From the NCBI RefSeq assembly GCF_003605575.1, contig NZ_QKNY01000018.1, positions 248,001 to 312,000 on the forward strand: a stretch of DNA of 64,000 bases. Reading direction: 5' to 3'. Positions 1 to 64,000 of the stretch are shown piece after piece (positions within the stretch are counted from its first letter, which is position 1; each line of letters opens with the position of its first letter). The position numbers and the translations under genes were made by a program. Source of the DNA: Halonotius aquaticus (GTDB taxonomy: Archaea; Halobacteriota; Halobacteria; Halobacteriales; Haloferacaceae). The notes under the pieces were generated by a model. The model searched no databases. It was not told where the DNA came from and was given only the letters and a program-made list of their open reading frames with translations.

Positions 1-1
1 A

Positions 2-88
2 GCCAACCCTGGCCCACACGACTCGCTTGGCTTCTTCGACGACGTGTTGGCGATGGTTGATACGCAGTCGGCTGTCACCGCCGACTGA
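2..88 (+). CDS. C-terminal end of an unidentified protein (partial)
   Basis: An open frame enters from the left edge and ends with TGA at 86-88, giving 28 residues that finish in SAVTAD. The composition (Asp-rich, DSLGFFDDVL) is haloarchaeal-like, and the other two forward frames close quickly or carry Arg-rich translations. The fragment is too short to assign. The reading could be chance, since only 28 codons are visible. Confidence 0.4.
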   Translation, partial: ANPGPHDSLGFFDDVLAMVDTQSAVTAD

Positions 89-191
89 GGCGCGGCGTCA
101 AAACGACCACAGAGAACGACCGGGTCGAATCGACCACCGCGAGCCGGAAATCGGCAGTCGTTTACTGCTTGCTGATCGAGGTGTTGGCATC

Positions 192-584
192 ATGGCTGAC
201 GTGCTCGATCAAGATCTTTACGAGCGAACCAAGGCATTACTCGAACCCGGCGACATCGAGTTGGCGGGTGTCATTGTCCACACCGATCTCTCGGGTGAGG
301 AAGACCTCGAAATGCAGGAGCTCACCGTCGACCTCAACGATGTGATCGCCGCCCACACAGACAAGGGTGAAAGCTACATCTACGCCGGCAACGACGACCC
401 CGAGTTCGCCTCCAACCAGTTCCACGGGCGAACCCTAGAGGACGATGAATTCGTCTGGGAGTGCCAGCAGCTACTGCGAGACGGGCGGTTTCATCTCGTC
501 TTCTACTATGAGGCAACCGCCGACCACGAGGCGATCATCGAGGCGATGGAAGACCGCGATCTGTCGGTGACCCCGGTACCGTAG
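192..584 (+). CDS. DUF5778-like conserved haloarchaeal protein
   Basis: A 130-residue soluble acidic protein with no signal peptide or membrane segment. I chose the ATG at 192 because the longer frame upstream (from 27) has an Arg-rich, shadow-like composition, while MADVLDQDLYERTKALLEPG reads as a normal haloarchaeal start. From memory it resembles the small haloarchaeal family DUF5778, whose function is unknown. It has a probable alpha/beta fold and ends in a beta-rich segment containing FHLVFYYEA. The gene stands alone, with 70 bases before the next small gene. Confidence 0.7.
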   Translation: MADVLDQDLYERTKALLEPGDIELAGVIVHTDLSGEEDLEMQELTVDLNDVIAAHTDKGESYIYAGNDDPEFASNQFHGRTLEDDEFVWECQQLLRDGRFHLVFYYEATADHEAIIEAMEDRDLSVTPVP

Positions 585-654
585 TTGAGCGCCGACAACA
601 GGTCGTGGCGACGATAACCGAGAGGTTGACACGGCTGGCGATCCAATCGGTTGT

Positions 655-876
655 ATGGCAGAGACGACGTTGCGGGAGTTTCTCAGCACGGATGCCCTGC
701 TGTTGGCGACAGTGTTGCTCGTCGGCGTCGCCGGCTCCGGGGTCGCCCGGTGGAGCCTCGGCCAACTCGGGTTCACGACGCTGGGGGAACTGGTCTATAT
801 CGCCGGCTACGGCGGGATGGTTGTCGTCGTCTGGTATGGCTGGATTCGGCCGCTGGATATCACCGGCCCGGAGTAA
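655..876 (+). CDS. Small two-helix membrane protein
   Basis: A 73-residue protein with two predicted membrane helices, about residues 13-32 (ALLLATVLLVGVAG) and 44-65 (LGELVYIAGYGGMVVVVWYG), and very little outside them. No family is recognised. The next gene, about 100 bases downstream on the same strand, is another tiny membrane protein, so the two may belong together. The ATG at 655 gives the only frame with coherent hydrophobic segments; the two overlapping frames are Arg-rich shadows. Confidence 0.65.
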   Translation: MAETTLREFLSTDALLLATVLLVGVAGSGVARWSLGQLGFTTLGELVYIAGYGGMVVVVWYGWIRPLDITGPE

Positions 877-973
877 TGACAGTCCCAATACAGATGGGAA
901 GGCGAGACACCGGCAGTTGCGGCGACAGAGAACGGAACTTTAATGCGCGTTTCAACGACACCTCCTACTAGGC

Positions 974-1222
974 ATGCTGCCGTTATTCATCGACGCGATC
1001 CTGGTCGACTACAACATCGGGCAGTTCCTGCTGCTCGGGTTCGTCCTCACGACCCTCGGTGCACTCCCACTGAAATCACAACAGGTGATCGGCATCAACA
1101 CGATGCTGTTCGGCGTGATCTTCGTGTTGACGCCAGCGTCGCTGCTGCCAAACGTCTACCTCTTTTTGGGGTTGACGCTGTTGGTCATCGGCCCGATGGT
1201 CTACGTCACCGCCCGTGGATGA
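974..1222 (+). CDS. Small membrane protein, two to three helices
   Basis: An 82-residue hydrophobic protein with membrane segments at about 12-32 (NIGQFLLLGFVLTTLGALPL), 38-55 and 58-78. It is almost entirely lipid-embedded, and the only charges near the ends are Asp7, Asp11, Lys35 and the C-terminal Arg. No family is recognised. It lies between another tiny membrane protein and thrB on the same strand. The overlapping frame at 943-1239 is an Arg-rich shadow. Confidence 0.65.
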   Translation: MLPLFIDAILVDYNIGQFLLLGFVLTTLGALPLKSQQVIGINTMLFGVIFVLTPASLLPNVYLFLGLTLLVIGPMVYVTARG

Positions 1223-1278
1223 CGATCGCGGGCCGATGAGCACGACGGCAGCCACCGGCCGGCGGCGGCCGGCTTCGC

Positions 1279-1291
1279 TACCTTTTTCGGG
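1279..1291 (+). promoter_or_regulatory. Candidate TATA box for thrB
   Basis: The T-rich stretch TACCTTTTTCGG lies 22-34 bases before the thrB ATG at 1313. That is the spacing expected for a haloarchaeal promoter giving a near-leaderless transcript. It is inferred from position and composition only. Confidence 0.4.
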
Positions 1292-1312
1292 CGACTGCGA
1301 TAACCCCAACGC

Positions 1313-2188
1313 ATGATTACGGTTCGGGCCCCGGCGACGAGCGCGAACCTCGGCAGCGGCTTCGATGTCTTCGGCGTCGCCTTCGATCGGCCGGCTGACA
1401 TCATCCGCGTCGAACGCGCCGAGCAGACGACCATCGACATCACCGGGGTCGGCAGCCAGTATATCCCGACTGATCCCGACGCCAACACCGTCGGCGCGGT
1501 CGTCGACGCCTTAGACGCGCCGGCCCACATCGAGATCGACAAAGGCGTCCGGCCAGCCTCGGGGCTGGGCTCCTCGGCGGCGTCGGCAGCCGGCGCGGCC
1601 GTCGCGCTCAACGAACTCTATAATCGCGGGCTCAGCCGATCAGAGCTCGTCCCCATTGCCGCCGAGGGCGAGGCCGTCGTCTCCGGGACGGCCCACGCCG
1701 ACAACGTCGCCCCATCAATCCTTGGGGGCTTCACGATCGCCACCGCCGACGGGGTCGAATCCGTCAGCACCGACATCTCGCTTGTCGCCTGTCTGCCGGA
1801 GATCGCCGTCTCGACGCGGGATGCCCGCCGGGTCGTCCCCGAAACCGCACAGATGGCGGAGGTCGTCGAGACCGTCGGCAACGCGGCGACGCTGGCTGTC
1901 GGGATGTGTCGCGGCGATCCTGATCTCGTCGGTCGCGGAATGGATGATCCGCTGGTGACGCCCGCCCGCGCGGAGTTGATCACCGGCTACGACGCGGTTC
2001 GCGAGGCCGCTGTCGACGCCGGCGCAACTGGCGTGACCGTCAGCGGAGCCGGCCCGTCGGTGCTGGCGGTCTGTCGTGCACGCGATCAGCGGGCGGTCGG
2101 GAGTGCGATGTTGACGGCGTTCGACGACCACGAGGTCGATGCCCGCGTCTATCAGACGCAGGTAAGCGACGGTGCGACGATTCTGTAG
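1313..2188 (+). CDS. thrB: Homoserine kinase
   Basis: Phosphorylates L-homoserine with ATP to give O-phosphohomoserine, the precursor of threonine; cytosolic. At 291 residues it has the usual length for the GHMP kinase family. The N-terminus carries the substrate-side motif APATSANLGSGFDVFG (6-21). The phosphate-binding GHMP loop PASGLGSSAASAAG lies at 81-94, and a late Gly-rich motif, GVTVSGAGPSVLAV, near 243-256. A T-rich promoter element sits just upstream. It has its own promoter, and its neighbours are unrelated. Aspartate kinase, the first step of the same pathway, lies 44 kb away in this window. Confidence 0.95.
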   Translation: MITVRAPATSANLGSGFDVFGVAFDRPADIIRVERAEQTTIDITGVGSQYIPTDPDANTVGAVVDALDAPAHIEIDKGVRPASGLGSSAASAAGAAVALNELYNRGLSRSELVPIAAEGEAVVSGTAHADNVAPSILGGFTIATADGVESVSTDISLVACLPEIAVSTRDARRVVPETAQMAEVVETVGNAATLAVGMCRGDPDLVGRGMDDPLVTPARAELITGYDAVREAAVDAGATGVTVSGAGPSVLAVCRARDQRAVGSAMLTAFDDHEVDARVYQTQVSDGATIL

Positions 2189-2295
2189 CGTATGCAGTCG
2201 TTGTCACTGAGAGACGAGTAAACAGAAGCGAGAAGAAAACGGCGCGAACAGCGCAGCCGGAAATACCGCGTTAACAGCGTTGCTATTGTGCCGAG

Positions 2296-3204
2296 TTAGA
2301 CGCCGCGACCCTGCAGTTTTTCATCCTCGTCGAGATCAACGTTCGCCTGGCCGCGCATTCCTTTGCCAGGATCCTTGGCGATCTCTTTCAGGGCCTCGGG
2401 GTCGTCATAGTTGTTGACCGCGGCGACAACTGAGGTGCCCATCGCTTCGGGGTTCTCCGCGCCGAAGATGCCCGAGCCGACGAAGATGCCGTCACAGCCG
2501 AGCTGCATCATCAACGCGGCGTCAGCGGGCGTGGCGATCCCGCCGGCAGCAAAGTTGACGACCGGCAGCCGGCCCATCTCGGCGGTCTCGTGGGTCAGCT
2601 CCCGCGGCGCGCCGTGTTCGCGGGCCCACTCGTCGCGTTCCTCGTGGGCCATCCCGGTGAGCTTGCCGATCGATCGCTGGATGTTGCGCTGGTGGGTGAC
2701 CGCCTGGTTCACGTCGCCGGTGCCGGCCTCGCCTTTGGTGCGGATCATCGCCGCGCCCTCGTCGATCCGCCGGAGTGCTTCCGGGAGATTTCGGGCTCCG
2801 CAGACGAACGGCGCGGTGAACTCGGTTTTGTCGATGTGGTAGCGGTCGTCGGCCTGCGTGAGTACCTCGCTTTCGTCGATCATGTCCGCGCCCGCGGCTT
2901 CGAGAATCTGAGCCTCGGCGGTGTGACCGATCCGGCATTTGCCCATCACCGGGATCGACACCTCCTCGGCGACCTCCTCCAGCGCGCCGGGGTCGGCCAT
3001 GCGGGCGACGCCGCCACGTTTGCGGATGTCCGCGGGAACGGATTCGAGATGCATTACCGCGACCGCGCCGGCATCCTCGGCGATCCGGGCCTGTTCGCGG
3101 TTGACGACATCCATGATGACGCCGCCTTTCTGCATCTGTGCGAAGCCGCGTTTGACCAACGACGTGCCACGCCGCAGCGTCTCTAAATCGGTTGCCTCCG
3201 ACAT
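2296..3204 (-). CDS. pdxS: Pyridoxal 5'-phosphate synthase subunit PdxS
   Basis: The synthase subunit of the DXP-independent vitamin B6 pathway. It condenses ribose 5-phosphate, glyceraldehyde 3-phosphate and ammonia (from the PdxT glutaminase) into PLP. It is 302 residues from MSEATDLE. I rejected an in-frame Met 8 codons upstream, because the promoter-like sequence lies there and the family starts near [11 protein letters not shown]. Both Schiff-base lysines are visible: K89 in VMGKCRIGH and K157 in [10 protein letters not shown]. The C-terminal phosphate-binding Gly loops ([18 protein letters not shown]) are intact. No pdxT is present in the window. Confidence 0.96.
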
Positions 3205-3225
3205 ACCTACTGTAGGGGACGAGCA

Positions 3226-3240
3226 CACTTAACGGGTGCT
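3226..3240 (-). promoter_or_regulatory. Candidate pdxS promoter
   Basis: On the minus strand, CACCCGTTAAGTGTG lies 22-36 bases before the pdxS start at 3204. The GTTAAG core is a weak TATA-like box at near-leaderless spacing. This is positional inference only. Confidence 0.35.
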
Positions 3241-3355
3241 TTTCTTGGGATTATGACGAATGAGACAAGCGGTTGTCGGCGGACAGCACGGTCGCTCAAA
3301 GCCGTGTCACAGCTGAATCAACGAAAGAAATCGAAGCGGAAAATCGGCGTGGCGA

Positions 3356-4834
3356 CTACTCGTTGCCGAACATCTGGCGCATCATCGGATGCATCTCCAT
3401 GAGTTGCTCTTCGGCGATCTCCTCGTACAGCTTGTACGTAATGGAGACCGTCAGCAGCAGCCCTGTACCGGAGACATTCCCGATGGTGCCGAGCATGTTC
3501 GCCATCACCGCAAGCAGGCCGACCAGCGCGCCGCCGATAACGGTCACCTGCGGGATGTACCGCTCCATGACCTTCTCGACGACCTGCGGGTTCCGCCGGA
3601 AGCCAGGGATCTGCATCCCAGAGTCTTGAATCTGCTCGGCGGTCGCCTCCGGGCCCATCCCGGTGGTTTCGACCCAGAAGATCGCAAAGATCGCCCCGCC
3701 GACGATCATGAAGATCAGGTCGATCCCGACCCGAATCCCGATCTGCCAGGGGTCGATCCCGCCGGGCGTCAGCCCGAGGAACCACATCCAATCCTGCCGC
3801 GATTGGATCGGCGCGAGGTAGTAAAACAGCCCGCCGATCGGCTGGCCGTCACTGTACTGACCGAGGATCGCCGGCAGCCCGTTGCCAAGCTGGCTGTAAA
3901 GGATCTGGCCGACGAACTGGATGTTCGCCTGCAACGCCCGCACGAGGATCATCGGTAGGACGCTCGCGTAGATCAGCTTCACCGGGAACCGGCCACGGGC
4001 CCCGCGAACGCGGGTGTGGCTCAGCGGGATCTCAACTCGCACCGATTCGGCGTAGACGACGATCACGAAGATCAACAGTGTCGTGAACAACGCCAGGATG
4101 CTTCCCGGGTCGAACAGAATGCTCTGGAACCACTGGCCGGTAAACGTCGGCCCAAGCGAGAGGTCACCAAAGAGAATTCCGTACCAGCTCGCAAGGATCC
4201 CGGTTGTCGTGCCGAGGCCCTGCCAGCTGAGGATCCCACCGATGAGCTGTTGGCTCACGCCGGCGATAATGAAGAGGCCGACACCGGAGCCGACCCCCCA
4301 TTTGCTGACGATCTCATCCAAAAACAGGATGAGAATGCCGCCAACGAACACCTGCGCGAAGATGATCAGCTGCACCCCAAAGGTGCCAACCCCAAGCGAT
4401 TGGCCAAGGGCTTGATTCGCTGGGAGGAAGCCGCCGCTGAACACCATCGGCGCGGCGGTCAGTGCCGTCATGACGACGACGAGGAACTTCTGGAGCCCCT
4501 GATAGAGGATCTGATCGCGTGGATCATTCTCCGTGTCAAGGCCAAGGAGGTTCGCACCACCGAGCAGCTGCAAGACGATCGAGGCGGTGACGATCGGGCC
4601 GATCCCGACCTGCAGGACTGAGCCCTGCCCGCCGGCAATGATCGAGCGGAACTGTCCGAAGATGTCGCTGCCTTGGCCACCCAAACCGAACAGCTGGATG
4701 TTCGTCAGGAAAAAATACACCATGAGGACACTCGCGGTCCACAGGAGCTTCCGTTTGAACGGCACGTGCCCCTCCGGCCGTGCCACTGTCGGCATGCGGG
4801 TGAGAACCGGTTCGGCGGCCTCCTTCCAACCCAT
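3356..4834 (-). CDS. secY: Preprotein translocase subunit SecY
   Basis: The channel-forming subunit of the Sec translocon in the cytoplasmic membrane, through which secreted and membrane proteins pass. At 492 residues with about ten hydrophobic helices it fits the archaeal SecY/Sec61-alpha length. The N-terminal amphipathic segment contains LTRMPTVARPEGHVPFKRKL before helix 1. A plug and first helices with the Gly-rich QLFGLGGQGSDIF follow. The cytosolic loop SLSHTRVRGARGRFPVKLIY supplies basic ribosome-contact residues, and the C-terminal part contains IPGFRRNPQVVEKVMERYIP. It is the last gene of the ribosomal supercluster, 3 bases after L15, so it is probably co-transcribed with it. Confidence 0.97.
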   Translation of the reverse strand: MGWKEAAEPVLTRMPTVARPEGHVPFKRKLLWTASVLMVYFFLTNIQLFGLGGQGSDIFGQFRSIIAGGQGSVLQVGIGPIVTASIVLQLLGGANLLGLDTENDPRDQILYQGLQKFLVVVMTALTAAPMVFSGGFLPANQALGQSLGVGTFGVQLIIFAQVFVGGILILFLDEIVSKWGVGSGVGLFIIAGVSQQLIGGILSWQGLGTTTGILASWYGILFGDLSLGPTFTGQWFQSILFDPGSILALFTTLLIFVIVVYAESVRVEIPLSHTRVRGARGRFPVKLIYASVLPMILVRALQANIQFVGQILYSQLGNGLPAILGQYSDGQPIGGLFYYLAPIQSRQDWMWFLGLTPGGIDPWQIGIRVGIDLIFMIVGGAIFAIFWVETTGMGPEATAEQIQDSGMQIPGFRRNPQVVEKVMERYIPQVTVIGGALVGLLAVMANMLGTIGNVSGTGLLLTVSITYKLYEEIAEEQLMEMHPMMRQMFGNE

Positions 4835-4837
4835 GTA

Positions 4838-5320
4838 TTAGTCCTCGTCAGAGTCGTCGTTTACATCTTCCGCTTTCTGGCCTGCTTCGGTGAGTTCCGC
4901 CGCACCGCCAGCCTCCTCGATGAGTGCCACCGCGTCGGCGCTGAAGGCGTCGGCGGTGACAACCAGTTCGTTGCGAACCTGGCCGTCGCCGAGCACCTTC
5001 ACCACATCGACATCGTGGCCGGCGTCGGCAACGTCGCGGGCGTCGATGACGTAGGCGTCACCGTCGGTCTCCGCGACGCCGTCGGCCGCCAGCAGTGCCG
5101 CGTCCTCATCGAGTTTCTGGACGCTGATCTCCGCAACCGAATCCTGCAGCGAATCCGGTCGGGTGAACCCGTGTTTGCCGATCGGCTTGTAGTTGTGGAA
5201 CTCGTGTTTGTCACGACCCGCGCGACCGCGACCGCCACGGTGACCGGCACCGCGCCGGTTTTTGTGGGAGCCGCCGCTGTGGGTGCGGGAGCCGCGTTGT
5301 CTGCGTTTTTTCGATCCCAT
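4838..5320 (-). CDS. rpl15: Ribosomal protein uL15
   Basis: Large-subunit protein of 160 residues. The N-terminal 45 residues are the Gly/Arg/His-rich rRNA-binding extension (SGGSHKNRRGAGHRGGRG) that threads into 23S rRNA. The C-terminal globular domain ends in a short acidic tail, DVNDDSDED, typical of haloarchaea. The start overlaps the L30 stop by one base (TAATG), suggesting translational coupling, and SecY follows after 3 bases. Confidence 0.96.
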   Translation of the reverse strand: MGSKKRRQRGSRTHSGGSHKNRRGAGHRGGRGRAGRDKHEFHNYKPIGKHGFTRPDSLQDSVAEISVQKLDEDAALLAADGVAETDGDAYVIDARDVADAGHDVDVVKVLGDGQVRNELVVTADAFSADAVALIEEAGGAAELTEAGQKAEDVNDDSDED

Positions 5321-5784
5321 TATCGCATCGCCTCCAGCAGCGCGTCGATATCCTCGGTCTCATGGCGACCCAGCTGGCCGCCCTCGATGACCGGGTGTTT
5401 GATGCCGTCGTGACCGCCGCGTGGCGGGTGCAGTCGGACGACCGGGGCGAGGCCTTCCTCGCGAAGCGTCGTCTCTTCGTCGACGAGGGCTTCGGCAAGC
5501 GCGTCGACATCGGCGTAATCGGTGTTGTCGGCGACCCACGCGTCATCGATGTCGCCGTCGCCCGTCTCGGGCTCACCGCGGCGACGCAGCAACGTGGCCA
5601 CCGTCTCGACGCTCGGTTCGCCGAAGGCCACGTAGTCGTTGACCTTCGTGATCATGCCGCGGTAGGTGTCGGTCTCGGGGACAAACGTGACGTGGTTGCT
5701 GCTGTGGAGATTCAGCATCTCCAGAGTGTCACGCACGCCCTGTGACATGTTGACCTCACCGCGGAGCTGAACGATCGCTTGCAT
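5320..5784 (-). CDS. rpl30: Ribosomal protein uL30
   Basis: Large-subunit protein of 154 residues, the long archaeal/eukaryotic L30e-L7 type rather than the 60-residue bacterial form. The start [20 protein letters not shown] was chosen because it abuts the S5 stop (one-base overlap) and gives the conserved N-terminal strand. The frame extends further upstream, but only as a shadow of S5. The motif RLHPPRGGHDGIKHP near 119-133 is the conserved C-terminal rRNA-contact loop. Confidence 0.95.
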   Translation of the reverse strand: MQAIVQLRGEVNMSQGVRDTLEMLNLHSSNHVTFVPETDTYRGMITKVNDYVAFGEPSVETVATLLRRRGEPETGDGDIDDAWVADNTDYADVDALAEALVDEETTLREEGLAPVVRLHPPRGGHDGIKHPVIEGGQLGRHETEDIDALLEAMR

Positions 5785-6431
5785 TATTCGTTGGCCTCCT
5801 GTTGCACCGCTTGTGCGCGCTGTGGTGTCCGCGCCTCGCCGGCGTTCTCCAGGGCGTTGTAGGTCGCCTTGGCGAGATTGAGCGTCGTCCGGGTGTTGCC
5901 GTGAGACTGTGTCCAAGCGTCCTGGACACCGGCGAGCTCAAGGATGTGCCGGACGGTTTCGGCTGCGGCCAGTCCCAGCCCCTGTGGGGCGGGCTTGATC
6001 TGGACGGTCACCGAACCGGCCTTCCCTTCGGCCGTCCGGGTCAGGGAGTTGACGCCACCGGCGGAGTCCTCCCAAGACCCCGAGCCACGGTCGACCTTGA
6101 TGATGTTCATCTTGGCGACGTCGATGGCTTTCTCGATGGCACCGCCGACCTGCTCGTCGCGGGCCTGGGCGTAGCCGAGATAGCCATCACGGTTGCCGAT
6201 GACACAGACACAGCGGAACTTGACCCGGCGACCCGAGTCGGTCATCCGCTGAACCATGTTGATGTCAAGCACCTCATCTTCCAGCCCCGGGAGGAGCTGG
6301 TCGACGAGTTCGGGCTCCTTCAGCGGGAGGCCGGACTCCATGGCCTGATCCATCGTCGTGATATCGCCGTCCTGTACCTTGCGGCCGAGCCGCGTGCGCG
6401 GTTCCCAGCCGTCGTTGTTACTTTGGCTCAT
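5784..6431 (-). CDS. rps5: Ribosomal protein uS5
   Basis: Small-subunit protein of 215 residues at the decoding region and mRNA entry. The N-terminal S5 dsRNA-binding fold (about 50-120) contains [20 protein letters not shown]. The C-terminal S5 domain holds the Gly/Ala-rich [20 protein letters not shown] near 150-170. The start overlaps the L18 stop by four bases (ATGA). The archaeal N-terminal extension, with [17 protein letters not shown], is present. Confidence 0.96.
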
Positions 6432-6982
6432 ACGTCCTCCTGCAGTGTCTCGAGCACATCGTCGAAGTGCTCAGGTAGTTCAGTGGCGTCGAAGTCCCCG
6501 CTGTAGAGCGGCTCGTCGAGCTGCTCGGCGTAGTCGGCGATATGCTCGCCGCGATTACGCGACCAGTCGGCTAACACGTCGTCGCTGTGGGGGATGTCGA
6601 GGCCCGCGTCGATCGCTCCTTCCTGTACCGAAAACACCTTGTTACCCGGCGTTGCCGTGTGCAGCCCGATGTCGAGGACGGCCTCGCTGTGGCCCTCCGC
6701 GACTGCGCGGCTGCCCAAGAGGTACCCGGTCAGATACGCGCTGGGAACGTTGCCCGTTGGGGCCTCCCAGCCGTAGTCGTCGAGCTCCTCGCTTGTGGCG
6801 GCAACGTGGGTGATATCGCCGTTAGGGCCGGTGGTGATCAGCTGCGCCCTGACGTGGCTGTTGCTCGTCCGAGCGACCAGACGGGGATTGCCGGATTTCA
6901 ACAGGCGCAACCGCTGGTGGTAATCAGTGCGACCCTCACGGCGGCGGCGCATCGGCACGCTGTATCGTGGTCCAGTTGCCAT
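6428..6982 (-). CDS. rpl18: Ribosomal protein uL18
   Basis: Large-subunit 5S-rRNA-binding protein of 184 residues, the archaeal long form. The N-terminus [20 protein letters not shown] is the conserved basic tail that contacts 5S rRNA. The core includes [17 protein letters not shown] and [13 protein letters not shown]. It overlaps L19e upstream by one base and S5 downstream by four. The acidic C-terminus is usual in halophiles. Confidence 0.96.
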
Positions 6983-7440
6983 TATGCGTTCACCTCAATG
7001 CCGTAGTTCGTTCGCACGTACGCTTCCAGCCGGTCAACACTGTCAAACTCGCCACCGCTGGCTTTGTTGTACAGCTCGCGGTACTGTGTTCGGTCGATCG
7101 TTCCGTCCTCGCGAAGCTCCTTGAGGCGGGCACGCTGGGCGCGAATGCGGGCGACCCAGTCGTCCTTCCGTGCCTCACGGGCCCCGGATTTCCCTTTGCG
7201 GGAGCCGGCGCCGGTCTGGTGGCCGTAGGAACGCTTTTCGGCGCGTTCGCGGGCTCGGCCACGGGAGTTCGTCTTCGCGTCTTTCGCCCGAATGATCCCC
7301 TCGTCGACGAGCTCGCGGATGTCGTCGCGGGTGATCGCTTCGGCGATCTCTTCTTGTTCACCGGGATCGAGCCAGACGCGGTTTTCGCCAACATCGAGGA
7401 TGTCAGCGGCCAGCCGCTTCTGGGAACCAAGATCAGTCAT
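6982..7440 (-). CDS. rpl19e: Ribosomal protein eL19
   Basis: An archaeal/eukaryotic-specific large-subunit protein of 152 residues. The N-terminal helical domain ([20 protein letters not shown]) is followed by the long basic helix [17 protein letters not shown] and a Lys/Gly segment that extends along rRNA, then a C-terminal helical region ending in [10 protein letters not shown]. The start lies inside the last codons of L32e (8-base overlap). No bacterial counterpart sits in this operon position. Confidence 0.96.
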
Positions 7441-8152
7441 CGGATTCGACCTCCACTTCGATGTAGGTTGGGTTCAGCACGCGGATCTCCTCGTCTTCAC
7501 AGATCTCCTCGATCCGTTCACGCTTCCGCTCGCCGACCTTGCTGGCGATCCGTACCGCTTGGGTGTCGCCATCAACGTCGTCGAGGTCGTCGGTGTTGTG
7601 GACACGGACTTCCTCGAAGCCGCTGGGGTGGAGCCCACGGGCGGCTTTCGGCGATCGGAACCCGGGGGCGACCTTCGGGCCGCGGCTCTTCATGCCGCGT
7701 CGCTGTTTCGAGAGGGTACCACGCGGCGCGCGCCAGGATTCCGGCGTGCGCTTTTTCATGTGGTAGTCATCTCGCTTGAAGGCGGGTTTGCCCTCACGTC
7801 GTTTTTGCTGGAGTGCTGATTCGGTCTCCTCGTCAAGCTCGGGCGTCTTGTCAGCGTGACCGCGGGCCCGAAGCTCGGTTTCGACATCCTCGTCGGGTTC
7901 GGCCTCGTCGGCTTCCTCCTCGGTGTCGTCTTCGACCTCGGCCTCGGTCTCCTCGCTGACTTCGAGGTCGCCGACGCCGGCTTTGATTCGCGCCGCAAGT
8001 GCGTTGCCAACGCCGTCGACATCGCTGAGTTCGCCCTGGCTGGCGGCCTGAATGTCCTCAACGGACTCGTAGCCGGCCTCGCGCAGTGCGTCAGCCTTCG
8101 AGGGGCCAACACCACTGATGTCCTCCAGCTCTTCGGGGGTATCGTCGGCCAT
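7433..8152 (-). CDS. rpl32e: Ribosomal protein eL32 with N-terminal helix-hairpin-helix domain
   Basis: Large-subunit protein of 239 residues, about 100 longer than the eL32 core. Three parts are visible. Residues 1-60 form a helix-hairpin-helix-like domain ([20 protein letters not shown], then [12 protein letters not shown]). Residues 62-105 are an acidic linker. Residues 115-239 are the L32e fold ([40 protein letters not shown]). The long form is known from Haloarcula eL32. I chose MADDTPEE because it starts one base after the L6 stop; the longer frame runs into L6. Confidence 0.94.
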
Positions 8153-8153
8153 C

Positions 8154-8693
8154 TCAGGCACCTCCTGCCTTCGCCGGCTTCTCGACGATGTAAACCCCAT
8201 CCTGGAAGACGCGGTTGTCCTTGTCGGTGACCTTCGTCAGCTGTTCGATGTCGGCGGCGGTCTGCCCGACAGCCTCCTTGTCGGAGCCCGTCAGGGTGAT
8301 CTCCTCGCCGTCGATCTGTACCTCGGTGTCGCCGCGGATCGGCGTCCGTCGGGCCGCCTTCTCCCCGAGGAAGTTCTCGATGACGACCTCGTCGCCGTCG
8401 ACATCGACCTGCATCGGGAAGTGGGCGTAGTGGACTTCCATCTTGTACTCCCAGCCGTCGGTGACGCCGTGAACCATGTTGCGAACGTGGCTCTCGAAGG
8501 TGCCGACCGTCGCGGTGGTCTTGGCGTCCTCGGCGTCGGTCGAGATGACGACTTCGTCGTCTTCGACGCTGACGTCGACATCGGGGTACCAGAGGCGGCG
8601 TGAAACGCTGCCGTCGGGCCCCTCGACGGTGAGGTCGAGATGATCGACCGTCGCGGAGACGTCGTCCGGAAGTGTGATTGTTGTACTGGTCAT
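8154..8693 (-). CDS. rpl6: Ribosomal protein uL6
   Basis: Large-subunit protein of 179 residues near the factor-binding site. It has two repeated L6 domains; the first begins [20 protein letters not shown]. The C-terminal signature [20 protein letters not shown] is followed by a helix with [20 protein letters not shown]. The start MTSTTITLP follows the S8 stop by two bases. An upstream in-frame Met would lie within S8 and was rejected. Confidence 0.96.
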
Positions 8694-8695
8694 TG

Positions 8696-9088
8696 TTAGT
8701 AGACGTATGCGATCACTTGGCCACCGATGCCCTGTTCGCGGGCCTCGTAGTGGCTCATGACGCCGTGGCTTGTTGTGACGATGAGAGAGCCGTAATCGCG
8801 GGCCGGGAGGAACCGCTTCTCCCATTTCTCATAGCCGTCTGCCCCAACCGAGTAACGGGGTTTGACGATGCCACATTCGTTGATCGCGCCTTTCAGTTCG
8901 ACCTCGAACTCGCCGGCTTTGCCGTTGTCGACGAACTCGAAGCCGTCGATGTATCCTCGGTCGTAGAAGACCTCAAGGATCGAGCCGATCGTGTTCGAGG
9001 CGGGCTGTACGGTGATACCGAGATGGCCGACGCTTTCGGCGTTATCGATGCCCGAAAGCGCGCTGGCCAGTGGATCGTTGCCTGCCAT
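8696..9088 (-). CDS. rps8: Ribosomal protein uS8
   Basis: Small-subunit protein of 130 residues that binds the central domain of 16S rRNA. It starts [14 protein letters not shown], and the C-terminal signature [19 protein letters not shown] is the classic S8 RNA-binding motif (TSxGxMSxxEA). The spacing to S14 and L6 is two bases on each side, which suggests tight coupling within the spc block. Confidence 0.97.
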
Positions 9089-9090
9089 AG

Positions 9091-9285
9091 TTAGCTGTAC
9101 TTCCTGAATCCCATATCGCGGGCGACCTCACGGAAACACTGCCGACAGAGGTTGATGTCGTACTTCCCGACAAGCCCCTGTTTGCGCTCACACCGGCGGC
9201 ACTCAAGCTGCTGGCCGGTCTCGGTGTCGGCGGCGTCCGTGGTTGTCTCCTCGCTGTCGTCGCTTGTCTGTTCGCTCTGACTCAT
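9091..9285 (-). CDS. rps14: Ribosomal protein uS14, zinc-binding type
   Basis: Small-subunit protein of 64 residues. Two CxxC pairs, in [11 protein letters not shown] and [11 protein letters not shown], form the zinc ribbon of the archaeal S14. The N-terminal 25 residues are an unstructured acidic extension ([19 protein letters not shown]) added to the usual ~50-residue core. The start overlaps the L5 stop... that is, S14 begins four bases inside the L5 gene end in the order L5, S14, S8. Confidence 0.95.
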
Positions 9286-9806
9286 TCGTCGACCTCCACG
9301 TCAAATTCGGATTCGAGGTACGCCGTTGCGTCCTCGGGGGTCATCCGGTGTTCGGACGGGATCGACCGCGTCTCCCGATCACGTTTCGAGACCCGGTAGC
9401 CCGGCCGGACGAGCGTGACGGTCACGTCAAGCCCGTAGATACCGATCTGTGGGTCGTACTCCTGGCTCGGGAACTCGGTGTGTTCGGCGATCCCGAAGCT
9501 GATGTTCCCGGTGTCGTCAAACTGACTTTGGGAGATATCAGCAAGCGGCAACGCCGTCTCCAGGAAGGCCTCGGCGGCCTCGTCGCGGAGCGTCGTCTTC
9601 GCACCGATCGGATCGCCCTCGCGGATTTCGTACTCCTGGACGGTCTGTTTGGCGAGCGTGCGAACGCTCTCCTGGCCGGTGATCTCTTCGAGGATCTCCT
9701 GGGCGTTCTGCAGTTCACGCCCACCTTCGCCGACGCCCATGTGGACGACGACCTTCTCGATCCGTGGCTGGCGCATCGGGTGGAACTCTGCTGCTGATTC
9801 GCTCAT
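9282..9806 (-). CDS. rpl5: Ribosomal protein uL5
   Basis: Large-subunit 5S-rRNA-binding protein of 174 residues that contacts the P-site tRNA. The early motif [19 protein letters not shown] and the core [20 protein letters not shown] match archaeal L5. The C-terminal part contains [20 protein letters not shown]. It overlaps S4e and S14 by four bases on each side. Confidence 0.96.
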
Positions 9807-10576
9807 TCGGCATCAGCCTCCTCGTCGACGTCGTCAGCCGCATCGTCGTCGGCAGCGTCGCTGCCGGCGGCGAACTCGCTGTCGTCGTCGACGAAGTTCT
9901 CGTCGATGACGACGACGTACTCTTCGACCGTCTCGAAGCCGCCGCTCTCGTTGTTCGCGTACACCGTGTTGGAGCCGCTGCCCTGTGTGACAACGATCTC
10001 ATCGATCTCGCCGATGTCGCCGGCGTGTTGGCCGTCGACTGCGGTGACGAGCGCGCCCTCCTCGTAGGTGAAGTGGGCGACGATCGATTTGTCGTCGTTG
10101 TCGATGACGAGCGAATCGTTCGTCGCGTACTCGCTGGCATCCTCGACGCGGACGTTGGTGCCGTCGTGGAGTGTCAGCTGGAAGTCGCCACCGGTGACCT
10201 GCTCCTTGCGGTCGATCTTCCCGAGGCGGCTGCCGGCGGCGTCGCCGTCGATCGGCGTCAGCGCGAGCCGGCCACCCTCATCGGGGAAGACCCGGTAATA
10301 CTCCTCGCGTTCGGTGAAGGCGATGATGTCGAACATGCCGATCGGTCGGCGTTCGTCGCTGATCGCATCGCCGTTGACGAGGATCGAATCCTGGTTGAGC
10401 GCGTAGCGCGCTTCCTTCTTGGAGTCAACATACCCCAGCACGTCCCGCAGCAACACGAGCAGCGGCACCCCGTCTTCGCCGTGGGGGCCAGCCCCTGCTT
10501 TGACCGTGTATTTCTCGGTCTTGCGTTCGACCGGCCACGAGTTCGGCACTGAGAGTCGTTTCTGGTGGTTGCTCAT
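9803..10576 (-). CDS. rps4e: Ribosomal protein eS4
   Basis: An archaeal/eukaryotic small-subunit protein of 257 residues. It has an N-terminal S4-like RNA-binding part ([20 protein letters not shown]), a central S4e domain with [20 protein letters not shown], and a KOW-like beta region with GNIGEI-type glycine turns ([19 protein letters not shown]). The last 26 residues are an acidic tail of Asp, Ala and Glu, beyond the usual family end. It overlaps L24 and L5 by four bases. Confidence 0.95.
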
Positions 10577-10935
10577 GCGCTATCCTCCTCGCCGCTGAGT
10601 CGGGCCTCGCGCCGCTCGTCCTCAAGAGTCAGCGCGGTCACGGTGACGTTGCTGGCATCGAGTGGCCGGGGAACCTCTTCGCCGTCGGCCGTCTCGATGG
10701 TCACGTCTTCGACGTGAATGACAGCGTCCTTGAGGTCGACAGTCAGCACCTCACCCTCGGTGCCGGCGAAATCGCCGCGCTGCACCTCGACGGTGTCGCC
10801 CGCGTTGACGCGGACGCTGCGGCGATCGTACTCCTCGCGGAGGTCGCTCGACAACGGGGCCATGACCTGCTTGTGTCGCTCGTGGAGCGACGCGGTCGCG
10901 TCGGCCTGTCGTTGTTTGTGTGGTTGTGTCGTCAT
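10573..10935 (-). CDS. rpl24: Ribosomal protein uL24
   Basis: Large-subunit assembly-initiator protein of 120 residues. The KOW motif is clear in [20 protein letters not shown] (about 42-61). The archaeal N-terminal segment [20 protein letters not shown] precedes it. A haloarchaeal acidic C-terminus (RLSGEEDSA) follows. It overlaps the L14 stop upstream and S4e downstream by four bases. Confidence 0.96.
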
Positions 10936-11330
10936 ACGATCATACTCGCCGTGGATGCGATGCTCCCGAAGCGTTCGGCGACTTCGCGTGCGATGGGCCC
11001 CTTGATGTCGGTGCCGCGGGGCTCCTCGTTTTCGTCGATGAGGACGGCCGCGTTGTCCTCAAACTTCATGCGAATGCCGTCGGGTCTGCGGATCGGCTTG
11101 CGCTGACGGACGACGACCGCCTCCAGCACCTGCCGCCGCATTTCGGGCGTGCCCTTGGTGACCGAAACGGTCACCTTGTCGGCAAGCCCAGCTTTGGGGT
11201 GTCGATTCTTCGTTCCGGAGTAGCCAGCCACGCTGATGACGCGCAGTTCGCGCGCGCCACTGTTGTCGGCACACGTGATCAGCGAGCCCTTTTCGAGGCC
11301 CTGTGTCACGTCAGCTTTGAGGGCCTCCAT
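10932..11330 (-). CDS. rpl14: Ribosomal protein uL14
   Basis: Large-subunit protein of 132 residues at the subunit interface. The signature [20 protein letters not shown] is near the N-terminus. The C-terminal [20 protein letters not shown] is the conserved end of the beta-barrel and helix. Its start codon shares one base with the S17 stop. Confidence 0.97.
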
Positions 11331-11671
11331 CAGGCATCGCCTCCGGTTGCGACGACAACGTGGGATTTCGTCTTCGACAGCGGGCGGGTCTCCGCGATTG
11401 TTACTTCGTCACCAACATCGAGTCCGTCGAGTACGCCGGGAACGTGGGCCGGAATACGGGATCGGCGTTTCATATACCGATCGTATTTGGGCACGAACAC
11501 GTCGTACTCCTGCTCGACGATGACGGTCTTTGCCATATCCGTCGAGACAACAGTCCCACTGCGGGTCTGGCCTCGAACGGGTAGCTGTCCGTAGAACGGA
11601 CACGTCTCGTAGTCATACGCCTCCGGGTTTTCGGGTTCCGGGGGCATGGGTACGTCAAGTCCTATCGCCAT
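11330..11671 (-). CDS. rps17: Ribosomal protein uS17
   Basis: Small-subunit protein of 113 residues with an OB fold. The core motif [20 protein letters not shown], then [20 protein letters not shown], is the archaeal S17 signature. The N-terminal extension contains [12 protein letters not shown]. It starts inside the last ten bases of rnp1, the longest overlap in the cluster. Confidence 0.96.
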
Positions 11672-12144
11672 TTCGAATCTCCTGTGCGTTCAGTCCGCGC
11701 TGCAGGCCGCGCACACAAGGTGTGTCCATCCACCGTTACGTAGACTCCGCCCTCGCATCCACCCGCGAAGGGGTTTGCGGAACATCCCGACGGCCAAGAC
11801 TGACGGGGGCGAACCCCCGCAGTATCCTCGCCGAGTTCGAACGGAGACCCTGCGGCCCGAGGGGCCTGAGAGCCCGCTGTGGCGTCTGCCACACCGGCCG
11901 CAGCGGCTTCATCTGTGTCGCCTGCAGTCTGGTCAGCGGTCGATACATCGAGTGCCATCTCGAATGTTGTCCCCGCCTTGGGGACGCGTTTCTCACCCGA
12001 GTCAGTCGCAACGACGAACGTTTGCATCGTCTCGCTGACGACGCGGCCGCTGAGCCCGACAAGGTCGGGGTTGGGCGCGTCGGCGACCCTGATCGGGACG
12101 CCGATGAGTTCGTGTCGCGTGAGTGTCTCGGGTGTGAGTGGCAT
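11662..12144 (-). CDS. rnp1: Ribonuclease P protein component 1 (Rpp29/Pop4) with internal insert
   Basis: A protein subunit of archaeal RNase P, which trims the 5' leaders of pre-tRNAs; it pairs with Rpp21. It is 160 residues against about 95 for a minimal family member. Residues 1-66 ([42 protein letters not shown]) and 134-160 ([15 protein letters not shown]) form the Sm-like barrel. Residues 67-133 are an Ala/Gly/Pro-rich insert with two cysteines, probably a disordered loop between the last strands. I recall comparable inserts in Halorubrum. It lies between L29 and S17, the usual archaeal place. Confidence 0.9.
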
Positions 12145-12146
12145 CG

Positions 12147-12377
12147 TTATTCCTCAGTCTCGTCTGCGTCGCCGTCGAGATCGCCCTCTTCGCGCTGGAT
12201 CGTCTTGATCCGCGCGATGGCCCGCCGAAGCTTTTTGAGCTTGGTCGGATCCTCAGGCACGCCACCGGCGGCCTGCAGGGCTTTCGTGTTGAGCAGCTCG
12301 GTTTCGAGCTCTTCGAGTTCGACCTCGCGCTCGGCGGCCGTCATGTCGCGGAGCTCCTCGGGTCGGATGATCGCCAT
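12147..12377 (-). CDS. rpl29: Ribosomal protein uL29
   Basis: Large-subunit protein of 76 residues at the exit tunnel, next to the SRP-binding site. It is a two-helix hairpin: IIRPEELRDMTAAEREVELE, then LKKLRRAIARIKTIQRE. A short acidic tail (DGDADETEE) extends past the family end. It shares one base with the S3 stop and precedes rnp1 by two bases. Confidence 0.96.
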   Translation of the reverse strand: MAIIRPEELRDMTAAEREVELEELETELLNTKALQAAGGVPEDPTKLKKLRRAIARIKTIQREEGDLDGDADETEE

Positions 12378-13360
12378 CAGTTATCCGCCTCCTTCTCGTC
12401 GGCGTCGTCTGCGTCTTCCATCTCCTCGACGAGGTCGGCGGCCTCTTCGGCCACATCCTCGTCAAGGTCTTCGTCGGCAACGGAGTCGCCGTCGCCATCG
12501 TCGGCGTCAGCTGACTCGTCGGCGTCGCCGTCGTCCGCATCGGCATCGTCGTCATCGTCAGCAGCCGACTCCTCGTCGTCGGTCTCCTCCTCGATGACCT
12601 CCTCGACGATCTCCTCGTCGATCGCCTCGGCGGGATCCTCGTCGGGAACCTCAACATCCTCATCCTCGCCGGGTGCGGCCTCATCGGGCTCGCCGGCAAG
12701 CAGCTCCTCGACGCTCTCGTCATCGTCGGCGTCGACGACCGCCTGCTCGACGGGTTCGAACTCGACGTCCTCGTGGATGGCGAAGTCGTCGGGCAGCGTT
12801 GCGCCCGGCGGGATGATCTTCACGGTCACGCCGATCGTGCCGAGCTTCATCACGGCGACGCCCTGGCCTTCGTCGACCACGTCTTGGGCGGGTTCGCCGT
12901 TGTGTTTGATGTAGCCACGGTTGAACTTCTCCACGCGTGAGCGTGCGCCCGTGACCTTGCCGCTGAGGACGATCTCCGCGCCGAGCGCGCCGGCTTCCAT
13001 GATCCGGTCGATCGTGGTGTGACCGGCTTTCCGGAAGTACCAGCCGCGTTCGAGCGCGTTGGCGAGGCGGTCGGCGACGATCCGGGCGTTGAGATCCGGC
13101 TCGTCGACCTCCTGCACATCGACCTGCGGATCGTCCATCCCGAACTCCTCGGTAAGGGTGGTGGTAATTTTCCGAATATTCTTCCCACCCTTGCCGATGA
13201 CCATCCCTGGCTTCTCGGCTTTGAGGACGATCTGGGTGCCCATCGGCGTTTTGGCGATATCCATCCCGCCGTAGCCCGCCCGGTCGAGCTCTTCCTGGAA
13301 GAACTCGTCAATCTGGGCGCGCTGGAGGCCGTTTTCGATGAACTGCTGTTCGTCGGCCAT
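12377..13360 (-). CDS. rps3: Ribosomal protein uS3 with long acidic tail
   Basis: Small-subunit protein at the mRNA entry site, 327 residues. The KH domain is visible at 37-68 with the GxxG loop in GMVIGKGGKNIRKI. The C-terminal S3 domain spans about 105-195 (KAGHTTIDRIMEAGALGAEI, GVAVMKLGTIGVTVKI). From about 201 to 327 there are some 127 residues, mostly Asp, Glu, Ala and Ser, longer than the usual haloarchaeal extension in my recollection. The GA/TC-rich DNA at 12,380-12,760 is this tail and not a separate repeat array. Confidence 0.95.
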   Translation of the reverse strand: MADEQQFIENGLQRAQIDEFFQEELDRAGYGGMDIAKTPMGTQIVLKAEKPGMVIGKGGKNIRKITTTLTEEFGMDDPQVDVQEVDEPDLNARIVADRLANALERGWYFRKAGHTTIDRIMEAGALGAEIVLSGKVTGARSRVEKFNRGYIKHNGEPAQDVVDEGQGVAVMKLGTIGVTVKIIPPGATLPDDFAIHEDVEFEPVEQAVVDADDDESVEELLAGEPDEAAPGEDEDVEVPDEDPAEAIDEEIVEEVIEEETDDEESAADDDDDADADDGDADESADADDGDGDSVADEDLDEDVAEEAADLVEEMEDADDADEKEADN

Positions 13361-13827
13361 CAGTTCTCCTCCTCCGGTGCTTCAAGCACCAGCTCAACAT
13401 CACAGAGCGTGGTGTTCGAGGGGCTGGCGCGGCCAAAGGCTCGTGAGGTACGGCCCTGCTGTTCGCCCACCTTGTGGGGGGCGACGTGGACGATCTCCAT
13501 GGCCGGGCCATCGAAGCCCTGCTCGGTGCCGTTGTTGCGGGCGTTGATCAGGAGCTTCTTGAAGTCCTCGGCGGCCTTCTCGGGGTAGCGGCCGGCATCC
13601 CAGCCGTCGATATCCGAGCGGTGACCGACACCGGTGTTGTGTTGTTTGAACGGCACCGACCGCTCCTCGGCGATGACCGCATCGAGGTACTCCAGGGCCT
13701 CGCTGACGGGCATCCCCTTGATCGCGCGGGCGATGGCCTTGCTGTGCTTCAGGCTGATGGGCCGCTCCCGAAGCATCGCTTTCGCGGTGGTGTCGGGGTC
13801 GGCCTCGACGCTGTAGTTGATTCCCAT
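13360..13827 (-). CDS. rpl22: Ribosomal protein uL22
   Basis: Large-subunit protein of 155 residues whose beta-hairpin lines the exit tunnel. It starts GINYSVEADPDTTAKAMLRE. The conserved helix LKHSKAIARAIKGMPVSEAL and the hairpin region with VHVAPHKVGEQQGRTSRAFG are present. It shares one base with S3 and follows S19 by two bases. Confidence 0.96.
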   Translation of the reverse strand: MGINYSVEADPDTTAKAMLRERPISLKHSKAIARAIKGMPVSEALEYLDAVIAEERSVPFKQHNTGVGHRSDIDGWDAGRYPEKAAEDFKKLLINARNNGTEQGFDGPAMEIVHVAPHKVGEQQGRTSRAFGRASPSNTTLCDVELVLEAPEEEN

Positions 13828-13829
13828 AG

Positions 13830-14252
13830 TTATTTGAGCGGCACGAACTTTGAGGAGCGGGTCGCGCCAATCCCGGCCTGTCCGTGCTCGACCGAGCTCC
13901 GGGTGAGCTGGAACTCGCCGAGGTAGTGCCCGATCATCTCGGGTTTGACCTCAACGCGCTCGAAGCTCTGTCCGGTGTAGACCGCGAACGTCAGCCCAAC
14001 GAACTCCGGCAGGACGGGCATGTCCCGCAGGTGGGTTCGGAGCGGGTTGTCCGCCGTCTCCTCCTCGGTGCTGTCTCTGGCTTTTGCCAGCAGCTTCTGG
14101 TGTTCCGCGGACAGTCCACGGGTGATAGTGCGCCGCTGTCGAGCGGGAAGCAGTTCCGCAACCTCGTCAAGCTCCATTGCCTGCAGCTCGTCGAGCGTGT
14201 GACCGCGGTAGGTGAACTCACCTTCACGGCCGGTTCGGTATTCAGTACTCAT
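13830..14252 (-). CDS. rps19: Ribosomal protein uS19
   Basis: Small-subunit head protein of 140 residues. The C-terminal half holds the S19 core: [20 protein letters not shown], then [20 protein letters not shown] and [18 protein letters not shown]. The N-terminal 45 residues ([20 protein letters not shown]) are the archaeal/eukaryotic S15-type extension. It overlaps the L2 stop by one base. Confidence 0.97.
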
Positions 14253-14980
14253 TAGTTACCTCCCGTGCTGCCACGTCCGGTGCGTTTCGAGGCGATATCG
14301 CCGACCTTCCGTCCCGGCGGGGCGTCCCGCGAGACCGATTTCGGCTTGCCGGGGTGTTGGCGGCCACCGCCACCGAAGGGGTGGTCGATGGCGTTCATCG
14401 CAACACCACGGACGCGGGGGTACTTCGTCCCGCGCGCCTTCATCTTGTGATGTTTGTTGCCAGCTTTGACAAACGGCTTTTCGGTCCGGCCACCGCCGGC
14501 GACGACGCCGATCGTGGCGCGGCACTCGGGGTTGAGCCGTTTGACCTCACCGCTTGGGAGCTGGATGACCGCAACGTTGCGGTCATGGGTCATCAGCTGG
14601 GCGGAAACGCCCGTCGCACGGGCGAACTTCCCGCCGTCGCCGGGGGAGCTCTCGACGTTGCAGACGAGCACACCCTCGGGGATCTCACCCAGCGGCAGCG
14701 TGTTGCCGGGTTTGATCTCCGCGCTGACGCCGACCTGGATCGTCTCGCCGACGGTGACTCCCTCGGGGGCGAGGATGAGCCGTCGGTCGCCGTCCTCGAA
14801 CTCCACGTCTGCGAGGGGGGCACTCCGGGCGGGATCGTGCTCGATGTCGACGATCTCGCCGGAGATCGTATCGGTGTCTTCGGACTTTTTGTGCGACAGT
14901 TCGGCTTTGTAGCGGTGTGATGGCGCGCGGAAGGTTGGGCCACCACGGCCGCGTCGTTGTCCCTGAATTCGTCGTCCCAT
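14252..14980 (-). CDS. rpl2: Ribosomal protein uL2
   Basis: Large-subunit protein of 242 residues, needed for subunit association and peptidyl-transferase assembly. It has an N-terminal basic tail ([20 protein letters not shown]) and an OB plus SH3 fold. The conserved C-terminal loop [20 protein letters not shown] contains the His residue near the catalytic centre. It starts one base after the L23 stop. Confidence 0.97.
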
Positions 14981-14981
14981 C

Positions 14982-15236
14982 TTAGAACACCCCGATTCTG
15001 GAGGCGATCTCAGTTGCGTCGTCGTCCTCGCTCAGCGTGATCGTCGCCTTCTTCTCGGCATCCGGCGTGATCTGCGTGTTGATGTCGACGACGGTTACGT
15101 CGTACCGTTCTTCGATCTCGTCGCTGATTGCCGGCTTGTCGGCGTCGATGTGGGTGATGAACTGAAGCTTGTTGTCGAAGTCCATCTCGTCCATCGCCTT
15201 CTCGGTGACCAGCGGATGTTCGAGAATCGAGTTCAT
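14982..15236 (-). CDS. rpl23: Ribosomal protein uL23
   Basis: Large-subunit protein of 84 residues at the tunnel exit, a docking site for SRP and SecY. The compact archaeal form starts ILEHPLVTEKAMDEMDFDNK. A central beta-sheet with VVDINTQITPDAEKKATITL follows. It overlaps L4 by four bases. Confidence 0.96.
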   Translation of the reverse strand: MNSILEHPLVTEKAMDEMDFDNKLQFITHIDADKPAISDEIEERYDVTVVDINTQITPDAEKKATITLSEDDDATEIASRIGVF

Positions 15237-15979
15237 CGGTCGGCCACCTCCGCAATCGCGCTTTCGGTGTAGATCGTGAGTCGGCCGGCGTGGGTACCCG
15301 GTGCCAGATCCTCGACGTTGACATCGTGGGCGGTCGCCACGTCAGCGCCCGCAAGGTTGCGGGCGGCCTTCGAGGGTTCCTCGCTGGTCACGAAGAGGAT
15401 CGATTTTGGCTCCTGGTACTTGCGGCCACGGGTCGTTCCCTGGCCGGCACGGATCGTCTTCCCCTCGTCGGCGCGCTCGATGTCGTCGGCGACACCGAGG
15501 GCTTCGAGCAGGGAGACGACCTCCTGGGTTTTGACGAGGTCTTCGAACTCGTCGCTGACGACAAGCGGGAGGTCGAGATCGTCGTCGAACTCGTGGCCAC
15601 GGTCGGCGACGCGCTCGGCGTCGGTCGTGGCGGCAAGCGCCGAGCGCGTTGCCAGCTGTCGTGTCTGTTTATTGATCGATTTGCCCTGTTCCTTCTCGGC
15701 CTTCGGTGGGTGTGCACGGCGGCCCCCAACGGCGTGGGGGACGCGTTTCACGACGCCGTCCTGTCGGGGGTCGTGAGACATGCCGCGGCCGCTGCCCATC
15801 GATTCGGCGGGCGTTCGCAGCCCGGCGAACTCGTCGGCACCGTAGGCCTGTTTCCGGTTTGCCTGTGCGGCGACAACGGCCTGCTGGATGAGATCCGGAC
15901 GGAAGTGGGTCTCAAAGATCTCCGGAAGCTCGACCGAGCCGGCGTCGTCACCGTTCAGGTCACGTACTGTTGCCTGCAT
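15233..15979 (-). CDS. rpl4: Ribosomal protein uL4
   Basis: Large-subunit protein of 248 residues, whose loop reaches the exit tunnel. N-terminal ATVRDLNGDDAGSVELPEIF. The tunnel loop spans about 60-100 and includes GMSHDPRQDGVVKRVPHAVG and RRAHPPKAEKEQGKSINKQT. The C-terminal Rossmann-like part contains KTIRAGQGTTRGRKYQEPKS. The length equals the archaeal/eukaryotic type without the eukaryotic extension. Confidence 0.96.
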   Translation of the reverse strand: MQATVRDLNGDDAGSVELPEIFETHFRPDLIQQAVVAAQANRKQAYGADEFAGLRTPAESMGSGRGMSHDPRQDGVVKRVPHAVGGRRAHPPKAEKEQGKSINKQTRQLATRSALAATTDAERVADRGHEFDDDLDLPLVVSDEFEDLVKTQEVVSLLEALGVADDIERADEGKTIRAGQGTTRGRKYQEPKSILFVTSEEPSKAARNLAGADVATAHDVNVEDLAPGTHAGRLTIYTESAIAEVADR

Positions 15980-15981
15980 AG

Positions 15982-16998
15982 TTAGCCCTGATTGGATGCG
16001 GTTGAGACGTACCGAACCTCGGGATCGAGGCGCGGCTGGTCGTTCGGCCGGATGGCCGGGCGGAACCGCAGCAGCCGTTGATTCGGCCCTGGCAGCGACC
16101 CTTTGATGAGCACGTAGTTGCCGTCGACCTCGCCGTGGTTGACGAAGCCGCCGTCTACGGAGGCCTCGTCGCCGTCGCCGATGTCGATCAGGCGCTTGTT
16201 GAGCTCAGTTCGCTGCTGGTAGCCGGTCTGTCCTTGCTGTGGCACCGTCGAACGGACGCGGGAGGGGTTCCACGGACCGAGGTTGCCGATCCGACGTCGC
16301 CATCCCTGGCGGGCGTGTTTGCCCTTCCGTTTCTGGACGCCCCACCGCTTGACGGGGCCTTGGGTGCCTTTCCCTTTCGTGATCCCGGAGACATCGAGGT
16401 ACTCGCCGGCGCGGAACACGTCGTCAACGCTGTGTTCGCCGCCGTCTTCGAGCAGTTCGAGGGCGAAGTCGGCGCGCTCGCTGAGTGAGCCGCCGCCGAC
16501 GCGTGTCTCCATGATGTCGGGTTTCTTCTTCGGAACGTTGGGGCTCTCGTCAGGAACGGTGTGGGTGATCAATCGCAGATCGTCCACGTTCCCGGCGTCG
16601 AGTTCGTTCCGAAGGGCCTCCGAATCGCTCTCGAAGGTATCTTCGGCCGGCAGGTCGAGGGCGCGGTCGAGTTCGTCGTGGAACTCGGTGGCCCAGACCT
16701 CGGAAACCGGCTTCTGTCCGTACGGCGTGTCTTCGTAGGCTCGGAGCGCGACCGCCCGCATCGGCGGTACCTCGACGACCGTGACGGGAACGGATTCCTC
16801 CATCCCTTCACGCGAGGAGTCCGCCTCGTCGTTGACCATGACAACGTGGGTCATGCCGGCCTTGTAGCCAGCGAAGCCCTGCGGCGCGGGTGCGCCGTCG
16901 TCGTCAGGCCACGAGCGGATGCGTGGGACTTCTGAGTCCGCACGCTTGCGGGGGCTAAAGCCCAGCGAGCCTTTGCGTGGTCTGCTTGGTTGTGGCAT
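15982..16998 (-). CDS. rpl3: Ribosomal protein uL3
   Basis: Large-subunit protein of 338 residues, an early assembly factor near the peptidyl-transferase centre. N-terminal PRKGSLGFSPRKRADSEVPR and FAGYKAGMTHVVM are conserved archaeal/eukaryotic elements. The central extension around GTQGPVKRWGVQKRKGKHAR reaches the catalytic centre. It is the first ribosomal protein gene of the cluster, 4 bases after the SPOUT methyltransferase. Confidence 0.97.
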   Translation of the reverse strand: MPQPSRPRKGSLGFSPRKRADSEVPRIRSWPDDDGAPAPQGFAGYKAGMTHVVMVNDEADSSREGMEESVPVTVVEVPPMRAVALRAYEDTPYGQKPVSEVWATEFHDELDRALDLPAEDTFESDSEALRNELDAGNVDDLRLITHTVPDESPNVPKKKPDIMETRVGGGSLSERADFALELLEDGGEHSVDDVFRAGEYLDVSGITKGKGTQGPVKRWGVQKRKGKHARQGWRRRIGNLGPWNPSRVRSTVPQQGQTGYQQRTELNKRLIDIGDGDEASVDGGFVNHGEVDGNYVLIKGSLPGPNQRLLRFRPAIRPNDQPRLDPEVRYVSTASNQG

Positions 16999-17002
16999 GT
17001 GG

Positions 17003-17881
17003 TTACTCCGTGAGTGTGAGGCAGGCGAGCGACGCGAACATCGCTTCCTCGGTTCGCACCGTCTCGCTGCCCTGTCGCGGAATCGTATTGAGCCAGCGGT
17101 CGAACCCCGGATCGGAGTCGACGTGGTCGTCGTCCAAACCGTATGGCTTGGATCTCCCGGCTGCGTCAGCAGCCGAGATCGCCTCGGGTGGAATCCCGAG
17201 TATCTCCGGCAGCCCGCGGCCCGGCGCGCCGAAAGCGACGGTCAGCCCGTCCCGGTAGTCGGGACGGAACTCCGCCAGTCGCCCGATGGACAGCTGCTGT
17301 CCATGACGGGAGGTGGCGATCCGTCGTCCGGCGGCGTCGGTAAGGGCGGCCGACAGGTTCACAGTCGCCACGTCGAAGCCCGGTGTGGGCTCGTCGACGA
17401 GGCGCGCGCGAACCGGTTCTCTCGAAGAGATCCTGACGGTGACGCGCTCTCCCTCGGCCGGTGTCGCCATCGACGGCGGCACCGTGAGAGAGATCGGGTG
17501 TTGCAGTCCGCAAGTGACCCGGACGCGGCCTTCAGGTCCGACCTCGGTCACGATTCCCTGGTTGACAGCCGACTCGGACGAATCGGCTGTGGTCTGCGAC
17601 GAGAGCCGCAAGGGCGGAAGCACGCCCGCAAACTGCAGTTCGTCGCGTTTGCCCCACACCTCGCCTTTGAGGTGCGGCGGTGTCGCGGCGTACTGCAGCA
17701 CGATGCGGACGAAGGCTTCACCCCACCGACGTTCGCCCTCCCTGTCGGGGAAGACGCAGAGTCGGTCGGCCCGGAACACCGCTGCCGCACGGGCAACGTA
17801 GCCGAGCTTGCGAGTTGCCTCGCGTTTGTCCTCGGCCTCCCGGACGACCGACGACGGAATCAGTAGTGTGAGTCCGTCCAT
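17003..17881 (-). CDS. SPOUT-family RNA methyltransferase (COG2106/DUF171-like), leader gene of the ribosomal operon
   Basis: A 292-residue protein of the archaeal/eukaryotic family annotated as putative RNA uridine-N3 methyltransferase, related to the SPOUT knot fold. The N-terminus (MDGLTLLIPSSVVREAEDKREATRKLGYV, beginning at residue 1; read as two shorter motifs SSVVREAEDKREATRKLG and YVARAAAVFRADRLCVFPD) and the central OB-like insert around 105-165 fit the family. The C-terminal knot region holds VAFGAPGRGLPEILG and ends with a conserved hydrophobic helix, ETVRTEEAMFASLACLTLTE. It is the first gene after the operon promoter and probably methylates rRNA, but the substrate is inferred. Confidence 0.8.
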   Translation of the reverse strand: MDGLTLLIPSSVVREAEDKREATRKLGYVARAAAVFRADRLCVFPDREGERRWGEAFVRIVLQYAATPPHLKGEVWGKRDELQFAGVLPPLRLSSQTTADSSESAVNQGIVTEVGPEGRVRVTCGLQHPISLTVPPSMATPAEGERVTVRISSREPVRARLVDEPTPGFDVATVNLSAALTDAAGRRIATSRHGQQLSIGRLAEFRPDYRDGLTVAFGAPGRGLPEILGIPPEAISAADAAGRSKPYGLDDDHVDSDPGFDRWLNTIPRQGSETVRTEEAMFASLACLTLTE

Positions 17882-17925
17882 CGGTCTGTCTCGTCGCTAG
17901 ACTGTAGCCTGGCTTTCCGACGAGA

Positions 17926-17940
17926 GCCTAAAAGGATAGC
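17926..17940 (-). promoter_or_regulatory. Candidate promoter of the ribosomal supercluster
   Basis: On the minus strand, GCTATCCTTTTAGG gives a TATA-like TTTTAGG with a preceding BRE-like tract. It lies about 46 bases before the start of the SPOUT gene (17881). Initiation some 25 bases downstream would leave a leader of about 20 bases. No other promoter-like gap exists through to SecY, so this one may serve about 15 kb. Confidence 0.5.
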
Positions 17941-17963
17941 GGAACAGGCCGCCCCTTGTGTCC

Positions 17964-18013
17964 CGTTCACACGCTCATCAGCCGCTGATACGGCCGAATT
18001 TAGGTTGTGAACG
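17964..18013. promoter_or_regulatory. Nested inverted repeats upstream of the alcohol dehydrogenase
   Basis: CGTTCACA (17964-17971) and its exact reverse complement TGTGAACG (18006-18013) enclose a second perfect inverted repeat, ATCAGC-C-GCTGAT (17977-17989). The block lies in the 225-base divergent gap, about 65 bases upstream of the alcohol-dehydrogenase TATA box and 30 bases from the ribosomal promoter. It could be an operator or a structured RNA; neither is shown. Confidence 0.4.
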
Positions 18014-18076
18014 AATCCCACTCACCGTGTCATGTCACACCATCGGTCATACTGCTCACCTACAATGTTAATGAAT

Positions 18077-18088
18077 GTTTATTATGGT
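18077..18088 (+). promoter_or_regulatory. Candidate TATA box of the alcohol dehydrogenase
   Basis: TGTTTATTATGG, in an A/T-rich patch in otherwise GC-rich DNA, lies 19-30 bases before the ATG at 18107. This spacing predicts a leaderless or nearly leaderless mRNA and supports that start over the longer frame beginning at 18032. Confidence 0.55.
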
Positions 18089-18106
18089 TCGGCAAGAGAT
18101 GCTGGT

Positions 18107-19147
18107 ATGCGCGCCGCACGATTACACGAGTATACCGACGACATGACGCAGGGGCTTTCAATCGACGAGATCGAGAAACCGCAGGTGACGAGAAGCGACG
18201 GAGTCGTCGTCGCCGTCGAGGGCGCGGGCTGGTGCCAGACGGACAACCACATCATCGAGGGGATGTGGGAACAGTACGTCCCCCAACCGCTGCCGATGAC
18301 GCTGGGCCACGAGAACGCCGGTACCGTCATCGAAACCGGCGAGGAGGTCGGCCTCGTCGAGGAGGGCGATCAGGTGATCTGTCACCCCGTCCAGACCTGC
18401 GGGACGTGTCGGCCCTGCCGGCAGGGCGAAACGATGTACTGTGAGAACGATGCGTTCAACGGGCTGACGACCGACGGCGGCTTCGCCGACGAGCTGCTGA
18501 CCAGCGAACGCGCGGTGATCCCGCTACCCGACGGCGTCGATCCCGCCGACATCGCACCCCACGCTGACGCGGGGATCACGGCCTACCACGCCGCCAAGAA
18601 GGCCGTCGACGGCCTCAACCCCGGCGACGCCGCGGTCGTCATCGGCATCGGCGGGCTGGGCCACATCGGCCTCCAGTGTCTCAACGAGATGAGCGCGGCC
18701 GACCTCGTCGCCGTCGATATCAAAGAGTCGGCCCGACAGTTGGCTGACGACCTCGGCGCACACTACACAATCGACCCGCAAAGTGAGGACGTAGCCGACG
18801 TGGTCAGCGACATCACCGACGGCGTCGGCGCGGCGCAGGTGCTGGACTTCGTCGGTGCCGACGAGACGACCGCGCTGGCACCCGATATCTGTGCCGCGGG
18901 CGGCGACCACCACATCATCGGCTACGGCGGCCACATCCACGAGCCAGCCCAGGCCCTCGTCAACGGCGAGTTCGCCTTCCAGGGCAACATCGTCGGGCGA
19001 TACGCCGAACTCCAGGAGCTGGTCGCGCTGGTCGAACGCGAGGCGGTCGATCTGCATACGACCCGGTACGATCTTGACGCCGTCAACGAGGTTGCCGAAA
19101 AGTTGGAGCACGGTGAGATCGACGGGCGGGCCGTGATTACGCCGTAG
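18107..19147 (+). CDS. Zinc-dependent NAD(P) alcohol dehydrogenase
   Basis: A medium-chain zinc dehydrogenase of 346 residues that interconverts an alcohol and an aldehyde or ketone. Residues visible: catalytic-zinc ligands Cys43 (GAGWCQTDNH) and His68-Glu69 (LGHENAG); structural-zinc cysteines 98, 101, 104 and 112 (CGTCRPCRQGETMYC); and a Rossmann nucleotide loop GIGGLGHIGLQC near 172-183. Asp rather than a basic residue after the second strand (AVDIKES) suggests NAD preference, but this is weak. The start was chosen for the TATA spacing and the family N-terminus MRAARLHEY. The substrate cannot be told. Confidence 0.9.
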   Translation: MRAARLHEYTDDMTQGLSIDEIEKPQVTRSDGVVVAVEGAGWCQTDNHIIEGMWEQYVPQPLPMTLGHENAGTVIETGEEVGLVEEGDQVICHPVQTCGTCRPCRQGETMYCENDAFNGLTTDGGFADELLTSERAVIPLPDGVDPADIAPHADAGITAYHAAKKAVDGLNPGDAAVVIGIGGLGHIGLQCLNEMSAADLVAVDIKESARQLADDLGAHYTIDPQSEDVADVVSDITDGVGAAQVLDFVGADETTALAPDICAAGGDHHIIGYGGHIHEPAQALVNGEFAFQGNIVGRYAELQELVALVEREAVDLHTTRYDLDAVNEVAEKLEHGEIDGRAVITP

Positions 19148-19265
19148 GAGGCGACTCGCTCTCGTTCAGATCGTTTTTCGTGGAACAGGTGGCGTCACTG
19201 GATCGCGACCGCCTGCTATCGGCAGGGAGGTGGGAGTACGCTTCGAATCCGGTGTGACATCTCGA

Positions 19266-19286
19266 TGCCAGCGAGCCTGACTGGCA
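19266..19286. promoter_or_regulatory. Inverted repeat upstream of the phosphate transporter
   Basis: TGCCAG (19266-19271) and CTGGCA (19281-19286) are reverse complements, 9 bases apart. They sit 12 bases before the TATA-like ATAAAC at 19300-19305, which itself is about 30 bases before the Pit start. The position suits an activator site, for instance phosphate control, but no regulator is identified. Confidence 0.35.
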
Positions 19287-19333
19287 CTGTTCAGAACGCA
19301 TAAACCACCGTTTGGCATTAGTGGCGCATATCG

Positions 19334-20578
19334 ATGGTAGCACTCCTGACCGTCGTCGGGATCGGTGTCGCCGTGTTCGTTGGCTTCAATATTGGCGGTT
19401 CCTCGACGGGCGTGGCCTTCGGCCCGGCGGTCGGCTCCCGGCTCGTTCGAAAGACAACGGCGGGGGCACTGTTCGTTGCCTTCGGCTTTCTCGGGGCGTG
19501 GACTGTCGGCCGGGAAGTCATCGCCACGATGAGCAGCAGTATCGTCCCAGCAGCCCAGTTCACACCCCTCGCCAGTGTTGCCGTCCTGTTTTTCACCGGC
19601 GCGTCGCTACTGGTCTCAAATCTCTACGGGGTTCCGGCCTCAACGTCGATGACTGCTGTGGGTGCCATCGTCGGCTTGGGCCTTGCGTCCGGTACCCTCA
19701 ATCAGGCACTCATGTTCGTCATCGTCTCCGCGTGGATCGTCGCCCCGCTGGTCTGTCTGGTGATCGGGGTTGTGGTCGGCCGCTACATCTACCCCTATCT
19801 TGACCGCTATATCGCGTTCACCACGTTCGCGCTCCACTTCGTGCAGTTCGATCGCTCCGGCATGATCCCACGGCCGTTTATCAATCCGAACGCCTCACTG
19901 CAGGATATCGTCGGCTCACTGTCGGTGATCGTCATCGGCTGTTATATGGCGTTCTCGGCGGGGGCGTCGAACGCCGCCAACGCCGTCGCCCCGCTCGTCG
20001 GGGCGGGCGGCTCGCTCACCGTCGATCAGGGTGTGCTGCTCGCGGTGGGAGCGTTCGGGCTTGGCAGCTTCACGATCGCCCGTCGCACGCTGGAAACGGT
20101 CGGCGACGATATCACGGAGCTCCCGATTCTCGCCTCGCTGATCGTCTCGGTCGTCGGCGGTACGGTCATCACGATTCTTTCGTCGTTGGGGATTCCAGCG
20201 AGTCTCGCCGTCAGTACGACCTCAACGATTATCGGCCTCGGCTGGGGGCGAGCGAGTCGGGCAGCGACGCTGGCAGAGTTGGCAACGCCGTCCGCCGACG
20301 GGACAACTGTCGATGTCTCGACGGGCGCGTTGGTCACCTCGCGCGCGGAGGACGCGCCGACCGGGCCGACGATCGGCGATATTGCGCGCAACGAGGAATC
20401 GGCCGAGAAGCCGGCTGAGACCCCAGATGTCCCGGACATCGGTGCTGAAGGGCCGGCGGATCTCGACGCGCGAAGCCTCTTCGACCCGGCGGCAGCCAAG
20501 CGAATCGTCACCATGTGGGTGCTAACGCCGTCGCTGGCGATCGTCACCTCATACCCGGTGTTCGTCATCATCCTGTGA
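19334..20578 (+). CDS. pit: Inorganic phosphate transporter, PiT family
   Basis: A low-affinity cation-coupled phosphate symporter in the cytoplasmic membrane. It is 414 residues with about ten membrane helices. The duplicated PiT signatures are visible: GFNIGGSSTGVAFGPAVGSR near 17-36, and GASNAANAVAPLVGAGGSL in the second half (about 212-230). A hydrophilic segment of about 70 residues rich in Glu, Ala and Pro lies before the final helix. The ATG at 19334 starts directly with a membrane helix. An ATAAAC box about 30 bases upstream predicts a very short leader. Confidence 0.92.
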   Translation: MVALLTVVGIGVAVFVGFNIGGSSTGVAFGPAVGSRLVRKTTAGALFVAFGFLGAWTVGREVIATMSSSIVPAAQFTPLASVAVLFFTGASLLVSNLYGVPASTSMTAVGAIVGLGLASGTLNQALMFVIVSAWIVAPLVCLVIGVVVGRYIYPYLDRYIAFTTFALHFVQFDRSGMIPRPFINPNASLQDIVGSLSVIVIGCYMAFSAGASNAANAVAPLVGAGGSLTVDQGVLLAVGAFGLGSFTIARRTLETVGDDITELPILASLIVSVVGGTVITILSSLGIPASLAVSTTSTIIGLGWGRASRAATLAELATPSADGTTVDVSTGALVTSRAEDAPTGPTIGDIARNEESAEKPAETPDVPDIGAEGPADLDARSLFDPAAAKRIVTMWVLTPSLAIVTSYPVFVIIL

Positions 20579-20663
20579 GTGGGGCTGAAAGCCACGCCAG
20601 CGACACCGCGCCGGGGCGCATGCGGCGATGGGGTTTACCTGTCGGCTGGCAGTAGGCGGGTGT

Positions 20664-21371
20664 ATGGCAGACTCGTCCGACGAGTTTGATCCGGAATCAC
20701 CCGAGGAACGTGAGGTTGCCGGCGAGGCAGCCGGTGATCGCACCGATTTTTTGTCGCTCATGGGCCATGCGTATCGGGGTGAGTTGGGCCGAACAACTGC
20801 CTGGCGCACCCGGATCGATAGGACGACCAACTGGGCGGTCGTCCTCACGGCAAGCCTGCTTACGTGGGCGTTTTCCGGCGACAGCCGACCACACTACATC
20901 CTGCTGCTTGGGGTCGTGATGGTAACCGTCTTTCTGGGGATCGAGACCCGTCGCTACCGCGTCTACGACATCTGGCGATCACGGGTGCGGATTCTCGAAG
21001 AGAACGTCTTTGCCAACGTGCTTGACTCCGAGGGCGTCGAACAATCCAATTGGCGGGAACTCCTCAGTGATGATCTTCGGGAGCCGGCGGTCAAAACACC
21101 GATCGTTGAGGCGGCCTCCCGGCGGCTCCAGCGGGTGTATTTCGCCTTGCTGTCGGTGTTGCTCGGGGCGTGGCTCGTTCGGTTGACCGTGTTTACCGGA
21201 ACACCGGCCGGGCTCATCGAGACGGCGGCGGTCGGCCGGGTGCCGGGACTCGTCGTGAGCGTTGCGGTCGGCCTCTACTATACGGCGGTGGTGGTACTCA
21301 CCTTCTGGCCGCATAACCGACAGGCGAAAGGTGAACTGCAGTCACAGCCGGATGCCGAGGAGTGGCGATAG
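20664..21371 (+). CDS. DUF2270 membrane protein
   Basis: A 235-residue membrane protein of the DUF2270 family, function unknown. An acidic N-terminus (about 1-40) precedes the family motif GELGRTTAWRTRIDRTTNWA and a first pair of helices (VVLTASLLTWAFS; YILLLGVVMVTVFLGIETRR). A charged middle (RVYDIWRSRVRILEENVFAN) and two further helices follow. MADSSDEF was preferred to a Met 12 codons upstream, because the upstream residues do not resemble the acidic family start. It converges on the following DUF4870-like gene. Confidence 0.85.
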   Translation: MADSSDEFDPESPEEREVAGEAAGDRTDFLSLMGHAYRGELGRTTAWRTRIDRTTNWAVVLTASLLTWAFSGDSRPHYILLLGVVMVTVFLGIETRRYRVYDIWRSRVRILEENVFANVLDSEGVEQSNWRELLSDDLREPAVKTPIVEAASRRLQRVYFALLSVLLGAWLVRLTVFTGTPAGLIETAAVGRVPGLVVSVAVGLYYTAVVVLTFWPHNRQAKGELQSQPDAEEWR

Positions 21372-21510
21372 CGAACAACAGCGGGTGGCGACGTGTGCCC
21401 ACCGCAGCCCACAGCGATATGTAGCGACCCCGCGTGTTCCGATGCGAACAGCGTCGACGATGCCTCGGGGAGCTAACGCGGTGATAGTGAGCAGTAGCAG
21501 CCCAACCGAG

Positions 21511-22374
21511 TCATTCCGCGGCTGTCGTCCACCAGCGAGCCAGATAAACAACGGCTGACACCCAAAGCGCGGCCAAAAACACGTATAGCCCGTCGCCAAA
21601 TGGGTACAGCGAGTCGGTGAAGGCTCGCGACCCAGCATAGCCAAGCAGGCCAACCACACCCGGAACGCCGAGATGGGCGACAACCGACGGCTGCCAGGCA
21701 GCGTCCTGCGGGCGATCCCGATCGCCGTGGAGATACAGCCCAGCGACGGTCAGCGGCGTCAACACCGCGAGCACGACAATCAATCCGACTGTCGACACAA
21801 CGAACACGGCCGCTTCGTCGGAGCCAAGAAACACAGCCGAAAAGACCACCGGGAGCGATGCCACGTAGGCACCGATACTGAGCGGCCAAGTGTTGTCGAC
21901 CGCCACGAACTCGCCGTAGCGCTCCACAAGCGGTAGCGAAAACGGATACCGCCACGCCGAGCCGAACGTCGCTTTCCCCATCGCAATGAGTCCGAGCCCA
22001 ACGGTGAGAACCAGCGCGCCACCCCAGCCGGTAAGCAACAGCGGCACAAGGAGGCCGATACCCGTCGAAAGGGGTGGCGAAAAGACAGCGATGTCGGCGA
22101 CCCCTTGTCCAGTCCCCTCGGTGTAGCTGACCAACAAGCCGAAGGTAACGACTGTCAGCCCCAACACGGTGAGATGCCAGTCGAGCGCGTTGCGAGCGTT
22201 TTGCTTCGTGAACTCGTTGCGAGCCAGCAGATAGACGAGTCCCGCGCCAACGACACCGGTTGGGATGGCGATAAAATGAACCAGGATGCCGGCGACCGAC
22301 CGGGATGCAAGCAGTTGCGGCCCCCTCGGTGCCGCCTCGTCAGTCGGTGTCGGTTGGGAGTTCTGTCGAGGCAT
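21511..22374 (-). CDS. DUF4870-like multi-helix membrane protein
   Basis: A 287-residue protein with about eight hydrophobic segments. The region FTKQNARNALDWHLTVLGLT (about 53-72) matches the DUF4870/Tic20-like motif, in which a short NA(R/K)xAxxW stretch precedes a helix. The second half adds further helices and may be a divergent second copy. The N-terminal 20 residues are polar. No function is known. The gene converges with DUF2270 and is followed upstream by a 400-base region before tRNA-Gly. Confidence 0.7.
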   Translation of the reverse strand: MPRQNSQPTPTDEAAPRGPQLLASRSVAGILVHFIAIPTGVVGAGLVYLLARNEFTKQNARNALDWHLTVLGLTVVTFGLLVSYTEGTGQGVADIAVFSPPLSTGIGLLVPLLLTGWGGALVLTVGLGLIAMGKATFGSAWRYPFSLPLVERYGEFVAVDNTWPLSIGAYVASLPVVFSAVFLGSDEAAVFVVSTVGLIVVLAVLTPLTVAGLYLHGDRDRPQDAAWQPSVVAHLGVPGVVGLLGYAGSRAFTDSLYPFGDGLYVFLAALWVSAVVYLARWWTTAAE

Positions 22375-22383
22375 AGTGATGTG

Positions 22384-22593
22384 CTACCGTTGGTCACCTC
22401 TGATGGTAAGTTGCTGTCCCAGTCGGCGTCGACGCCGAATCCGCATTCGACCAGCAAGGGAGAGAGCGACAGCCACGTGGAGCAGAGAAAACAGCCGATT
22501 CACGGGCGACGCTGTCTCGACCGCGCGCTGATAGATTCCGCTGTTGTGGTTCCACCAGCGTGGCGTCGCACGACGAGATAGCGGTGGGGACAC
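22384..22593 (-). CDS. Possible small protein (uncertain)
   Basis: A 69-residue frame with the Trp-rich start RATPRWWNHNSGIYQRAVET, one hydrophobic stretch (VNRLFSLLHVAVALSLAG) and an Arg-rich segment. Short haloarchaeal proteins with a WW motif and a single amphipathic segment are common, but nothing firm identifies this one. It ends 10 bases before the DUF4870 gene start on the same strand. It may equally be chance. Confidence 0.3.
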   Translation of the reverse strand: MSPPLSRRATPRWWNHNSGIYQRAVETASPVNRLFSLLHVAVALSLAGRMRIRRRRRLGQQLTIRGDQR

Positions 22594-22777
22594 GGTAACG
22601 GCGAATAGTTGCCTACGAGATAAGAAACTGAAGGCAGCGTTTCACGCTGTGAAACGGCCGTTGAGAGTCAGGAAGCGCAGGCGACGACGCCCGGCGTGTC
22701 GCACCACAGACGCGGCTTCGGTAGGGTGGTTTCGCAACCCTTATACAGTCATCGGCGGTTACAATGAAATGCACAGG
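22594..22777. other. Intergenic region with a perfect hairpin and the tRNA promoter
   Basis: Apart from the uncertain small frame, the 403-base gap from 22375 to 22777 holds a perfect 19-base inverted repeat, CGTTTCACgctGTGAAACG (22638-22656), with no T-run after it. It also holds the tRNA-Gly promoter, with a TATA-like CTTATAC at about 22739-22745, some 33 bases before the tRNA. No other gene is supported in the remainder. Confidence 0.5.
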
Positions 22778-22848
22778 GCGTCGGTAGTGTAGTGGTATCA
22801 CGTAACCTTGCCATGGTTACAACCCGAGTTCAAATCTCGGCCGACGCA
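22778..22848 (+). tRNA. tRNA-Gly (anticodon GCC)
   Basis: The 71 bases fold as a cloverleaf. The acceptor stem GCGTCGG pairs with CCGACGC and is followed by discriminator A. The anticodon stem GTAAC/GTTAC encloses the loop CTTGCCATG with anticodon GCC. The T-arm CCGAG-TTCAAAT-CTCGG is intact, and the small D-loop is typical of glycine tRNAs. No intron is seen, and the CCA is not encoded. Confidence 0.95.
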
Positions 22849-22936
22849 CTTTCTCTCACACACAACATCCGTGAGCGGCATCTATTGAAGCCCACAAATC
22901 AGCGGAATTAGGACAGTCGAACACGACGACTCTCCA

Positions 22937-23275
22937 ATGACCGTCATCGCACTGCTCAGCGTCGCCCCGGTGATCGAAGACAGCATGGCCGGCGAGGTCG
23001 CCAAGGCCGTCGACGCCCTCGACGACCACGACGTGCGCTACGAGACGAATCCGATGGGCACCGTCATCGAGGCCAGCGATATCGACACCTTGCTCGCGGC
23101 TGTCGGCGACGCCCACAAGGCCGTCGACGGCGACCGCGTCAGTACAGTACTGAAGATCGATCACAAACGCACCAGCGATCAGGCAGCCACCGAGAAGGTC
23201 GATGCCGTTGAAGCCGAACTGGGTCGACCGGCGAAAACGGATCGGTCACCCGGAACCGACGACGAATCTCTTTAG
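22937..23275 (+). CDS. MTH1187/YqgV-type thiamine-binding protein
   Basis: A 112-residue protein of the MTH1187 (DUF77) family, small ferredoxin-like proteins that form tetramers and bind thiamine. The signature VIALLSVAPVIEDSMAGEVA at the N-terminus and the helix-strand YETNPMGTVIEASDIDTLLA are visible. The last 20 residues are a polar tail. It is followed after 23 bases by mch on the same strand, so they may be co-transcribed. The role, a thiamine-related carrier or sensor, is known only loosely for the family. Confidence 0.85.
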   Translation: MTVIALLSVAPVIEDSMAGEVAKAVDALDDHDVRYETNPMGTVIEASDIDTLLAAVGDAHKAVDGDRVSTVLKIDHKRTSDQAATEKVDAVEAELGRPAKTDRSPGTDDESL

Positions 23276-23298
23276 GAGATCACGAGCAACCCACCCGT

Positions 23299-24234
23299 AT
23301 GGAGAGCATCAACCGCTCGGCGATCGAACTCATCGATGAGGCGTTGGACTTTGCAGACCAACTCGGCATCGCAGTAACTGAACTCGACTGTGGGGCGACC
23401 ATCCTCGATTTCGGCGTCGGCGTCGACGGCGGGGTCGAAGCCGGCCTCATGTTGGCCGACATCCAGACCGCGGGGTTGGCGACGGTCTACACCCAAATGG
23501 ATCGGATCGCCGACGCGCCGATCCCCTACGTCGAGTTGACAACCGACCACCCACCGATCGCGTTGCTGTGTGCCCAGAAGGCCGGCTGGGAGCTCGACTT
23601 AGGCGATTTCGATGGGCTGGGCTCGGGGCCGGCCCGCGCGCTCGTTGGCGAAGAAACCGACTTCGAGCGCGTCGGCTACTACGACGAGTTCGACTTCGCT
23701 GTCTTAGCCATCGAAAGCGTCGAACTGCCTGACGACGAGATCGCCACCTACATCGCCGAGACCGCCGGTGTCGACCCGGGCAGCCTCTTTTTACCGACCT
23801 ACGCGACCGGGTCGACGGCCGGCAGCGTCTCGATGGCAGCCCGCGCCGCCGAGTTGGCGGTCTTCCGGCTCTCCGAGTTGGGGTATCCACCAACTGAGAT
23901 CCTGACCGCAACCGGCCGCGCGCCGGTCGCGCCGGTCAGCTACAACGAGTCGGTGGCGATGGCCCGGACAAACGACGCCCTCGCCTACGGTGGCGAGGTG
24001 TATCTCCAAGTGCGGGAGGAATCAACCGTCTTCGATAAGGTGCCATCGAGTGCCCGCGAGGAGTACGGCGTACCCTTCGAAGAAATCTTCGAGGAGGCGG
24101 GCTGGGATTTCTACGAGCTACCGGAATCCGTCTTCGCGCCCGCAAAGGTGACGATCGATGTCGTCGACGGCGACACCTACGTCGTCGGCGAAACTAACGA
24201 GGAACTCCTCGCCGAATCGTTCGGGCTGCAGTAG
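23299..24234 (+). CDS. mch: Methenyltetrahydromethanopterin cyclohydrolase
   Basis: Hydrolyses 5,10-methenyl-tetrahydromethanopterin (or a folate analogue) to the 5-formyl form; cytosolic. At 311 residues it has the family length. Motifs include TELDCGATILDFGVGVDGGV, EAGLMLADIQTAGLATV and ELTTDHPPIALLCAQKAGW. Late motifs LGYPPTEILTATGRAPVAPV and NDALAYGGEVYLQV match the methanogen enzyme. Haloarchaea do not make methane, so this enzyme must act in C1 interconversion with a pterin cofactor that the sequence does not reveal. Confidence 0.93.
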   Translation: MESINRSAIELIDEALDFADQLGIAVTELDCGATILDFGVGVDGGVEAGLMLADIQTAGLATVYTQMDRIADAPIPYVELTTDHPPIALLCAQKAGWELDLGDFDGLGSGPARALVGEETDFERVGYYDEFDFAVLAIESVELPDDEIATYIAETAGVDPGSLFLPTYATGSTAGSVSMAARAAELAVFRLSELGYPPTEILTATGRAPVAPVSYNESVAMARTNDALAYGGEVYLQVREESTVFDKVPSSAREEYGVPFEEIFEEAGWDFYELPESVFAPAKVTIDVVDGDTYVVGETNEELLAESFGLQ

Positions 24235-24332
24235 CGACACGCCCCGGCTGAGCGGCGTGGTGATGTGGCTGCAACGACAGCGACAGCAGGGCCGTGAGAA
24301 CACTTAACTCGATGCCACGGGAGGGGTAGCGC

Positions 24333-25550
24333 ATGGAACCACTCGAAGTCGAGGGGCTTCGGGAGTCAGTCTCCTATGAGCCGGTGAGCGTCAAGGAGCT
24401 GCTCGTCGAGATGAAAGACACCTCGGAACTCCTCATCGATCTGGCCTACTCGGCGGTACTCCACCAAAGCGACCAGATCGCCCACGAGGTCTTAGAGCTC
24501 GAAGCGAAGATGCAGGTGCTGCAGGTGCGCGCCCGGATGAGTCTCATGCTGGCAGCTCGCAGCCCGGATGAAGCTGAGGCACTGGCACCCGTCTTGGGTG
24601 TCGTCGAGGCTGCCGATACGATCGCCGATGCCGCCGGCGATATCGCCAAGATCGTCATCGAGGAGATCGGCCTCCCGCCGTCGATGCGGGGCGCGCTGTC
24701 GGCAGCCGTTGAGCTGCTGGTTCGGGGGACCGTTGCCGATGACTCGGGGTACGCCGGTCAAACGCTCCAAGCGATCGATCTCGAATCTGAAACCGGTATT
24801 CGCGTCATCGCTGTCCGCCGCGGCGACGAGTGGATTCGCAACCCCGGCCCGGAAACAACGATCGAGGCCGGCGACGTGACGCTGCTCCGGGGCCCCGAGG
24901 CGGCGATCGGTGGGGTCTACGAGCGGTTGACCGGCGATGACTACGACCCCGAGCCGGCCCCCGAGCCAGCGATGGCGGATCTCGAACGCGCCGTCGACTC
25001 CATCGTGTTAATGAAGAACCTCTCGGAGTTGGCCGTCGATCTCGCCTACGGCGCGATCCTCTTCGATAACGAGGCGTTGGCCAGAGAGGTCGCCAATCTG
25101 GAAGTCGAGGTCGACGCCCTTCAGTCGCGGTTTGAGGCCTGGGTGCTGCAGGCCGCCGCCGAGGCCGACGACCCGGTCGCGCTGCGCGGGCTGATCCATC
25201 TCGGCATCAGCACCGAGGTTATCAGCGACGCCGCCGTCTCGATCAGCGAGGGCGTGTTGCGCAACATCGGTGTCCATCCGGTCGTCGAACTCGCAGTCCA
25301 GGAAAGCGACGAACTCATCGCCCGTGTCGAGATCGATGCCGACAGCGAGCTTGCAGGCACCGAGATCGTCGAGGGGGTGCCGGCCGTCGACGTCTCAACG
25401 AGTGTCATCGCGATCCGTCGCCCGGAAGACGGGTGGCTCGTTGGACCCGACATGGACACGACGCTGCGAGCCGGCGACGTGCTCATTACGAAAGGCACCC
25501 GCACCTCGGCCGCGGAGTTCGAATCGTTGGCAACGGGGTCGCACGATTAG
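24333..25550 (+). CDS. Tandem PhoU-like / TrkA-C (RCK_C) regulatory protein
   Basis: A 405-residue soluble protein with an internal duplication. A PhoU-like helical domain (about 18-110, MKDTSELLIDLAYSAVLHQS) and a TrkA-C domain (about 130-200, ending TTIEAGDVTLLRGPEAA) are followed by a second PhoU-like helix set (about 230-305, LSELAVDLAYGAILFDNEA) and a second TrkA-C (about 322-400, DTTLRAGDVLITKGT). It has no membrane helices. Proteins of this kind are annotated as potassium-channel-associated, and the RCK_C fold may bind a nucleotide or ligand. No channel is adjacent. Confidence 0.8.
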   Translation: MEPLEVEGLRESVSYEPVSVKELLVEMKDTSELLIDLAYSAVLHQSDQIAHEVLELEAKMQVLQVRARMSLMLAARSPDEAEALAPVLGVVEAADTIADAAGDIAKIVIEEIGLPPSMRGALSAAVELLVRGTVADDSGYAGQTLQAIDLESETGIRVIAVRRGDEWIRNPGPETTIEAGDVTLLRGPEAAIGGVYERLTGDDYDPEPAPEPAMADLERAVDSIVLMKNLSELAVDLAYGAILFDNEALAREVANLEVEVDALQSRFEAWVLQAAAEADDPVALRGLIHLGISTEVISDAAVSISEGVLRNIGVHPVVELAVQESDELIARVEIDADSELAGTEIVEGVPAVDVSTSVIAIRRPEDGWLVGPDMDTTLRAGDVLITKGTRTSAAEFESLATGSHD

Positions 25551-27178
25551 TCGTCAGCCGGCGTCGATGGCTGGCCAGTGTCGGTCGACACCACAGTCCC
25601 GACACCCTTGCTTGCGCCCTCCCGGAACACGAACCGCTGGCCTTCCTCGATGAAGTACGGGCGGAACTTGAACTCGATTTCCGTCGTCCCGGTGTCGCCG
25701 GGCAGGAGTTTGCCACCCTCGGGCGCGAAGATCGCCGTTTCGCTGAGCGTTTCGAGATGGACAACCGGCTCGTAGCCCTCCCGGATTCGGGTTGGGTGGT
25801 TGAGCACCATCACCTCGGCTTCAAACGAACGGGTCGCCCTCGGCTCGGCGTGTCTCGGCAGCAGCACCATCCCGCGTTCGATCTCGCTCTCGTCGACGCC
25901 TTTCAGCGCGATGCCGACGATCCGGCCGGCTTTGGCAGCGTCAACGCGGTGATAGTGCATCTCGATCGAGCGGGCTTCGACCTCGCGGAACTCCCCGTCG
26001 GCCATCGGCCCCAAGAGGAGTTCATCGCCGGCTTCGACGTGGCCCGAGTTGATCGTCCCCGAGGCGACCGCGCCGACACCGGTAACGCTGTAGGTGCGAT
26101 CGATATACATTCGGAACTCGCCGTGGTCGTCGCTGGCGCGCTTCGGCAGTTGGCCAAAGAGGCGGTCGAGGTCGTCCATCCCGTCGCCGCGAACCGCGCT
26201 CGTCCGGATGATCGGGACGACCGTCTCGCTCAACTCTTCGGCGGCGGTCTCAATGCTGTAGCGATCGGTTCGAAGCGGACTGCGCTGGACATCCCGAAGC
26301 ATCGATTCGACCTCCTTTTCGACCTCGGCGACGCGCTCCTCGCTGACGGTGTCGACCTTGGTGATCGTGACGATGGTTGGCAAGTCGGTCGCCAGCAGGA
26401 TGCCGAGATGTTCGCGGGTCGTTTTTGTGGGGCCATCATCGGCGGCGACCGCCAGCAAGCCGTAATCGAGTTTTTGCCCAACGAGGCCGCGGATCGTGGT
26501 TCGCAGCCACGGCTCGTGGCCGACAGTGTCGACAAAGGAGACGAGGCGGTTGGATTCTTCCACCACGCGTGCGCGGTCACTTTTTCGATGCGGGTTATCC
26601 ATCCGGATCGGGTCGCCGGTCGCATCGAACCCATACACCGCATACGAGAGATCCGCTGACAGCCCGCGTTCGACCTCGTGGGGCTGCACGTCGAGAAAGC
26701 CCCGGGTCGCACCGTCACCGTCGTCGGCCTCGCCGGTGACAAGCGAGCCGACGAGCGTCGATTTCCCGTGGTCGACGTGGCCGGCGGTGCCGATGACGAT
26801 GTGGCCGTCGTCGGCCGCCAGCATCGCTCCCTCGCGGATCGTTGCCATGCCGACGAGGCCGCTGTCACCGGCCCCCCACGTCTCCACATCGTCGATATGG
26901 GCGTCGGCCTCCTCAGCGAGGAGGGAGAGGACATCCATCGTTTCGGAAAAGGCGTCCTGTGAGATGCCGGCGATTCCGCCGTCGTCGGTGACGCCGACGA
27001 CGTAGATGGCCTCGCCGTCGCCGGAAAGGACGCGATGGCGGAGTTGGGCGACGAGACTTTCCTTTCGGCCGTCTTCGAGATGGAGGGCTCGGGTGAGTCG
27101 TTCCTTGAACTCGATGTGACCGCCTTCCTCTTCGCCGTGCGCTAGGGCCTGCTCTAAGGCGGCCCGATCCGCGCTCAT
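25547..27178 (-). CDS. GTPBP1-like translational GTPase (COG5258)
   Basis: A 543-residue GTPase related to EF-Tu/EF-1alpha and to eukaryotic GTPBP1. An N-terminal domain (1-120) carries GGHIEFKERLTRALHLEDGR and VVGVTDDGGIAGI. Then come the G domain P-loop GTAGHVDHGKSTLVGSL (near 130), the G3 motif DTVGHEPW and G4 TKVD. Beta-barrel domains II and III follow. The family is linked to ribosome-associated quality control in eukaryotes; the haloarchaeal role is unclear. Its 3' end overlaps the end of the previous convergent gene by four bases. Upstream lies a TGTGACA/TGTCACA inverted repeat. Confidence 0.85.
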   Translation of the reverse strand: MSADRAALEQALAHGEEEGGHIEFKERLTRALHLEDGRKESLVAQLRHRVLSGDGEAIYVVGVTDDGGIAGISQDAFSETMDVLSLLAEEADAHIDDVETWGAGDSGLVGMATIREGAMLAADDGHIVIGTAGHVDHGKSTLVGSLVTGEADDGDGATRGFLDVQPHEVERGLSADLSYAVYGFDATGDPIRMDNPHRKSDRARVVEESNRLVSFVDTVGHEPWLRTTIRGLVGQKLDYGLLAVAADDGPTKTTREHLGILLATDLPTIVTITKVDTVSEERVAEVEKEVESMLRDVQRSPLRTDRYSIETAAEELSETVVPIIRTSAVRGDGMDDLDRLFGQLPKRASDDHGEFRMYIDRTYSVTGVGAVASGTINSGHVEAGDELLLGPMADGEFREVEARSIEMHYHRVDAAKAGRIVGIALKGVDESEIERGMVLLPRHAEPRATRSFEAEVMVLNHPTRIREGYEPVVHLETLSETAIFAPEGGKLLPGDTGTTEIEFKFRPYFIEEGQRFVFREGASKGVGTVVSTDTGQPSTPADD

Positions 27179-27198
27179 AGAGAGGCGTTAGCAAGGGG

Positions 27199-27238
27199 CA
27201 GTAAAAACGCTTTCCGTGGTGTGACAATACATGTCACA
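27199..27238 (-). promoter_or_regulatory. GTPase promoter with palindromic operator-like site
   Basis: On the minus strand a TATA-like GCGTTTTTAC lies at 27201-27210, about 25-32 bases before the GTPase start. Just upstream of it, TGTGACA (27220-27226), ATACA and TGTCACA (27232-27238) form a 7-base inverted repeat. The position, next to the BRE, suits a transcription-factor site; the regulator is unknown. Confidence 0.45.
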
Positions 27239-27288
27239 AGTGAATTCTGTACTGGTCGGGAGTATGCACAAACCATCCCGCGCGTGGC

Positions 27289-27816
27289 CTACCCACCAAG
27301 CGTCTCGTAGGCTTTTTTCACTGATTTGAACTCGTCTTCGTCGCCCTCGGGGGCATCAGGGTGGGCGGTTTTGACCTTCTCACGGTAGGCGGATTTCACC
27401 GTTTCGGCGTCAGCCTCGGCGTCGACATCAAGAATGTCAGCAGCCGCCGACTTCGAGAGACCGGTCTGCTGGCCGACACTTCCACCGCCGCGAGCACGCT
27501 GTCGACGGCGGCGGCCTTGTCCGCGTGCTCGCTGACGGTTCGCACGCTCGCGGGTGAAGCGGCCCTCGAAGGGGCCGGCATCGAAGCCGCCCGGGCCGTC
27601 ACCGCCGCGGGTCGATCGGGCGTAGCCGGCCGGGTCGGCACGGATGCGTTCGGCGAGCTTCCCGCTGGCCTGATACCACATGAGATAGGCCGCGCCGCCA
27701 AAGGGGACGGCGACAAGGAGGAAAAACGGGGAGACGACGATCCCGGCGATCAGCATGAGCGCGGTGATCCCGATAAACACCGCCGCGATCCCCATGAGCA
27801 GGCCGTCTCGGTTCAC
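27289..27816 (-). CDS. Membrane-anchored J-domain protein
   Basis: A 175-residue protein with two N-terminal membrane helices (about 7-29 and 31-49), an Arg/Gly-rich linker with ANRQRARGQGRRRRQRARG (about 90-108) and a C-terminal J domain (about 120-175). The HPD tripeptide sits in VKTAHPDAPEGDEDEFKSVK. J domains stimulate the ATPase of Hsp70, so this should recruit an Hsp70 to the membrane face. Neighbours are unrelated. It has the same general idea as, but a reversed order to, the J protein at 53.8 kb. Confidence 0.85.
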   Translation of the reverse strand: MNRDGLLMGIAAVFIGITALMLIAGIVVSPFFLLVAVPFGGAAYLMWYQASGKLAERIRADPAGYARSTRGGDGPGGFDAGPFEGRFTRERANRQRARGQGRRRRQRARGGGSVGQQTGLSKSAAADILDVDAEADAETVKSAYREKVKTAHPDAPEGDEDEFKSVKKAYETLGG

Positions 27817-27891
27817 ACCCGCTGTAGGGGTTCCACCGGTGAAAATCTCTCGGCCGGACGATGCGATTGGATCCAGCGGAGACAGTGAGAC

Positions 27892-28707
27892 TCAGTCGTC
27901 GCCGCGGTACTGATTGAGTCGCTGTTTGAGCTGTTTGGCCGACTGGCCCGCAGCAGCGGCAAAGTCGTCGCCTTTGTCCTCACCAGCAAAAATGATCCCA
28001 CGGGAGGAGTTGACGAGGCCGACACCGTCGTCACGGAGACCGTGCTCAACGGCGGCTTTTGCGTCGCCGCCCTGCGCGCCGACACCGGGAACGAGGAAGG
28101 GCAGGGAGGGCACCTGCTCGCGGATCGCTTCGAGTTCGTCGGGGCCGGTCGCGCCGACGACGAGACCGACATTGTTGTGTTCGTTCCACGCGACGGCACG
28201 GTCGGCGACGCGCTCGTAAAGCGTCCCACCCGAGTCGAGGTCGAGACCCTGGAAGTCAGTGCGGCCGGGATTTGAGGTTCGACAGAGGACAAAGACACCC
28301 TTGTCAGCGCGATCCAAGAACGGCTGAAGGGAGTCCTGTCCCATGTAGGGGTTGACTGTGATCGCGTCGACTTCGTCGAGGATCTCGGCGTACTGCCGGG
28401 TCGTGTTGCCGATGTCGGCGCGTTTGGCGTCCAGCAACACGGGCACGTCCTTTCCGTGAGCGTAGGCGATCGTTTCCCGGAGCGCGCGCCAGCCGTCAGC
28501 CGATTCGTAGAAGGCGGCGTTCGGTTTGTAGCAGGCCGCATGCTCGTGGGTGGCGTCGATGATCCGGCGATTGAACGCCCACTGCGGAAGGTCGTGGTCG
28601 GCGAGGTGGTCGGGCAGTCGATCGAGTTGAGAGTCGAGACCGACCGAGACGACGCTGTCGACGGTGGCGATCCGGTCGGCGAGACGATCGAAGAAGGCGG
28701 TAGCCAT
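27892..28707 (-). CDS. pyrF: Orotidine 5'-phosphate decarboxylase
   Basis: Decarboxylates OMP to UMP, the last step of pyrimidine synthesis. At 271 residues it is the longer archaeal/PyrF-type-2 form. A TIM barrel begins at VVSVGLDSQLDRLPDHLADH. The catalytic Lys-containing stretch DVPVLLDAKRADIGNTTRQY (about 84-103) has the DxKxxDI signature, and the phosphate-binding loops GVGAQGGDAKAAV and VNSSRGIIFA lie near the C-terminus. The overlapping 366-residue frame is a shadow. Confidence 0.95.
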   Translation of the reverse strand: MATAFFDRLADRIATVDSVVSVGLDSQLDRLPDHLADHDLPQWAFNRRIIDATHEHAACYKPNAAFYESADGWRALRETIAYAHGKDVPVLLDAKRADIGNTTRQYAEILDEVDAITVNPYMGQDSLQPFLDRADKGVFVLCRTSNPGRTDFQGLDLDSGGTLYERVADRAVAWNEHNNVGLVVGATGPDELEAIREQVPSLPFLVPGVGAQGGDAKAAVEHGLRDDGVGLVNSSRGIIFAGEDKGDDFAAAAGQSAKQLKQRLNQYRGDD

Positions 28708-28779
28708 TTGCCGAAGGATCGCAGGCGACCCTCAAGCGTCTTTCGTGTCCCGAGTGGCCGTCGGCGTCGGTGGCCTGTA

Positions 28780-29181
28780 TCAGGTCTCCAACTCACGGGG
28801 GACGACCGCCATCGGGCGATCCGAGTGCAGCAACACCTGCTCGCTAACACTGCCGATGGCGACCTTGCTTGTCTCAGTTGGCTTCCGGACGCCAAGGACG
28901 ACCTCATCGGCATCGACCTCCTCGGAAAACGAGAGGATATCCTCGGCGGGGACGTTGCCGCGGCTGAACTGCTTGGTCTCGACGGTCGTCACCGCTGCCA
29001 GCCGCGAGGCGACGGCGTTGAGCGCGTCCTTGCCGTCGCGGATCGCCTCGGGGTCGGCGTCCTCGTCGTGGATGGAGTTGATCGCATGGACGGTATCGTC
29101 CTCGGCGACGCGGTCAAAGAGATAGTCACAGAGAGCCGCGCTCGTATGTACCGAATCGGTCGCAACGACGAACGTTGTCAT
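28780..29181 (-). CDS. Universal stress protein family (UspA)
   Basis: A 133-residue nucleotide-binding-fold protein. The N-terminal strand [20 protein letters not shown] and the C-terminal ATP-binding loop GVRKPTETSKVAIGSVSEQV (G-x-x-K... then GSVSE) are seen, close to the G-2x-G-9x-GS/T pattern. The role is stress or ligand signalling, not assignable further. It is divergent from the Nudix gene, with 101 bases between. Confidence 0.85.
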   Translation of the reverse strand: MTTFVVATDSVHTSAALCDYLFDRVAEDDTVHAINSIHDEDADPEAIRDGKDALNAVASRLAAVTTVETKQFSRGNVPAEDILSFSEEVDADEVVLGVRKPTETSKVAIGSVSEQVLLHSDRPMAVVPRELET

Positions 29182-29282
29182 GGCTATCCGGATGCCGCTG
29201 AGCGGGTAAACGCTTACTGACGACGCGGCCGACGAACACCGGAGACCGGTGCCGTTTAGCGGCCACCGAGCAACGGGCAGGT

Positions 29283-29831
29283 ATGGCTGACGACCCGCTC
29301 CGCTGGGAGACGCTGGATACCGACATCGACTACGCGTGCCCGGGCTTTGAGGTGCGACGCGACGACGTTCGACTCCCGGACGGCACGGAAACCGACTACC
29401 ACTACGTCGACGAGTCGCCGGCGGTCGTCATTCTGCCGCTGACACCCGACGGCGATATCGTCATCATCGAGGAGTGGCGACAAGCTGTCGACCGTGTCAA
29501 CCGCGGACTGCCTGCTGGCTCAATGGAAGGCGACGAGGAGCCAACCGACGCGGCCCACCGCGAACTCCGCGAGGAAACCGGCTACGAAGCCGACCGGATC
29601 GAACACCTGCTGACGACCGAGCCCTCGAACGGGATCGCCAACTCGGTGCATCACCACTTCGTCGCCTACGACTGCGAGCCGACGGCCGAACAGGAACTCG
29701 ACGCCAACGAGAGCATCCGGGTCGAGACGGTCGGCTACGACGAGTATCTCGACAACGTTGTCAACGACGATCTGAACGATGGGCGGTCGGCACTGACGCT
29801 GTTGCAGTATCAGTCGATCACATCGGGTTAG
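29283..29831 (+). CDS. Nudix hydrolase (ADP-ribose pyrophosphatase-like), 3' end replaced by an ISH3-family element
   Basis: Hydrolyses a nucleoside diphosphate linked to another moiety, probably ADP-ribose. It is 182 residues. The Nudix box is complete at 79-101: Gly79, then EPTDAAH, RELREETGY, with all metal-binding Glu. N-terminal acidic DPLRWETLDTDIDYACPGFE and the strand VVIILPLTPDGDIV are typical. The gene ends inside an insertion sequence: after LLQY the frame reads six foreign residues, QSITSG, and stops. Joining the two flanks and removing one AGTAT copy gives the original ending LLQYELSH-stop. Confidence 0.9.
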   Translation: MADDPLRWETLDTDIDYACPGFEVRRDDVRLPDGTETDYHYVDESPAVVILPLTPDGDIVIIEEWRQAVDRVNRGLPAGSMEGDEEPTDAAHRELREETGYEADRIEHLLTTEPSNGIANSVHHHFVAYDCEPTAEQELDANESIRVETVGYDEYLDNVVNDDLNDGRSALTLLQYQSITSG

Positions 29832-29855
29832 TAGAAGTGTCCGCTCGGAGAAGGT

Positions 29856-31001
29856 GTGCAAACACCCCGAGCTGACAACGAGCTAAAGGAGAAACATCTG
29901 CTTAATTTTGTCGTCAACAACCTCGAAGAGGAACTTTCGATTGACCTCGGAGAGAACGTTGAGACCACGACGGAGGAACTCTACGAGGTTCTCGCCGGCG
30001 CCAGCGCCGGCGGAACCTCGATCAACCACATCTGCGAGAAGACCGAGGAATCACCCCACGCCAATACCGTCCGTGGATATCTCACCGATCAATTCGATCT
30101 TGACGCCGTTGAATCGGTTGGAGATACACTCCTCCAGCGAGATACGGTTGAGACGCTGCCTGATCGACCGGTGGAGGTCTGTACTGACCTCCACCTCGAT
30201 CCCTACTACGGTAACGAGGAGGAAACAGAGGCGCTGTACGCCTCGCAAGCGAAACGCGGTACTACGTCATTTCACGCCTATGCGACGCTCTACGTACGAG
30301 TGCGAAACAAACGGTATACACTGGCGGTTCGCCAGCTAACCGCTGGCGAAACCACCGGTGATGTCCTCGGTGAATTCCTCGAACTGCTTGACGGCCTTGA
30401 CCTCCGCGTCAAGGCCGTCTATCTTGGCCGAGGCTTCTACAACAGCACTTGTCTCACCCTGCTGTACGCCTACAACTACGCTTACGTGATGCCGATCATC
30501 AAGTGGGGCAAAACGATCCAAGACGAGCTCAACAGCGGCTGGAGCCGTGAAATTGAGCACGAACTCGCTGGGAAGGTAACATTCCCCGTGTTCATCGACT
30601 GTGTCTACCAGCGAGGACGGTACGACGAGTACGGGGTGGCGCGTCACGGCTACGCCGCTGACGCGCCGTTCATCGACACACCACGTGATGCCAGACACCA
30701 CTACAGCAAGCGGTTTGGCATCGAATCGAGCTACCGATTGGCCAAGCAGAGCCTCGCTATGACTAGTTCTCGTGACGCTGGGTTGCGGCTGCTGCTGTTT
30801 GTTGTAAGTCTCGTCCTCCAGAACAGCTGGCGATATCTTCACTGGAAGTACGTGGCGGCGCCGCGACGCGGCGGCCGCCACCTCTGGGAGTGGTCGTTCA
30901 TTGAGTTTTGCGAGATGGTGCTCCGCGCAGCGTGGACAATGCTTGGCGTTCGTCGATCCGTTCCAGCGAATCAAGCACTGGACGAGCGGTTCTTCCGATA
31001 G
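29856..31001 (+). CDS. ISH3-family transposase, probably inactive (second catalytic Asp changed to Gly)
   Basis: An IS4-superfamily DDE transposase of 381 residues with a GTG start; the upstream in-frame stop is at 29832. Motifs: first Asp in VCTDLHLDPYYG (D111); the Gly-rich middle motif AVYLGRGFYNS, where family members I remember read YLDRGFY, so residue 191 is Gly in place of the second catalytic Asp; and Glu290 in YSKRFGIESSYR. The codon at 30426-30428 is GGC, one A-to-G change from GAC. The reading frame is otherwise complete. It is some 8 residues shorter than members I recall, near 240. Confidence 0.88.
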   Translation: MQTPRADNELKEKHLLNFVVNNLEEELSIDLGENVETTTEELYEVLAGASAGGTSINHICEKTEESPHANTVRGYLTDQFDLDAVESVGDTLLQRDTVETLPDRPVEVCTDLHLDPYYGNEEETEALYASQAKRGTTSFHAYATLYVRVRNKRYTLAVRQLTAGETTGDVLGEFLELLDGLDLRVKAVYLGRGFYNSTCLTLLYAYNYAYVMPIIKWGKTIQDELNSGWSREIEHELAGKVTFPVFIDCVYQRGRYDEYGVARHGYAADAPFIDTPRDARHHYSKRFGIESSYRLAKQSLAMTSSRDAGLRLLLFVVSLVLQNSWRYLHWKYVAAPRRGGRHLWEWSFIEFCEMVLRAAWTMLGVRRSVPANQALDERFFR

Positions 31002-31040
31002 CTATCGCCAGAATGGGCGACCGTAGTGAGTGGCAACACT

Positions 31041-31074
31041 GTCGCGTCGGCGGCTAATCGCCGCCGACAGCGAC
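31041..31074 (+). terminator. Long hairpin at the 3' end of the insertion sequence
   Basis: GTCGGCGGC (31046-31054) and GCCGCCGAC (31060-31068) form a 9-base perfect stem around TAATC. An outer GTCGC/GCGAC pair extends it, with one bulged base (31069). It follows the transposase stop by about 40 bases and has no T-run, so it may be a terminator, an mRNA-stability stem or a transposition-related structure. Confidence 0.5.
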
Positions 31075-31292
31075 GGCCGAGATCAAAAGACCCTGTTCCA
31101 GACGCCTCGACGCTCAGATAGCTACCGAACCCACCCATTCAGCGTCGGCTATCGGCAGTGGTGGACTTCTCGATGTGATCGACTGAGTATGAGTTGAGCC
31201 ACTAAGTGATCCGGGCGAGAGAGATACACCAAAAGATCGATTGCGATACATCCCACACAATACGCGACAGACAGGAAAGCAAAGACAGTGTC

Positions 31293-31559
31293 ATGCCAGC
31301 AACCGAGATCAAGCGTGGCGTAGTTGGTCTGTTCACCGGCGTTTTCTCGACAGTTTTTATCAGAGAGGTGTTAGAATCAACACTCGGGTGGGCAGGACTG
31401 TCAACGGCAGCGTACGCATTTACCATCGGTATCGTCGCCCTGCTTGTCGTAGGTACCGTGCAAAATTGGAAGTACTATCAGATGGCTATCGCGTCGGGTG
31501 CCGCAGTACTCGGTGCTGTGGCAGGGATTGTCGTCCTCCTCAGTCTTGTTTCGGCGTAG
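31293..31559 (+). CDS. Small membrane protein
   Basis: An 88-residue protein with three predicted helices, about 11-30 (VGLFTGVFSTVFIREVLEST), 32-52 (AYAFTIGIVALLVVG) and 63-86 (MAIASGAAVLGAVAGIVVLL). The start MPATEIKRGVVG is chosen over an upstream Met of the same frame, whose translation is polar and lies in the original intergenic DNA. It starts about 90 bases after the restored Nudix stop (31203-31205). No family is recognised. Confidence 0.6.
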   Translation: MPATEIKRGVVGLFTGVFSTVFIREVLESTLGWAGLSTAAYAFTIGIVALLVVGTVQNWKYYQMAIASGAAVLGAVAGIVVLLSLVSA

Positions 31560-31632
31560 CGAGTATTCAGTGCCAGGAGACAGCTGCGAGCGAACGCAAT
31601 CCTTACCGACCAGCCCGCGGTAGCGACGGGTA

Positions 31633-33123
31633 ATGCGCGACCACTTCGAGATGCGGGACGCCGACGCCGCCGGGCGGATCGGCCGACTGGAGGTTCCACG
31701 GGCCGACCGAACCATCGAGACGCCCGCGCTCATGCCGGTGATCAACCCCAACCGGCTCACGATCGAGCCCGCCCGCCTCGAAGCCGAGTTCGGCGTCGAG
31801 ATCCTGATCACGAACTCCTACATCATCCGGGAGACCGAGTCGCTCCGCGAGCAGGCACTCGACGAGGGCCTCCACGCGATGCTGGAGTTCGACGGCGCGA
31901 TCATGACCGATTCGGGTTCTTTCCAGCTCTCCGAATACAGCGATGTCGAGGTGACGACGAAGGAAATCATCGAGTTCCAGCACGCCATCGGCTCGGATAT
32001 CGGCACGCCGGTCGACATTCCGACGCCGCCGGACGTGAGCCGCGAGCAGGCCGAATCGGAGTTGGCGACGACCCAGCAGGCGCTGGCCGACGCCGAAGCC
32101 ATCGACGTTGGCGAGATACTGCTGAACGCGCCGGTGCAGGGATCGACGCACCCCGATCTCCGCGAGGACGCCGCCGCCCACGCGGCCGCGACCGATCTCG
32201 ACGTGTTCCCGGTCGGTGCAGTCGTCCCGCTGATGAACAGCTACCGATACGACGATATGGTCGAGGCCGTCGCCGCCGCGAAACGCGGCCTCGGTGCGGA
32301 CTGTCCCGTGCACCTCTTCGGCGCGGGCCACCCGATGATGCTCGCCTTAGCCGTCGCCATGGGCTGTGATCTCTTCGATTCCGCCGCCTACGCGCTGTAC
32401 GCCCGTGCTGGTCGGTATCTGACCGTCGCCGGTACCCAGCAGCTCGACGACCTCGACTACTTGCCCTGCTCGTGTCCGATCTGTAGCGAGCGAACGCCCG
32501 CCGACCTCCGCAGCGAGGACGACGACACCCGAACGCGACTGCTCGCCGAGCACAACCTCCATGTCACCTTCGAGGAACTCCGCCGGATCAAGCAGGCGAT
32601 CCGCAGCGGCAATCTACTGGAGCTCGTTGAACGGCGCGCCCGCGGCCATCCGGCGATGTACGACGGCTACCGCGCGCTGTTGGATCACGCCGACCAGCTC
32701 GAAGCCGAAGATCCCGTCTCGAAGGGGACGTTCTTCCACACCTCCGCCGAGAGCGCGCGCCGGCCCGAAGTTCTGCGCCACCACGAGCGACTTGACCGGC
32801 TTGCGGTTCCTGATCGGCTGCTGCTGACCGAGGGCGGCGCGCCCGACGGCGACGAGTACGATGACGCATGGCGCGTTGTCCCGCCGTTCGGCCCCTTCCC
32901 ACGGGAACTCTCCGACAGCTACCCATTTACCGCGGCCGTTCCCGACCGGCCGGATCGCGCGGGGCAAGTGGCCGCGGCCGACGGCGTTCGGGCACTTGTC
33001 GAGGCCAACCCCGACACCGAGTTTACACTCGCCATCAACGACTGGCATCGGGATGCGATCGATCGGGTACCGGAGCGGGTGGAGATCGAGTCGCTTTCGA
33101 CCATCCACGACGACGGGGATTAG
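31633..33123 (+). CDS. tgtA: tRNA-guanine(15) transglycosylase (archaeosine pathway)
   Basis: Exchanges guanine 15 in the D-loop of archaeal tRNAs for preQ0, the first step to archaeosine. It is 496 residues. The TIM barrel is visible with substrate motifs [32 protein letters not shown] (catalytic Asp) and [10 protein letters not shown]. The zinc-binding region [20 protein letters not shown] supplies cysteines. The domain then continues into the archaeal-specific C-terminal part (about 370-496). The frameshifted ABC gene follows on the other strand. arcS and the RaSEA gene of the same pathway lie within 10 kb. Confidence 0.95.
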
Positions 33124-35011
33124 TCGGCTGTCGCCGGGTTTTCGTCGACCTGCACGCGCCAGAGATCCGCATAGGCACCGTTTGTCGCCAGCAGATCGTC
33201 GTGGCTCCCCTGTTCGATGATCTCGCCGTCGTCCATGACCACGATCCGGTCGGCATCCTGGATCGTCGACAGCCGATGGGCGATCACGAGCGCGGTTCGG
33301 TCGGCGATGAGCCGCGAGAGACTGGCTTGGATGTGCTGTTCGGTTTCGGTGTCGACATCGCTGGTCGCCTCATCGAAGATGATGATCGCGGGATCGTTGA
33401 GGATCACCCGCGCGATAGCAAGCCGCTGTCGCTGGCCACCGGAAAGCTTCACGCCGCGTTCGCCGATCTCGGTGCGGTAGCCGTCCGGGAGATCCTGGAT
33501 AAATCGATCGGCTTCGGCGGCATCGGCCGCCTCGACAACGGCCTCTGGCACCGACTCACCGTTCCGGAGCGCGGTCAGCGTCTCCCGATCCCCGTAGGCG
33601 ATGTTTTCGGCAACCGTCCCGGAGAACAGATACGGCGATTGGCCGACGATGGCGATCCCCCGCCGGAGCGACTGGCGGGCATACTCCCGGACATCAACGT
33701 CGTCGACACGAACGCTGCCGCTGTCAACATCGTAAAACCGGGGGACAAGTCTCGTCAGCGTCGACTTCCCAGCCCCGGTTTCGCCGGCCAGTCCGATGGT
33801 TTCGCCGCGCTCGATCGACAGCGACACGTCGGTAAGCACCGGCTCACGGTCGCCGTAGCCGAAGGTTACGTCCTCGAAGTCGATATCGCCGCCGATGAAC
33901 GCCGGGTCGTGTGGGTCGTCGGGGTCGTCGATCATGGGGGCGTGGCCGAGCAGCCCGAAGACGCGTTCGGCACTCGATTTGGCCTGCTGGTATTTGTTGG
34001 CCGACCGCCCGATCCGGCGCATCGGCGAGTAGAGCCGCCGGAGATAGAGAAAAAACAGCGCGAACGAGCCCGTCGACAACCCACCGGCGTCGCCGAGGAG
34101 GATGATATCTCGTCCGCCGACAAAGAGGATGGCGACAAAGGCGACACCGGTCATCAGCCGAAGGGCGGCGAAAAATCCGCGTCGGAGCCGGAGGGCGCGG
34201 ATCTGCTCGTCGTGGTACTGCTCGCTCTGTGTGGCGACTCGCTCGTGTTCAAATTCGTAGCGGTCGAAGGATTTGATGATATCAACGCCGGCGATGTTGT
34301 TTTCGAGACGGCTGTTCAGCCGGGAGACGGTCTCACGGATCGACTGATAGCGCGGCTCGATCCACGTGAGAAACCCCGCGCTGGCGAGGCCGATCAGCGG
34401 CACCGGCAGCAGCGCGATCGCGGCAAGCTTCGGCGAGTAGCTCCAGAGGATGATCGTGATCCCCGAAACGGTGGCGACAACGCGGATGAGTTGGCGGAAC
34501 TCGGAGTTGAGAAACTGTTCGAGCCGGTTAATATCGCTGTTGAGCACCGACAGCATCGCGCCGGTCTGGTTGTTGACGAAAAACGTCATCGAGAGCCGCT
34601 GGAGGTGATCGTAGGCGTCGTTGCGGAGATCACGCTGTACTTCTGGGCGGTTGATTGGAGCAGATACCGGGAGGCAAACCGGGTGACCGATCTGATGAGA
34701 TACGCCACCGCCGCGATGACGACGAGTCGCCGGAGGAGTTCGAGCCGGGCGGCCTCGCCGACGATCGCCCCGGTCGGCAACAACCCCACATCGGTAAGCA
34801 GGCCGGGATCGGCCTCGCCGAGCACAACACGATCGATGGTCGCCGCGACGATCAACGCCGGAACCAGTCGGGCAAACCGAGTGATGACCGCCGTCGTGAC
34901 ACCGACAAGCAGCCGCGGCCAGTACCGCAGCGCGTACGTGATGAGACTGACCATCGGGTGCCCGTCGACGGTGTCACGAATGTGCTCGAACCCCCCGTGG
35001 TCGTCGGCCAT
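33120..35011 (-). pseudogene. ABC exporter (membrane plus ATP-binding), frameshifted by one missing base
   Basis: A 631-codon exporter of the MdlB/MsbA-like type broken into two frames. The N-terminal part runs 35011 down to about 34640 (MADDHGGFEHIRDTVDGHPM, helices up to RYLLQSTAQK). The C-terminal part, from about 34640 down to 33120, carries the rest of the membrane domain, Walker A GLAGETGAGKSTLTRL, signature LSGGQRQRLAIAR, Walker B IIIFDEATSDVD and the H-loop IAHRLST. Adding one G at 34639/34640 makes AQK-VQRDLRNDAYDHLQRL-SMTF continuous, which fits ABC exporters. Otherwise the frame ends at TGA in STSSGSR. It may be a sequencing error. Confidence 0.85.
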
Positions 35012-35072
35012 GCGGTCAGTTGCGGCGCGTGCGGCCTAACGGTGACGCTCCGGGTGTAGTAGTACCACACAG

Positions 35073-35531
35073 TCACTCGTTGGGAGACGCTTCCGGCATC
35101 CGGTCGCTGAAATCCCACGTGTACAGCCGGTTAGGGTCGATCCGGATTGTGACCTCCTCGCGCTCTGGCGACAGGAGACGGTCGGCGAGGTCGGAGTCGG
35201 TGCCGCCAAGATACCGCGCTAACAGCTCTCGAAGCAACGCCTTCTCGGGGTCGGCCTCGACGGTGGCGGCCCCGTTGCCGCGAACCCCCTTGTACGGCGG
35301 GTCGTTGGTCGAGATCTCGAAGGCAACATGCTCATCATCGGCGAGATAGTCGACAATGTCGGCGTTCGCGCTGGTCGCACACCAGAAGGCATCGTCACGA
35401 TACAGAAACCACAGCGAGAGCATCCACAGCGACTCGCCGTTGGCGTGACAGGAGAGCCGCAGCGGCACCGTCGACGAATCAAGGAAGGCTTCGGTTTCAG
35501 CCTCGTTCCACGCGCCGGCAAGCCGATCCAT
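35073..35531 (-). CDS. Pyridoxamine-phosphate-oxidase-like FMN-binding protein
   Basis: A 152-residue split-barrel flavin-binding protein. The N-terminal NEAETEAFLDSSTVPLRLSC, the core WMLSLWFLYRDDAFWCATSA and the strand HVAFEISTNDPPYKGVRGNG are typical of the family. The KGVRGNG stretch approximates the FMN-phosphate contact. The substrate is not known. It is 61 bases from the ABC exporter, on the same strand. Confidence 0.8.
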   Translation of the reverse strand: MDRLAGAWNEAETEAFLDSSTVPLRLSCHANGESLWMLSLWFLYRDDAFWCATSANADIVDYLADDEHVAFEISTNDPPYKGVRGNGAATVEADPEKALLRELLARYLGGTDSDLADRLLSPEREEVTIRIDPNRLYTWDFSDRMPEASPNE

Positions 35532-35633
35532 ACCGGCCTATCGGACGGCAGCGCGAAAAACGCTCGGCCCACGCGCTCAGTGTGGTCGATTCCAAAGGCA
35601 AGATAGTTGCCCGTCGGCAGTCGACGGAAGGCA

Positions 35634-37391
35634 ATGACCGACTATTTCGAAGTCCTCGACCGCGACGGGGCCGCCCGGATCGGCGAACTCCGGCTTGCCG
35701 AGCCGGTGACGACGCCGGCCCGCGTTGACGACGTACTCGTCGACAGCGGGAGTCTGTGGAACGCCGACCGCGAGGTTCCCGACGGCGACGAGGGGTCGCT
35801 GACGATCCTCCCGCACCGGTCGCTGCCGGCCGGCAGCCGCGAGGATGTACAGGACGCCTTCGGCACCGAACACAGCGATACCGAGTTTCCGACCGCTGCG
35901 GTCGTCGCCAGCGACACCCCAACACCACAGGGGGCCGACGCCTACATCCTGAGCGACGCCGCGGGCTTTGTCGGCCACGGCGAGGGGTTCAAAGACGCGA
36001 TCATCAGCGCAAAGGATGCGCTGCCGGCCGACACCGCGCTCGTGCTCTCCGGGGTTGCAACGCCGCGAAATGTGGCCTTACTGGCCTACGCCGGCGTCGA
36101 TGGGTTCGACGCGAAACTGGCGAAGGTCAAGGGAAGCCAAGGCAAATACCTCACCAGCGACAACGAAGCCTTCCTCGACGATCTCGACGAACTCCCCTGT
36201 AGCTGTCCGGCCTGCCAGCAACCCCGCGACGAGTTCGACCGCGAGGACTGTATCGAGCACAACGTCGCCGCCCTCGAGGCCGAGTTGCGGCGTGTCCGCG
36301 AGCGGGTTCGGGCGGGTCGCCTGCGAGACTACATCGAAGGCCAAGCCCGCCACGACAACTGGCTGACCGCCGCGTTTCGGGAGTTCGACGACCAGTACAG
36401 CTATCTCGAAGCACGAACGCCCGTCTTCCGAACCAGCGAGATATCGGCGGCGACGAGCGACACGATCCGGCGCGTCGAGATCCAACGGTTCGCCGAGCGC
36501 GTCACGAGTCGGTACCGCAACCGCTTCGACAACCCCCTCGTGCTCGTCCCGTGTTCGGCCCGAAAGCCCTACAGCGACTCCCAGAGCCACGGCCAGTTCC
36601 ACGACGCCATCGGCTACCGCGGCCACACGGTCTCGATGACCTCGCCCATCGGCATCGTCCCGCCGGAACTCGAACTGACCTACCCCGCCCAACACTACGA
36701 CTCGGTCGTGACAGGCCGCTGGTCGGAAGATGAAAAGCAGTTTGTCGCCAGCGTCCTCCGGCAGTACCTCCGGCGCAACGAGTATCCTCGCGTCGTCGCC
36801 CACGTTCCCGATCACGGGTATCGGGATATCGTCGAACGCGTCGAAGCCGACAGCGACCTCGACTTCGAGTACACCGTTGAGGGCCACCCGACCAACACCG
36901 ACTCGCTGGCGAACCTCGCTGGCGCACTGGAGGGCGAACTCAAATTCTCCAAGCGGGAACGCCAGCACAACACGATCAAAGCCATCGCCGACTACCAGTT
37001 CGGCGAGGATGCAGGCGACGCGCTGTTCGGCGATATCGAGATCCAAACCACGGGGCGCTACCCCAAGCTCCAAGTCCGCAACGACGACGGCGACCAGTTG
37101 GCGACGATGGTGCCGCAGTACGGCCTGCTGGCGATGACACTCGCCGGCGGGGATCGCTGGGTCGCAAGCGATGCACCGACCAAGACGGTCGACATCGAGG
37201 GGTTCGTCCCTCACGGCAGCGTCCTCGCACCGGGTGTCGTCGACGCCAGCGACGACATCCGACCGGGGGACGAGGTCGTTATCCAGGGATCGGCCGCCTT
37301 CGCCGTCGGCCGCGCCGAGATGAGCGGCCCGGAGATGGTCGACTCGACCCGCGGCGTCGCCTCCACGGTGCGACACGTCCGCGAGCGATAG
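35634..37391 (+). CDS. arcS: Archaeosine synthase alpha subunit ArcS
   Basis: Converts preQ0 at tRNA position 15 by attaching lysine, the step before archaeosine. It is 585 residues from MTDYFEVLDRD; the longer frame was rejected. The ArcS-specific motif PCSARKPYSDSQSH (PC-x3-KPY-x2-S-x2-H), starting near residue 308, is complete. A cysteine pair motif, LPCSCPACQQPRDEF, lies near 190-204, and a C-terminal PUA domain (about 490-585) supplies tRNA binding (FVPHGSVLAPGVVDASDDIR, then GDEVVI). The radical-SAM partner lies 3.7 kb downstream. Known biochemistry: lysine transfer by ArcS, then C-N cleavage by RaSEA. Confidence 0.94.
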   Translation: MTDYFEVLDRDGAARIGELRLAEPVTTPARVDDVLVDSGSLWNADREVPDGDEGSLTILPHRSLPAGSREDVQDAFGTEHSDTEFPTAAVVASDTPTPQGADAYILSDAAGFVGHGEGFKDAIISAKDALPADTALVLSGVATPRNVALLAYAGVDGFDAKLAKVKGSQGKYLTSDNEAFLDDLDELPCSCPACQQPRDEFDREDCIEHNVAALEAELRRVRERVRAGRLRDYIEGQARHDNWLTAAFREFDDQYSYLEARTPVFRTSEISAATSDTIRRVEIQRFAERVTSRYRNRFDNPLVLVPCSARKPYSDSQSHGQFHDAIGYRGHTVSMTSPIGIVPPELELTYPAQHYDSVVTGRWSEDEKQFVASVLRQYLRRNEYPRVVAHVPDHGYRDIVERVEADSDLDFEYTVEGHPTNTDSLANLAGALEGELKFSKRERQHNTIKAIADYQFGEDAGDALFGDIEIQTTGRYPKLQVRNDDGDQLATMVPQYGLLAMTLAGGDRWVASDAPTKTVDIEGFVPHGSVLAPGVVDASDDIRPGDEVVIQGSAAFAVGRAEMSGPEMVDSTRGVASTVRHVRER

Positions 37392-37405
37392 CGGTCACCG
37401 AGGGG

Positions 37406-38965
37406 CTATCCGGCCTCGCAGTCGTGTTCGATCAGCGTCTGCCGGGTCGGCTCGTCGTACGTTCCATCGATCGGGCTGGGCTGAATCATCCGGTAGAGCG
37501 TGATCGATTCGACCGGTTGGTCGTAGCGACTGGTTGCCTGTCGGCAGGCCCACTCGGCGTAGCCCCGCCCGATGGCCCCATCGTTGTCGCCGCTCACCGC
37601 GGACATGAACTTCCGTTCACGGAACGAGTTGTAGGTTGTCGCCGCATCCGGCGGGCGATCGAACGAGGGGCTGTCGCCCAACGCCGCCACCGTCGAACCG
37701 TTGTCGAGGGTGGCGTTGGTGATAAACCAGCTGTAGGAGTCGGTCGGATTCGGCGCGTACAGTCCCCACGACTGATCGAGGATCGCCGTCGCCTCGTCCT
37801 CGTATGGTGGTTCGTACTCGGCAACGTGGCCGACACCATACAGCAGCACGAAGACGAGCGCGAAGACACCCAGAATCGTCAGCAGCGATCCCGCGTAGGC
37901 CCGGCCGAAGGCAACGAGGTCGCCGCGACCGCGTCGGGCTGCCGCCTCGGCAAGTCGGCGTTCGATCGGCTCCCCACCGAACCACCAGCCGAGTCGGCCC
38001 GCTGGCGGCGGTGTCGTCACTGCATCCGGCAGCGCACGGACGACGGCGTTCCAGAACGGCGGCGTCAGATACGGGATCACCGCGGCCGTCAACACGAAGG
38101 GGAACAGCCCGACCATCAGCGTCGGCACCATCCCAAGGAAGGCCCCGATATAGACGAGCGCGGCGGCCGCCCGGAGCCGTCCGGCGGTGAAAAACAGGAA
38201 GCCAATCGAACCGGCCAGTAGCGTCACCCAGCCGTAGTTGAGAATTTCCAACAGCGTCGGGTAGGCACTCAGATAGTTGCCAAGCAGCACCGTCATCTCG
38301 TCGTTGGCGAAGGCGATCTGGAGAGCCTCGCCGGCGTACCACGTCTCACCCTGGTGTTTGAGCACCGCATTCTGCGTGAAAACGACCAGCGGTTGAGCAA
38401 GGACGGCGGTCGTCGCCGCGCTCATCACCGCCTCACGATACTCGCCTCGACGAACAGCGTCGACCGACCACCGCTCGCCGAGCGGCGTCAACAACGTCAG
38501 CGGCAGCAGCGTCCGCAACAGGATGTCGCCGCCGTTGAGCACCGCCGGATTGCGCGCGTGCAACGACACCAGCAGGACGAACGAACAGAAGCCGACGAGC
38601 CGCGTTCGGTAGCCGACAACGAAGGCGAGCGCGAACAGCCCGGCCAACACGAACAGCAGCGCTTGAAACCACAGCGATCCCGAAAGCGCGTGGATCGACA
38701 GTCCGGCGAACTGCGTGTAGGTTGCCTCGTGAACGGCCAGCGGGTAGACACCGCTGTTGGTATAGTATTTCTCGATCCCAGGCGCACGGTGGGCAAGGTC
38801 GATAAGGAGAATCGATCCCAGTAGGATCCGCATTGCCGCCAGCGCACGGGTGTCGACGCGGAGTCGACGACGAGCCGCGGCGACAGCCGGCGCGAGCGGC
38901 CCACCAGTGCCGAACAGCCGGGTCGCCGACGCGCGGAACCGGGCGAGGGGCGAGGCGTCGGTCAT
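37406..38965 (-). CDS. HTTM-domain membrane protein
   Basis: A 519-residue protein of the HTTM family (related to vitamin-K-dependent gamma-carboxylase membrane domains). The N-terminal half shows several membrane segments (ALAAMRILLGSILLIDLAHR, ALLFVLAGLFALAFVVGYRT, FCSFVLLVSLHARNPAVLNG, TAAVIPYLTPPFWNAVV). The lumen-facing motif GDILLRTLLPLTLLTPLGER is characteristic. A further helix near 378-398 is followed by a soluble C-terminal domain with YEPPYEDEATAILDQSWGLY. No function is shown in archaea. It diverges from the YqjF/DCC/VanZ genes. Confidence 0.85.
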   Translation of the reverse strand: MTDASPLARFRASATRLFGTGGPLAPAVAAARRRLRVDTRALAAMRILLGSILLIDLAHRAPGIEKYYTNSGVYPLAVHEATYTQFAGLSIHALSGSLWFQALLFVLAGLFALAFVVGYRTRLVGFCSFVLLVSLHARNPAVLNGGDILLRTLLPLTLLTPLGERWSVDAVRRGEYREAVMSAATTAVLAQPLVVFTQNAVLKHQGETWYAGEALQIAFANDEMTVLLGNYLSAYPTLLEILNYGWVTLLAGSIGFLFFTAGRLRAAAALVYIGAFLGMVPTLMVGLFPFVLTAAVIPYLTPPFWNAVVRALPDAVTTPPPAGRLGWWFGGEPIERRLAEAAARRGRGDLVAFGRAYAGSLLTILGVFALVFVLLYGVGHVAEYEPPYEDEATAILDQSWGLYAPNPTDSYSWFITNATLDNGSTVAALGDSPSFDRPPDAATTYNSFRERKFMSAVSGDNDGAIGRGYAEWACRQATSRYDQPVESITLYRMIQPSPIDGTYDEPTRQTLIEHDCEAG

Positions 38966-39463
38966 ACGTTCGAGGGAGGGCTCACGGATTGTGCCGACAG
39001 CACTGCTGGCAGGTGCTTCGAGCCACGGGAAACTGGCTGCAGCGACATACTCGGGGCTACGATGCGCGGCGGATAGGTTTTGTGTGTCAGCGACCGATAG
39101 TATGCAGATGCGCAGTTGTGGGAGTGTAACGGGTGTCGAAAGCCCTCGACGCGCTCGACTCCCGGGACTCGCTGCGCGCTTCGTCGCTCGCTTCGCTCGC
39201 TCCTGCAGTGCTTACATCGTCCGGGTTCGCCGAGCGCGTCTCGCCCTTTCAGTCCACCAGGGAAGCAGTTGATTAGCTGGTCGACCCGCCTGTTTACCTA
39301 TTGTCTCTGAACATCGTCCGGTGACCACACGCTGAGCCTCGTCAACAGTGCAGTGGTGTCATTGATGTATCGACACCGACAGCAGACGCCCAACGATTCT
39401 ACTGCTGGCGGTCGATTATCCCGTGAGCGAACCCCCTATGTTGCTACAGCCCCAAGTGATCGT
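38966..39463. other. Intergenic region with a haloarchaeal low-complexity repeat-like block
   Basis: About 500 bases without a supported gene. From about 39143 to 39260 lies a CG/CT-rich stretch with repeated TCGCT/CGCTT units (TCGTCGCTCGCTTCGCTCGC at 39181-39200), followed by CTCCTGCAGTGCTTACATCG and TTTCAGTCCACC. I recall similar blocks dispersed in haloarchaeal intergenic DNA. An inverted repeat, GGTGTC (39355-39360) / GACACC (39372-39377), lies near the YqjF start. No RNA gene or CRISPR is seen. Confidence 0.45.
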
Positions 39464-40168
39464 ATGGGCATTCCACTGGCGATGGGGTGGCGACACCTGC
39501 TGTTCGAAAACTGGCGGGTCGACCCCGACGTGATCGCCGAACGGCTTCCCGAGACGCTCACCGTCGACACCTACGACGGCTCGGGCTGGCTCTCGGTCGT
39601 GCCGTACACCAACGTCGCCGTCCGGCCACAGGGGTTGCCGGCCGCGGTCGGCCAGCCGCTGCCGGAACTCAACCTGCGCACCTACGTCACCTGCGATGGC
39701 GAGCCGGGGATCTACTTTTTCAGCCTCGACGCACAGGGGATCGCCGGCGTGCTCGGCGCGCGCGTGACCCAGCATCTGCCGTACTACTACGCCCGGATCA
39801 GCCTCGAGGGTGACGGCGACCGAATCCGATTCGACAGTCGCCGTCGGCATCCGGGGGCGCGACCGGCGCACTACGCCGCGACCTACAGGCCCAGCGGCGA
39901 GGCCTTCGATTCGAGTGCAGATCCACAGGCGCGGTTCCTCACGGAACGCTACCGGTTTTACACCGAGGGATCGGATGGCACGCTGCGCTACACCGATGTC
40001 GACCACGAGCCGTGGACGCTGTATCCGGCCGAAGCCGAGACCGAGACAAACACGCTGTTCCGCGCCGATGGGTTCGAACACCCAGATGGCGAACCAGTGC
40101 GATACTATAGCCCCGGGGTTGATGTGACCGCCGGCACAAGCAGCCGCTGGACTGGAGGCACCCAATGA
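39464..40168 (+). CDS. YqjF-like (DUF2071) protein
   Basis: A 234-residue soluble protein of the YqjF/DUF2071 family, function unknown. It starts at MGIPLAMGWRHLLFENW and continues with VDTYDGSGWLSVVPYTNVAV, LNLRTYVTCDGEPGIYFFSL, the middle HLPYYYARISL and a C-terminal GEPVRYYSPGVDVTAG. An upstream GTG at 39353 also opens the frame, but the intervening residues are not family-like. It overlaps the next gene by four bases (ATGA), which is strong evidence of an operon. Confidence 0.8.
   Translation: MGIPLAMGWRHLLFENWRVDPDVIAERLPETLTVDTYDGSGWLSVVPYTNVAVRPQGLPAAVGQPLPELNLRTYVTCDGEPGIYFFSLDAQGIAGVLGARVTQHLPYYYARISLEGDGDRIRFDSRRRHPGARPAHYAATYRPSGEAFDSSADPQARFLTERYRFYTEGSDGTLRYTDVDHEPWTLYPAEAETETNTLFRADGFEHPDGEPVRYYSPGVDVTAGTSSRWTGGTQ
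40154..40158 (+). promoter_or_regulatory. Shine-Dalgarno site of the DCC gene
   Basis: GGAGG lies 6 bases before the ATG at 40165, inside the end of the YqjF gene. It is one of the clearer Shine-Dalgarno sites in the window and fixes the start of the overlapping DCC gene. Confidence 0.6.
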
Positions 40169-40611
40169 GTAACCAACCGGTGACAACCGACGGCGATCCG
40201 CTGGCCGAGCTTGGCGGCCGGCCGGTGTTGCTGTTCGACGGCGTCTGCAACCTCTGCAATCGAAGTGTTCAGGAGATCATCCCGCGGGATCCAACCGGCA
40301 AGATCGCGTTTGCGCCGCTACAGTCGGAGATCGGCCGCGCCCTCCAGGAGCGACACGGCTTCGACACCGACGACCTCGACACCGTCATCCTCGTTGAGGG
40401 CAACTCAGTGCAGACGAAATCCGACGCGGCGATCCGGGTCGCCGAACTGCTGGGCTGGCCCTACGCCGCGCTCGTCCTTGCTCGATTAGTACCGCGAAGC
40501 GTCCGCAACGAAATCTATGACTTCGTTGCCGACAACCGGTATAACTGGTTTGGGCGGAAAGACCAGTGTATGGTGCCCGACGAGGACGTAAGCGATCGGT
40601 TTCTGGAGTAA
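40165..40611 (+). CDS. DCC-family thiol-disulfide oxidoreductase (DUF393)
   Basis: A 148-residue protein. The DCC-type active site VLLFDGVCNLCNRSVQEIIP near 21-40 has CxxC, and DGxCxLC is the family signature. The later AAIRVAELLGWPYAALVLAR and VADNRYNWFGRKDQCMVPDE are also typical. Its neighbours are the YqjF gene (overlap) and VanZ (17-base gap), and DCC proteins are known to occur with HTTM proteins, of which one diverges upstream. The redox partner is unknown. Confidence 0.85.
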   Translation: MSNQPVTTDGDPLAELGGRPVLLFDGVCNLCNRSVQEIIPRDPTGKIAFAPLQSEIGRALQERHGFDTDDLDTVILVEGNSVQTKSDAAIRVAELLGWPYAALVLARLVPRSVRNEIYDFVADNRYNWFGRKDQCMVPDEDVSDRFLE

Positions 40612-40628
40612 CGCGGCGACGACACCGC

Positions 40629-41045
40629 ATGAAGAGAGCTGACCAGTCGGTGTCGACGCTGTGGCTTGCGGTCGTCGTGCTGGCAGTCGCTATGCTCGTT
40701 GCCTCCGTGATTCCGGTTCCGGCAGCGACGCCACAGACTGATCCGACCGGCAGCGTCGACACCACGACGCTGCTCCATATCGTCGGCTACGTGACGCTCG
40801 CTGCGGCTGGGGTCATCGCGGTCGCACGCGAGGGATGGCCGGGGCGTCCTCGCTCGCGTCGCGTCGAAATCAGTGCTGTCGCCAGCATCGTCGGCCTCGT
40901 CGCGCTGTTCGGTGTCGGCACCGAACTCTTGCAGGCAACAATCTCGTGGCGCACGTTTGCGGTCGCCGAAGTCGGGCTCAACGCCGCGAGCGCGGCGGTC
41001 GGCGGCCTGCTCGCAACGATGTGGTTTTACCGTCCAGTCGAATAA
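40629..41045 (+). CDS. VanZ-family membrane protein
   Basis: A 138-residue membrane protein with four helices (about 10-28, 47-65, 82-99 and 112-132). It fits the VanZ family by size and by LLHIVGYVTLAAAGVIAVAR and GTELLQATISWRTFAVAEVG near the C-terminal half. MKRADQSVS was preferred to a Met 21 codons upstream that overlaps the DCC gene. It is the third gene of the YqjF-DCC-VanZ row, with RaSEA starting 8 bases later. The substrate or role is unknown. Confidence 0.78.
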   Translation: MKRADQSVSTLWLAVVVLAVAMLVASVIPVPAATPQTDPTGSVDTTTLLHIVGYVTLAAAGVIAVAREGWPGRPRSRRVEISAVASIVGLVALFGVGTELLQATISWRTFAVAEVGLNAASAAVGGLLATMWFYRPVE

Positions 41046-41053
41046 GGTCAGCA

Positions 41054-42130
41054 ATGAGTAAGCCAAGTCCGGAGGTCTACGAGGAAGACCGCGGGATGGA
41101 CGCCCACAACTCCGTCATGCGGGAGATCCGCGGGCTGAAGGAGAAACACTACGACCCCCACGAGCCGACTCGCGTCTGGCTCGACGAGGACAACACCCCC
41201 GGCGGCGTCTACGACTCGCTGACGATTATTCTCAACACCGGCGGCTGCCGGTGGGCACGGGCCGGCGGCTGTACGATGTGTGGCTATGTCGCCGAAAGCG
41301 TCGAGGGCGGCAGCGTCGCCCACGACGCGCTGATGGATCAGATTCAGGCCTGCCTCGACCACGAGGCCAACAACGCCGACGAACCCGCCGACCTCATCAA
41401 AATCTATACCTCCGGATCGTTCCTCGACGAACGCGAGGTCGGCGCGGAGACACGGCAGGCAATCGCGGAAACGTTCAGCGACCGCGAGCGGATCGTCGTC
41501 GAATCGCTGCCCGATTTCGTTGACCACGAGAAGATCACGGACTTCACCGACCACGGACTCGCTGTTGATATCGCGGTCGGCCTCGAAACCGCGACCGACC
41601 GGGTTCGCCACGACTGCGTGAACAAGTACTTCGATTTCGCTGACTTCGAGGCCGCCTGCGAAACCGCACAGGATGCCGGCGCGGGGATCAAGGCCTATCT
41701 CCTCATGAAGCCGCCCTTCCTCTCAGAGCGAGAGGCCCGCGACGACATGGTCGACTCCGTGCGCCGCTGTGCCGCCGTCGATGGCTGTCACACGGTATCG
41801 ATGAACCCCTGCAACGTCCAGCAGTACACGATGGTCAACGAACTGTTTCGGGCAGGGGGCTACCGCCCGCCGTGGCTCTGGTCGGTCGCCGACGTACTGG
41901 AGCGAACCGCCGATGTCGATGCCATCGTCGTCTCCGATCCGGTCGGTCACGGCTCGGATCGCGGCCCGCACAACTGCGGGGAGTGCGATGACAGAGTCCA
42001 GAAGGCGATCAAAGATTTCGATCTGCGGCAGGATCCCTCGGTGTTCGAGCAGGTGAATTGTGACTGTGAGCGAACGTGGGAGCTTGTGATCGAGGAAGAG
42101 ACGAGCTACGCAATGCCGTTAACACGGTAA
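41054..42130 (+). CDS. Archaeosine synthase radical SAM subunit RaSEA
   Basis: Radical SAM enzyme of the archaeosine pathway (COG1244 type) that cleaves lysine from the ArcS-modified base to leave archaeosine. It is 358 residues from MSKPSPEVYEEDRGMD. The cluster motif NTGGCRWARAGGCTMCGY gives the three iron-sulphur cysteines (C-x7-C-x2-C). Further motifs DLIKIYTSGSFLDEREV, VVESLPDFVD and MNPCNVQQYTMVNELF match the family. The frame extends upstream, but a start at 41054 with the VanZ gene ending 9 bases before fits. It functionally partners arcS at 35.6 kb. Confidence 0.93.
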   Translation: MSKPSPEVYEEDRGMDAHNSVMREIRGLKEKHYDPHEPTRVWLDEDNTPGGVYDSLTIILNTGGCRWARAGGCTMCGYVAESVEGGSVAHDALMDQIQACLDHEANNADEPADLIKIYTSGSFLDEREVGAETRQAIAETFSDRERIVVESLPDFVDHEKITDFTDHGLAVDIAVGLETATDRVRHDCVNKYFDFADFEAACETAQDAGAGIKAYLLMKPPFLSEREARDDMVDSVRRCAAVDGCHTVSMNPCNVQQYTMVNELFRAGGYRPPWLWSVADVLERTADVDAIVVSDPVGHGSDRGPHNCGECDDRVQKAIKDFDLRQDPSVFEQVNCDCERTWELVIEEETSYAMPLTR

Positions 42131-42151
42131 GCGAGAGGCCGTCGAGTCAGA

Positions 42152-42829
42152 TTACGCGCGGAATCCGGTCAGAATGTTTTCGCCGTCAGTGCCGCCAACG
42201 TCAGGCAGCGTCGCCCGTTCGGGATGCGGCATCAACACCGCGACCGACTCGCGCTCACCGAGGATGCCGGCGACGTTGTGCGTCGAGCCGTTCGGGTTCG
42301 CGTCGTCAGTGACGTTGCCGTCGGCATCGCAGTAGCGGAACAGCACACGGTCGTTGTCGACGAGGTCATCGTATCGTTCCTCGGTGATTTCGAAGCGACC
42401 CTCGCCATGGGCGATCGGGATCTCGATCACGTCGCCTTCCTCAAAGTGCTCAGTCCACGGCGTATCGGCGCGTTCGACCCGCAGGTGGACGTGTTCACAC
42501 TGGAAGCGCGCGCTCTTGTTCGTCGTGAACGCACCTTCGGTGAGGCCGGATTCACAGCCGATCTGGGCACCGTTGCAGACGCCGAGAACCGGGGTGCCGT
42601 CGGCGGCAGCGTCCCGAACCTCGTCCATGATCGGCGAGCGGGCGGCCATCGCGCCAGCTCGGAGATAATCGCCGTAGGAGAAGCCACCGGGAACCACGAC
42701 GCCGGTGGTATCAGCTGGGAGGCCGTCCTCGTGCCAGACGCGTTCGGCGTCGATATCGAGAGACTCCAGGGCGCGAACCGCATCGCGGTCGCAGTTCGAG
42801 CCGCCGAACTGGATGACCGCGACCGTCAT
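42152..42829 (-). CDS. purQ: Phosphoribosylformylglycinamidine synthase subunit PurQ
   Basis: Glutamine amidotransferase subunit of FGAM synthase; supplies ammonia for purine synthesis with PurL and PurS. It is 225 residues. The class-I nucleophile motif VLGVCNGAQIGCESG supplies the catalytic Cys near 83-85, and the His-Glu pair is in LMPHPERATLPDVGG at the end. VVPGGFSYGDYLRAGAMAA is the Gly-rich substrate loop. It overlaps purS upstream by four bases. No purL is in the window. Confidence 0.95.
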   Translation of the reverse strand: MTVAVIQFGGSNCDRDAVRALESLDIDAERVWHEDGLPADTTGVVVPGGFSYGDYLRAGAMAARSPIMDEVRDAAADGTPVLGVCNGAQIGCESGLTEGAFTTNKSARFQCEHVHLRVERADTPWTEHFEEGDVIEIPIAHGEGRFEITEERYDDLVDNDRVLFRYCDADGNVTDDANPNGSTHNVAGILGERESVAVLMPHPERATLPDVGGTDGENILTGFRA

Positions 42830-43089
42830 GCGGACTCCGCGGCGGGGGCCGCCGACACCTCGTAGTCGTGGATCGTCGGATTCGCCAGCAGGCGTTCGGC
42901 CATCGACTCGGCGCGCTCCTCGGCTTCGGCGGCGTCGTCGGCTTCGAGGTCGATCTCGAAGCGATCGGCCGAGCGGAGTTCGGAAAGTTCGAAGCCGAGG
43001 CGTTCGAGGGCCTGCTTGGTCGTCTCGGCTTCCGGATCAAGGACGCCGTGTTTCAGGCGGACGGTCACGGTCGCGGTGTAGGCAGTCAT
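42826..43089 (-). CDS. purS: Phosphoribosylformylglycinamidine synthase subunit PurS
   Basis: Small structural subunit of the PurLQS complex, 87 residues. It starts MTAYTATVTVRLKHGVLDPE, with KHGVLDPEAETTKQALERLG as the family signature, followed by ADRFEIDLEADDAAEAEERA and an Ala-rich C-terminus. A longer in-frame Met upstream belongs to a shadow. The purS-purQ overlap shows co-translation. Confidence 0.93.
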   Translation of the reverse strand: MTAYTATVTVRLKHGVLDPEAETTKQALERLGFELSELRSADRFEIDLEADDAAEAEERAESMAERLLANPTIHDYEVSAAPAAESA

Positions 43090-43150
43090 TACCGTCGACT
43101 GGGTGAGGGGCGCGAAAAACTCTTTTGAACCGGCGGGGTTGTCGCCGCGA

Positions 43151-44428
43151 TCAGGCAAACAGCTGTCGAGCGTCGTCGACGGCCTCGACGAGGGCGTCAA
43201 TCTCCTCGCGGGTGTTGTAGACGTAGAACGACGCTCGGGCGGAGGCTGCCGCCCCAAGCGTGTCGTGAAGCGGTTGGGTACAGTGGTCGCCGGCCCGGAT
43301 CGCGACGGCGAAATCGTTGAGGATGCTGGAAAGGTCGTGGGCGTGGACGCCGTCGACATTGAACCCGACGAGGCCGCCGCGGTCGTCGCCCGGCGGGCCG
43401 TAGATCGTCACATCGTCATAGCGGTTCAACTGATCGTAGGCGTACTCCGCCAGCAACTCCTCGTGGGCCTGAACGTTTGCCATCCCGATGTCCTCGAGAT
43501 ACTCGATGGCGGCATCGAGGGCGATCGCTTGAGCGATCGAGGGGGTTCCGGCCTCAAACTTCCACGGGAGGTCTTCCCATGTTGAGTCTTCATAGGTGAC
43601 CTTTCGGATCATGTCGCCGCCGTAGAGATACGGCTGCATCGACTCAAGCAGGTGTTCTTTGCCGTACAGCACGCCGATCCCGGTCGGCCCAAGCATCTTG
43701 TGGCTCGAAAAGGCGAGAAAGTCGGCGTCGATCTCGCCGACATCGACCGGCCGCGTTGGCACGGATTGGGCCCCGTCGACAAAGGAGTAGGCGTCGACCT
43801 CGTGGGCCATCTCGGTGATCTTCTCGACAGGGTTGATCGTCCCAAGCGCGTTGGAGATATGGACGAGCGAGACCATCTCCGTGGAGTCGTCGATCAACTC
43901 GGCGGCGTGTTCCATATCGAGGCGGCCCTCGTCGTCGATCTCGATAAACCGGAGTTCCGCGCCGGTGCGCTTGCAGATCTGCTGCCAGGTCACCAGCGAG
44001 GCGTGGTGTTCCATCTGGGTGGTGACGACCGAATCGCCCTCGCCGAGTTCGGCCAGCCCCCACGCGTAGGCGACGAGGTTCATCGCCTCGGTCGTGTTTT
44101 TCGTGAAGATGATCTCCTCGCGGCCGTCGGCGCCGATGAAGTCGGCGACCGTGTCGTGGGCCTCCTCATAAGCGACGGAGGCTTCCTGGCTCAGTTGGTG
44201 GATGCCGCGGTGGACGTTGGCGTTGTAGCTGTAGTAGTAGTCAACGATGCTGTCGACGACAGCTTTCGGCGTTTGGCTGGTCGCGGCGTTGTCGAGATAC
44301 ACCAGCGGTTCGGTGTCGTCCTCGCCCTCGCCGGGGGTGGTCACGTCGCCGCCGACGTTGCGGTCGAGCACCGGGAAATCAGCCCGGATCGCCTCGACAT
44401 CGATCGGATAGGCGTCCTGCGTACTCAT
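43151..44428 (-). CDS. sufS: Cysteine desulfurase SufS
   Basis: PLP enzyme that releases sulphur from cysteine for Fe-S cluster assembly. It is 425 residues from MSTQDAYPIDVEAIRADFPV. A stretch of 44 residues upstream in frame was rejected as non-family. VYLDNAATSQTPKAVVDSI (near 47-65) is the N-terminal motif. The PLP lysine lies in FSSHKMLGPTGIGVLYGK, and the C-terminal RAGDHCTQPLHDTLGAAAS has the catalytic Cys. It is divergent from purS by 61 bases. A SufBCD set is not in the window. Confidence 0.93.
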   Translation of the reverse strand: MSTQDAYPIDVEAIRADFPVLDRNVGGDVTTPGEGEDDTEPLVYLDNAATSQTPKAVVDSIVDYYYSYNANVHRGIHQLSQEASVAYEEAHDTVADFIGADGREEIIFTKNTTEAMNLVAYAWGLAELGEGDSVVTTQMEHHASLVTWQQICKRTGAELRFIEIDDEGRLDMEHAAELIDDSTEMVSLVHISNALGTINPVEKITEMAHEVDAYSFVDGAQSVPTRPVDVGEIDADFLAFSSHKMLGPTGIGVLYGKEHLLESMQPYLYGGDMIRKVTYEDSTWEDLPWKFEAGTPSIAQAIALDAAIEYLEDIGMANVQAHEELLAEYAYDQLNRYDDVTIYGPPGDDRGGLVGFNVDGVHAHDLSSILNDFAVAIRAGDHCTQPLHDTLGAAASARASFYVYNTREEIDALVEAVDDARQLFA

Positions 44429-44519
44429 TACCCGCCTGTAGGGCCCCCGGGGGTAACACGTCTTCGGTTCGCCTAAGAATATGCAATGAGCAACGGTTTC
44501 GTTACGCCGAAAACACAAG

Positions 44520-44819
44520 CTAAATCCACAACAGTTGGGCGTGTTCGGTGCCGTCAACATCCAGCACCCGCTCCTCGTCGATCAGGCCGGCGTCGACGGC
44601 GACGCCGACCGACTCCTCGCCGACGAGGTTGCCGACAGTCGCCCCCTGCAGGGCGTCGATAACGGCCTCGGGATCGGCGTCGGTCGCCTCCTCGCCAGCG
44701 TAGAACTCCTCGGTCACCTCCAAGGAGATATCGCCGTCCTCGTAGGTCTCACCGAGACAGTCCTCATCGCAGACGGAGACAAGCACACCTTTGGCTGTAT
44801 CCCGCTCCCGCAGTAACAT
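44520..44819 (-). CDS. DUF424-family protein
   Basis: A 99-residue protein of the archaeal DUF424 family (COG2412). The start MLLRERDTAKGVLVSVCDED and the motif CLGETYEDGDISLEVTEEFY, then NLVGEESVGVAVDAGLIDEE, are typical. Function is unknown, although the family is often beside translation genes. Its start overlaps the TPR gene stop by one base (44819), so the two are likely one transcript. Confidence 0.85.
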   Translation of the reverse strand: MLLRERDTAKGVLVSVCDEDCLGETYEDGDISLEVTEEFYAGEEATDADPEAVIDALQGATVGNLVGEESVGVAVDAGLIDEERVLDVDGTEHAQLLWI

Positions 44820-45562
44820 TAGAACTCCTCGGTCAACTCTTCCTCAGCCTCCGCGCGGATCTCTTCGGCCTGCTCGATGGCTTCCTGGGCCTCCTCTTCA
44901 CGACCAAGCTCTTCGAGGGCGCGGGCTTTCTCCTCAAGGATCTCGGCGTTGCGCATCCCCAGCCGGATCGCGTTGTCGAAGGCGTTGAGCGCGTCCTCGG
45001 TCAGGCCGCGTTCGCTGAGGAAGAAGCCGCGGTTGTACCACGCCTGCGGGAACCGGGGGTCGATCTCGACGGCGCGCTCGGCGTGTTCGAGTGCCTCCTC
45101 GGTGCGGCCAAACTCCCATAGCGCGTAGGCGAGATTGGTTTCGGCGGTCGCCGCGTGCTCGGAGTCCTCGTCGATGCGGAGGGCTTCCTCGTAGGCTCCG
45201 ATGGCCTGATCGAACTCCTCCAGTTGGCCGTGGGCGACGCCCTTGTTGACCCAGGCCTCCTGGGCCTCGATCGAGTCCTCGTCAGCAAAGCGGGCGGCGC
45301 GCTCGAAGGCGGCGGTGGCCTCCTCGAAGCGGTTGATCTCCATGTAGGAGAGCCCGACATCGATGAGCTCCGGCACGTCGACCTGCTCGGCAGAGACGTT
45401 GTGCTTGTCGAGTACGTCGGTCAGCACGCGGGAGTCGACCGGGTCGACCTGGTCGGGATCGACGCCAAGATCCGTCGGATCGAGGGTGAACTCCTCGTAG
45501 TCCTCGTCGACGCCTTGTCCCTCGGAGAAGGCATGTGAGCGATCGTCGGCATCGTCTGTCAT
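44819..45562 (-). CDS. Tetratricopeptide-repeat protein
   Basis: A 247-residue soluble protein with an acidic N-terminus (about 1-55) and at least four TPR units: EINRFEEATAAFERAARFAD, QLEEFDQAIGAYEEALRIDE, EFGRTEEALEHAERAVEIDP and RGLTEDALNAFDNAIRLGMR. It ends in an acidic helix. MTDDADDR was preferred to the in-frame Met 25 codons upstream. TPR stacks mediate protein binding; the partner is unknown. It shares one base with DUF424. Confidence 0.85.
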   Translation of the reverse strand: MTDDADDRSHAFSEGQGVDEDYEEFTLDPTDLGVDPDQVDPVDSRVLTDVLDKHNVSAEQVDVPELIDVGLSYMEINRFEEATAAFERAARFADEDSIEAQEAWVNKGVAHGQLEEFDQAIGAYEEALRIDEDSEHAATAETNLAYALWEFGRTEEALEHAERAVEIDPRFPQAWYNRGFFLSERGLTEDALNAFDNAIRLGMRNAEILEEKARALEELGREEEAQEAIEQAEEIRAEAEEELTEEF

Positions 45563-45651
45563 ATCCGCTCGTTCGACGCCGCGTCGGGTAAGGGTTGCGT
45601 CAGGCTGTGATCGCCCCAACGCCTTTTTCGCCACCACCGCAACTCCCCGGT

Positions 45652-46338
45652 ATGCGATACGGCGTTGTGGCTGACATCCACGGTAATCTCCCCGCCTTCG
45701 AGGCCGTGATCGACGCGATGCCCGCGGTCGATCGGTGGCTCTGTGCCGGCGATGTCGTCGGCTACAACCCCTGGCCCGCCGAATGCGTCGCCCGTGTTCG
45801 GGAACTCGACGCCGCGACCGTCATGGGCAACCACGACCGCGCGGTCGCCAGCGACACCGGCTTCCGGTTTAATTCGATGGCCGCCGCCGGTGTCAGCTAC
45901 GCCCGCGAGAAACTCGACGAGGACGCTATCGACTGGCTCGATTCCCTCCCGAACCGCCGAACCATCGACGGCGGCGAAATCCTGATCGTACACGGCCACC
46001 CCGAGAATCCGGATCGCTACACCTACCCCGATGAGTTCGAGCCCGAAATGTTAGAAGACAACGCCCGCGTGACAATCACCGGCCACACCCACGTGCAGGG
46101 CGTCCGGGAGTTCGACGAGGGCGTCGTCATGAACCCCGGCAGCGTCGGCCAGCCACGCGACGGCGACCCGGAGGCCGCGTTTGCGGTGCTGGATATCGAC
46201 GAGGGCGGCGACGCCGATACTGCCAACGTCGATGTCGAAACCCACCGCGTCGCCTACGATATCGACCGCGTGATCGACGCTGTCGAGGACGCAGAACTAC
46301 CGAGAAAAATCGGGACGAGACTGCGTGACGGGCGGTAG
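45652..46338 (+). CDS. Metallophosphoesterase (YfcE/MJ0936-like)
   Basis: A 228-residue calcineurin-fold phosphoesterase. All five metal-binding motifs are seen: VVADIHGNLPAFEAV (DxH), CAGDVVGYNPWP (GDxxGY), TVMGNHDRAVA (GNHD), LIVHGHPE and TGHTHVQGV. The substrate is not given; a cyclic-nucleotide or phosphodiester is likely. MRYGVVADIH at 45652 is the correct start. Confidence 0.9.
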   Translation: MRYGVVADIHGNLPAFEAVIDAMPAVDRWLCAGDVVGYNPWPAECVARVRELDAATVMGNHDRAVASDTGFRFNSMAAAGVSYAREKLDEDAIDWLDSLPNRRTIDGGEILIVHGHPENPDRYTYPDEFEPEMLEDNARVTITGHTHVQGVREFDEGVVMNPGSVGQPRDGDPEAAFAVLDIDEGGDADTANVDVETHRVAYDIDRVIDAVEDAELPRKIGTRLRDGR

Positions 46339-46355
46339 CGACCACCCGAGCGTCA

Positions 46356-47534
46356 CTATACCTCACGTTGGACGATCTCTAAGGTTTCTTCGCGGTCGTC
46401 CCAAGCGACAAACAGCGCGACCGAGGTCGCACTCGTGATCACGTCATGGAGGTTGATCCCGGCGTCAGCGATCGGCGTCAGGACACTCTGGATAACGCCC
46501 GGTCGGTTCGGGAGCTCGCCGCCGGTGACCCGGATGACGGCGATGTCGTCTTCGACGGTGACACTTGAGAGCGTGTTGCCGCTGACGACCCGCTCGTGGA
46601 GCACTGGTTCGGCCTCATCAGCCAGTTCGCTGTCGACGTAGAAGGTGATCGAATCCATCCCGCTGGCGACGGCGTCAATGTTGATCCCGGCGTTCCGCAG
46701 CGCGTCGGAGAGATCAGCCAGGATGCCGGGGCTGTTGCGGATCGACCGTCCGGCGACGGTCAGACAGGCGAGTTTCTGTTCCTGCATATCGATCAGATTC
46801 TGGAACTCGCCTTCGATCTGGGTGCCGCCGGTCAGCAGATCGCCGTGTTGGTAGTGGACAACCCGCACATCGAGGTGTTCGTGTTTGTACGACAGCGCGC
46901 TCGGGGCGACGACCTCCGCCCCGCGGAAGGAGAGATTCCGGAGTTCATCAACGGAGATGCGACCGACATTGCGCGCGCCTTCGACGACCCGGGGGTCGCC
47001 GGTCATGACGCCCTCAACATCGGTAACGATGACGACCTCGTCGGCGTTCATGTAGTTGCCGAGCATGACCGCGGTCGTATCCGAGCCACCACGGCCCAAC
47101 GTTGTGATATCGCCGCCCTCGTTTTGGGCGAGGAAACCGGTGATGACGGGAACGACGCCGTCGAGTTGCCCCGCAAGATCGGTGGCGCGTTTCTTTGTCG
47201 CCTCGACATCGACCTCGCCGACATCGTTGGTGATGATCGGCCACTCGTCGCTGCCGGGCTCCAAAAAGAGGGCGTTGACCTCCCGCGCGGCTAAGGCTGC
47301 CTTCAGCATCCGGACGCTGGTGCGTTCACCCATCGAGACGATCTCCGCGCGATCCTCGTCGGAGACATCGAACTCGATGTCGTCCAGCAGATCGTCGGTT
47401 GTCGATCCCATCGCGCTGGCGACGACGGCGATCTGGTGGCCAGCCTCAACGGCCGCGGCGATCGAATCCGCCGCGCGGTTGATCCGCTCGCCGGTACCCA
47501 GACTCGTCCCACCAAATTTGGCGACGACCCGCAT
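46356..47534 (-). CDS. lysC: Aspartate kinase
   Basis: Phosphorylates aspartate, the first step to lysine, threonine and methionine. It is 392 residues from MRVVAKFGGTSLGTGERINR. The kinase domain (1-250) holds the family motifs VVASAMGSTTDDLLDDIEFD and GRGGSDTTAVMLGNYMNADE. Two ACT domains at the C-terminus (SIRNSPGILADLSDALRNAG near 280, and LPNRPGVIQSVLTPIADAG near 345) should give feedback control by end products. The frame extends beyond the start as a long shadow into the next gene. thrB of the same pathway is at 1.3 kb. Confidence 0.94.
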   Translation of the reverse strand: MRVVAKFGGTSLGTGERINRAADSIAAAVEAGHQIAVVASAMGSTTDDLLDDIEFDVSDEDRAEIVSMGERTSVRMLKAALAAREVNALFLEPGSDEWPIITNDVGEVDVEATKKRATDLAGQLDGVVPVITGFLAQNEGGDITTLGRGGSDTTAVMLGNYMNADEVVIVTDVEGVMTGDPRVVEGARNVGRISVDELRNLSFRGAEVVAPSALSYKHEHLDVRVVHYQHGDLLTGGTQIEGEFQNLIDMQEQKLACLTVAGRSIRNSPGILADLSDALRNAGINIDAVASGMDSITFYVDSELADEAEPVLHERVVSGNTLSSVTVEDDIAVIRVTGGELPNRPGVIQSVLTPIADAGINLHDVITSATSVALFVAWDDREETLEIVQREV

Positions 47535-47718
47535 CAGCACCCCTCCTGTGTCGCTGTAGCCAGCCCAGTGCTCCCGATATCGTAACGACGCATGCCCGCC
47601 CGTTGCGTGGGGACCTGCATAACGTTGTTCACTCCGGGTCGTTGGGGCGGTGCCGTCGGCAGGGTCGTCGACGCCGGAGTCGGCTGGCTTTTTGTCCGCC
47701 GGCCACCGAGAAACGGGT

Positions 47719-48591
47719 ATGCAAACGCTGACCGAAAAGCGGGTCTTCGGCGCGAAAACCGGTGTCACCGATATCTTCGTCAGCACCGACAGCGGGGTCG
47801 CCGCTGTCACCGTCTCAGCCGACCAGATCGGGGCGTTCGGCCTCGCCCATCGAGGCTCGGCAACCGCGGTTGCGGCGACGGGCGACCGGCTCGTCGTTGG
47901 TACCGATGAGGGGTTGCTCGCGGCTGATATCGACGCCGCCGACCGGAGTGCCGACGTGCCTGATCCGACGTTCGCCGCCATCGGTGGCGACACGATCGAC
48001 GCGGTATCGGCTGTCGCTCTCACACCCGAGGGGCTGATCATCGCCGACGGCGATGGGGTCGTCTACCGCGGCGAGCACGCCGAAACGGTCACCGAGCCGC
48101 CAGCCTGGGAACGGCTTGGGGCGACCGACGAGGTTCGGGCGATCGATGCCGGCCTACTCGCAGCGGCCGACGGCGTCTACCGCATCGATGACGACGGACT
48201 GACAAACACCGGTCTCACCGATGTCCGTGCGGTGACCGGCATCGGCCAACCGCTGGCGGCGACAGCCGATGGCCTGTTTCGGCTGGCCAACGGCTGGCAA
48301 TCGATCGCCGATGGCGCGTTTCGGGCGGTTGCCGCCGACGGCCACGGCCACGCTCACGCCGTCGGCGATGCGGGCCTGCTCGTTCGCTCGGCCGACGACG
48401 GCGCGTGGACGACGACAACCCCACCGGTCGAGGCACCGATCGTCGATCTCACAGCCGACCGCGGGATCGTCGCGGCGGTTACCGACGACGGAACGCTGTG
48501 TGTTACCGCCGGCGACGGGTGGCGACACCAGCGGCTCGGTCTGCCCGGGGCCCGGGGGGTCGCCATCGGTGGCGGCACGGATGGCTCGTAA
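47719..48591 (+). CDS. HVO_0234-type beta-propeller protein
   Basis: A 290-residue protein made of repeated VxxD/GLLxA strands (for example VVGTDEGLLAADIDAADRSA, LLAAADGVYRIDDDGLTNTG, LLVRSADDGAW), consistent with a beta-propeller. I recall a haloarchaeal family named after HVO_0234 with this character. Start MQTLTEKRVFGAKTGVTDIF. No catalytic residues stand out. prs lies 48 bases downstream on the same strand, an arrangement I also remember from other haloarchaea. Confidence 0.7.
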   Translation: MQTLTEKRVFGAKTGVTDIFVSTDSGVAAVTVSADQIGAFGLAHRGSATAVAATGDRLVVGTDEGLLAADIDAADRSADVPDPTFAAIGGDTIDAVSAVALTPEGLIIADGDGVVYRGEHAETVTEPPAWERLGATDEVRAIDAGLLAAADGVYRIDDDGLTNTGLTDVRAVTGIGQPLAATADGLFRLANGWQSIADGAFRAVAADGHGHAHAVGDAGLLVRSADDGAWTTTTPPVEAPIVDLTADRGIVAAVTDDGTLCVTAGDGWRHQRLGLPGARGVAIGGGTDGS

Positions 48592-48639
48592 GCGACGCAC
48601 ACCGAAACCCCGTTTAGGTGTGGCTGAACTAGGGGTCGT

Positions 48640-49497
48640 ATGGCTACGATCGTACCCGCACCGAGCTCCCAGTCGGTGGCGGCCGCGCTTGCGGCAACCG
48701 GCGTCGGCACGCTGACGACCCCGACCTACGAGTGGTTCACCGACGACGAAACGCTGCTTTCGGTTCCCGAATTCGACGACGACGCGGCGATCGTCGTCGG
48801 CTCGACGGCGACCAACGATGCCCACATTGAACTCCTCCAACTCCAGGATGCAGTCCGAGAGGCCGGCGCAACCGATATCACGACGGTTATCCCGTATCTC
48901 GGCTACGCCCGGCAGGATCAGGCGTTCAAAACCGGCCAGCCGGTTTCGGCCCGCGCGATGGCGAAGGCGATCTCGACTGGCACCGATCGGGTGATCGTTG
49001 TCAACCCCCACGAGCCGGACGTGACCGATTTCTTCACCGTGCCGACCGAGGCGGTCGATGCGGCCGCCGCCCTCGCCGACCCGCTCGACGACCTCTCGGA
49101 GCCACTGTTTGTCGCCCCCGACGAGGGCGCGACCGCACTGGCGACGACGACGCGGGACGCCTACGGCGAGGGTGAGGTGGACTACTTCGAGAAGGAACGC
49201 GACTACGATACCGGCGCGGTCGAGGTGACACCGAGCGACGCCACCGTCGAGGGACGGGATGTGGTGCTCGTCGACGACATCATCGCTACCGGCGGCACGA
49301 TGAGTGGCGCGATCAATGCCCTCCACGACCACGACGTGGGCCGCGTCTATGCCTGCTGCGTCCATCCCGTGTTGGCCGGCGCGGCACGAACGAAACTCGC
49401 CGCCGCCGGCGTCGAGGCTGTCATCGGCACCGATACTATCGAACGCGCGGTCAGCGATGTGAGCGTCGCCCCCGCCATCGCTGACGTGCTTCGGTGA
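48640..49497 (+). CDS. prs: Ribose-phosphate diphosphokinase
   Basis: Makes PRPP from ribose 5-phosphate and ATP for nucleotides, His and Trp. It is 285 residues, the shorter archaeal class. Motifs: VVGSTATNDAHIELLQLQDA (N-terminal substrate loop), PYLGYARQDQAFKTGQPVSA (regulatory flexible loop), VVNPHEPDVTDFF and the PRPP loop DVVLVDDIIATGGTMSGAIN near 206-225. Its partners downstream in this window include purQS and pyrF. Confidence 0.94.
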   Translation: MATIVPAPSSQSVAAALAATGVGTLTTPTYEWFTDDETLLSVPEFDDDAAIVVGSTATNDAHIELLQLQDAVREAGATDITTVIPYLGYARQDQAFKTGQPVSARAMAKAISTGTDRVIVVNPHEPDVTDFFTVPTEAVDAAAALADPLDDLSEPLFVAPDEGATALATTTRDAYGEGEVDYFEKERDYDTGAVEVTPSDATVEGRDVVLVDDIIATGGTMSGAINALHDHDVGRVYACCVHPVLAGAARTKLAAAGVEAVIGTDTIERAVSDVSVAPAIADVLR

Positions 49498-49560
49498 TGC
49501 TCTCCGCGACCGGGAGCGCCGCCACCAACGTTCATATCGCCGCCGGTCGAAAGGCCGCCC

Positions 49561-49977
49561 ATGCCAACGATCTTCGAGCAGATCGTCGATGGTGAGATCC
49601 CAGCGCGTATCGTCCACGAAACCGACACCACGCTCGCGTTTCTTGATGCCAACCCGTTAGCCCGCGGCCACACACTCGTCATCCCGAAAGAGCCCTACGA
49701 ACAGCTCGATGATCTCCCGGCCGAGATTGCCAGCGACGTGTTCAGCGTCGTCCACGAGTTGACACCAGTTGTTGAGGAGGCTGTCGACGCCGACGCGACA
49801 ACGATCGGGATCAACAACGGCGAGGCCGCCGGCCAGGAGATCCCCCACGCGCATGTCCACATCATCCCGCGGTTCGAGGGCGACGGCGGCGGGCCGATTC
49901 ACGCGATCTCGCCGACCAACCCAGAGCCCACCGAGGACGAACTCGACGCCATCGAAGACGCGATCAGCGAGGGCTAA
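49561..49977 (+). CDS. HIT-family hydrolase
   Basis: A 138-residue histidine-triad protein. The catalytic triad is in HAHVHIIPRFEG near 94-105, preceded by IFEQIVDGEIPARIVHETDT and FLDANPLARGHTLVIPKEPY. It hydrolyses a nucleoside phosphoramidate or adenosine-5'-monophospho-linked compound. It overlaps nothing. tfb starts about 130 bases downstream. Confidence 0.9.
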   Translation: MPTIFEQIVDGEIPARIVHETDTTLAFLDANPLARGHTLVIPKEPYEQLDDLPAEIASDVFSVVHELTPVVEEAVDADATTIGINNGEAAGQEIPHAHVHIIPRFEGDGGGPIHAISPTNPEPTEDELDAIEDAISEG

Positions 49978-50067
49978 GCGGCCGCCAGTCGGGCTTACGA
50001 GGCCATACCGTGGTCGCGGCATCGGATAAAAAACGTCCACAAGCCCACACACTTGTTACGTATCTAA

Positions 50068-50078
50068 CTAATATATTG
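50068..50078 (+). promoter_or_regulatory. Candidate TATA box for tfb
   Basis: CTAATATATTG lies about 30 bases before the tfb ATG at 50106, within a notably A/T-rich stretch (TATCTAACTAATATATT). This position fits a haloarchaeal promoter with a short leader. The strong TATA is unusual next to the GC-rich genes here. Confidence 0.55.
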
Positions 50079-50105
50079 CTCGGTGCGAATACTGGGGGTT
50101 GCAGT

Positions 50106-50981
50106 ATGGCTCCCAAACAACCCCGCTGTCCCGACTGCGACGGGCAGTTGCGAACCGAGGCTGAGGAAACGGTCTGCAGCGACTGTGGGCTCGTCGTCGA
50201 CACCGACCGCATCGACCACGGCCCCGAGTGGCGATCGTTCGACGATAGTCGAACCAACCCCAAACGAACCGGCGCGCCGTTGACCGAGGCCCGCCACGAC
50301 AGAGGGCTATCGACCGAAATCGGCTACGATCGAGACCTCAGCGAGCATCGCCGCCGGAAGTTCATCCGACTGCGACGCCAGCACAACCGCGCCCGGATCG
50401 GGCGCAAACGCGACCGCAATCAGTTCTATGCCTTCCAAGAGATTCGACGGCTGATCAGCACGGAGTCGCTGCCGACACCGGTGCGCGATCAAGCCTGTTC
50501 GCTGTTCCGCACCGCCCAGAAGGAAAGTCTGCTTCGGGGTCGCTCACTGGAAGGGTTTGCGGCGGCCTGCGTCTACGCCGCCTGTCGAATCAACACGGTA
50601 TCCCGAACCATTGAGGAAACAGTCGCCACAGCAAAGGCCGACCGCGCGGAGTTTCAGGCTGCCTACGACGCGCTCAACCGTGAACTCGGGTTGCCAGTCG
50701 AGCCGACCAGTCCCGCCGAGTACCTCCCGCGGTATGCAAGCGAGTTGGAACTGTCAAGTGCTGTCGAACGCCGCGCCCAGGCGCTTGTCGACCGCACGAA
50801 AGAAGAGGGGATTGCCAACGGGCGCAACCCGAGCGGAGTCGCCGCGGCCTGTCTATACACGGCTGCCAAGGAGTTAGATGCTGAGGTAACCCAGCGTGAG
50901 GTCGCCGAGGTCGCCTCGGTAACGCCGGTGACAGTACGAAATACGTTTCAGGCACTTGCCGCCGAGCCGCCGACGCAGTAG
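50106..50981 (+). CDS. tfb: Transcription initiation factor TFB
   Basis: A general archaeal transcription factor that bridges TBP and RNA polymerase. It is 291 residues. The zinc ribbon CPDCDGQLRTEAEETVCSDC (9-28) gives two CxxC pairs. The linker EWRSFDDSRTNPKRTGAP precedes two cyclin-fold repeats with the helices RDQACSLFRTAQKESLLRGR and ARDLELSSAVERRAQALVDR-like SALVDRTKEEGIANGRNPSG. Haloarchaea have many TFB copies, and this may be a specialised one. A start at M1 of MAPKQPRCPDCDG was chosen for the zinc ribbon. Confidence 0.93.
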   Translation: MAPKQPRCPDCDGQLRTEAEETVCSDCGLVVDTDRIDHGPEWRSFDDSRTNPKRTGAPLTEARHDRGLSTEIGYDRDLSEHRRRKFIRLRRQHNRARIGRKRDRNQFYAFQEIRRLISTESLPTPVRDQACSLFRTAQKESLLRGRSLEGFAAACVYAACRINTVSRTIEETVATAKADRAEFQAAYDALNRELGLPVEPTSPAEYLPRYASELELSSAVERRAQALVDRTKEEGIANGRNPSGVAAACLYTAAKELDAEVTQREVAEVASVTPVTVRNTFQALAAEPPTQ

Positions 50982-51056
50982 TCACTGGTGTGGTGCAACC
51001 ACATCACTTCGCCTCACAGCCGTACGCCGGCGCAGACACCACTCTGCCGTCTCTCA

Positions 51057-52166
51057 CTACGACTCAGGGAGGATATACACGTCGCCACCGTCTTTCACGA
51101 CTGGCACGGTCTCAGCGTCGGGATCAACAAAATCGGGACGAGCAACGGTTTTCGCCTCGTAGCTCTCGGGGTCAAGCAACTGGATCGAGTGGTCGTCCTC
51201 GACTGTCACGACGGTCGTCTCAACAGCATCCCGTCGGTGGCCGATCGGTTCGACGGTGGGCAGCCCATCGCCGTTGCCGCTTGCCTCGTAGGGGTCGCCG
51301 GTCGTGAGTCGTCGGCCTGTCAGATTGTTGTGTGCGCTCCGTACCAGTACTGGCCCGTCGCCGTCCTCAGGGTCGACCACGTCGCCGGCGGTGTATTTTG
51401 GGAGGCGAGCGACGAAGGTGACCCGGTAGACCTCGTTGCCATCGCTGTCCTCGGTCACCAGGGTTGGGTGGTCGTCGACGGTGCCGCCGAAGCGGTCGGT
51501 GATGCGGTTGGCGACGGCCTGCCCAAGTTTGTTCGTCGAGAGCTTGATCGTCGGACCGGCGTCGTCATCGGTGTCGATCTCGGTGATAAACGCCTCTCTG
51601 TCGCCATCGGCTTCCTTGCCGGCGACGTAGCTCTCGGCGATCTCGATTGCCTCGGCGGCCTCGTCGTCGGTTGGCTCACGATCCTCAGCACGTACCTGGA
51701 CGATGCTGGCGTAGTAGCCGCCGGCGATCCGGCCACAGCGATCGCAGACCTCCTTGGCGATCCGGACGGGCACGATCAACTCCTCCTCAAGCAGGGTCTC
51801 ACGAACAACCCCCGAGAAGGTGCAGTGCATCCGGATCGTCGTCTCGTCGACCTGTTCGGGCTCGACGCCCCACTCGACGTTGGCGGCGTCGATGTGGACG
51901 GACAGCGACTCGCTGACGGCATCGATGGCGATGTCGGTGTAGTCAACGGCACCAACATCGACCCAGCGGTTGCCGCGGTGCACCGCGCCACAGCGGCCAC
52001 AAACCGAGACCTGCACGCGCTCGGGTGCGTCAATAAAGTCGAATTCGTCGAAATAGCAGCTATCACAGAGCGCGTCGCTGTCGGCCCGCGGCGCGCCGGG
52101 CCGCGGTTCGGCCCGCTCGGCGACCGTCTCGCCGCACTCCGGACAGAAGCCGCGTGACTCAGTCAT
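51057..52166 (-). CDS. NMD3-family ribosome-export/assembly protein
   Basis: The archaeal homologue of eukaryotic Nmd3, a late 60S-subunit factor. It is 369 residues. Zinc-binding cysteines are visible in ESRGFCPECGETVAER, DALCDSCYFDEFDF, VSVCGRCGAVHRGNR and AKEVCDRCGRIAGGYYASIV. The SH3/OB regions follow with ITDRFGGTVDDHPTLVTEDS. The C-terminus lacks the eukaryotic nuclear export tail, as expected. MTESRGFC and MMTESRGFC are equally possible starts. Confidence 0.88.
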   Translation of the reverse strand: MTESRGFCPECGETVAERAEPRPGAPRADSDALCDSCYFDEFDFIDAPERVQVSVCGRCGAVHRGNRWVDVGAVDYTDIAIDAVSESLSVHIDAANVEWGVEPEQVDETTIRMHCTFSGVVRETLLEEELIVPVRIAKEVCDRCGRIAGGYYASIVQVRAEDREPTDDEAAEAIEIAESYVAGKEADGDREAFITEIDTDDDAGPTIKLSTNKLGQAVANRITDRFGGTVDDHPTLVTEDSDGNEVYRVTFVARLPKYTAGDVVDPEDGDGPVLVRSAHNNLTGRRLTTGDPYEASGNGDGLPTVEPIGHRRDAVETTVVTVEDDHSIQLLDPESYEAKTVARPDFVDPDAETVPVVKDGGDVYILPES

Positions 52167-52266
52167 CATCGGCCGATAGACGCGGCGGCTGGTTAAGCGG
52201 CGCGAATCGGCTGCCGTCGCCGCCGCGACCTCACCGCTTATGTGTGGAGAACCCGACGCTGTCAGT

Positions 52267-53817
52267 ATGGGTTCAGGCTACACCGTTGGGATCGATCTGG
52301 GGACGACACGCAGCGCGGTCGCCTACGTCGCCGGCGGCGATCCGGAGGTGATCACGACGGGCAACAGCGGCGAATCGGTCATCCCCTCGGTGGTGCAGTT
52401 CACCGAGGACGGCGAGGTCAACGTCGGCCAGACGGCCGCCAATCTCGCCGTCCAACACCCCGAACGGACGGTCACCGAGATCAAACGCGAGATGGGAAGC
52501 GAGGAACCGATCTCGGTTGCCGGCGAGGAGTACCTCCCCGAACAGATCTCCAGCCTGATTCTCGAGCATGTGATTGATGAAGCCGAGGGGAGCATCGGCC
52601 GCGACGTTGACAGCGCGGTGATCACGGTGCCAGCGTACTTCGATGATCCGAAACGCACCGCAACCGAAACCGCCGGCGAGATCGCCGGCCTCGATGTCGA
52701 ACGCCTGCTGCCGGAGCCGAGTGCGGCCTGTCTCGCCTACGGGCTCCATGAGAGCAAACTCGGCTCCGGGGAGGCCGAACTCGCCTTCGTCTACGACCTC
52801 GGCGGCGGCACCTTCGATGCGACGCTCGTCGAGATCGATTACGAGATCAACAGCGTCGAAACCTTGCATACCGCCGGCGACAACGAGCTTGGCGGCAGCG
52901 ACTGGACCGAGCGGATCGTCGACTGGATGATCGAGCAGATCCACGCCGACACCGGGGTCGACATCGCTGACAACCCTGAACAGTTAGCGCGAATTCGACA
53001 GGAGGCCAAAAGCGCGAAACACCGGCTGTCGGATCTCCCGTCGACGGATGTGAGCGTCCCCTTCGTCGTTCCGGAGCAGTCCTACACCTTTGCGGAGACG
53101 CTGAGCCGCGAGCAGTTTGAGGAGCTGACTGCGGATCTCGCCGCCGCGACAACCGAGCCACTGGACGACCTCTTTTCGCGGGCCGATTACGCGCCCGACG
53201 ACGTCGACAAGGTGCTTCTCGTCGGTGGATCGGTACGGATGCCCCACATCCAGGAGCTCGTCGGCGACTACTTCGGCCAGGAGGCCTCAAATGAGATCAA
53301 CCCCGAGGAGGCCGTCGCCCTCGGCGCGGCGATCCAAGCGGAGATCATCGACGACAGCGGCGCGGACGCCTCGGCGATGTTGCCCGGCGAAACCGATGAT
53401 ATCGTGTTGATCGATGTGGTACCGCAGTCACTTGGGGTTCGACTCTCGGATGGCTCGATCGACCACATCATCGAACAGGACGAACAGATCCCAACCTCGA
53501 CACGAAAGGAGAGCTACGGCACCGTCGAGGAGGGCCAGACCTCGGTGCAGATTCGCGTCTATCAGGGCGAAGGCGACACGGCCGCGGAAAACACCAAGAT
53601 CGGCACCGCCGTCCTGCGGGATATCCCGCCGCGGCCGCCGGGTGAGCCATCGCTGGCCGTCGAGTTTCGGATCACGACCGACGGCCAGCTTGAGGTGACC
53701 GGCGAGGATCTCAAAACCGGCAAGCAGGTCGAAACCGCGATCGAATCGGCGCTCAGACACTCCCCCGAGGAGATCGACGACCTCGGTGAGGAGTTGCCGG
53801 CACTGCGTGAGCCCTAA
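52267..53817 (+). CDS. Hsp70-family protein without the C-terminal lid
   Basis: A 516-residue Hsp70 (not a canonical DnaK, about 630). The ATPase domain (1-365) has GIDLGTTRSAVAYVAGGDPE, IPSVVQFTEDGEV, VYDLGGGTFDATLVEIDYEI and LLVGGSVRMPHIQELVGDYF. The substrate-binding beta domain (about 375-500) includes DVVPQSLGVRLSDGSIDHII and GTAVLRDIPPRPPGEPSLAV, ending TTDGQLEVTGEDLKTGK. A short helix then ends the protein, so the alpha-helical lid is missing. The J-domain gene follows with no gap. Confidence 0.9.
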   Translation: MGSGYTVGIDLGTTRSAVAYVAGGDPEVITTGNSGESVIPSVVQFTEDGEVNVGQTAANLAVQHPERTVTEIKREMGSEEPISVAGEEYLPEQISSLILEHVIDEAEGSIGRDVDSAVITVPAYFDDPKRTATETAGEIAGLDVERLLPEPSAACLAYGLHESKLGSGEAELAFVYDLGGGTFDATLVEIDYEINSVETLHTAGDNELGGSDWTERIVDWMIEQIHADTGVDIADNPEQLARIRQEAKSAKHRLSDLPSTDVSVPFVVPEQSYTFAETLSREQFEELTADLAAATTEPLDDLFSRADYAPDDVDKVLLVGGSVRMPHIQELVGDYFGQEASNEINPEEAVALGAAIQAEIIDDSGADASAMLPGETDDIVLIDVVPQSLGVRLSDGSIDHIIEQDEQIPTSTRKESYGTVEEGQTSVQIRVYQGEGDTAAENTKIGTAVLRDIPPRPPGEPSLAVEFRITTDGQLEVTGEDLKTGKQVETAIESALRHSPEEIDDLGEELPALREP

Positions 53818-54948
53818 ATGCCAGACAGCTATGGGGGAACGCCGTCGGCCGACTCCTACTACGAGCGACTCGGCGTCGACCCCGATGCCAGCGAGGAAAC
53901 GATCAAGCGCGCAAGCAAACTGGCTAAGCGTTCGGTTCACCCGGATAACAACAGCAGCGAGCAGGCAACCGCCGAGCGTGAGTTCGATCGGGTGACCGAC
54001 GCCGCTGACGCGCTGACCGACAGCGAGTCGCGGGCCGCCTACGACACCTTCATCGACGACCAAGGGCCAGCCACCGGCACCGATCGCTATGAGGAGTGGG
54101 ACGCGGCCGGACGACAAAAGTCGCCGACAGCGTGGCTCTCGGAGCCGCGATCGAGCGGTTCGTCGTCGTCAGCGAGCGCGTCGACAACGAGCACATCGAC
54201 GACGAACGCGTCAACAACGAACAACAGCCGTACCTCTTCGCGCACACGCACGAACGCGAGTCGGGAACCGAACGCGAATCGCCGGCCAAACGACCGTCGG
54301 CGACCGGGCGAACAGACAGCAGCGTCGACACCGACCGATGAGGCAGCCGAGACGGCGGCAAACGAGAGTGCCACCGCGGCCGCCAGCACCCCTGAGGCCG
54401 AAACTGAGGACACAGCCGAGACAGCGTCAACAACGCCAACCGGACGGCCAAACTCCAAGCGCGCGCCGGAAAGCGTGTTGGGTGAGGATCCCGAGGAGCT
54501 CTACAACAAATACGTACTTGACTCCGATGCCGCGTGGGGGTCAGGCGAGGCCGAGGCGGGACAGACTGGAGGCGGTAGCGGCACCGCAGGCGCGTCGCCA
54601 TCGGTGGCGGGAGCCGTTGTGTCGCGGTTCGTCTCGGCGGAGGTCGCCGCCGACATCGATCGGGTCGCCGCCGCGCCGAAACCGTGGTGGCTCCGTGGGG
54701 GCCTCGCGGTTGTCCTGTTGGCCCTCGCAGTAGTGGTCGGCCCGATCGCCGAACGCCTCGCGTTGCTTCCCTTTGTCGCGGTGCCACGGATCGGTCTGTG
54801 GCTGTATCCGACGCTTGCGGCCGGGGGGACACTCGCCCCGGAGCTGGTTCCACTCGAAACCCCGGTGCTCTGGCTGGCGGCCTACGCCGGACTGTCGGTC
54901 GGGTACTTCTTAGTTGGACGGCGGCTCCGAATGGCTGGACAGGAGTAA
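53818..54948 (+). CDS. Membrane-anchored J-domain protein next to Hsp70
   Basis: A 376-residue protein. The J domain at the N-terminus (about 10-75) has the HPD motif in AKRSVHPDNNSSEQATAERE. A Ser/Thr/Asn-rich low-complexity linker (about 100-190) is followed by an Ala/Glu/Thr-rich part. C-terminal membrane helices are at about 291-312 (WWLRGGLAVVLLALAVVVGP) and 345-368 (VLWLAAYAGLSVGYFLVGRR). Its ATG follows the Hsp70 stop directly. It probably recruits that Hsp70 to the membrane. Confidence 0.88.
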   Translation: MPDSYGGTPSADSYYERLGVDPDASEETIKRASKLAKRSVHPDNNSSEQATAEREFDRVTDAADALTDSESRAAYDTFIDDQGPATGTDRYEEWDAAGRQKSPTAWLSEPRSSGSSSSASASTTSTSTTNASTTNNSRTSSRTRTNASREPNANRRPNDRRRPGEQTAASTPTDEAAETAANESATAAASTPEAETEDTAETASTTPTGRPNSKRAPESVLGEDPEELYNKYVLDSDAAWGSGEAEAGQTGGGSGTAGASPSVAGAVVSRFVSAEVAADIDRVAAAPKPWWLRGGLAVVLLALAVVVGPIAERLALLPFVAVPRIGLWLYPTLAAGGTLAPELVPLETPVLWLAAYAGLSVGYFLVGRRLRMAGQE

Positions 54949-55001
54949 CGGTGACCGGCTGCTTCGGTAAGGTTTAGCCCGTTGAACAACTACCGATAGG
55001 T

Positions 55002-55871
55002 ATGCAATGGAAGACAGATTGGGGACTCCGTGGACGGATGGTGTTCACGATGTTTCTCCTGTTCGCCCTCTACATCGTCTTTATCGGCGTGCTGGCGGTC
55101 TACTGGGGGAACCTCCTCGGGATCGTCGTCGTGATGGGGCTGTTCTCGTTCGCCCAGCTCTTTTTCAGCGACAAACTCGCCCTCTACAGCATGGGAGCCC
55201 GCGTCGTCGACGAAAACGAGGCCCCTGAACTGCACCGCACAACCGAGCGGTTAGCCCAGCAGGCCGACCTGCCGAAGCCACAGATCGCCATCGCCGACAC
55301 CCGCGTCCCGAACGCGTTTGCGACAGGCCGCAACCAGCAAAACGCGACCGTTGCGGTCACACAGGGGCTGTTGAACACACTGAACCAAGAGGAGCTTGAG
55401 GGTGTCATCGCCCACGAGCTCGCCCACGTCAAAAACCGCGATGTGATGGTGATGACCATCGCCTCGTTCCTCTCGACGCTGGCGTTCATCGTCGTCCGCT
55501 GGGGCTGGCTGTTCAGCGGCGACGGCCGGAATCAGGCGCCGGTGTACGTGGCGATCATCGCCTCGCTGCTCGTGTGGGTCGTGTCGTTCTTCCTGATCCG
55601 CGCGCTGAGCCGGTACCGCGAGTATGCGGCCGACCGCGGGGCGGCGTCGATCACGGGCAACCCCTCGGCGTTGGCCTCCGCGCTGATGAGCATCGACGGT
55701 CGGATGGATCGCGTGCCGGACGATGACCTCCGCGATCAGGCCGAGATGAACGCGTTCTTCATCATCCCGATTCGCTCGGGGATCGTCGGCAAGCTCGCCA
55801 GCAGCCACCCGCCGACGGAGAAACGGATCGAGAAACTCCGCGAGCTGGAACGCGAACAGGAAACGGCCTGA
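55002..55871 (+). CDS. htpX: Membrane protease HtpX
   Basis: An M48-family zinc protease of the membrane that degrades misfolded membrane proteins. It is 289 residues. The N-terminal helices (about 13-33 and 37-55) precede ELHRTTERLAQQADLPKPQI. HELAH in VIAHELAHVKNRD (138-142) provides the zinc ligands, and the third is in YREYAADRGAAS. C-terminal SHPPTEKRIEKLRELE is the family end. It is 53 bases after the J-domain gene and 67 bases before pspAB. Confidence 0.93.
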   Translation: MQWKTDWGLRGRMVFTMFLLFALYIVFIGVLAVYWGNLLGIVVVMGLFSFAQLFFSDKLALYSMGARVVDENEAPELHRTTERLAQQADLPKPQIAIADTRVPNAFATGRNQQNATVAVTQGLLNTLNQEELEGVIAHELAHVKNRDVMVMTIASFLSTLAFIVVRWGWLFSGDGRNQAPVYVAIIASLLVWVVSFFLIRALSRYREYAADRGAASITGNPSALASALMSIDGRMDRVPDDDLRDQAEMNAFFIIPIRSGIVGKLASSHPPTEKRIEKLRELEREQETA

Positions 55872-55938
55872 GCCGCTGACGACTTCCACGCGGAGCCGCG
55901 ACGACGACCCTTTTACCGCCGGCCACCAACAATTAGCT

Positions 55939-56547
55939 ATGGGTTTGATGGACACCGTTCGGTCGATCTTCGGCGTTTCCGCCGAGACTGACGCGACACG
56001 GAAGGCCGACCCCGAAGATCTGTTCGGGATGTCGACGGCGTATATGACGATGGAGGCCGATCTCGGCTATGAGAACGCCGGCAAAGCCGCACTCTGCTTT
56101 TCGTCGGTCGATAGTACGGATTTCAGCGACACTGTCGATGAGGTCAAATCGATTCTGGAGGCCGGCGAATCCGACACGGGAACCACGTTTGACACCCACA
56201 GCGACGATCACGGCTACAGCTGGGTTGTCCTCGACGACACCGATCCCGAGGATCTACTGACGACGATCCATTTCGCGGCCGATACGTTCATCGAACAGGG
56301 GTATGGCTCCCGGCTGTTGGCGGCCGTCTTCGCCTTCGACAAGAGCGGTACCGACCACGCCTACTGGATCTACTCCTTCCGGCGGGGGGCATACTACCCC
56401 TTTGTGCCGGAGGGCGACCACGAACGAGACAACCAAGCCGAGTTCAAACTCCAATCGGTGCTGGACGGCGAGCTCGACATCGAAGCCGACGAGCAGTATT
56501 GGTATCCGCTGTGGCCCGACCGTCCCGGCGGCTACCCGTGGGAATAG
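55939..56547 (+). CDS. pspAB: PspA-associated protein PspAB
   Basis: A 202-residue soluble protein of the haloarchaeal PspAB family, commonly found with htpX. Motifs include MGLMDTVRSIFGVSAETDAT, YMTMEADLGYENAGKAALCF and AYWIYSFRRGAYYPFVPEGD, then WYPLWPDRPGGYPWE at the C-terminus. The family is linked to PspA envelope-stress proteins. The exact role is unknown; the context suggests membrane stress control. Confidence 0.83.
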   Translation: MGLMDTVRSIFGVSAETDATRKADPEDLFGMSTAYMTMEADLGYENAGKAALCFSSVDSTDFSDTVDEVKSILEAGESDTGTTFDTHSDDHGYSWVVLDDTDPEDLLTTIHFAADTFIEQGYGSRLLAAVFAFDKSGTDHAYWIYSFRRGAYYPFVPEGDHERDNQAEFKLQSVLDGELDIEADEQYWYPLWPDRPGGYPWE

Positions 56548-56659
56548 TGATGGCAGCGTAATCGACCACGCCACCGTTGGTACCGCTGATACGTACCGAA
56601 TCATCAGCCGATAGTCAGATCTCGTCGATCACATTTTACTTTCACTACGCTGTTAACGA

Positions 56660-56671
56660 GGCTTTATATGC
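56660..56671 (+). promoter_or_regulatory. Candidate TATA box for radA
   Basis: GGCTTTATATGC at 56660-56671 contains TTTATAT at 56663-56669, 27-33 bases before the ATG at 56696. This is a textbook archaeal box with near-leaderless spacing and supports the radA start. Confidence 0.65.
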
Positions 56672-56695
56672 GAAAGCGAGCAACGTCAGGGCACA

Positions 56696-57727
56696 ATGGC
56701 TGAGGATGAACTCGAAACGCTGCCCGGTGTCGGGCCGGCAACCGCGGACAAACTCGTCGACGCAGGATACGACAACTACCAGAGCATCGCCGTCGCCTCC
56801 CCGGGCGAGCTCTCGAATCAGGCCGATATCGGCGACAGCACGGCCAGCGACATCATCAACGCCGCCCGCGAGGCCGCCGATGTTGGCGGCTTTGAGACCG
56901 GCGAAACGATCCTCGAACGCCGCCAAGAGATCGGCAAGCTCTCCTGGCAGATCGATGAGGTCGACGATCTCCTCGGTGGCGGGATGGAAACCCAGTCGAT
57001 CACCGAGGTCTACGGTGAGTTCGGTGCGGGCAAATCCCAGGTCACCCACCAGATGGCCGTCAATGTCCAACTGCCGCCCGAACAGGGCGGGCTCCGCGGC
57101 TCGGCGATCTTCGTCGACACCGAGGACACGTTCCGCCCCGAGCGGATCGACGACATGGTGCGCGGCCTCGACGACGAGATCCTCCAGGCAACGCTTGACG
57201 ACCGCGAGATGGAGGGCTCAATCGACGACGAGGAGACGATGGAAGCCCTCGTCGCCGACTTCCTCGATCGGATTCACGTCGCCAAGGCGTTCAACTCCGA
57301 CCACCAGATCCTGCTGGCCGAGAAGGCCAAGGAGCTCGCCGGCGAACACGAAGACAGCGAGTGGCCCGTCCGGATGGTCTGTGTCGACTCCCTAACAGCG
57401 CATTTCCGCGCCGAGTACGTCGGCCGCGGCGAGCTCGCCGAACGCCAACAGAAACTCAACAAACACCTCCACGACCTGATGCGGATCGGCGATCTCTACA
57501 ACACCTCGATTCTCGTCACCAACCAGGTCGCCTCCAACCCTGATTCCTACTTCGGCGACCCGACCCAGCCGATCGGTGGCAACATCCTTGGCCACACCTC
57601 CACGTTCCGGATCTACCTTCGCAAATCGAAAGGCGACAAGCGGATCGTCCGGCTGGTCGACGCGCCGAACCTCGCCGACGGCGAGGCCGTCATGCGCGTC
57701 CAAAATGAAGGCCTGAAACCAGAGTAA
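56696..57727 (+). CDS. radA: DNA repair and recombination protein RadA
   Basis: The archaeal Rad51/RecA recombinase that forms filaments on DNA. It is 343 residues. The N-terminal helix-hairpin-helix domain (about 1-65, [20 protein letters not shown]) is followed by Walker [10 protein letters not shown] (107-115), then the Walker B and L1/L2 regions with [20 protein letters not shown] and [20 protein letters not shown]. The last 8 codons and stop are duplicated just downstream. Confidence 0.96.
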
Positions 57728-57749
57728 CTGAAGGCCTGAAACCAGAGTA
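57706..57749 (+). repeat. 23-base tandem duplication at the radA 3' end
   Basis: TGAAGGCCTGAAACCAGAGTA occurs at 57706-57726 and again at 57729-57749 with an AC spacer, a period of 23. The first copy encodes the RadA end EGLKPE and its stop; the second is untranslated. Replication slippage is the simplest explanation. Confidence 0.9.
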
Positions 57750-58147
57750 CCGCCGCCAGGGGGCGTCGAGACGAACGACACCCCACAGCGACGACCTGTT
57801 TTTGAGTGAAGTATGTGTCGGCGAGGCGTGCCGCCGCCCCGCGGGTGCCGCCCGCGAGGACATAATCTCCAGCCGAAACGATCACCGCCATCGGTCGACA
57901 TCTGTTTCGTTCTCCGGCGGTGGTCAGCTCACGCATCGAGCATCTGAAACCTTATATGCATATTATTTGGTTTCATATTTGACGCTCGTATATAATTTAG
58001 GTACTATTTCTTGAATTGTAAACGGTTACCATTATATATGTCCACACCATCAGTCACGATCGTGATTCAGAGCACAAACACACGGCGTGATCACAAAATG
58101 AAACCGAATTGTAAACCAAGCACACGCGATTCAACGGAGCAACAACA
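57750..58147. other. Intergenic region with amt promoter and multiple palindromes
   Basis: About 400 bases without a gene. AT-rich tracts at 57950-57960, 57988-57999 and 58028-58040 offer TATA-like boxes (the last, ATTATATATG, is the best). TCACGATCGTGA (58054-58065) is a perfect palindrome about 15 bases after that box. GTGATCAC is at 58087-58094. GAATTGTAAAC occurs twice, at 58013-58023 and 58106-58116. The leader to the amt ATG is about 85-100 bases, unusual for haloarchaea. Confidence 0.55.
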
Positions 58148-59839
58148 ATGACAGATCTAGCCACAGCGGTCGAAGCGATCAACAACACATGGATCCTGAC
58201 GGTATCGTTCCTGATCTTCTTCATGCACGCGGGCTTCGCCATGCTCGAAGCAGGGCAGGTTCGCTCGAAGAACGTCGCAAACCAGCTTACGAAGAACATG
58301 CTGACGTGGGCCGTCGGCGTCACCGTGTTCTTCCTCATCGGCACCGGGTTCAGTAGCCTCATGACCGGCGGCGGCTTCTCGCCCGCTGCCGGTGCCGGCG
58401 GCTACGTCGGCTGGTTCTACGGTGCTGTCTTCGCAATGACCGCCGCGACGATTGTGTCGGGCGCAGTTGCCGGCCGCGCGAAACTCCGCGCCTACATCAC
58501 CTACACGTTCCTGCTGGCTGCAGTGATCTACCCGATGGTCATTGCGATGACGTGGTCGGCTCCCTCGGGAGCGGGTATTACCCAACTGCTCGGCCTTCCC
58601 CGGTTCGCTGACTTCGCCGGCGGCATGATCGTCCACGGCATGGGCGGTATCGCCGGCCTCACGGCCGCCGCGATCCTCGGCCCGCGGATGGATCGCTACA
58701 GCGAGGACGGCTCGCTGAACGTCATCCCCGGTCACTCGATGACATTCGCCGTTCTCGGCACGCTAATGTTGTGTTTCGGCTGGTACGGCTTCAACGTCGG
58801 TACCGCCGGAGCGTTCGATCTCGGTGACGGTGCCAACACGCTGAGCCTCATCGTCATGACGACGACGATCGCCATGGCCACGGGCGCGATCGGTGCAGCC
58901 GGCGTTGCCTACCTCAAATCCGGCAAGGTCGATACGCTGTACACCGCAAACGGAATGCTCGCCGGACTGGCCGGCATCACCGCGATCACGAACACCACCA
59001 GCTGGTGGGGGGCCATCGTTGTTGGCCTCCTCGCTGGTGCGCAGCTCCCCATCGTCTTCGAGTTCGTCTCGGAGAAACTCAAGATCGACGACGTCTGTGC
59101 GGTCTTCCCGGTTCACGGTAGTGCAGGCGTGCTCGGCACGCTCCTGATGCCGTTCGTTGCCGTGCCGGGAGTCGTTGACTCGGTTGTCAATCAGTTCCTC
59201 GCACAACTCGTCGGTGTCGTCATCATCGGCGGCTGGACGCTCACCGCGACCGCGATCATCTGGTACGTGTTCAAAGCGATGGGTGAGGCACGCGTCACCC
59301 CCGACCACGAACAGGATGGCCTCGACCTCTCCGAACACGGCGTCGAGACCTACCCCGAGTTCGGTGGCGACCGCGTTGCCACCGACGGCTTCGGCCCAAC
59401 TGACGACGAGGAGATCCGCACTGACGGCGGCAGCGAGGATGTCGAACTCCGAACCGACGGCGGCCGTGAGGTTCGCACCGACGGCGGCGAAGAGGCCGAT
59501 CTGAAGATGGTGTTCTCGGTCGTCCGCCCAGAGAAACTCGGTGACGTCAAGAAGGCCCTCGCCGAGGTCGGCGCGCCCTCGCTGACGGTCACCAACGTCT
59601 CCGGTCGTGGCAGCCAGCCCGCCAAGAAAGGCAGCTGGCGCGGCGAGGAGTACACGGTCGATCTCCACCAGAAGGTCAAGATTGAGTGTGTCGTCGCCGA
59701 TGTCGACGCCGAGGAGGTTGCCACCGCGATCAAGGAGGCAGCCGCCACCGGCGAGCCGGGCGACGGCAAGATCTTCATCCTCGATGTTGAGGACGCGATC
59801 CAGGTGCGGACAGGCAAGGAGGGTACCGAAGCGGTCTGA
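58148..59839 (+). CDS. amt: Ammonium transporter fused to a P-II regulatory domain
   Basis: A 563-residue fusion. Residues 1 to about 385 form an Amt/Rh-type ammonium channel with about 11 helices ([60 protein letters not shown]). A linker (about 390-450) repeats RTDGG three times. Residues 452-563 are a P-II/GlnK domain: [21 protein letters not shown]-loop [18 protein letters not shown] with Tyr502 at the usual modification site, and the nucleotide motif [20 protein letters not shown]. So the regulator that normally binds Amt is tethered to it. Confidence 0.95.
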
Positions 59840-59919
59840 TTGACAGCTGCCGACACACCTCTGACTGATTTCACCACACCAAGCCCAACGAATCCGACGA
59901 CACTCCTGGTAGTTCACCT

Positions 59920-59947
59920 GACAGGCTTCCGTCCTGTCGTCCCTTTT
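59920..59947 (+). terminator. Candidate terminator after amt
   Basis: GACAGG (59920-59925) and CCTGTC (59933-59938) form a stem with the loop CTTCCGT, followed by GTCCCTTTTC. This hairpin plus T-run 80 bases after the amt stop could end the transcript; the stem is short. Confidence 0.45.
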
Positions 59948-60057
59948 CACGACTCGATCACCCCACAAGCGGCAGCACTCGAACAGCCGCTGGCAGGCAA
60001 CCGCTTCAGGCGAGGAGCTGTCGATACCCACAAGTTCAGGGGGCGAAAAAAGCCGGT

Positions 60058-61395
60058 ATGAACCACGAGCGGTCACGCGAGCTGTACGGCCGGGCCCTCT
60101 CGGTACTGGCTGGCGGTGTCAACTCCTCGGTGCGGGCGACGAAACCGTACCCATTCTTCATTGAGCGCGGCGACGGTGCCCACGTCATCGACGCCGACGG
60201 CAACAAGTATCTCGACTATGTGATGGGGTATGGCCCGCTGCTGTACGGCCATGATCTGCCGGAGCCGGTCGCCGCGGCGATCCAATCCCACGCCGCCGAC
60301 GGACCGATGTACGGCGCGCCAACGGAAATTGAAGTCGAACTCGCGGAGTTCGTCGCCCGCCACGTCCCAAGCGTCGAGATGCTGCGGTTTGTCAACTCCG
60401 GCACCGAGGCAACCGTCTCGGCGGTCAGACTCGCCCGCGGCCACACCGGCCGCGATAAGATCGTCGTCATGCAGGGCGGCTACCACGGGGCCCAGGAGTC
60501 GACGCTCGTCGAAGGCGACGCCAACAACCCACAGCCGTCGACGGCGGGCATCCCAGAGGAGTTCGCCCAGCATACCCTGCCAATCCCGTTCAATGACCCG
60601 GACGCCGCCCAAGCGGTCTTTGAGGAACACGGCGACGACATCGCGGCCGTCCTGACTGAGCCGATCCTTGGCAACATGGGGATCGTCATGCCCGTCGACG
60701 GCTTTCACGAAACCCTCCGAGAGCTCTGCGACGACCACGGCTCGCTGCTCATTTTCGATGAGGTGATCACCGGCTTCCGGGTCGGCGGGCTGCAGTGCGC
60801 ACAGGGCAAGTTCGGGATCACACCGGATCTGACGACGTTCGGGAAGATCGTCGGCGGCGGCTTCCCGGTTGGGGCGATCGGTGGCCGCGCCGAACTCATC
60901 GAGCAGTTCGCCCCCTCCGGGGATGTGTTCCAGTCAGGAACCTTCTCGGGGCATCCGGTGACGATGGCGGCCGGGCTGGCGAACCTAGAGTACGCCGCCG
61001 AAAACGATGTCTACGACCATGTCAACAGCCTCGGCGAGCAGCTTCGGAGCGGACTCCGGGATATTCTGGCCGATCAGGCCCCGGAGTACACCGTCGTCGG
61101 CACCGACAGCATGTTCAAGGTCATCTTTACCCGTGATGGCGCGACCGATCGGGGCTCACAGTGCGGGGCGGGCTGTCAACAGGATCCGGACTGTCAACAC
61201 TACGATCACTGCCCGAAGACCGGCGCGGACGTTGCCGACGCCGACACCGAGCGGTGGGAACGGCTGTTCTGGCAGGCGATGAAAGACCAGGGCGTCTTCC
61301 TGACGGCCAACCAGTATGAATCGCAGTTCATCTCCTATGCCCACACCGAAGCCGACATCGAGGAAACCCTTGCCGCCTACGCCGAGGCGCTGTAG
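60058..61395 (+). CDS. hemL: Glutamate-1-semialdehyde 2,1-aminomutase with cysteine-rich insert
   Basis: Makes 5-aminolevulinate from glutamate-1-semialdehyde, the entry to tetrapyrroles. It is 445 residues. The start [20 protein letters not shown] is typical. The PLP lysine (about 263) is in [16 protein letters not shown]. Late motifs include [20 protein letters not shown]. Around 368-390 is a haloarchaeal insert with four cysteines, [20 protein letters not shown] (C-x3-C-x5-C-x5-C), absent from the bacterial enzyme. It starts the hemL-hemC-cobA-hemD row. Confidence 0.94.
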
Positions 61396-61446
61396 GTCGC
61401 TGCCGGAACTGATGGGCTTTTAGACGGTGAGCCCAGAGAGGGCTGT

Positions 61447-62634
61447 ATGTCATCAACCACGACCGTCAGACTCGCAACGCGGGGCTCAGAACTCGCCCGC
61501 CGGCAGGCGACGACGGTCAAATCCACGCTCGACTCCCGACGCCGGGAGGTGACGCTCACCGAGGTCGACACCCGGGGCGACCAGATCCGCGATGAGCTGA
61601 TCCACCGCCTCGGGAAGACCGGCGCATTCGTCCGGGCGCTCGACGAGAAAGTCCTTGACGGCGACCTGGATGCCGCGGTGCACTCCCTGAAGGATATGCC
61701 GACCGAGATGCCGGCCGACCTCGTCGTCGCCGCCGTACCCGAACGCGCGCCGTCCGGCGACGTACTCGTCACACCCGATGGCGGCGATATCGACGACCTC
61801 CCAGAGGGCGCGGTCGTCGGCACAAGCTCGCTCCGCCGGAAGGCCCAACTGCTGGCCGCCCGCCCGGATCTGGATATCGTCGCCCTCCGGGGCAACGTCG
61901 ACACCCGCCTCGAAAAGCTGCTCGCGCCATCGTTGCAGCGGGAACACCAGGCGCGACTCGAAGCGGTCGGCAAACTCGACGAGATCGTCGGCGATGCGGC
62001 CGCTGTCGTCGACAGCGGTGACAACGCTGCCGACGACGACAACGCCAACGACGCTGACAACGATGACGCGGACTACGACCGCTCACCCGAGGAGTGGTTC
62101 AACGATCTCACCGATCTCGAACGCGACGCGATGGGTCGAAAGGTCGACACCGAGATGGATGCGATCGTCCTTGCGGAAGCCGGCCTGCGGCGCAGCGACC
62201 TGCTCGAGAGCGTCCCAACCCACCGGCTGCCCAGAGAGCAGTTCGTCCCCGCACCCGGCCAGGGCGCGATCGCGGTCACCGCCGTCGACGACGACGTAAT
62301 CGACCAGCTTCGGGAGGTCGTCGATCACCCCCGCAGTCGGATCGAAACAACCGCCGAACGGACGGTGCTGGCTGAACTTGGCGGTGGCTGTATCGCGCCG
62401 ATCGGCGTGAGCGCGATCGTACAAGGCGAATACGTTCACACACGCGCGCAGGTGCTTGGCCCCGACGGCGAAGAGACCGTGGAGGCGACCCGTGATCTAC
62501 CGATCACCGATCACGCCGCAGCCGCCGCAGACTTCGCCGCCGACCTCCGGGAGCGTGGTGCCGCCGAGTTGATCGAGGCCGCCGAAACCGCGGCGACCGC
62601 AGACACGACAGGAACCCGGGAGGACAATGGCTGA
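61447..62634 (+). CDS. hemC: Hydroxymethylbilane synthase with acidic insert
   Basis: Polymerises four porphobilinogen molecules to hydroxymethylbilane. It is 395 residues against about 310 for the bacterial form. N-terminal LATRGSELARRQATTVKSTL, DAAVHSLKDMPTEMPADLVV and VVGTSSLRRKAQLLAARPDL are classical. The dipyrromethane-binding Cys is in AELGGGCIAPIGVSAIVQGE. Residues about 180-236 are an acidic Asp/Asn/Ala insert between GKLDE and MDAIVLAEAGLRRSD. A further tail of about 30 residues follows. It overlaps cobA by 8 bases. Confidence 0.94.
   Translation: MSSTTTVRLATRGSELARRQATTVKSTLDSRRREVTLTEVDTRGDQIRDELIHRLGKTGAFVRALDEKVLDGDLDAAVHSLKDMPTEMPADLVVAAVPERAPSGDVLVTPDGGDIDDLPEGAVVGTSSLRRKAQLLAARPDLDIVALRGNVDTRLEKLLAPSLQREHQARLEAVGKLDEIVGDAAAVVDSGDNAADDDNANDADNDDADYDRSPEEWFNDLTDLERDAMGRKVDTEMDAIVLAEAGLRRSDLLESVPTHRLPREQFVPAPGQGAIAVTAVDDDVIDQLREVVDHPRSRIETTAERTVLAELGGGCIAPIGVSAIVQGEYVHTRAQVLGPDGEETVEATRDLPITDHAAAAADFAADLRERGAAELIEAAETAATADTTGTREDNG
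62619..62623 (+). promoter_or_regulatory. Shine-Dalgarno site of cobA
   Basis: GGAGG lies 3 bases before the cobA ATG at 62627 and inside the hemC end, which supports coupled translation. A similar GGGAGG (63407-63412) precedes hemD by 5 bases. Confidence 0.55.
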
Positions 62635-63421
62635 CGATCCCGCGACGGTCTATCTCGTCGGGAGTGGCCCGGGTGATCCAGAACTCCTGACGGTGAAGGC
62701 CAAACGCCTGCTGTCGACAGCGGATGTCGTGCTCCACGACAAACTCCCTGGCCCGGAGATACTCGAAGAGATCCCCGAAGACAAGCGTGAGGATGTGGGC
62801 AAACGCGCCGACGGCGAGTGGACACCACAGGAGTACACCAACCGCCGGCTCGTCGAACTTGCGGAGGCCGGTCAGACAGTTGTCCGGCTGAAAGGCGGCG
62901 ACCCCTTTGTGTTCGGTCGCGGCGGCGAGGAGATGGAACACCTCGCAGCCAACGACATCCCATTTGAGGTCGTCCCCGGGATCACCTCCGCGACCGCCGC
63001 TCCTGGTGTCGCCGGGATTCCGCTGACCCACCGGGATCACGTCTCCAGTGTCTCCTTTGTCACCGGCCACGAGGATCCAACGAAGGACGAATCAGCCGTC
63101 GACTGGGAGGCACTGGCCGACACCGGCGGGACGCTCGTCGTGTTGATGGGTGTTGGAAAACTCCCGTTGTACACACAGGCACTGCGAGACGCTGGGATGA
63201 CTCCGGAAACACCGGTCGCCCTCGTCGAGCGGGCGACCTGGTCGGAGATGACCGTCGCCACCGGCACGCTCGGTTCGATTGTCGAGGTGCGGGATGCGGC
63301 GGAGATCGAACCCCCGGCGATCACGGTTATCGGCGACGTGGCTGCGACCCGGAAGAACGTTGTCGACTTTCTGTTGAACCGGAGCGACAGCGATCCCCAC
63401 CACGGCGGGAGGAAGCCATGA
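62627..63421 (+). CDS. cobA: Uroporphyrinogen-III C-methyltransferase
   Basis: SAM-dependent methylation of uroporphyrinogen III to precorrin-2, leading to sirohaem, cobalamin or archaeal haem. It is 264 residues. SAM-binding loops VYLVGSGPGDPELLTVKAKR (N-terminus) and GGDPFVFGRGGEEMEHLAAN, with VVPGITSATAAPGVAGIPLT, are clear. It lies between hemC and hemD, which it overlaps by four bases. Confidence 0.94.
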   Translation: MADDPATVYLVGSGPGDPELLTVKAKRLLSTADVVLHDKLPGPEILEEIPEDKREDVGKRADGEWTPQEYTNRRLVELAEAGQTVVRLKGGDPFVFGRGGEEMEHLAANDIPFEVVPGITSATAAPGVAGIPLTHRDHVSSVSFVTGHEDPTKDESAVDWEALADTGGTLVVLMGVGKLPLYTQALRDAGMTPETPVALVERATWSEMTVATGTLGSIVEVRDAAEIEPPAITVIGDVAATRKNVVDFLLNRSDSDPHHGGRKP

Positions 63422-64000
63422 GCAGCGAGGTGCGCGTGGCCGTCTTCCGGCCTAACGACGATCGGTTGACCGACGCCGTCGAGCTTCTCGATTCGCTGGG
63501 GGCGACACCGATCGCCGATCCGATGCTTGAAATCGAGCCGACCGGTGCGGTGCCACAATCGAACGCTGATTACGTCGTCTTCACGAGCAAAACCGGGATC
63601 GAACTCGCCGCCGAGGCGGGCTGGCAGCCCGGCGAGACAACGCTTGTCAGCATCGGCTCGGGAACGACCGCCGCGGCCACCGACGCTGGCTGGACGGTCG
63701 ACCGCGAACCAGAAACATACAGTTCTGCTGGCCTCGTCGAGTTACTCGCCGAGGAGGTCGCCGGCAGCGATGTCAACGTCGCCCGCAGCGACCACGGCAG
63801 CCACGTGTTGCTGGACGGCCTCGTCGACGCTGGGGCCGACGTGACCGAAACCGTTCTCTACCGTCTCGTTCGGCCGGCCGACGCCGGCGAGAGCACCGAG
63901 TTGGCAGCCGACGGCGAGCTTGAAGCGGTCGCATTTACCTCCTCGCTGACGGTCGAACACTTCCTTGATGCAGCCGCCGACCGTGGCCTCCGGGATGCCG
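63418..64000 (+). CDS. hemD: Uroporphyrinogen-III synthase, 5' part (cut by window edge)
   Basis: An open frame from ATG at 63418 runs to the window end (194 codons and still open). It starts VRVAVFRPNDDRLTDAVELL and continues DYVVFTSKTGIELAAEAGW, VSIGSGTTAAATDAGWTVD and VAFTSSLTVEHFLDAA, fitting HemD, which closes hydroxymethylbilane into uroporphyrinogen III. Low sequence conservation is normal for the family. The order after hemC and cobA supports it. Confidence 0.9.
   Translation, partial: MSSEVRVAVFRPNDDRLTDAVELLDSLGATPIADPMLEIEPTGAVPQSNADYVVFTSKTGIELAAEAGWQPGETTLVSIGSGTTAAATDAGWTVDREPETYSSAGLVELLAEEVAGSDVNVARSDHGSHVLLDGLVDAGADVTETVLYRLVRPADAGESTELAADGELEAVAFTSSLTVEHFLDAAADRGLRDA

Follow-up and report, generated by a model that had tools for sequence, protein, structure and literature searches.

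P-II proteins are the textbook diffusible messengers of nitrogen status. In Halonotius aquaticus, a P-II (GlnK) protein and an Amt ammonium channel are encoded by a single gene, which raises the question of how a messenger came to be tied to one of its targets and what it would do there. We examined this gene in the window, that is, the whole stretch of 64,000 nucleotides analyzed here (contig NZ_QKNY01000018.1, positions 248,001 to 312,000), and compared it with its relatives. We consider it probable that the gene encodes the cell's sole Amt-type ammonium channel together with its own tethered P-II regulator, and that it derives from an overlapping, coupled amt-glnK pair that merged.

Channel and regulator in one reading frame

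The gene and its parts, in window coordinates, are the following.

58148..59839, plus strand: fused amt-glnK gene, ATG to TGA, 563 amino acids plus stop (Pfam and genome profile searches)
58190..59353, plus strand: Amt channel domain, residues 15-402 (PF00909, 317 bits against a cut-off of 23.2)
59354..59500, plus strand: tail or linker, residues 403-451, predicted to be disordered (pLDDT below 50 at 398-449; dN/dS 0.075-0.11, from few changes)
59417..59431, plus strand: RTDGG copy 1, residues 424-428 (sequence)
59450..59464, plus strand: RTDGG copy 2, residues 435-439 (sequence)
59474..59488, plus strand: RTDGG copy 3, residues 443-447, nearest to the P-II domain (sequence; glycine codons GGC GGC, with no Shine-Dalgarno motif)
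59501..59836, plus strand: P-II (GlnK) domain, residues 452-563 (PF00543; best solved relative 4ozj over residues 447-563, by phmmer)
59609..59665, plus strand: T-loop, residues 488-506 (GlnK 37-55), with R498 (R47) and Y502 (Y51) (sequence)

Translation of the open reading frame yields one uninterrupted frame with exactly the ends of the original prediction, which had described a single protein made of a channel, a flexible linker of about 60 residues with three RTDGG repeats, and a complete P-II domain with its T-loop tyrosine and nucleotide site. All of these parts are present. The channel matches the PF00909 profile over the whole domain and carries the twin histidines H163 and H323, the phenylalanine gate F95 and F215, W136, and D155. 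These positions are invariant in 137 aligned haloarchaeal Amts, bar one masked or missing row. The roles of the twin histidines, the gate, and W136 are those given in the accessible part of PMC5764959. The domain falls short of the TIGR00836 (NCBIfam) subfamily cut-off (325.7 against 343.3 bits).

The PF00543 match extends over residues 453-557 and profile positions 2-102 of 102, with 94 bits against a cut-off of 25. GlnK numbering is the window residue minus 451, in the register of the phmmer matches, so that Tyr51, Arg47, Lys58, and Gln39 correspond to Y502, R498, K509, and Q490. The T-loop, taken as GlnK 37-55, and the nucleotide and 2-oxoglutarate site, with residues assigned as is usual for P-II proteins, are represented by R498, Y502, Q490, K509, G535, and G538-K541. 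Counted from the EHG conserved in the Amt tail up to the VVRP motif of P-II, the linker measures 62 residues, close to the length first proposed; between the two Pfam matches it measures 50 residues (403-452). An AlphaFold single-chain model built on 28 aligned fused sequences, that of the window among them (mean pLDDT 79, pTM 0.70), runs from the Amt helices through a segment of pLDDT below 50 at residues 398-449 to the strands and helices of P-II, consistent with the proposed flexibility. The best 50 Foldseek matches of the fused protein are all Amt, Mep, and Rh chains and are uninformative on its P-II part. Against two congeners, dN/dS is 0.03-0.07 for P-II, 0.075-0.11 for the linker (from few changes), and 0.14-0.18 for Amt, and by these ratios the linker and P-II are under purifying selection in Halonotius.

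Profile searches of the H. aquaticus genome (2.47 Mb, 98% complete) returned one P-II, one Amt, and one glutamine synthetase; neither a second Amt nor the separate P-II gene that the original prediction proposed to look for was found in it. The neighbors of the fused gene, a Rad51-family gene upstream that we read as radA and genes for a class III aminotransferase and porphobilinogen deaminase downstream, include none linked to nitrogen uptake. By eye, a 20-base direct repeat can be seen at the 3' end of radA (copies at 57707-57726 and 57730-57749). An acidic insert of low complexity, composed largely of D, N, and A, interrupts the porphobilinogen deaminase frame (window 61447-62634).

This domain architecture is probably listed in protein databases. 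We found no description of an Amt-P-II fusion in the open-licence literature; reviews of P-II in subscription journals may mention one. None is described in the accessible parts of PMC3831643, PMC10710835, PMC11001197, PMC12918730, PMC11218638, and PMC5764959, the last of which records, in that part, that Amt modules have been observed in combination with other domains. An Amt in Halonotius is mentioned in PMC6719526, in whose main text the words GlnK and P-II are absent.

Recurrence of the fusion and co-inheritance of its parts

The fusion recurs across the haloarchaea, and a genome that carries it usually has no separate P-II gene. In a set of 60 genomes, made up of the window's and those of 59 relatives, P-II is present in 52: 30 have the fusion, 21 have split pairs only, and one (G034, locus L110) looks frame-shifted. 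The fused P-II is the only P-II in 27 of the 30 fused genomes, the exceptions with an additional free P-II being G004, G025, and G047, and in 23 of 25 at a completeness of at least 90%. We considered L110 (genus g4) as a genuine split sister of the fused locus L105; it has neither an overlapping start nor a Shine-Dalgarno motif and is best read, from its sequence, as a frame-shifted fused gene. All five genomes of the window's genus are fused in the same single frame, one of them with a masked stretch in the Amt part, which excludes a frame error; split genes in very close relatives were not encountered within the genus. A congener shows several partial Amt matches (G002:C37:106380-107324), one within a 2606-residue frame, perhaps an effect of masked stretches.

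Fused species include Halonotius pteroides, Halonotius terrestris, Halohasta litorea, Natrinema altunense, Natrinema ejinorense, Natronomonas gomsonensis, Halorubrum aquaticum, Haladaptatus halobius, Haladaptatus pallidirubidus, Halostella pelagica, Natronorubrum texcoconense, and Haloarcula pellucida; split pairs occur in Haloferax gibbonsii, Haloarcula vallismortis, Halomicrobium katesii, and two Halorientalis. Our counts of fused genes rest on the fully listed 60-genome set and on fetched loci. Diversity guided the choice of the latter and, in the last batch, frame length did so in part; the 96 fused genes among 172 Amt records examined therefore do not represent a frequency. Among 80 loci taken from the matches listed, 28 are fused (three of them from Clostridia), 41 encode Amt and P-II separately, and 11 have Amt only. 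No fused locus occurs among 19 loci of the same phylum outside the order, which were taken non-randomly from the best-scoring P-II rows, and among the matches listed every P-II from outside the order is in a frame of at most 343 amino acids. The view that Amt and GlnK are separate in most archaea thus holds for the loci sampled outside the order (0 of 19 fused) but not within the haloarchaea (30 of 52 fused).

The Clostridia loci (L212, L214, L215) bear out the statement that such fusions exist in some bacteria. They share the domain order and have 43-58 residues between the domains, but they are only 34-38% identical to the haloarchaeal protein, lack the RTDGG tail, and have VPV in place of EEY around Tyr51. 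The clostridial fusion is probably separate from the haloarchaeal one. Elsewhere, the Amt of Halanaerobacter jeridensis sits in a 995-residue frame (L218:2414-5398), perhaps joined to another domain.

The two states have changed repeatedly. A quick Amt tree with SH-aLRT supports only, built on 156 rows of which 92 are fused and 64 split, requires at least 17 changes of state, at least 10 of which are forced by branches with SH-aLRT of at least 95. Excluded from the 172 records were 10 that are neither fused nor split (nine without a readable partner, eight of these cut by the end of the fetched sequence, and one frame-shifted) and six fused or split records that are cut or short. Fusions occur in both haloarchaeal Amt clades, in 84 of 116 rows of the window's clade and in 8 of 40 rows of the other, where they lie in at least two well separated places on the tree. 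An earlier Amt tree gave 10 changes, seven of them forced, with L110 scored as split and the total perhaps one too high. In a 136-row set, the outgroup (14 of the 24 Amts from the 19 loci outside the order) does not form one clade; 22 fusions are needed if fissions are barred and the root is split, and free counting gives 14 changes with a split root and 16 with a fused root. Given that the outgroup loci are split, we tentatively take fusion to have been the commoner direction. The P-II tree was unresolved, two of its rows are fragments, and it plays no part in these counts. Among the matches listed in a P-II search of 243 haloarchaeal genomes (completeness at least 90%), frames are mostly uniform within a genus.

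The same 243 genomes were searched for Amt, and 229 have both proteins, 14 have neither (the identical genomes in both searches), and none has one alone. The 60-genome set agrees, with both in 52, neither in eight, and one alone in none. Because the 14 genomes without Amt and P-II are spread over eight genera and four families, several separate losses are likely. Since P-II is never found without Amt in this sample, its indispensable task here would seem to be the channel. This co-inheritance, together with the presence of glutamine synthetase in all 14 genomes lacking both, suggests that P-II is in effect a channel subunit in haloarchaea. In two of the 229 genomes (G063 and G086), Amt and P-II alike are matched only weakly or in pieces, which may point to genes in decay; several others (e.g., G166, G194, G209, and G241) have two P-II matches and one Amt match.

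Split pairs and the loss of the glnK start signal

Overlap with the amt stop is the rule for the first candidate glnK start of split pairs, being seen in 61 of 65 usable cases: in 31 an ATG lies 5 bases before the amt stop, 26 have ATGA, and four overlap in other ways. A Shine-Dalgarno-like motif lies 8-22 nt upstream of this start in 52 of the 65. Overlapping gene pairs of Haloferax volcanii show translational coupling that depends to a varying degree on a Shine-Dalgarno motif, and reinitiation can take place without one (PMC6728339, in its accessible part; the words amt and glnK are absent from its main text). Only three of 96 fused genes combine such a motif with an in-frame start, and we therefore conclude that the signal for a separate GlnK has been lost in the fused genes.

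The linker itself is not peculiar to the fusion. The RTDGG repeats were originally put forward as a feature of the fusion linker, a reading that we rejected on finding that split Amt proteins have the same kind of tail; the repeats are therefore an old Amt tail, common to split and fused proteins, and the fused copies use other codons. The DGG glycines are encoded by GGA-GGN in 19 of 62 last split copies, in two of 43 earlier split copies, and in three of 221 fused copies (last split against fused, Fisher 2e-11, a value overstated in that copies share ancestry). Because of these GGA-GGN codons, the last DGG of the Amt tail can be recognized as the glnK Shine-Dalgarno motif in part of the split pairs. 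RTDGG copy 3 of the window, next to P-II, parallels in position this last DGG next to glnK. Linkers of fused genes range from 27 to 83 residues.

Split pairs such as those of Haloferax gibbonsii (L192) and Haloarcula vallismortis (L203) thus resemble the fused gene in tail, P-II, and gene order, and differ in that the genes are separate, mostly overlapping at stop and start and with a Shine-Dalgarno motif inside the Amt tail, and that GlnK is free. The fused gene probably arose from an overlapping amt-glnK pair under translational coupling, when the overlap of stop and start was lost and the Amt tail became the linker. Mixed arrangements are also seen. In Halorarius litoreus (L184:3-4171), a split amt-glnK pair is followed about 700 bases on by a fused amt-glnK gene, and one or two extra free P-II frames follow fused genes at L080:3959-6861 (minus strand), L178:4368-4874, and L188:4246-5007, as if a diffusible P-II had been regained.

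Proposed action of a tethered P-II

Arg47 is the pore-plugging residue of E. coli GlnK. It is conserved, like Lys58, in all 84 fused and all 58 split P-IIs compared; Tyr51 is found in 82 and Gln39 in 83 of the 84 fused sequences, and both residues are found in all 58 split ones. The AmtB-GlnK systems of E. coli (PDB 2ns1 and 2nuu) and Haloferax mediterranei (AmtB1 with GlnK) consist of the same two families and share with the fused protein Arg47, Tyr51, the nucleotide-site residues, and the conserved Amt C-terminal region; in haloarchaea, the genes are adjacent. They differ in being two proteins that associate reversibly, whereas in the fused chain P-II cannot leave and the stoichiometry is fixed. 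In H. mediterranei, GlnK joins AmtB in membranes after an ammonium shock and activates glutamine synthetase in vitro (PMC3831643, accessible part). This activation weighs against a purely captive P-II, which would have to act on glutamine synthetase from the membrane or forgo this role.

We envisage that three Amt subunits would form a trimer, with their three P-II domains united in a single P-II trimer underneath. At low 2-oxoglutarate, that is, with nitrogen plentiful, the T-loops would plug the three pores from inside with Arg47; when ATP and 2-oxoglutarate are high, the T-loops would refold and release the pores while the P-II domain stayed tethered. With a chain model of our choosing, linkers of 27-83 residues and spans of 0-5 nm give an effective concentration of 0.6-7.6 mM. 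The tether would keep P-II at a roughly millimolar local concentration, so the level of free P-II should not matter for control; the fused domain would reach its channel immediately, leaving ligand state as the sole determinant. With the affinity of a free P-II, the tethered domain might hold the channel shut permanently unless that affinity were tuned. We saw no clear change of this kind; compared with split P-IIs, fused ones favor T5 and T52 and mostly lack H82, trends that run in the expected direction in more of the nine independent pairs than not, a number too small for significance.

Other explanations differ widely in their prospects. That a frame error or misassembly joined two genes has a negligible chance of being correct: a merged amtB2-glnK2 annotation of H. 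mediterranei was indeed termed a misannotation (PMC11218638, accessible part), and the relative L110 carries a frame-shifted version, but we reject this explanation in view of the 96 fused genes among 172 Amt records, the five genomes of one genus, and the low dN/dS across the junction. A serious competitor, to which we nonetheless grant less than an even chance, is a neutral ratchet, in which coupled genes with an overlap are readily joined into a protein that acts as the free pair does, with no new regulation. The change recurs at an already existing overlap, known functional residues are alike in fused and split P-IIs, and strict co-inheritance implies that little is lost by tethering, all as a ratchet would have it; purifying selection on the linker and P-II in Halonotius argues against it, as do the mostly uniform frames within genera (among the matches listed) and the persistence of split clades, as if the states were held. 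It seems rather unlikely that the fused chain is cleaved, or an internal start used, such that free GlnK still reaches glutamine synthetase. GlnK does activate this enzyme in Haloferax (PMC3831643, accessible part), the window protein has an in-frame ATG at residue 454, and H. volcanii reinitiates without a Shine-Dalgarno motif (PMC6728339, accessible part). Yet a motif with an in-frame start is found in only three of 96 fused genes, a junction with no stop codon would offer no terminating ribosome for reinitiation, and residue 454 falls within strand 1 of the P-II fold in the AlphaFold model. The idea of a channel without a diffusible P-II accordingly agrees with the gene content of the window's genome, but proteolysis or an internal start could still supply free GlnK, and fused G004, G025, G047, L178, and L188 have extra free P-II genes, which speaks against a purely captive P-II, as do the genomes of the wider set with two P-II matches and one Amt match.

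It is very unlikely that the Amt part is an ammonium receptor with P-II as its output domain, as in sensor Amt proteins. The best solved relatives are two such proteins, Ks-Amt5, an Amt-histidine kinase (175 bits), and Sd-Amt1 (164 bits), with lower scores for yeast Mep2 (104 bits), Af-Amt1 (103), and E. coli AmtB (about 91). Like the fused protein, both combine an Amt module with a C-terminal extension, and E34, N50, and T101 equal three of the seven Ks-Amt5 ammonium-site residues (PMC5764959, accessible part). However, the output of Ks-Amt5 is a kinase rather than P-II, and the other four residues, Q24, D50, T51, and T112, are replaced by H27, T53, W54, and S104 in all 110 Amts of the window's clade. 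Of the acidic pair E31 and D50, only the first is retained, as E34; of the bulky pore residues F27, Y30, and F34, only F30 is, the pore-blocking Tyr and Phe having given way to L33 and Q37. Nearness to the sensors is by itself undiscriminating, as a member of the other, mostly split clade scores equally near them (178 and 168 bits). Since the protein is the only Amt of its genome, the domain is more likely a transporter than a sensor. In the other clade (e.g., L063:2551-3984), 27 of 27 sequences have Q, E, N, and D at four Ks-Amt5 sites, including Q27 and D53 in window numbering, and these Amts may be receptors or may preserve an ancestral ammonium site; the two clades of this 137-sequence comparison were divided by identity to the window (52%), before the last batch of loci.

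Returning to the channel with its own tethered regulator, it is unlikely, if appealing, that P-II signaling in fused lineages has become wholly membrane-bound, the trimer plugging the channel in one state and, once released, drawing glutamine synthetase to the channel mouth in the other. If this were true, one captive sensor would switch both the entry and the capture of ammonium. The haloarchaea present a natural experiment in which a messenger is either tethered to a single target or separate from it, with no change in its known functional residues. Supported branches of the Amt tree show that this experiment has been repeated through at least ten changes of state.
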